Positions 1 to 21,287 of a DNA stretch of 21,287 bases are shown here, piece by piece. The position numbers were made by a program, and so were the translations under genes. This stretch comes from a virus. The stretch covers positions 1-21,287 of the IMG/VR virus record IMGVR_UViG_3300007609_000105; one strand, 5' to 3'. The notes under the pieces are model-generated. The model was given only the letters and a program-made list of their open reading frames with translations. It was not told where the DNA came from and searched no databases. Position 1 is the first letter of the stretch; the number at the start of each line of letters is the position of its first letter.

Positions 1-1
1 C

Positions 2-490
2 AATAAGTTGAATAAAGAACTTATCAACGACATTATTGATACTGAAATCTACTATTACCAAGTAGCATTGACCGAAACAAAGTCAAATCTATATGGTGAG
101 GGTAAAGATAAGGTATTTAACCAACCCATTAAGATTCCTTGTTTGATTGAGCGTAACCAATCATCCCAAGTATCGGATGACTTTGGTCAATCATACACTC
201 GTGAGGTTCAGTTTAGATTTTTACGTGATACTTTAGTTGAAAAGGAACTTGTACCCGAGGTTGGTGACATTATCCAATGGAATGGTGAATACCACTTAAT
301 TGATGCACAATACTCTTACCAATACTTCGCAGGTAAGAATCCAACAACTTGGGATGGTGGTGAAACACAAGGTCTTAATGTATCTATTATATGTGATGCA
401 CACGTTACAAGACAAACAACAATTAGATTGGTTGATAATTATAAAGGTAATTCGAGACAAAACGATAACGAAGTACCATTAGGACTATAA
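2..490 (+). CDS. Probable neck / head-tail connector protein (gp14-like position), 5' partial
   Basis: The reading frame is open to the window edge. The first possible internal start is a TTG at position 8 with no convincing ribosome binding site, so the true start is probably upstream and the visible 160 or so residues are the C-terminal part. The protein is mixed alpha/beta with a segment around IIQWNGEYHLIDAQYSYQYF that looks like the beta-rich core of a head-completion or neck protein. It stops one base before the gp15 start, and in T4 the gene in this place is 14 (neck protein joining the filled head to the tail). The assignment is mainly from gene order; sequence similarity to T4 gp14 cannot be claimed by eye. 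A head-closure or stopper protein of another family is the main alternative. Confidence 0.55.
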   Translation, partial: NKLNKELINDIIDTEIYYYQVALTETKSNLYGEGKDKVFNQPIKIPCLIERNQSSQVSDDFGQSYTREVQFRFLRDTLVEKELVPEVGDIIQWNGEYHLIDAQYSYQYFAGKNPTTWDGGETQGLNVSIICDAHVTRQTTIRLVDNYKGNSRQNDNEVPLGL

Positions 491-491
491 G

Positions 492-1331
492 ATGGCAAGT
501 AAGTATAGAAACGAAGACAAGTCGAAACCAAACCTTACTCAAACTCAATCTTCTACTTCAGAAGATGTGAAATTGAATAAGGCAAAGCAACTTCGTAGAG
601 ACCAAGATAACGTAAAGAACGTTTCGGTTGGTATTTACGATATTGACTCTGCATTTTCTAACTTCTTACAAAATGATGTTAAACCTACTATCGAAGATGA
701 TGGTAGATTCTATCCAGTTCCAGTAATGTACGCATCTCCAGAGAAATGGGCATCTGCTCAAAGAGATGGGTTTATGAAAGATGATAATGGGATGATGTTA
801 ACCCCAGTAATCTCTTTTAAAAGAAACAATCTTTCAATCAATACGGATTTAGCAAAGTTAAAAGTTGCTGAGAACGAAGATACACATCAAATGTTCGAAA
901 GAACTTACACCAAAGTAAATAGATACGACCAATTCTCAGTTTTAACTGGTCAGACTCCAAAAAAAGAATATATGTCGGTTGAAAGACCTGATTATGTAAA
1001 TTTGGAGTATGAAGTGGTTGTATGGTGTGATTATATGGAGCAGGTCAATAAGATTGTAGAACAAATCGTGTTTTTCCAAGGCCGTTCATTTGGTGATAGA
1101 TACAAATTCGTAATCAAAGGTGACTCTTACTCATTTGAAACCATTTCAGAGATGGGTCAAGATAGAATTACTAAAGCAAGTATCAATCTCACTGCTAAAG
1201 CATACATCGTTCCAGAATATGCAGCGATGTCTAACAATACTAAACGTAGAATATCAGTTGGTAAGGTATCTTGGGGTGAGAGTCCAAAATTAGGTGGAAA
1301 TGAGTCCTACCCAACCATAGGTAATGAATAA
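492..1331 (+). CDS. gp15: Tail completion / sheath stabiliser protein, gp15 homologue
   Basis: The protein is 279 residues, close to the 272 of T4 gp15, which forms the hexameric ring closing the head-proximal end of tube and sheath and binding the neck. Two blocks align by eye with T4 gp15. The first is YPVPVMYASPEKW (residues about 74-86), against VPITYASKEHF in T4. The second is a YEVVVWCDYMEQVNKIVEQI stretch (about 174-193), matching the T4 segment with YELSIFTRYEDDMFQIVEQI. Residues 1-45 are polar and probably disordered. The gene starts one base after the preceding stop, so the two are translationally coupled. It ends just before a TATTTAT promoter-like motif, so the next gene can be transcribed separately. 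Confidence 0.85.
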   Translation: MASKYRNEDKSKPNLTQTQSSTSEDVKLNKAKQLRRDQDNVKNVSVGIYDIDSAFSNFLQNDVKPTIEDDGRFYPVPVMYASPEKWASAQRDGFMKDDNGMMLTPVISFKRNNLSINTDLAKLKVAENEDTHQMFERTYTKVNRYDQFSVLTGQTPKKEYMSVERPDYVNLEYEVVVWCDYMEQVNKIVEQIVFFQGRSFGDRYKFVIKGDSYSFETISEMGQDRITKASINLTAKAYIVPEYAAMSNNTKRRISVGKVSWGESPKLGGNESYPTIGNE

Positions 1332-1339
1332 TATTTACA

Positions 1340-1349
1340 TATTTATATA
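1340..1349 (+). promoter_or_regulatory. Putative late-promoter motif TATTTATATA
   Basis: This is one of a family of TATTTAT motifs that sit in short intergenic gaps in front of structural genes. It is 32 bases upstream of the ATG at 1372. It resembles the reverse complement of the T4 late element TATAAATA. Its function is inferred from recurrence and position only. Confidence 0.5.
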
Positions 1350-1371
1350 ATAGAACAAAAAACATAAGGTT

Positions 1372-1653
1372 ATGGAAGAAAAGACAATAATTCAATTCTC
1401 TCAAGAAGAGGTGAACAAAATCCAAGAGTTTCAACAAAAAGTAATAACCACCAATACAAGAATTGGTGAAATCGAACTACAAATCCACGGATTAGAGCAG
1501 GAGTTCCAATCGTTGAAAAACGAGAAGCAATCGTTGATTGATGGATACACTACTTTAAGACAACAAGAAATGGAATTGAGTGCAGAATTGAAAGATAAAT
1601 ATGGTGAGGGTACTTACGATATTAATACAAATCAATTCACACCTACAAAATAA
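1372..1653 (+). CDS. Small coiled-coil protein, unknown function
   Basis: A 93-residue acidic, Gln/Glu/Lys-rich protein. Residues about 10-75 show a heptad-like pattern of Ile/Leu/Val (VNKIQEFQQKV, IGEIELQIHGLEQEFQSLK), as expected for a long coiled coil. It is not recognised as a named family. The gene lies alone between two TATTTAT motifs, after gp15 and before the sheath, so it is probably expressed late and may be a minor virion or assembly protein. The start has only a weak purine stretch (AAGG) about 5 bases upstream. There are no cysteines, signal peptide or membrane segment. Confidence 0.75.
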   Translation: MEEKTIIQFSQEEVNKIQEFQQKVITTNTRIGEIELQIHGLEQEFQSLKNEKQSLIDGYTTLRQQEMELSAELKDKYGEGTYDINTNQFTPTK

Positions 1654-1678
1654 GTAGTCGTTTCCCTATTTTTTGGTG

Positions 1679-1690
1679 TATTTATTATAA
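1679..1690 (+). promoter_or_regulatory. Putative late-promoter motif TATTTATTATAA
   Basis: This TATTTAT-family motif is 45 bases upstream of the sheath ATG, in the 70-base gap after the coiled-coil gene. A clear ribosome binding site (AGGAG at 1713-1717) lies between the motif and the start, which supports an mRNA starting here. Confidence 0.55.
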
Positions 1691-1723
1691 GGAAAACCAA
1701 ATTTTAGAATTTAGGAGAAAATA

Positions 1724-4063
1724 ATGGCTGAAAGAATTGTAAGTCCTGGCGTATTTACACGAGAAAAAGACCTCTCATTCCTACCTGTGGGTATTGGTGA
1801 GATTGGTGCTGCTCTTATCGGGCAATCAATCAAAGGACCTGCTTTCGTTCCAACGAAGGTAGAATCGTTTAATGAATTCCAACAAAAGTTCGGTGGTCTT
1901 ACTGAAGATTCATATCTTCCGTATACTGCTCAATCTTACTTAGAAGAAGCAGGTACTGCAACTATCGTAAGAGTATTAGGACAAAGCGGATATACTGCAA
2001 AACCATTAGCATTGGTAATGTCTTCATCTCAAGGTGAGTTTGTAGGTGCAGTTCTTCATCCAACTACAACATCGAATGGTGGTGATTTTGGTAATGTTGC
2101 AACAACAGTAGGTGCTGAAGCAAGTGCATCTTCATTCATATTAACACTAAGTGGTAGTTTAGTTGATGAGCAAAGTGTATCTGCATCCCTAAACCCATCG
2201 GATGCTAATTATATCACGAAAATATTCGGATATGCACCTAAATCTTCTAAAGATGCTTACACATTCCTAAACTTCTCAACTTTCCAATCTGCATCATTTG
2301 CAACTGGTGAGATGGTATCCGCATCATTGCAGGAAGTGAATGTTGATTACACTAAAGCATACCAAGAGGCTGCAACTCCTTGGATTAAATCTCAAAAAGT
2401 TGGTGGTGTTGCTACTGATTTGATTAAATTCCATACACTATCTCACGGTAACTCTACTAACTACGAATTCAAAGTAGGTATTACTAATGTTAGACCAGCT
2501 TCAGAGGTGCCAGGTTCTGAATATGGAACATTTAGTGTAATCGTAAGAAGAGTTGATACAGCTAAGATTCCTAATTCAATCTTTGGACAAGGTGTTCAAG
2601 ATTCTGATGTTAGACCAAACATTGTAGAAGAGTTCCAAGGTGTAAACCTTGACCCTAACTCACCAAACTACATCAAGAGAGTAATTGGTGACAAATATAT
2701 TACAGTTGATGTTAATGGTAAATTGACATCTAATGGTGACTATCCTAACGCATCTGCTCATATTAGAGTAGAAGTTTCTGCTGATGTTGATAGTGGTGCT
2801 ATTGATTCAACACTTGTACCATTTGGATTTGGTGCTGTAACATCACCATTACACTCAACGTACAACCTACCTGCTCCAACTTACAATGTATCACAATCAA
2901 TTTCAAGTGAATACAACAAGAGAGCATTCTTAGGTTACTCGTTCGATTTCTCAACAACTGATAACTTGAACTTCCTACAACCACTTCCAGATGCAAATAC
3001 TGAAGAAGTTGGTTCTGACTTTGATTTGGCTGATTGTGAGTCAAATGGTTCTCCAATTGCATTATCATCTGATTTGGATGCTAAGAAATTCTTAGTACCA
3101 TTCCAAGGTGGTTTCGATGGATACGAGCCAAATAGAGTAGTAAACGTAGGTTCAGCAATTGTTGCTGGTAATAACCAAGGTTTTGATATGTCATCTGCTA
3201 CGGCAGCCGGAACGGTTGCTTATAGAAAAGCAATTGACACAGTATCAAATCCTGATGAGTTCGATATCAATATGATTGCACTTCCAGGTGTTATCAATAG
3301 ACTACACTCTTCAGTAACTACTTACGCTAAAGATATGTGTGAGGATAGATTGGATTGTTTCTATGTAATGGACGCAGGTGGTTACTCTGACTCTATTGCA
3401 ACTGTAAACAACTCACTAACTTCATTTGACTCAAACTATGTGGCTACATACCACCCTTGGGTTAAGATTTTAGATACTGACAAGAACAAGCCAGTCTGGG
3501 TACCACCAAGTGTTGTATTACCAGGTGTTATCGCATTCAATGATGCAGTAGGTGCTGAGTGGTACGCTCCCGCAGGTTTGAATCGTGGTGGTCTTCCAAA
3601 CGTAATCGAAGTCAAGACTCGATTGACTCACGCTGAAAGAGATACATTGTACGAAGGTCGTATTAACCCAATCGCTACGTTCCCTGGACAAGGTGCTACG
3701 GTATTCGGTCAGAAGACACTACAAGCTAAACCTTCAGCATTGGATAGAATCAATGTAAGAAGACTACTCATCGCAGTTAAGAAATACATCGCATCTTCAA
3801 CAAGATACTTGGTATTCGAAAACAACACGGCTGCAACGAGAAATAGATTCTTATCAATCGTAAACCCATACTTGGAGTCAATCCAACAAAGAAATGGTTT
3901 ATACGCATTTAAAGTGGTGATGGATGATACCAACAACACTCCAGATGTAATTGATAGAAACATTATGGTAGGGGAAATTTACTTACAACCAACGAAGACT
4001 GCTGAATTCATTGTACTTGACTTCAACATCCTTCCAACTGGCGCTGCATTCCCTGAGGCATAA
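1724..4063 (+). CDS. gp18: Tail sheath protein (gp18-like)
   Basis: The 779-residue contractile sheath subunit is longer than the 659 residues of T4 gp18. The N-terminus begins SPGVFTREKDLSFLPVGIGE, the typical sheath opening that follows the neighbour-linking N-terminal arm. The C-terminal 120 residues carry the conserved sheath core: a helix with RRLLIAVKKYIASSTRYLVF, then FENNTAATRNRF, then the VVMDDTNNTPDVIDRN and VGEIYLQPTKTAEFIVLDF strands. The middle (about residues 90-420) is Ser/Thr/Asn-rich and variable, and corresponds to the surface-exposed insertion domains that account for the extra length. A strong AGGAG site fixes the ATG start. It has its own upstream TATTTAT motif and is followed by the tube gene, the usual T4-like order. 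Confidence 0.97.
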   Translation: MAERIVSPGVFTREKDLSFLPVGIGEIGAALIGQSIKGPAFVPTKVESFNEFQQKFGGLTEDSYLPYTAQSYLEEAGTATIVRVLGQSGYTAKPLALVMSSSQGEFVGAVLHPTTTSNGGDFGNVATTVGAEASASSFILTLSGSLVDEQSVSASLNPSDANYITKIFGYAPKSSKDAYTFLNFSTFQSASFATGEMVSASLQEVNVDYTKAYQEAATPWIKSQKVGGVATDLIKFHTLSHGNSTNYEFKVGITNVRPASEVPGSEYGTFSVIVRRVDTAKIPNSIFGQGVQDSDVRPNIVEEFQGVNLDPNSPNYIKRVIGDKYITVDVNGKLTSNGDYPNASAHIRVEVSADVDSGAIDSTLVPFGFGAVTSPLHSTYNLPAPTYNVSQSISSEYNKRAFLGYSFDFSTTDNLNFLQPLPDANTEEVGSDFDLADCESNGSPIALSSDLDAKKFLVPFQGGFDGYEPNRVVNVGSAIVAGNNQGFDMSSATAAGTVAYRKAIDTVSNPDEFDINMIALPGVINRLHSSVTTYAKDMCEDRLDCFYVMDAGGYSDSIATVNNSLTSFDSNYVATYHPWVKILDTDKNKPVWVPPSVVLPGVIAFNDAVGAEWYAPAGLNRGGLPNVIEVKTRLTHAERDTLYEGRINPIATFPGQGATVFGQKTLQAKPSALDRINVRRLLIAVKKYIASSTRYLVFENNTAATRNRFLSIVNPYLESIQQRNGLYAFKVVMDDTNNTPDVIDRNIMVGEIYLQPTKTAEFIVLDFNILPTGAAFPEA

Positions 4064-4077
4064 TTGTAAATTTAGAC

Positions 4078-4087
4078 TATTTATTAG
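4078..4087 (+). promoter_or_regulatory. Putative late-promoter motif TATTTATTAG
   Basis: It is identical over ten bases to the motif at 6178-6187. It lies 31 bases upstream of the tail tube ATG in a 45-base gap, with AGGAG between motif and start. It gives the abundant tube protein its own presumptive late transcript. Confidence 0.55.
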
Positions 4088-4108
4088 AAAGACAATAGGA
4101 GATTATAA

Positions 4109-4597
4109 ATGGCACAGCTATTAGACCCAAATGAAATTATGTTCACCAACTTTGAACCGAAGATGTCCAATAGGTTCATTATGTATATCGAAGGTATCCC
4201 TGCATACTTGGTGAAAACTGCTGCAAGACCTGAGATTAACAATGGTAAGGTGACTATCGACCATATCAACACACGTAGATATGTGAAAGGTCGTTCTGAA
4301 TGGCAAGATTTGTCAATTACATTGTATGATGCAATTGTACCATCTGCTGCACAAGCTACTATGGAGTGGGTAAGACTACACCACGAATCGGTAACTGGTC
4401 GTGATGGATATTCTGACTTCTACAAGAAAGACATCACATTCAATAGTTTGGGTCCTGTTGGTGATAAAGTAGAAGAGTGGACACTTAAAGGTGCATTTAT
4501 TCAATCGGCAAACTTCTCAGATATGGACTACTCTGGTGAAGACCTTGCAACGGTTGAAATGACATTAACTTACGATTACGCTATCTTACAATACTAA
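4109..4597 (+). CDS. gp19: Tail tube protein (gp19-like)
   Basis: A 162-residue protein, nearly the same length as T4 gp19 (163), which polymerises as hexameric rings into the inner tail tube. The pattern fits: N-terminal RFIMYIEGIPAYLVKTAARP, equivalent to the first beta strands and tube-lumen loop; a central RRYVKGRSEWQDLSITLYD block, matching the T4 GDRTFDDWTVTVMND region; and a C-terminal ATVEMTLTYDYAIL strand, matching the T4 ending TFEVTLALDYWE. It directly follows the sheath gene. ATG 4109 is chosen because AGGAG at 4097-4101 is well placed. A rho-independent terminator follows 36 bases after the stop, so this closes the sheath-tube unit. Confidence 0.93.
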   Translation: MAQLLDPNEIMFTNFEPKMSNRFIMYIEGIPAYLVKTAARPEINNGKVTIDHINTRRYVKGRSEWQDLSITLYDAIVPSAAQATMEWVRLHHESVTGRDGYSDFYKKDITFNSLGPVGDKVEEWTLKGAFIQSANFSDMDYSGEDLATVEMTLTYDYAILQY

Positions 4598-4633
4598 AAT
4601 ACGGATTGTGCTAATTGCAAAATGATAATTGAG

Positions 4634-4660
4634 AACCCTCACCCTTTGGTGGGGGTTTTT
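4634..4660 (+). terminator. Rho-independent terminator after tail tube gene
   Basis: The stem is AACCCTCACC (4634-4643) with GGTGGGGGTT (4648-4657): ten pairs including one G-T pair, a CTTT loop, then a T run to 4660. The same stem recurs at 4991-5017. Confidence 0.85.
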
Positions 4661-4675
4661 ACTTTAAAAAACAAA

Positions 4676-4683
4676 TATTTATA
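4676..4683 (+). promoter_or_regulatory. Putative late-promoter motif TATTTATA
   Basis: It lies 16 bases after the end of the terminator T run and 38 bases before the ATG at 4714. A terminator immediately followed by this motif also occurs at 6152-6187 and, in variant form, at 4991-5050, which supports promoter function. Confidence 0.55.
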
Positions 4684-4713
4684 CACGATTAAACGAAATA
4701 AAGGAGAACGTAT

Positions 4714-4968
4714 ATGTTAAGTATTATTAGAAACACGACAAATCATCAAGTGGTTTATATTTCATATGGCAGTGTTACTCATACACCTACTGGAATATTA
4801 GATGACTCAATTCCAGATGCACCTGCTGATTTTTGGGGTACTGATGATGGGTATGAAAAAATTCAATTTGACATTGAACCACCAGAAGATTATGTTGGTG
4901 GTAAATACAAGTTGGTAAACGATGGTGAAGGATATCGTTGGGAATTATTACCAGAAGTAACTGAGTAA
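4714..4968 (+). CDS. Small unknown protein in a terminator-bounded cassette
   Basis: An 84-residue acidic protein, Asp/Glu/Pro-rich in its second half (DDSIPDAPADFWGTDDGYEKI, then an EPPEDYVGGKYKLVNDGEGYRWEL stretch). No family is recognised. The composition and short aromatic strands suggest a small beta-rich domain. It has a good ribosome binding site (AAGGAG at 4701-4706), its own TATTTAT motif, and matching terminators on both sides, so it is a self-contained transcription unit between tube and gp26-like genes. That arrangement is typical of morons, extra genes carried with their own signals. A minor virion decoration or host-interaction role is possible but not shown. Confidence 0.75.
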   Translation: MLSIIRNTTNHQVVYISYGSVTHTPTGILDDSIPDAPADFWGTDDGYEKIQFDIEPPEDYVGGKYKLVNDGEGYRWELLPEVTE

Positions 4969-4990
4969 TCTACCTACTATAAAATAATCA

Positions 4991-5017
4991 AACCCTCACC
5001 TTTCGGTGGGGGTTTTT
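4991..5017 (+). terminator. Rho-independent terminator, same stem as 4634-4660
   Basis: AACCCTCACC (4991-5000) pairs with GGTGGGGGTT (5005-5014) across a TTTC loop, followed by a T run to 5017. The two arms are identical in sequence to those of the terminator at 4634; only the loop differs. Confidence 0.85.
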
Positions 5018-5040
5018 GTATTATAAATGTTTGGGTTACA

Positions 5041-5050
5041 TACTTATATA
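5041..5050 (+). promoter_or_regulatory. Variant late-promoter motif TACTTATATA
   Basis: It differs from the TATTTATATA form by one base. It lies 24 bases after the terminator T run and 40 bases before the preferred ATG at 5081. Its presence inside the reading frame that would start at 5027 is one reason to prefer the later start. Confidence 0.4.
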
Positions 5051-5080
5051 AGGTTAACCAATATAGTAACAAGGAAAGTT

Positions 5081-5950
5081 ATGGCAGATTTACAAGATGA
5101 TTACAAGTTGTCAGATGCTGAGTTAGCTGCTCAGTTAAGACAACAACACGAAGTGAAGCAAGTAAGTGATTACAAGTTTCCAACGGAGATTATCGAACTA
5201 CCTTCACGTGGTTTGATTTATCCAAAAGACAATCCACTTTCAAGTGGTAAAGTCGAAATGAAATATATGACTGCAAAAGAAGAGGACATCCTCACTACTC
5301 AGTCTTATATCAAAGATGGTTCGGTATTAGACCGACTATTCCAATCCCTTATCATATCAAATGGTGAAGGTCAACCTATCAAATACGTTGATTTAGTAAC
5401 TGGTGATAAGAATGCAATTATGATTGCTGCACGGATTTTGGGATATGGTAAAGATTACGAAGTGGAAGTCGAAGACCCATATAGTAATAACAAACAAAAA
5501 GAAACCATCGACCTCACTCAGTTCGAAAACAACGAGTATGATGGTTCTAATCAAATAGAACCCAATAGAAACGAGTTCGAGTTCACACTACCACGTTCAG
5601 AACGTAAAATTACTTTTATGGCAATGACTGAAAGTAAAGAACGTAAGGTAAAACACCAAGTTGAAGAATTAAAGAAAGCAAATCGTAAGTTGAAAGATGC
5701 TACATCAAGAGAACTGACTACACGATTGAAAAATATGATTCTATCAGTTGATGGTGATTCAGAACAAAAAACAATTAATCATTTCGTTGATAACGAACTA
5801 TTTGCAGTAGACTCAAAGGCCCTCCGAGCATATATCAATGAAGTAATTCCTGACATCGATTTGACTTGGGAATTTGTATCGGAGGAAACCGGGGAAGGGA
5901 GAATGATGCAACTGCCGATGGACACTAGCTTTTTTTGGCCTGAGTCCTAA
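5081..5950 (+). CDS. gp26: gp26-like baseplate/tail assembly protein (T4_baseplate family), upstream part of a frameshift pair
   Basis: A 289-residue protein starting MADLQDDYKL. ATG 5081 is preferred over an ATG at 5027 because AAGGAAAG lies 3-10 bases upstream, whereas 5027 has no ribosome binding site and follows a terminator. Conserved-looking blocks are ELPSRGLIYP (residues 39-48), TAKEEDIL (64-71) and GDKNAIMIAARILGYG (108-123). I recognise these as the T4 gp26 / T4_baseplate family. A charged, helical region follows (about 190-240). The frame ends FFWPES right after a run of seven T, and an adjacent start-less frame (5907-6146) continues as if by frameshift. Position two genes before the tape measure is where tail assembly chaperones of the lambda G/GT kind are encoded. 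Baseplate hub component and tape-measure chaperone are both possible roles. Confidence 0.75.
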   Translation: MADLQDDYKLSDAELAAQLRQQHEVKQVSDYKFPTEIIELPSRGLIYPKDNPLSSGKVEMKYMTAKEEDILTTQSYIKDGSVLDRLFQSLIISNGEGQPIKYVDLVTGDKNAIMIAARILGYGKDYEVEVEDPYSNNKQKETIDLTQFENNEYDGSNQIEPNRNEFEFTLPRSERKITFMAMTESKERKVKHQVEELKKANRKLKDATSRELTTRLKNMILSVDGDSEQKTINHFVDNELFAVDSKALRAYINEVIPDIDLTWEFVSEETGEGRMMQLPMDTSFFWPES

Positions 5951-6146
5951 CTACCGACAGTATCTACACGCACACATTTTCGACTTGATTTACCACGGAA
6001 ATGGTGGTTTTACTTGGTCCGATGTTTACAATATGCCGGTTTGGGCAAGAAAGTTTTATATCAATAAGATTATCGAATTCAAACAAGAGGAGAAGAAAGC
6101 AAACGACAAAGAAGCTGCCAAAATCAAGGCAAAGACAAGAAAGTAA
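5907..6146 (+). CDS. Start-less reading frame, probable frameshift extension of gp26-like protein (gp51/GT-type)
   Basis: This frame is open from just after a stop at 5904-5906 to TAA 6144-6146. It has no usable start before its conserved-looking part; the first ATG is at 6033, in the middle of that part. From the T run it reads GLSPNYRQYLHAHIFDLIYH, then GNGGFTWSDVYNMPVWARKF and a basic, helical end rich in Lys/Glu. The aromatic FTWSDVYNMPVWARKFY block has the look of a real, constrained protein. In T4-like phages a small gp51-type protein is encoded next to gp26. Fusion after residue 285 of the upstream protein would give about 354 residues (+1) or 355 (-2). An independent 37-residue product from ATG 6033 is less likely. 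Confidence 0.7.
   Translation, partial: CNCRWTLAFFGLSPNYRQYLHAHIFDLIYHGNGGFTWSDVYNMPVWARKFYINKIIEFKQEEKKANDKEAAKIKAKTRK
5930..5936 (+). other. Putative slippery site (T7) for +1 or -2 programmed frameshift
   Basis: Seven T residues lie four codons before the stop of the gp26-like gene. In the gene frame they read AGC TTT TTT TGG. Skipping one T (+1), or slipping back two (-2) on TTT TTT, enters the frame beginning GGC at 5937, which stays open for 69 codons to TAA 6144-6146. No shift is needed only if the true run were six T or nine T, so a homopolymer sequencing error is the competing explanation. Confidence 0.55.
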
Positions 6147-6151
6147 GGAAG

Positions 6152-6174
6152 ACCCAACTTAAAGTTGGGTTTTT
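6152..6174 (+). terminator. Rho-independent terminator after the frameshift pair
   Basis: ACCCAACT (6152-6159) and AGTTGGGT (6163-6170) form a perfect eight-pair stem with a TAA loop, followed by a T run to 6174. It lies five bases after the stop at 6146 and directly before a TATTTATTAG motif. Confidence 0.8.
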
Positions 6175-6177
6175 CTA

Positions 6178-6187
6178 TATTTATTAG
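6178..6187 (+). promoter_or_regulatory. Putative late-promoter motif TATTTATTAG
   Basis: It starts four bases after the terminator T run and lies 24 bases before the ATG at 6202. It is identical to the motif before the tail tube gene (4078-4087). It probably drives the small basic protein and the tape measure behind it. Confidence 0.55.
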
Positions 6188-6201
6188 TATATGGAGATTA
6201 T

Positions 6202-6432
6202 ATGAAAAGTAAGAAATTAGAAAAAATTACCGAAAGCCTTACCAAACGTGGTATGTCCGAAAGTGCTATTGGTAAATTTTTAAATTCAATTAAGATTGCT
6301 ATAAAGAAAAAGCAACTTGATAAGTTAACCAATGACCCAGAATATCAAAAGATTCTAAAAAAATACAACATTGAGCCAGTACCATATGGTAAAGACTTCT
6401 CATTAGGTGACCTAAAATCTTTTAAAAAATAA
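6202..6432 (+). CDS. Small basic protein upstream of tape measure, unknown function
   Basis: A 76-residue, strongly basic protein (about a quarter Lys), predicted mostly helical, with a C-terminal block DPEYQKILKKYNIEPVPYGK and ending DLKSFKK. No family is recognised with confidence. The start is supported by GGAG at 6193-6196 and the late-type motif just before. It sits between the probable chaperone frameshift pair and the tape measure and shares a transcript with the latter (10-base gap), so a role in tape-measure or hub assembly is a reasonable inference. There are no cysteines, membrane segment or signal peptide. Confidence 0.75.
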   Translation: MKSKKLEKITESLTKRGMSESAIGKFLNSIKIAIKKKQLDKLTNDPEYQKILKKYNIEPVPYGKDFSLGDLKSFKK

Positions 6433-6442
6433 GGTAGTATAG

Positions 6443-8620
6443 ATGGCTAATAAGGATACTCAAGATAGGATTAATGCATTAAAGCAGGAAGAGGTACTTC
6501 AGAATAATATCTCAGCCAGCCTAAGAGATGCATTAGACTTACGAACCAAACAGGGTAAGGTTGCTAAAGAATTAGCAGAATCCTTAGATTCACAAGTTGG
6601 TGTTGAGTCAAAATTAGAAGCCGTACTTGAAGCCAAGCAAAAATTATTAGAAGGTAACTTTGACTTAGAACAAGATAGGGCTGAAGAGTTACTTAAACAA
6701 TTAGAATCTTCTGAAGAATTACTAAAAACCGAAAAGAAACGTAAAGATAAGTCCCAAGAAATAAATGATTTAGCAAGTGGTCTTAAAGACTCATTATTGT
6801 CATCAGTAGGATTATCTTCTGATATGTTAAAAAATGGTATCGCTTTTGGGATAGGTATGGCAATTGCAAATAAAGCTACTGAAGCACTTACATCTGCATT
6901 TAATAATTCAGTAGGATTAGCCAAAGATTTATACCTTAATACTGGGGCAACCGCCGCAGAAGCAGGTAGACTCGCAACACAAATGTTTTCTTCTGCTGAT
7001 GCATTTAAAGCCGCACTTTTTTATGGTGATGGGTTTGCTCAGGCAGCCAAAGATGCTACTGACTATTTTGGAAGCACTCAAGTTATAACGGGTCAGATGA
7101 GAGCTACTATGGCAGAATTAAATGCATTGGGTGCAGATAATTCAACAGGTCTTGCTGGTATATTCAAGTCAGCATCAGGAAATGCTGATGATATGTTAGA
7201 CTCTATTAAAGCAATGGCACAAAAAGAAGGTGTTGCTGCGAGTGCTGTTATTGGTGAGATGTCTAAAAATCAATCTTTGATGGTTGGTAAGACTCAAGAA
7301 GAAATTATGTTATTGGCCCGAAAAACTGTTGAACTAAAAAAGCATGGTCAGTCAATGGAGATGTTAAATTCCGTTTCAGACAATATGCTAAATATAGAAG
7401 GTTCATTACGGTCTGAAATGAAAGCCAGATTGTTGACTGGTAAGGATATAAATGCACAAGCAGTTCGAGAAGCGGCATTACGTTATCAAATGACTGGTGA
7501 TGCATCTCAACTAAGTAAGGCATTAGCTGATAGTGTTGGTTCATCCGCTGAGTTTGGAAAACTTGGACCAATGCAACAAAAGGCATATGCAGATGCATAT
7601 GGTATGACAGTTGAGTCTATGACCGATATGTTGATAAAAGAAGAGGAGATGACTAAGCTTCGTTCAAAATATCCAAATATGAATACCGAAGAAATTGCTC
7701 AAATGCAGGAGAAAAAAGAAAATATGGCCGCAATGGTTGCTTCTGCCGGTAGTTTGGGTGCATCTTTATTCAAAAACGTAATACCAGCATTAGCTCAAAT
7801 GAATATGTTGAGTGGTGGTAAAATATCCAACTTATTGGGTGGTAAGGGTGGTAAGTCTCCTAAAATATCTGCTGGTGGTAAGTCTCCTGCAATGCCAAAA
7901 GGTGGTGGTAAAGGATTGGGTGGTATGACTAAGGCAATATCAGGAATTGATGCCAAGAAACTACTCGCCGGAGGAGCCGCACTCGCATTAGTTGCTGCAT
8001 CAGTATTCATATTCGCTAAAGCAGTCCAAGAGTTTATGGAAGTATCTTGGGAAGCAGTCGCTATGGCAGTTGTATCTATGTTAGCTCTTGTCGGAGCACT
8101 TGCTCTTGTTGGTGCTATTATGATGAGTGGTGTAGGTGCTGTTGCAATCCTTGCCGGAGCAGCTGCAATGTTAGTAATCGCAGCTGCATTATTAGTATTG
8201 GGTATCGCTATCCAAGAAATTGCCAAAGGGTTTGGGATGTTTGGAGAACTAACAACTCAACTAACTGCATTGGTAATGATAGCACCAGGACTTATCGCAT
8301 TGGCAGGTGTATTTGCTATATTAGGTGCATCTATGATTCCACTCGCTATGGGTCTTGCATTGATTACACCATTACTACCAACTCTAATGATTTTGGGTGT
8401 ATTCTTACCTATGATTGCTGGGGCACTTGGTATGGGTGGTGGTGATTCTGACTCAAGTGCTGGTGGTGGTCAAAAATCCGACCCACTTCTCGATGAAATT
8501 AAGGGACTCCGTAATGATATTCAATCTCAACCAATTCAGATTGTTATTGATGATAAAGTGGTTTCTACGATGAATAAGAAAAATGTAAGAATGCAGTCTT
8601 ATAGAGACCAATTGAAGTAA
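6443..8620 (+). CDS. Tail tape measure protein
   Basis: A 725-residue protein. Residues 1-115 are a charged coiled coil. Residues 130-450 are a long Ala/Met-rich helical region. A Gly/Lys linker (about 465-495, with GGKGGKSPK and GGGKGLGG) leads to a hydrophobic region of several membrane-type segments (about 507-525, 538-590, 605-662). The C-terminal block contains PLLDEIKGLRNDI and IQIVIDDKVV. This architecture is usual for tape measures, which fill the tail tube, set its length, and insert their hydrophobic part into the host membrane on ejection. It takes the place of T4 gp29. It is the largest gene after the chaperone-type locus, as expected. The start has only a weak upstream purine stretch (AAGG). 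Confidence 0.87.
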   Translation: MANKDTQDRINALKQEEVLQNNISASLRDALDLRTKQGKVAKELAESLDSQVGVESKLEAVLEAKQKLLEGNFDLEQDRAEELLKQLESSEELLKTEKKRKDKSQEINDLASGLKDSLLSSVGLSSDMLKNGIAFGIGMAIANKATEALTSAFNNSVGLAKDLYLNTGATAAEAGRLATQMFSSADAFKAALFYGDGFAQAAKDATDYFGSTQVITGQMRATMAELNALGADNSTGLAGIFKSASGNADDMLDSIKAMAQKEGVAASAVIGEMSKNQSLMVGKTQEEIMLLARKTVELKKHGQSMEMLNSVSDNMLNIEGSLRSEMKARLLTGKDINAQAVREAALRYQMTGDASQLSKALADSVGSSAEFGKLGPMQQKAYADAYGMTVESMTDMLIKEEEMTKLRSKYPNMNTEEIAQMQEKKENMAAMVASAGSLGASLFKNVIPALAQMNMLSGGKISNLLGGKGGKSPKISAGGKSPAMPKGGGKGLGGMTKAISGIDAKKLLAGGAALALVAASVFIFAKAVQEFMEVSWEAVAMAVVSMLALVGALALVGAIMMSGVGAVAILAGAAAMLVIAAALLVLGIAIQEIAKGFGMFGELTTQLTALVMIAPGLIALAGVFAILGASMIPLAMGLALITPLLPTLMILGVFLPMIAGALGMGGGDSDSSAGGGQKSDPLLDEIKGLRNDIQSQPIQIVIDDKVVSTMNKKNVRMQSYRDQLK

Positions 8621-8630
8621 GGATACGTAA

Positions 8631-11090
8631 ATGGCATTGAAAGACTTAAAATCAGACTTATCTAAGTTTAGAAAACCAATAGAGAAACCACTCATCGATA
8701 AAAAGAGAGTGGAAGTCCCTAAGTCTTCTAATCAGACCCCTCTATCTCAATTTGTAGATAAGACCCCATCTGCTCCTAAATCAAATACAACTGCTCCTAA
8801 GCAAGGTGTGACTCCAAACAAATTTGATAACTCATCAAACTATTTGGGTGAAACATCTCAAACCAAATTTGATAACTCATCAAACTATTTGGGTGAGACT
8901 ACACCATCTAAGATGTCTTTATCAGAAAGATTCTTAGGTCAGACCGAAACACAAGAAGTTCAACAAGGGGATAAATTCAAAGGTGAAACCGAAACAGCAA
9001 ATATTACTCAAGGAGATAGATTTAAGGGTCAAACGACTCCTCAAGACTACTCCAATGCTGAAAAGTTCAAAGGAGAAACCAATCCTACCGAATTCAAGTT
9101 CACTCAACAATTCTTAGGTGAAACCACACCAAACGACTTTTCATTAACTGAGAGGTTCTTGGGTGAAACTACACCAACTAAGTTTGATTTATCAGAGAAT
9201 TTCTTAGGTGAGACTGATGTACCAAATATGGTATTGGAAAGTCCATTTAAGGGTGAGACTACTCCAAGTAAATTTGAGTTCAACCCACACTTAGAAACTC
9301 AGGCGACTGAACCTACATTTGTTGACTTCATTACTAACGATGATGCTAAAGGATTCTCACCATTCCAACAGCCAAGAAACAATTCTACATTTGTTGGGGT
9401 AGACCCTTCACAAACTCAGTTTGAAGGTGTAACTCCAATTAGTGGTCAGTTCGTAATAAACCAATATGGTGTAACACGAGAGAATGATGGTGGGTTGGGT
9501 ACAACTTATACTGATAAACTCTTAAAAGATACTTACAACAAGTTCAATCTAAAAGAAGACTCGTATAATTCCTCAATCTTCAAACAGCCATTTATACTAA
9601 GTGGTATTCAAAAGGAAAAGGGTGAGCCCGAAACATTGGGTGTGGGTTCATTCTCATTTATCAGAGGTGGTGCTATTACCTCAACTGCACGAGCTGCAAT
9701 TGATGTAGTAAGAATGGGACAATTCCTATTAACACCTCGTGGTATTACTTGGGGATTAAAACAAGTTGGGATGCAGAGAAGTCAGAGGTATGGTAAAACA
9801 TTTACTCCAGTAAACTTACTTGCATCTCTTGGTGGACAACACTTGGGATTGAAATTTGATAGACCTGGTGTTCAACCAATTGGTGATGAAACTTGGAAAT
9901 ATGATACTAATGGATATCTAACCGAAGTATATAATGTATTTAGACTCCAAACTAAAAATAGTGTATTACCACTTAGAGTAGACCCACGTGGTGGATTTGA
10001 CTCTACATATGGTATCGGAGTAACCACATACAATAGACAACACAACTCATTCTTTACTAAGGGTCAAGATGAGCAGGATAGATTTGCTAACTTTGCCCAA
10101 AGAACAAACCCATTTGATTTAACATTCGACCCATTCGTAAACTCATATGAAAAGACTGTAAGTTTACCAAATGGTGAGTTAACATCACAACGTGGTGAGT
10201 TTGATACCAAAACACAACAAACTCCAAACTTACTATCCTCCGAAGGAAGAACTGCTGGGTTTGGAAATGATATTAGTGATTACGAATCAATATCATATGG
10301 TACAATTCAGAAGATACAAGATAAGGGTGCAAGTAATTACAAAGGTGACTTTAGAAATCTTAAAAAGGCAAAGTTCAATAGACTTAGTGATGTTGAAGCA
10401 GGTACTAATTATGAAGAGTATAACCTTGAAAAAACATATGGTACACCTTCAACATTTAAGACCAACTTAGAACGTATTGACCCACTTAACAAGAATCGTA
10501 GAATTGATAGTGTATATGAATCAGTTTACAATGCTAAACTACAAAATGACTTGGTACACTTATTCTTCTCATACGATAACTCCGATGGCAGTCAAAACAC
10601 AGGGAAGATAATTCAATTCCGTTCTACAATCAATGGTGTGACTGAAACTTTCTCACCATCGTGGAATGGAATCAAATACCCAGGTCGTGCTGATAAAGCA
10701 TATATGTATAGTGAATTCGAGAGAACACTATCGTTCTCATTCAAAGCATATGCTACATCGAGAGATGAGATGAAAAATATGTGGAAGAAGTTGTCTGAAC
10801 TATCTAAACTTACAATGCCGACATATGCCGGGTCTGCTTACTCTGGGCACATTTGTTATTTTAGATTAGGTCAACTTTGGGGCAATGGGACTAAAGGTGT
10901 TCCATCATTAATAACATCACTAACCTATACCATTCCAGATGATTTATCTTGGGATATAAATCACGATGGGAAGTTATCTGAATTACCATTGGGTGTTGAT
11001 GTTTCAGTTGGATTAACTATTCTTCCCGAAACTATTTATAAGAGTAGTAAGAATCACTATTCTTTCTATGAGACTAAAGGATTTCAATAA
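8631..11090 (+). CDS. Baseplate/tail-tube-initiator-type protein with N-terminal 15-residue repeats
   Basis: An 819-residue protein. Residues 1-63 are Lys/Pro/Ser-rich and probably disordered. Residues 64-213 are ten tandem 15-residue repeats with consensus KFDxSExFLGETTPT, and a decayed eleventh follows. Residues about 340-415 (IRGGAITSTARAAIDVV, then LLTPRGITWGLKQVGMQRSQ) resemble a block I associate with baseplate-region virion proteins of large myophages. The C-terminal domain (about 645-800), with FSPSWNGIKYPGRADKAYMY, FERTLSFSFKAYA and ITSLTYTIPDDLSWDI, resembles inner-baseplate or tube-initiator proteins of contractile tails (T4 gp48/gp54 role). That link is an inference from pattern and from the LysM-like gp53-type gene that overlaps its stop. 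The repeat region has no counterpart I know of in T4. Confidence 0.7.
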   Translation: MALKDLKSDLSKFRKPIEKPLIDKKRVEVPKSSNQTPLSQFVDKTPSAPKSNTTAPKQGVTPNKFDNSSNYLGETSQTKFDNSSNYLGETTPSKMSLSERFLGQTETQEVQQGDKFKGETETANITQGDRFKGQTTPQDYSNAEKFKGETNPTEFKFTQQFLGETTPNDFSLTERFLGETTPTKFDLSENFLGETDVPNMVLESPFKGETTPSKFEFNPHLETQATEPTFVDFITNDDAKGFSPFQQPRNNSTFVGVDPSQTQFEGVTPISGQFVINQYGVTRENDGGLGTTYTDKLLKDTYNKFNLKEDSYNSSIFKQPFILSGIQKEKGEPETLGVGSFSFIRGGAITSTARAAIDVVRMGQFLLTPRGITWGLKQVGMQRSQRYGKTFTPVNLLASLGGQHLGLKFDRPGVQPIGDETWKYDTNGYLTEVYNVFRLQTKNSVLPLRVDPRGGFDSTYGIGVTTYNRQHNSFFTKGQDEQDRFANFAQRTNPFDLTFDPFVNSYEKTVSLPNGELTSQRGEFDTKTQQTPNLLSSEGRTAGFGNDISDYESISYGTIQKIQDKGASNYKGDFRNLKKAKFNRLSDVEAGTNYEEYNLEKTYGTPSTFKTNLERIDPLNKNRRIDSVYESVYNAKLQNDLVHLFFSYDNSDGSQNTGKIIQFRSTINGVTETFSPSWNGIKYPGRADKAYMYSEFERTLSFSFKAYATSRDEMKNMWKKLSELSKLTMPTYAGSAYSGHICYFRLGQLWGNGTKGVPSLITSLTYTIPDDLSWDINHDGKLSELPLGVDVSVGLTILPETIYKSSKNHYSFYETKGFQ
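8820..9269 (+). repeat. Ten tandem 45-bp units encoding 15-residue FLGET repeats
   Basis: Ten in-frame units of exactly 45 bases. Each encodes the core [F/Y]-[L/K]-G-[E/Q]-T at the same phase. The first two units (8820-8864, 8865-8909) are almost identical in DNA, suggesting recent duplication, while the others have diverged. A degenerate unit follows at 9270-9314. Confidence 0.92.
11033..11042 (+). promoter_or_regulatory. Possible late-promoter motif TATTTATAAG inside coding sequence
   Basis: This TATTTAT match lies within the 3' end of the preceding gene, 57 bases before the gp53-like ATG. It encodes part of TIYK, so chance is a real alternative. It could provide an internal late promoter for the hub genes. 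Confidence 0.25.
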
Positions 11091-11392
11091 TGAATAGATA
11101 TGATAATATAGAGGTTCAAAAAGACAAGAAGGGTCGTAGATTCAGAAAGACTACAATACTTCCTATTATAGAACCAAATGTCGATGATATCTACATCATA
11201 GGTCAAGTTGGTGATAGGTTAGATAATCTTGCATTTAAATACTACCAAGATTCATCACTTTGGTGGATTATCGCAAGAGCAAATAATATTGGTAATGGTA
11301 GTCTAACTGTACCAATTGGTATCCAATTAAGAATACCACAAAATCAATTTGAAATCATAGATGAGTATAAAGAATTAAATGGTATCGAGTAA
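11090..11392 (+). CDS. gp53: LysM-like baseplate wedge protein (gp53-like)
   Basis: A 100-residue protein. The core DRLDNLAFKYYQDSSLWWII, followed by ARANNI and VPIGIQLRIPQN (residues about 42-85), is a LysM-like fold: a loop-helix-helix unit with the WWIIARAN helix, ending in a P-x-G-x-x-L-x-I-P strand. Small LysM-like proteins are standard in contractile baseplates. T4 gp53 (wedge protein contacting the hub) is the T4 example, but it is about twice as long, so this is a minimal version. Its ATG overlaps the upstream TAA by one base (TAATG), indicating translational coupling. Context between two baseplate genes supports the call. Confidence 0.72.
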   Translation: MNRYDNIEVQKDKKGRRFRKTTILPIIEPNVDDIYIIGQVGDRLDNLAFKYYQDSSLWWIIARANNIGNGSLTVPIGIQLRIPQNQFEIIDEYKELNGIE

Positions 11393-11395
11393 GTT

Positions 11396-13126
11396 ATGTC
11401 GAATATATTCAATCAAGGTGCTATGTCATTACCACCAAATCCATTTGATGGTAGACAACGTGCATACAAGCGAAGAGCGTATGGTAGTGTAACCGTAGCA
11501 GGTAATGACCAATTTACGTGTTCGGGTGGTGGTTTATCTTTAACCTTTGGTGGTGATAGTGAAACTAAGTTTTCCCAAGGTGGGGCATTACAACCACGTA
11601 GTGGTGGTAGATATGTACCCAACCCATACCTAACATCGATAACTACAAAGAACCAAGGTAGTGGTGATATATCGGATACTGCACTTTGGGAGATTGAATT
11701 TCAATACACTTGTTATGGCACCGACCAATTAAATAAATGTTCAAATGCATTTATGATTCCTGGTATGTTGATTGATGTGGTTATAGGGTACGATCCTGGT
11801 GACAAGTTAACGATACCAAAAGCAAGATTATACGACTTTAGTTTTTCATATAATTCGGATGATGGTAGTTACTCGTGTACTGCAAAGTGTTTGGGTTCTA
11901 ATTCAAAATCAGCAGTAGCAGGTGCTCTAAAAGTAAAACCAAGTGAAAACGGGTCTGAAATAACCGATGAGGGTGGTAAGACCATTAAGGGTTATTCGAT
12001 AATTAAGCAACTTCAAAACAATTGTGATAATGAGTTGAAGTTAGACCGTGATGAAGATGGTAACTTGAAAAATACAAATGTACCTTCAAGAGATGGGACT
12101 GCTAAATCAGTCGGGTCGTATGGTCTTATTAAAGGACAAAAAGACGCAGGTATGTGGGATATGTTATTTTCGGGTGGTAGTGCTGATAATATATTAGTAC
12201 CAGTAGTTCAACTCAAGGAAGTGGTAGCATTCTTAGACAATCTCGTAGGTAATGTCTATGTATTTGACGCAACATACTCATCAAAATTATCAAAATTACA
12301 ATCAGCAGACCCAATGGCATTTTGTTTACCAGGTTCAGCCGGTAACTATGGTGAGGGTAATGACTTTTCAAAATTAGGTGGTTCATTTGGTCAAGTGGGT
12401 GATATATGGGTATCGATTCCAAAGTTGATGCAAATTGAAGACTCAGTAATGCAGTCTAAAAAAGAAGACAACAAAGAATATACCACGAACGAGTTATTAA
12501 ATAAGGTATTTGCAGAACTAAGTTCGTGTACTGGTGGTGCCGTTGATTGTTTTATCGCAGAACGTGAAAACAAGTTCAATATAGTCAATCGTAAGAATGA
12601 TATAAAGAAGGGGACTAAGGGAGCTGTAATCAAGTTATTAGACCCAAATTCGCCAGTTAAGTCTTTAAGTATGTCTTCGAACATGGACCCTGATATGGCC
12701 GCAATTGCATTCGCAGGTGGTAGTGGTCCATACCCTAAGTCAGTTATTGAGAGTGTATTCGCAGGTTGTAAGCCAAAAGAGACCGATTCAGCAAAACCAC
12801 TACCATCGCCCGAAGAAAAGTTAGCTGAAAAGATTAAAGAACTTGGTGAGAGTTACTCAGCAGAAGTTGCTCAAGATTGTAAGGGTATTCTAAAAGAGTA
12901 TGTTAATCAAAATCTAACTCAAATCTCAATGAGGTATGGGATTGACCTAAGTGTTACCTTTGATGGATGGAATGGTCCTAACTTTATGGAGAGATTTAGT
13001 GTAAGTCCTTTACCAAACGCAGTAAGTGGTGCTGATGTATATTACGTAGTTGGTGAAATTGAACATAAATGTGATGGTGAAACTTGGGACACTACGGTTG
13101 TCGGATATATGATGGTTAACGGATAA
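11396..13126 (+). CDS. Probable baseplate hub / tail protein
   Basis: A 576-residue protein. The N-terminal 180 residues are beta-rich and Gly/Ser-rich (GSVTVAGNDQFTCSGGGLSL, then ALWEIEFQYTCYG, MIPGMLIDVVIGYDPGDKL), suggesting hub-type beta-barrel domains like those of T4 gp27 or gpD-type hub proteins. A middle part (about 270-400) includes AFLDNLVGNVYVFDATY and the ISFVGDIWVSIPKLMQIEDS-like helix-strand region. The C-terminus has a second domain with ISMRYGIDLSVTFDGWNGPN and ends in YYVVGEIEHKCDGETWDTTV. No lysozyme domain is present. Hub identity is inferred from size, fold pattern and position after the LysM-like gene; a baseplate-associated structural protein of another kind is possible. 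About nine cysteines are present, unusual for a phage tail protein. Confidence 0.5.
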   Translation: MSNIFNQGAMSLPPNPFDGRQRAYKRRAYGSVTVAGNDQFTCSGGGLSLTFGGDSETKFSQGGALQPRSGGRYVPNPYLTSITTKNQGSGDISDTALWEIEFQYTCYGTDQLNKCSNAFMIPGMLIDVVIGYDPGDKLTIPKARLYDFSFSYNSDDGSYSCTAKCLGSNSKSAVAGALKVKPSENGSEITDEGGKTIKGYSIIKQLQNNCDNELKLDRDEDGNLKNTNVPSRDGTAKSVGSYGLIKGQKDAGMWDMLFSGGSADNILVPVVQLKEVVAFLDNLVGNVYVFDATYSSKLSKLQSADPMAFCLPGSAGNYGEGNDFSKLGGSFGQVGDIWVSIPKLMQIEDSVMQSKKEDNKEYTTNELLNKVFAELSSCTGGAVDCFIAERENKFNIVNRKNDIKKGTKGAVIKLLDPNSPVKSLSMSSNMDPDMAAIAFAGGSGPYPKSVIESVFAGCKPKETDSAKPLPSPEEKLAEKIKELGESYSAEVAQDCKGILKEYVNQNLTQISMRYGIDLSVTFDGWNGPNFMERFSVSPLPNAVSGADVYYVVGEIEHKCDGETWDTTVVGYMMVNG

Positions 13127-13665
13127 TGAGTAGAAAAAAGATATATTACCCCGAAGGTCAAATCCAAAAAGGACTATACACTCAAGGTGCTGAGTGGATG
13201 TTGGAAGATGGCACTGAATACATTGGTGATTACCATAGGTACATTACTGGTGAGGTGTTCACTAAATCATCATATATCAAAAATACATCCCAAAAACTCA
13301 TACCTTATGTAAACCTATCACAAGCTGATAATAGAGTAAAGTTTGAATACGACAATCTTAGAGATGATGAGGTTGAGTCGTTTGTATTTGCAAGATATGA
13401 GAAGTCAACACCACTTCAGAGAGACTATGATACTGGCTTTTACTATCGGTACTTTGCTAAGAGACACTTTGATGGGTTAATTACTGAAATTAGTAAAAAC
13501 ACATACGACCTACTCCAACCCGAACACTATAAAACATTAGAGTTGGCTTGGAAACTTAGAGGTAACGCACTTATTGTAAATCAACGACAAGTAAATACTG
13601 CCGAAAAAGACATCGAGGGTATCTCAAACTACATTACAAACTATTCTGAATTCGTTAAAGTTTAA
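13126..13665 (+). CDS. Probable baseplate-associated structural protein, unknown function
   Basis: A 179-residue protein. The N-terminal block has KKIYYPEGQIQKGLYTQG, EWMLEDGTEYIGDYHRYI and TGEVFT, a glycine-turn beta pattern. A more helical C-terminus follows (DLLQPEHYKTLELAWKLRGN). No named family is recognised. ATG 13126 overlaps the upstream stop by one base (TAATG), so it is coupled to the hub gene and is the last gene of the tail/baseplate run. A 26-base repeat that also occurs after the next gene begins at its stop codon. A structural role is inferred from coupling only. Confidence 0.75.
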   Translation: MSRKKIYYPEGQIQKGLYTQGAEWMLEDGTEYIGDYHRYITGEVFTKSSYIKNTSQKLIPYVNLSQADNRVKFEYDNLRDDEVESFVFARYEKSTPLQRDYDTGFYYRYFAKRHFDGLITEISKNTYDLLQPEHYKTLELAWKLRGNALIVNQRQVNTAEKDIEGISNYITNYSEFVKV

Positions 13666-13681
13666 CAATTTCTTAACATTA
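13656..13681 (+). repeat. 26-base repeat, copy 1, upstream of a host-type promoter
   Basis: It is identical over 26 bases to 14070-14095. It contains two TTAACA units eleven bases apart (one helical turn). It ends four bases before the TTTGG box of the promoter at 13686, as copy 2 does for its own promoter, so it is probably part of the regulatory region. Confidence 0.8.
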
Positions 13682-13685
13682 GACA

Positions 13686-13717
13686 TTTGGTAAAGTCCAT
13701 ATCTTTCACTATATTTA
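13686..13717 (+). promoter_or_regulatory. Bacteroidetes-type promoter, TTTGG-N19-TATATTTA
   Basis: TTTG at 13686-13689 and TATATTTA at 13710-13717 are separated by exactly 20 bases, the same spacing as at 14100, 14731 and 19005. The pattern fits the TTTG / TAnnTTTG promoter of Bacteroidetes primary sigma factor. The expected transcript start (about 13721-13724) is only a few bases before the ATG at 13728. Confidence 0.65.
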
Positions 13718-13727
13718 CTATGTAATA

Positions 13728-14072
13728 ATGAGAGATATGAAAGTATTAGGAAAAAAGTACGGAATCGAAATCACGAAACCTTGGAATAGGGAAATGTATG
13801 ACCACAACGACAAGGTTGCTGACTTGATGAAAGCCGAGTTAAAACTTGCTCTTGTCAAGGCATACAAGAACCAAGATGAAGAACTTCTAAGAGGGGTTGC
13901 TTCGGTGATTGAACCTTCTGGATATGGGTATGGATTCGATATGGAAGGTATCTACAAAGATGCTCTGAATGGGTTGGAGATGGTTCAAAACTATTGGTTG
14001 AACGAAGAATATCCATATGGAGTAGAGAAAGGCATCGTTCCTTCAGTTGAACTTGAGTTTATTGGTTACTAA
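13728..14072 (+). CDS. Hypothetical protein, first gene of the replication-side cluster
   Basis: A 114-residue acidic protein, mainly helical (VADLMKAELKLALVKAYKNQ, then EELLRGVASVIE), with an aromatic-rich second half (GYGYGFDMEGIYKDALNGLE, QNYWLNEEYPYGV). No family is recognised. An in-frame ATG at 13737 is an alternative start; neither has a ribosome binding site, which fits the short leader predicted from the promoter at 13686-13717 and the SD-poor style of Bacteroidetes. It is bracketed by two copies of a 26-base repeat plus promoter, so it is its own transcription unit and probably early or middle expressed. Confidence 0.75.
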   Translation: MRDMKVLGKKYGIEITKPWNREMYDHNDKVADLMKAELKLALVKAYKNQDEELLRGVASVIEPSGYGYGFDMEGIYKDALNGLEMVQNYWLNEEYPYGVEKGIVPSVELEFIGY

Positions 14073-14095
14073 AGTTTAACAATTTCTTAACATTA
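14070..14095 (+). repeat. 26-base repeat, copy 2, upstream of a host-type promoter
   Basis: It is identical to 13656-13681 and begins at the stop codon of the preceding gene. It again ends four bases before a TTTGG box. The sequence between repeat and -10 element differs between the two copies, so the repeat itself appears conserved. Confidence 0.8.
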
Positions 14096-14099
14096 AAGG

Positions 14100-14131
14100 T
14101 TTGGTGGTTTCCTAAATAATCACTATATTAG
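14100..14131 (+). promoter_or_regulatory. Bacteroidetes-type promoter, TTTGG-N19-TATATTAG
   Basis: TTTG 14100-14103 and TATATTAG 14124-14131 have a 20-base spacer. The expected start is near 14138, giving an approximately 40-base leader that is A-rich next to the ATG at 14178 and has no Shine-Dalgarno sequence. Confidence 0.65.
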
Positions 14132-14177
14132 TACTGTTGATGTGGGGATGTTACCACGATAATAAAAAATAAAAATT

Positions 14178-14450
14178 ATGACTTATCAAGAATTAAATCA
14201 GCTGAGTATCGAACAATTACGAATGTTAAACACCAAAGTAATTGAAGTTATTAAGATGAAACAAAGTGAAGCTGCGATGGACATCAAAGAAGAACTTTAT
14301 GTCGGTGCTAATGTGAGTGTTAATCACCCAAAGTTGATGGGTAAACAACTACGAGTTGAGAAAATCAACCGAACCAAAGCCAAACTCAAACTTTTGAATG
14401 GTAGTGGTTTTTGGAATGTTCCATTAAGTATGATTGAGTTAAACAAATAA
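14178..14450 (+). CDS. Small protein with KOW/SH3-like C-terminal domain
   Basis: A 90-residue protein. Residues 1-38 form a helix (YQELNQLSIEQLRMLNTKVI, then EVIKMKQSEAA). Residues 42-88 (YVGANVSVNHPKLMGKQLRV, then EKINRTKAKLKLLNGSGFWN) have the five-strand pattern of KOW or SH3-like barrels: a G-x-x-V start, a basic G-x-x-L-x-V-x-x-I-N turn and a final strand. KOW-type domains often bind RNA or proteins of the transcription/translation machinery, so a regulatory or adaptor role is possible. It is translated from an A-rich leader lacking a Shine-Dalgarno sequence. It is followed after three bases by the next small gene, so they form a short operon. Confidence 0.78.
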   Translation: MTYQELNQLSIEQLRMLNTKVIEVIKMKQSEAAMDIKEELYVGANVSVNHPKLMGKQLRVEKINRTKAKLKLLNGSGFWNVPLSMIELNK

Positions 14451-14453
14451 GAT

Positions 14454-14669
14454 ATGATAGTTCAGAAACCAAAAAGTGAAGGTATCACAATTGACCTCAC
14501 AGGTCCTCAAGGGAATGCATTTTTCCTTCTTGGAACTGCTAAGAAGTTGGCTCGTCAACTTGATTTCAATGAAAGTTTCATTTTGAATGAAATGAAGAGT
14601 GGTGATTACGAAAACCTTCTTCAAGTGTTTGACCGATACTTCGGTTCATTTGTAACTCTTTACCGATAA
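14454..14669 (+). CDS. Conserved-looking hypothetical protein (DLTGPQGNAF type)
   Basis: A 71-residue protein with the block ITIDLTGPQGNAFFLLGTAK (residues 11-30), then a helix and MKSGDYENLLQVFDRYFGSF (48-67). From memory, small proteins with this DLTGPxGNAF...LG pattern are recurrent in T4-like phages of several hosts, always as hypothetical proteins; I know of no function. It lies three bases after the KOW-like gene and overlaps the next micro-gene by one base (TAATG), so it is part of a compact operon driven by the promoter at 14100. Confidence 0.8.
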   Translation: MIVQKPKSEGITIDLTGPQGNAFFLLGTAKKLARQLDFNESFILNEMKSGDYENLLQVFDRYFGSFVTLYR

Positions 14670-14749
14670 TGTGGTATCAAATAGAAGTTGAAGCCGACAA
14701 GTGGGAAGAGCTACAAGAACTTCTTAATAATTTGGATAGTTCAAATTAA
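14669..14749 (+). CDS. 26-residue micro-ORF, possible small protein
   Basis: The ATG overlaps the preceding stop by one base (TAATG) and the frame encodes MWYQIEVEADKWEELQELLN plus six residues, an amphipathic acidic helix with two Trp. The start-stop overlap matches the style of other coupled genes in this window. Against it, the 3' third carries the next promoter (TTTG at 14731). Real but very small gene, or fortuitous frame; only conservation in relatives can decide. Confidence 0.45.
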   Translation: MWYQIEVEADKWEELQELLNNLDSSN

Positions 14750-14762
14750 TTTCGTATATTAC
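14731..14762 (+). promoter_or_regulatory. Bacteroidetes-type promoter, TTTGG-N19-TATATTAC
   Basis: TTTG 14731-14734 and TATATTAC 14755-14762 are separated by 20 bases, as in the other three sites. The expected transcript start falls at about 14766-14769, on or next to the GTG start codon of the polymerase at 14768, so that mRNA would be leaderless. Confidence 0.62.
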
Positions 14763-14767
14763 CCTTT

Positions 14768-15991
14768 GTGAAGATAGTAGATACAAACGAAAGATTACAT
14801 AAACGCATTTCTTCCTTGTCAAGTAAGGTGTTGGTGTTTCCCATTCTAACAAGTTTGGAGAAACACCCTCATCTTTCAAGGATATCGGGTATTATCATAT
14901 CAGATGGTGATACTGACCTCTTTGTGAATTATAACAACATAGATGCAAGTTGTGTAACTGACCCCATAGACTTCAGTTTGTTCGAAGAGGCATGTGTAGT
15001 GGGTTTAAAGGAGTTCTTACACCATTACGACTTCCTACCTAATATGTTCGACCTTGAGATGGAGTTATTCCATCAGGCACGAGATTTCGAGGTAGATGAG
15101 AAACCTATATATACAATCTTTAGAAGAAGGAAAGCACCTAAAGCAAATGACCTCATCCCAATTTGGAAACACTACGAACAATTCCAAGAGTGGAAATCTA
15201 TATGGTCCGATTTGACCCCAAGTAAGTTTAGTCAATTGTATCCAACTGGATTGCAGTGGTTGGAGAGTAGTGGGTTACATACTGATAATGGTATGGAATA
15301 CACCCAATACAATATGTTGACCACAACTTCACGACCATCCAATACCTTTGGTGGTGTGAACTATGCCGCCCTACCAAAAGATGGTGAGGTTCGTAAGAGG
15401 TTCATATCACGATTTGAAGGTGGTAAGTTGTATCAGTTAGATTTCGATGGGTATCACATTCGTTTGATTGGTAAATTGATAGGTGTAGATATACCATTGG
15501 ACATCAAAGCACATAAGTGGTTGGCAGACCAATATGGAGCAGACCTCAAAGATGCAAAAGCAATTACATTCCGACAATTATATGGTGGGGTACAAGATGA
15601 ATACAAACATATCCCATTCTTCAGTAAAACTGCTCAGTATATAGAGACATTGTGGGGTGAATTTACACGAAATGGTGAGGTTCATACACCACTATTGAAG
15701 AGAAAACTTACTTTTGATAAAGATTTAAACAAAAACAAGGTATTTAACTACATTCTTCAGTCCGTTGAGACCGAACGAAACATACTTATATTGGAGAAAC
15801 TATCTAAAATGATATCTTCTCGTAAGTCCTTACCCATCCTCTACACATATGACTCGATTTTATTTGATGTCCACCCCGAAGATGGCAATGAACTTATATT
15901 GGAAATAAAGAAAGTAATGGAGTCCGATGGGTTTCCAACGGATGTAGAAATTGGTGATAATTATAAAGATATGGTTAAGGTCGAATTATAG
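14768..15991 (+). CDS. Compact family A-like DNA polymerase (palm/fingers domain, no recognisable exonuclease)
   Basis: A 407-residue protein. Family A polymerase motifs are visible in order. TTTSRPSNTFGGVNYAALPK, then GEVRKRF (about 185-212), matches the TATGRLSS...R.AF region. Motif A is LDFDGYHIR (224-232), with catalytic Asp225. Motif B is KAITFRQLYGG (264-274), with Lys264, Phe268 and Tyr272. NYILQSVETERN (327-338) equals the VQGTAAD helix. Motif C is LYTYDSILFDV (359-369), with Asp362. Both metal-binding Asp are kept. His230 stands where Taq has Glu615 (steric gate), and motif C reads YDS instead of HDE. Residues 1-150 hold no clear exonuclease motifs. T4 itself uses a family B polymerase. 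The GTG start has no ribosome binding site. It could be the replicase or a specialised gap-filling enzyme. Confidence 0.82.
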   Translation: MKIVDTNERLHKRISSLSSKVLVFPILTSLEKHPHLSRISGIIISDGDTDLFVNYNNIDASCVTDPIDFSLFEEACVVGLKEFLHHYDFLPNMFDLEMELFHQARDFEVDEKPIYTIFRRRKAPKANDLIPIWKHYEQFQEWKSIWSDLTPSKFSQLYPTGLQWLESSGLHTDNGMEYTQYNMLTTTSRPSNTFGGVNYAALPKDGEVRKRFISRFEGGKLYQLDFDGYHIRLIGKLIGVDIPLDIKAHKWLADQYGADLKDAKAITFRQLYGGVQDEYKHIPFFSKTAQYIETLWGEFTRNGEVHTPLLKRKLTFDKDLNKNKVFNYILQSVETERNILILEKLSKMISSRKSLPILYTYDSILFDVHPEDGNELILEIKKVMESDGFPTDVEIGDNYKDMVKVEL

Positions 15992-15992
15992 A

Positions 15993-16000
15993 TATTTATG
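15993..16000 (+). promoter_or_regulatory. TATTTATG match at the start of the 619-residue gene, doubtful promoter
   Basis: It overlaps the ATG at 15998, so a transcript from it would start inside the gene. It may be chance, or the gene may begin further downstream than annotated. Confidence 0.2.
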
Positions 16001-17857
16001 GTTATGAAGAAACTTATCAATTACATAGCACAACAAGTGTGGAACGAAGTGGGTGTAACTCTAAACGAGGGTATCACCAACGAAGAGTCGTTGAAAGCTA
16101 CTTATAAGGTAGTTTCAGAAATCATAGGTGAAGAACTCGCTGAACAACTCATTGTAAACTTATTGGAAGCTAAGGGTGATGATAAAATTGACCCCGATAC
16201 TGAGGTATCTTATAAGAATAAGGATGGTGAAAAGAAAACCACTACTTATAAGACAGCAATCTCATCAGACAAAGATTCACCACAATACAAAGCCGCAGAG
16301 GAACTTCGTAAAAATGGTGGTAATGATAAAGGTGAAGATGAAAAAGCTAAGCAAATGGAAAAAGACCCCGGATTCAAAACGGACTTAGAACGTGATGCTG
16401 AGGCTAAATCGAAACAAACTGCATCAGCTGAGTTTGACATAAAAACTGCTAACAAGTCTGAACTTGTAAATAAAGACCACGAAACTACTGATAAGCAATT
16501 AATGATGACTAAGAAAGAAGCGGCAGCACAAGCTAAACAAAAAGGACTAAAAGGTGTTGGTGCTGGTACTCCTGAATCAAGAGCTGGTGAGGCTATGGTT
16601 CACAAAGGTCTACGTTTGATGCAGAGTGGTAAGTCTACTGAGGAAATTACGGAATATTTCAATAGTATTGTTAATTCGAAAGACCATATACTGAATAGTA
16701 GTAGTGGTAAGAAGTGGGTAAAGTCAGCAGTAGCAACTCTTAGTAAGTTAAATGAGACTATCGGTTCTGAGAATATAGACACTGTTTCTTGGGATACGCC
16801 TGAAGGTAGAACTGCTATTGGAGTTGACCCTAATTTAGAAACATCATCAGATATGTTCGTGAGAACTAAAGATGGTAGAAACGTTGGTATCTCTCTAAAG
16901 AAAGATGGTGCTGTATTCTTAAATAATGGTGGTTGGGCAAAACAATCTGAACTACTACTTAATGGATTGCAAGATAGTATGCCTGAGGAAGACCATAAGA
17001 GGTTATCCGAAGCTATGTCGATTGATGCATATAAGAAGGATTTAGAAGATAGATTTAAATATGCAACTAATACCGTGGGTGTTGATGAAATTAAAGAATC
17101 ATTTAAAAAGTTGTTAGATAATCCTGATGACCAAAAGCAATTCCGAGGTTCAAGTCGTGATGCTTATTTTAAAATTCTAAGTAATCCAGAAGCACTCTTG
17201 AATAGAATCGAATTAGGTACAGCAACTGGTAATGACCAAAAGGCATATTCTAAACTATTACAAACATACCACGAGGATGAGTATAAACATTTGAGAGAGT
17301 CTGACAATGGATTAACTCAGAGAGCGTTTGATGCTATTAACGCATCTGAGGGTGCTAAACGTGGTATGAAAGCTCATATTATAAAGTCGATGCATATAAG
17401 TGAGACATTGGGATTAAATTCATCTATAAAAGCTGGTGGTGTTGATGAGTTTATGACTACATATGGTATTGACCCTGATGGTGCTGTTTTAAATGAAGGT
17501 ACTCTTATTACTTTGTTTGGTAAGAGATTTAAGAATACCTTGGATGAGGGGCTGAATGAAGTCCGTAGTGGTAATATGTCAAAAGAAGACTTAGATAACG
17601 TTATTCAAGATTCGATTGAGATTGATTATGACTCCGGCCAAATTCTATTCAAACACGAAAACAATAAAAAGTACCCATTGTTCTTTATGCAAGGTAGAAC
17701 TCGTGGTATAGGGTCATCTCCTATTATGGAAATGGCACAAACCCCATTTATGGCTCACGCACTGAAGCAAGGTACATTTAATACCGATGAGTGGGATGCA
17801 AAAGCACTAAAACGTTTTGAATCTGACATCATTGATATGGAAGACCAAAAAAAGTAA
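15998..17857 (+). CDS. Large protein with possible PD-(D/E)XK-like nuclease core, unknown role
   Basis: A 619-residue protein with an alternative start two codons later (ATG 16004). Residues 1-60 are helical; 60-180 are Lys/Glu/Asp-rich and low-complexity, probably a flexible linker. Residues 189-320 look like a restriction-endonuclease-type fold: a helix with GTPESRAGEAM (Glu198), later WDTPEGR, then SSDMFVRTKDGRNVGISLKK with Asp285 and Ser299-x-Lys301 in the D-x(n)-(E/S)xK spacing, and AVFLNNGGW. The C-terminal half is helical with a conserved-looking FMQGRTRGIG segment. The nuclease idea is pattern-based inference, and Ser in place of the usual Glu would need explaining. It lies between the polymerase and small late-looking genes; a packaged or DNA-processing protein is plausible. 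Confidence 0.6.
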   Translation: MVMKKLINYIAQQVWNEVGVTLNEGITNEESLKATYKVVSEIIGEELAEQLIVNLLEAKGDDKIDPDTEVSYKNKDGEKKTTTYKTAISSDKDSPQYKAAEELRKNGGNDKGEDEKAKQMEKDPGFKTDLERDAEAKSKQTASAEFDIKTANKSELVNKDHETTDKQLMMTKKEAAAQAKQKGLKGVGAGTPESRAGEAMVHKGLRLMQSGKSTEEITEYFNSIVNSKDHILNSSSGKKWVKSAVATLSKLNETIGSENIDTVSWDTPEGRTAIGVDPNLETSSDMFVRTKDGRNVGISLKKDGAVFLNNGGWAKQSELLLNGLQDSMPEEDHKRLSEAMSIDAYKKDLEDRFKYATNTVGVDEIKESFKKLLDNPDDQKQFRGSSRDAYFKILSNPEALLNRIELGTATGNDQKAYSKLLQTYHEDEYKHLRESDNGLTQRAFDAINASEGAKRGMKAHIIKSMHISETLGLNSSIKAGGVDEFMTTYGIDPDGAVLNEGTLITLFGKRFKNTLDEGLNEVRSGNMSKEDLDNVIQDSIEIDYDSGQILFKHENNKKYPLFFMQGRTRGIGSSPIMEMAQTPFMAHALKQGTFNTDEWDAKALKRFESDIIDMEDQKK

Positions 17858-17870
17858 TTGGAGATAATGA

Positions 17871-18257
17871 GTGAGAACGCAGTTATTATGTACGTTCACC
17901 AACGAAGGTGAATTTGAAAATATAGTAGATACAATATTGAAGACCTTTGAGTTATTCAGTCGCAAGATATTTGTATTGAAGTTACAACCATCAAATGAGT
18001 TGGTAGTTAGTTATAACATCATACCTAACTCATCATCGTTCTTACCGTCTACCATTATGGTACATAGAAAGAAAGAGTCCAACACGATGTATACAATCAA
18101 TGCTTTGAATAGATTGATTACTACTGAGAATGGTGGAATATTAGATAAATCATTCCAAGTGGATTGGCAGAAATATAGAAATTCAGTTATATTAACCGAT
18201 GGGGATGGGTATAAGGTAATGAAGACAAGTTTGTTCCGAATTATCGATGTGAATTAA
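17871..18257 (+). CDS. Conserved-looking hypothetical protein, GTG start
   Basis: A 128-residue alpha/beta protein: RTQLLCTFTNEGEFENIVDT (2-21), a helix, IFVLKLQPSNELVVSYNI, then a basic strand TIMVHRKKESNTMYTINALN and a C-terminal FQVDWQKYRNSVILTDGDGY. GTG 17871 is chosen because GGAG at 17860-17863 is seven bases upstream; the nearby ATG 17867 gives a 15-codon dead frame. No named family is recognised, though the opening pattern seems familiar from hypothetical proteins of marine T4-like phages. It follows the 619-residue gene by 13 bases, so they are probably co-transcribed. Confidence 0.78.
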   Translation: MRTQLLCTFTNEGEFENIVDTILKTFELFSRKIFVLKLQPSNELVVSYNIIPNSSSFLPSTIMVHRKKESNTMYTINALNRLITTENGGILDKSFQVDWQKYRNSVILTDGDGYKVMKTSLFRIIDVN

Positions 18258-18275
18258 AAAATAAAACAAGTTATA

Positions 18276-18932
18276 ATGAGTCAAAATAGTTTACGTTTCA
18301 ATCCTCCAAAAGAATGGTTGGGTCAATGCAACCATAACATTCATTTTTTTGGACTAATGGACCTTATACGTGATGTTAAAACCAAGTTTGATATTGATGA
18401 TAGTAATCAATATGGGTCTGGTCCTAATGAAAATCAACACATATATCGAAAACCCCGTAGGATGATAGAAATTGGGTCTTATAAAGGTGAGTCCACTTTG
18501 ATGTTTGCTGCATCTGGATTATTTGATGAGATACATTGTATAGACCCACATTCTGGATTTGAAGAAGCAAACGAAATACTTGGGCAAAATTGGGAAGACA
18601 TTCATAACGAATTCAATCGTAATACAAGTATGTTTTCTAATATGGTTTACCACCACAGAGATTATAGTTACAATATATCAGATAGATTTGGTGGCCAAGA
18701 GTTTGATTTTATTTACATAGATGGGTCACACGAGTATGATGATGTATTTAGGGATATCTCAATGTATTCATCAAAAACAAATTTGATTATAGCAGGGCAT
18801 GATTACCAATCTGGAAATGGCCATCCAGGTGTATCTCAGGCAGTAAATGAGATTCTCGGCACCCCATACAAGGTATACCAAGATGGGTCTTGGATGGTAT
18901 TCAAAAAACGAGGTAAATATTACACGTTATAA
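18276..18932 (+). CDS. Class I SAM-dependent methyltransferase
   Basis: A 218-residue protein with the class I methyltransferase signature: motif I EIGSYKGEST (65-74), binding the SAM methionine moiety; acidic end of strand 2 IDPHSG (89-94); motif FIYIDGSHEY (145-154); and IIAGHDY (171-177). The order and the D-G-S-H-x-Y / G-H-D-Y pairs resemble the Methyltransf_24-type enzymes that act on small molecules or sugars, not DNA-base methylases (no NPPY or PC motif). The substrate is unknown; glycan or lipid modification of the host surface is one option. It is translated from an A-rich leader without Shine-Dalgarno, 18 bases after the previous stop. It appears to be an accessory gene between structural-type and replication genes. 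Confidence 0.85.
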   Translation: MSQNSLRFNPPKEWLGQCNHNIHFFGLMDLIRDVKTKFDIDDSNQYGSGPNENQHIYRKPRRMIEIGSYKGESTLMFAASGLFDEIHCIDPHSGFEEANEILGQNWEDIHNEFNRNTSMFSNMVYHHRDYSYNISDRFGGQEFDFIYIDGSHEYDDVFRDISMYSSKTNLIIAGHDYQSGNGHPGVSQAVNEILGTPYKVYQDGSWMVFKKRGKYYTL

Positions 18933-18944
18933 AGTGTTGGTACA

Positions 18945-18954
18945 TATTTATATA
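18945..18954 (+). promoter_or_regulatory. Putative late-promoter motif TATTTATATA upstream of gp32
   Basis: It is identical to the ten-base motif at 1340-1349. It lies in the 142-base gap before gp32, 130 bases upstream of its ATG and upstream of a separate host-type promoter. It would allow late transcription of the recombination genes. Confidence 0.45.
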
Positions 18955-19004
18955 CACGTAGTTTGACTGCAAAAATAAAAAATAAAAAAATATTTAAGAA
19001 TACA

Positions 19005-19036
19005 TTTGGAGTTGTCACCCAAATGTTGTATATTAG
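19005..19036 (+). promoter_or_regulatory. Bacteroidetes-type promoter, TTTGG-N19-TATATTAG, for gp32-uvsX
   Basis: TTTG 19005-19008 and TATATTAG 19029-19036 have the 20-base spacer. An A/T-rich tract (18970-18998) lies immediately upstream and could act as an UP element. The predicted leader is about 30 bases and ends in AAAAAGGAAC before the ATG at 19075. Confidence 0.68.
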
Positions 19037-19074
19037 TGACATAGTTAACAATTAATAATTAAAAAGGAACAATT

Positions 19075-19836
19075 ATGGCTATTGATTTAGACGCAATCCG
19101 CAACCGTTTGAACACGCTTCAAACAAAAGTAACAAAGACTGATAATCTTTGGAAACCACAACCAGGTAAACAACAAATTCGTATTTTACCTTACGTTCAC
19201 AACACTTCAAATCCGTTTATCGAACTTTACTTCCACTTTGGATTTGGTGGTAAGAACATCATTTCACCATCTTCATTTGGTGAAGCAGACCCATTATTAG
19301 AATTTGCTGAGAAGTTGAAAGCAACTGGAAATCGTGAAGATTACCAATTGTCTCGTAAACTAACTCCTAAGATGAGAACATACGTACCAGTATTGGTTCG
19401 TGGTGAAGAGTCTGAAGGTGTGAAGTTTTGGGGATTTGGTAAAAACGTTTACCAAGAACTATTAGGATTCTTCGCAGACCCAGATTATGGTGATTTAACT
19501 GACCCAGTAAATGGTCGTGATGTAACAGTAGAATTCAAAACTGCTGCTGAGTTGGGTAAATCTTATCCTGAGACTTACATACGTGTTAAACCAAACACAA
19601 CTCCAATCTCAGAAGATTCTAACATTCTTACCGCAGTTAAAGACCAAATTGAACTTCCAGGTATGTTCAAGAAAGTAACATACGAAGAAATGGAAGGTAT
19701 GTTGAAAGAGTGGTTGGAAACTGGTGAGGTATCAGACCAAAAAGAACAACCAGTTGCTGAGACATCTCAACCAACTCAGGCAACTTCTCCTGCATCTAAC
19801 GTAAAGGATGCATTCGATGACCTATTTAACGACTAA
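19075..19836 (+). CDS. gp32: Single-stranded DNA-binding protein, gp32-like, without zinc-binding cysteines
   Basis: A 253-residue protein. The N-terminus LDAIRNRLNTLQTKV is a gp32-type basic helix used for cooperative self-association. The OB-fold core includes KQQIRILPYVHNTSNPFIEL, FHFGFGGKNIISPSSFGEAD, VKFWGFGKNVYQELLGFFAD and NGRDVTVEF. The tail DAFDDLFND (245-253) is the acidic phenylalanine-containing end that recruits replication partners, after a Pro/Thr/Gln linker. T4 gp32 holds zinc through one His and three Cys; this protein has no cysteine at all, and the place expected for the finger reads ISPSSFGEADPLLEF. It therefore appears to have lost the metal site. It is five bases upstream of uvsX, with AAGGAAC before its ATG. 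Confidence 0.9.
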   Translation: MAIDLDAIRNRLNTLQTKVTKTDNLWKPQPGKQQIRILPYVHNTSNPFIELYFHFGFGGKNIISPSSFGEADPLLEFAEKLKATGNREDYQLSRKLTPKMRTYVPVLVRGEESEGVKFWGFGKNVYQELLGFFADPDYGDLTDPVNGRDVTVEFKTAAELGKSYPETYIRVKPNTTPISEDSNILTAVKDQIELPGMFKKVTYEEMEGMLKEWLETGEVSDQKEQPVAETSQPTQATSPASNVKDAFDDLFND

Positions 19837-19841
19837 TTAGT

Positions 19842-20975
19842 ATGGCTAAGAAGAAGAAGGAAAGTTCTCGTGATGAGCTATCTTCTATCCTCGCTGACAA
19901 CCTAAACAAGAAGTTTAAGTCCGCCCACAAGGTGGCTTACTTCTTGGATGGGGAGGAGACAACCCCAACCGACTTAGATGAGTGGGTATCAACGGGGTCT
20001 CCTATGTTAGACTTGGCAATTTCAAATAGACCAAATGGTGGATTACCAGTGGGTCGTATTACTGAGATTACAGGTTTGGAAGGAAGTGGTAAATCACTAC
20101 TCGCAGCTCACTCAATCGCAGACACTCAGAAGAAGGGTGGTCTTGGAGTCTATATCGACACCGAGAACGCAATGAATCAAGAGTTCTTAGAAGCAATTGG
20201 TGTGGATGTAAACAAGATGTTGTATGTTCCATTAGAGACTGTGGAAGACATCTTTGAAGCAATTGATTCAATCATTGAATCAGTCCGTTCTTCTGACAAA
20301 AAGAAGTTGGTTACAATCGTAGTAGACTCCGTTGCAGGTGCATCTACTAAAGTCGAGATTTCGGCTGATTATGACCAAGCAGGTTACGCAACTCAAAAAG
20401 CCATCATTATCTCGAAGGCAATGAGAAAGGTAACTAACCTTATTGGAAGAGAACGAATTTCACTAATCTTTACAAATCAATTGAGAACACGTTTAGGTGT
20501 ATCATTTGGTGACCCTTGGACTACGAGTGGTGGTAAGGCAATTGCATTCCACTCATCTTGTAGATTGAGATTGAAACAAATGGGTCAGTTGAAGTCAAAG
20601 GTTGGTGGTGTTGACCAAGTTGTGGGTATTAAGACCCGTGCTCAAGTCATCAAGAATCGAATGGGCCCACCATTACGTTCGGTAGATTATGATATCTACT
20701 TTGATAGTGGTATCGACAACTATGGTTCGTGGTTACAAATGATGAAGAGTTACAAGTTGGTAGGACAAAGTGGTGCTTGGTACACTTATGTAGATAAAGA
20801 GACTGGTGAAGAAATCAAATTCCAAGCCAAGAACTTTGAAGAGTTGTTGGAAGAGAGACCTGAAATGAAGGAGTCAATCTACAACCAAATTTGTGATGCA
20901 TATATTATGTCTTACAAACAATCAAGTGCAGAAGCAAACATAGATAACGTAGAAGTAGCAGATTTCGATGAATAA
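19842..20975 (+). CDS. uvsX: UvsX/RecA-type recombinase
   Basis: A 377-residue recombinase that forms filaments on single-stranded DNA and drives strand exchange for recombination-dependent replication. Walker A is GLEGSGKS (78-85), the catalytic-Glu strand is VYIDTENA (103-110), and Walker B is LVTIVVDS (156-163). GRERISLIFTNQLRTRLGVS and TTSGGKAIAFHSSCRLRLK form the L1/L2 DNA-binding side and the partner sensor region. The C-terminus is acidic and ends NVEVADFDE. The GSGKS P-loop is closer to RecA-type than to the unusual P-loop of T4 UvsX. The first residues are Lys-rich. It is co-transcribed with gp32 (five-base gap), and its stop overlaps the start of the next gene. Confidence 0.92.
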   Translation: MAKKKKESSRDELSSILADNLNKKFKSAHKVAYFLDGEETTPTDLDEWVSTGSPMLDLAISNRPNGGLPVGRITEITGLEGSGKSLLAAHSIADTQKKGGLGVYIDTENAMNQEFLEAIGVDVNKMLYVPLETVEDIFEAIDSIIESVRSSDKKKLVTIVVDSVAGASTKVEISADYDQAGYATQKAIIISKAMRKVTNLIGRERISLIFTNQLRTRLGVSFGDPWTTSGGKAIAFHSSCRLRLKQMGQLKSKVGGVDQVVGIKTRAQVIKNRMGPPLRSVDYDIYFDSGIDNYGSWLQMMKSYKLVGQSGAWYTYVDKETGEEIKFQAKNFEELLEERPEMKESIYNQICDAYIMSYKQSSAEANIDNVEVADFDE

Positions 20976-21287
20976 TAGATACGCAGAACTCCTCAAAGAA
21001 GTGAGTCAAGAACACAAGGTGAAGAAGGATGAACACCTAAATGATAGAGTACTCATCATAGATGGTCTCAATCAGTTTATTAGGGTATTTGGGGCAGTCC
21101 CTGCGTTGAATGATGATGGTGAACATTGTGGTGGTGTGACAGGATTTCTCTTGTCCACCGCCGCTACCATCAGAAGATTGAAACCTACACGAGTTGTTAT
21201 CGTGTTTGATGGTAAGGGTGGGTCAAATCGTAGAAAGTCAGTTTATAAAGGTTATAAGGAAGGTCGTACTGGTCTAACTAAAATCAA
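20968..21287 (+). CDS. 5'-3' exonuclease / flap endonuclease (T4 RNase H-like), 3' partial
   Basis: The ATG lies inside the end of uvsX (eight-base overlap, different frame), and the frame runs off the window after about 106 residues. VLIIDGLNQFIRVFGAVPAL (29-48) carries the first metal-binding Asp of the FEN/5'-3' exonuclease fold. Then come GGVTGFLLSTAATIRRLKPT, and VVIVFDGKGGSNRRKSVYKG followed by YKEGR, which is the second catalytic Asp with the basic R-R-x-x-Y-x-x-Y-K-x-x-R block typical of the family. In T4 the equivalent is rnh, which removes RNA primers with help from gp32; the gp32-uvsX neighbourhood fits. Catalytic residues of the C-terminal half lie beyond the window. Confidence 0.85.
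   Translation, partial: MNNRYAELLKEVSQEHKVKKDEHLNDRVLIIDGLNQFIRVFGAVPALNDDGEHCGGVTGFLLSTAATIRRLKPTRVVIVFDGKGGSNRRKSVYKGYKEGRTGLTKI

Follow-up and report, generated by a model that had tools for sequence, protein, structure and literature searches.

The window, that is, the whole stretch of 21,287 nucleotides that was analysed, reads as part of the tail region of a T4-type phage. Between the genes for the tail tube and for the probable tape measure protein lies a locus of two overlapping reading frames, here called ORF1 and ORF2. The features of the region are as follows:

1724 to 4063, + strand: tail sheath protein (PF04984, 2e-17; PF17482, 5e-13)
4109 to 4597, + strand: tail tube protein, gp19-like (phrog_4542, 6e-27), upstream of ORF1
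4990 to 5015, + strand: terminator-like hairpin 5' of ORF1 (pattern scan)
5022 to 5029, + strand: TATAAATG, T4-late-promoter-like, about 50 bases 5' of ORF1
5081 to 5950, + strand: ORF1, putative short chaperone form (TAC-N, gp26-like), 289 aa, 33.4 kDa, beginning with ATG at 5081 (PF12322, phrog_150)
5907 to 6146, + strand: ORF2 in the +1 frame (TAC-C, resembling the C-terminus of gp51); the predicted post-shift reading is 5937-6146
5927 to 5929, + strand: codon AGC preceding the slip site
5930 to 5936, + strand: candidate slip site UUU UUU U(GG), at which a +1 move of tRNA-Phe is possible from either UUU
5948 to 5950, + strand: zero-frame stop TAA, end of the short form
6146 to 6176, + strand: terminator-like hairpin directly 3' of ORF2 (pattern scan)
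6202 to 6432: ORF of 76 codons with no family match, separating ORF2 from the tape measure gene
6443 to 8620, + strand: probable tape measure protein, 725 aa

The tape measure assignment relies on similarity to the annotated tape measure protein of Flavobacterium phage immuto (32% identity over 100 aa, E 1e-9). A short ORF with an ELLKSKGLDEG-like motif occupies the place equivalent to 6202-6432 in several relatives. The first-pass annotation placed the slip near the end of the first gene and directly upstream of the tape measure; the former is correct, and the latter needs to be amended for the 76-codon ORF in between. As the chaperone locus is flanked by two terminator-like hairpins and preceded by TATAAATG at 5022, it may form its own transcript. 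The window contains eight T4-late-promoter-like matches against 4.2 expected, and the match at 5022 is weak alone.

In the zero frame, ORF1 ends with ATG GAC ACT AGC TTT TTT TGG CCT GAG TCC TAA. The stop codon lies four codons beyond the run of seven T (T7), as had been described from the first inspection and can be seen directly. The +1 frame is open over the whole of ORF2, and its translation begins with CNCRWTLAFFGLSPNYRQYLHAHIFDLIYHGNGGFTWSDVYNMPVWARKFYINK. The first ATG, GTG or TTG in this frame is the TTG at 5985, which lies inside the conserved piece of ORF2. The earlier view that the second frame has no usable start therefore holds for the window, but the conserved piece (FFGL..YR..LH..IFDL) begins at the T7 run itself and not, as had been thought, at FTWSDVY. 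The arrangement is that of a G/GT-type gene: two overlapping frames that cross near the end of ORF1, with an ORF2 that lacks its own start. The predicted long form has 354 aa (41.1 kDa). Its transframe peptide would be MMQLPMDTSFFGLSPNYR after a +1 shift and MMQLPMDTSFFFGLSPNYR after a -2 shift, and the short form ends with MMQLPMDTSFFWPES. On the two strands of the window, seven-base runs of T or A are rarer than expected (six seen, 18.6 expected), so that the T7 run kept at the junction stands out. The junction does not have a canonical -1 heptamer (X_XXY_YYZ with ORF2 in the -1 frame), as no U precedes UUU UUU and ORF2 is in the +1 frame. Nor does the window belong to the class known from influenza PA-X, UUU_C with a slowly read A-site codon, its site being UUU_U; UUU_C is found in the immuto-like, SP-15, LR756508 and GXN1 relatives.

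ORF1 matches PF12322, the family of T4 gp26/gp51, with 25.9 bits (curated cut-off 24.5), and its relatives in SP-15, GXN1 and LIS04 reach 86-100 bits. It also matches the baseplate hub family phrog_150 (5e-10). The two halves were modelled separately with AF2. The model of ORF1 (pLDDT 88) suggests a chaperone-like fold; its top matches in the PDB are 3klu (YqbN, Z 5.3) and 2ob9 (tail assembly chaperone of HK97, Z 4.9), both middling scores, with the next match at Z 2.7. YqbN is a relative of the phage-type tail chaperones. Among viral models, that of ORF1 matches baseplate hub subunits, including that of SP-15.

The model of ORF2 consists of three helices (pLDDT 88), and a Foldseek search of it against viral models returned nothing below E 0.001. 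A Pfam search with 82 relatives of ORF2 gave no strong match; one relative touches Phage_tail_T (0.12). Matches to phrog_634 were found for 12 of the 82 (best 2.5e-4), the window's own match being weak (0.02). The C-terminal 100 residues of T4 gp51 match the same phrog at positions that overlap those matched by the ORF2 relatives, some of which also touch a phrog named tail assembly chaperone. Alignment of the profiles with single T4 proteins using hhalign gave no match. DUF6760 is touched by 23 of the 82 sequences (alignment A3; best 8e-4) and may correspond to this piece in further contractile systems. The fold and family matches of both halves, together with the place of the locus before the tape measure gene, support a way of working like that of lambda G/GT, with binding and ratio of the products presumed by analogy.

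A first scan of viral contigs yielded 80 relatives, of which 78 reach the junction. In all 78, GGCCT comes directly after a run of exactly seven T, and the +1 frame continues into the conserved piece. Later scans, which used distant members as queries, enlarged the set to 357 loci. The frame of ORF2 was assigned with profiles of both pieces, and the junction is complete in 342 loci. For 338 of these 342, ORF2 lies in the +1 frame and overlaps the end of ORF1, a result that supports a gp26-gp51-type chaperone fusion made by a programmed shift, already proposed in the first-pass annotation, as the best reading of the locus. The alignment of related phages, named there as a check, shows that the out-of-frame junction is kept: in each of the 338 +1-type loci, the crossing has UUU in the zero frame and then U or C. 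The sites are UUU UUU UGG (275), UUU CUU UGG (35), UUU UGG CCU (17), UUU CUA UGG (4) and others (7), UUU CGU being confined to GXN1. Many of the loci are duplicate contigs or near copies; comparison of the last 50 residues leaves 162 distinct ones. In all relatives, the zero-frame stop follows at a distance of five to eight codons from the first slip codon. The geometry is common to the isolated phages SP-15, LIS04, GXN1, immuto, Mel-JY01 and RM378, and the same junction occurs in seven contigs binned with bacterial metagenome-assembled genomes (MAGs).

The locus is carried by eight MAG contigs, and five of them (L393-L395, L398 and L400) were binned with Flavobacteriales or Sphingobacteriales, which, together with the phages immuto and RM378, suggests Bacteroidota-type hosts for many members. 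In the public records of immuto, SP-15, LIS04 and Mel-JY01, the second half appears as a separate small gene, shortened or omitted; for immuto, SP-15 and Mel-JY01 it is a short separate hypothetical gene or is cut off (L083, 3339-3449; L084, 3309-3428; L082, 3345-3581).

Selection acts on both frames, and the frame under selection changes over at the T7 run. Across 105 distinct T7 windows, variation peaks at third codon positions, counted in the zero frame up to the run and in the +1 frame beyond it. Mapped on a tree of ORF1 (162 distinct sequences), the first Phe codon of the site shows two changes at its third base, against 18, 23 and 28 changes in other conserved Phe columns; a parsimony count inside the T7 group was left out as circular. 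Of the 162 sites, 148 have C or G directly 5' of the first UUU, compared with 17% at four-fold degenerate positions in the rest of ORF1. U stands there in three sites, all of them CUU UUU UGG; none of the 119 tandem UUU UUU sites has it, so that the -1 heptamer is removed. A search of the +1-type sites for a conserved RNA structure or a Shine-Dalgarno-like stimulator found neither.

Homopolymers are error-prone, and the first-pass annotation had named an assembly error at the run, with a single uninterrupted gene behind it, as the competing explanation. No result obtained here speaks for such an error, whether of assembly or of sequencing, and its probability is negligible. The seven T are identical in many independent assemblies from many samples, in isolated phage genomes and in the seven MAG contigs, and this agreement excludes it. 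Moreover, the same frame change is found at sites that are not homopolymers, and the zero-frame stop is kept at its distance of five to eight codons. The seven-base homopolymer kept in most relatives would also suit slippage of the RNA polymerase, by which some mRNAs would carry six or nine U. This is quite unlikely, as only three or four T stand in a row in 43 of the 162 distinct sites with the geometry unchanged, and longer T runs, which would favour slippage of the transcript, have not been selected.

It is also very unlikely that ORF2 is a separate gene with an internal start. An ATG, GTG or TTG does occur in the +1 open stretch in 112 of the 162 relatives, 17 of them with a Shine-Dalgarno-like stretch, and two loci (L346 and L351) carry a separate ATG for ORF2. 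However, we regard the upstream start codons as chance occurrences; 50 of the 162 relatives have none in the +1 frame, and conservation of that frame begins at the slip codons. In the window, a start at the TTG would lose the FFGL..YR..LH..IF part. The remaining alternative concerns the direction, which had been left open between +1 and -2. On T7, tRNA-Phe could re-pair two bases back and arrive in the same frame, and Mu gpGT is a known case of a -2 shift (PMC3498833). However, about 45 of the 162 distinct sites (UUU CUU, UUU CUA, UUC UUU UGG, CUU UUU UGG and UUU CGU) offer no good -2 pairing, whereas a +1 move of tRNA-Phe from UUU onto UUU or UUC is possible at all related sites. UUU UUU UGG combines both single-site versions. 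Since the related sites without a T run permit +1 only, the shift is best read as +1, and a -2 slip is improbable.

Taken together, the locus is read as a T4-type tail assembly chaperone locus with a +1 programmed shift that yields a short and a long form, to which we assign a probability of roughly 0.88. Most ribosomes would terminate at 5948 and produce the 289-aa short form. A minority would advance by one base on the T7 run: the P-site tRNA-Phe on UUU would re-pair with the UUU that overlaps it one position further on (in the relatives UUU or UUC), after which reading would go on with GGC CUG and so forth to 6146, giving the 354-aa long form. By analogy with lambda gpG, the short form may coat the tape measure protein, and the helical C-terminus of the long form may recruit tail tube subunits, as in lambda gpGT. 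A +1 slip on UUU_C has been proven by protein sequencing for influenza PA-X (PMC3498833).

Two kinds of exception bear on the site. In the loci L346 and L351, which stand near the immuto group, the site reads UUC, and ORF2 begins at an ATG of its own downstream of the stop, in a different frame; these loci serve as a natural control. In LR756511, a separate ATG for ORF2 overlaps the stop. The second kind is found in more distant T4-type phages. The gp26 loci of cyanophages, KVP40, HTVC008M, phiM12 and jumbo phages have the same gene with a Phe-Phe end and a similar overlapping C-terminal piece, but there the piece occupies the -1 frame, at a U_UUU_UUY heptamer. This reads U_UUU_UUC in P-SSM2, S-PM2, KVP40, phiW-14, Atu_ph07, fENko-Kae01, PA5oct and L356, and U_UUU_UUU in HTVC008M, phiM12 and XacN1. 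Thus, U precedes UUU UUY in 11 of 11 -1 loci, compared with none of the 119 tandem +1 loci. T4 gp26 ends with GAG UUC UUU GAG. The +1 state requires three changes on the ORF1 tree, and the direction of the shift has on this basis probably switched more than once, a less certain point given the long deep branches of the tree. We lean towards a scheme in which the direction changed repeatedly on the same Phe pair, U_UUU_UUY giving -1 and another base before UUU-Y giving +1, and in which T4 replaced the frameshift by two genes.

The locus resembles lambda G/GT, in which one gene, placed directly before that for the tape measure, gives two products by a frameshift close to its 3' end and the N-terminus is common to the short and long forms (PMC5009743). 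However, lambda shifts by -1, and the window locus by a predicted +1 on UUU-Y; at the chaperone site of most known phages, the ribosome moves one base backward, not forward. The likeness to T4 gp26/gp51 consists of PF12322, phrog_150 and the phrog_634 matches shared by the gp51 C-terminus and the ORF2 relatives. In T4, the two are separate genes on opposite strands, whereas the window has one locus with a frameshift. That the gp26/gp51 pair is the T4 counterpart of lambda G/GT, as the first-pass annotation supposed, has already been published (Vladimirov, Gautam and Davidson, Virology 2022, as cited in PMC10885494 and PMC12846349). This work is cited for T4-type chaperone genes in PMC10885494, by which some T4-like phages have separate short and long chaperone genes, and in PMC12846349, which mentions -1 poly-T signals in T4-like TAC-N genes. 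No report of a +1 shift in the T4-type group was found in the literature searched, mostly non-subscription papers, and within that scope the +1 shifting is the new element.

Outside this group, the haloarchaeal virus HSTV-2 has a chaperone shift reported as very likely +1 (PMC5009743). At the influenza A PA-X site, UCC_UUU_CGU, the P-site tRNA-Phe moves one base forward from UUU, as predicted here; the UUU_CGU of GXN1 is the same, and an influence of the preceding codon has been reported for PA-X (PMC3498833). PA-X, however, belongs to an unrelated virus and gene, and most members here have UUU_U rather than UUU_C. The locus and its relatives offer many naturally occurring sites on which to study how the direction of a shift is set by a short sequence. 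While the G-T frameshift has been described as conserved in long-tailed phages except T4 (PMC5009743), these loci indicate that T4-type phages keep frameshift arrangements, and in two directions.
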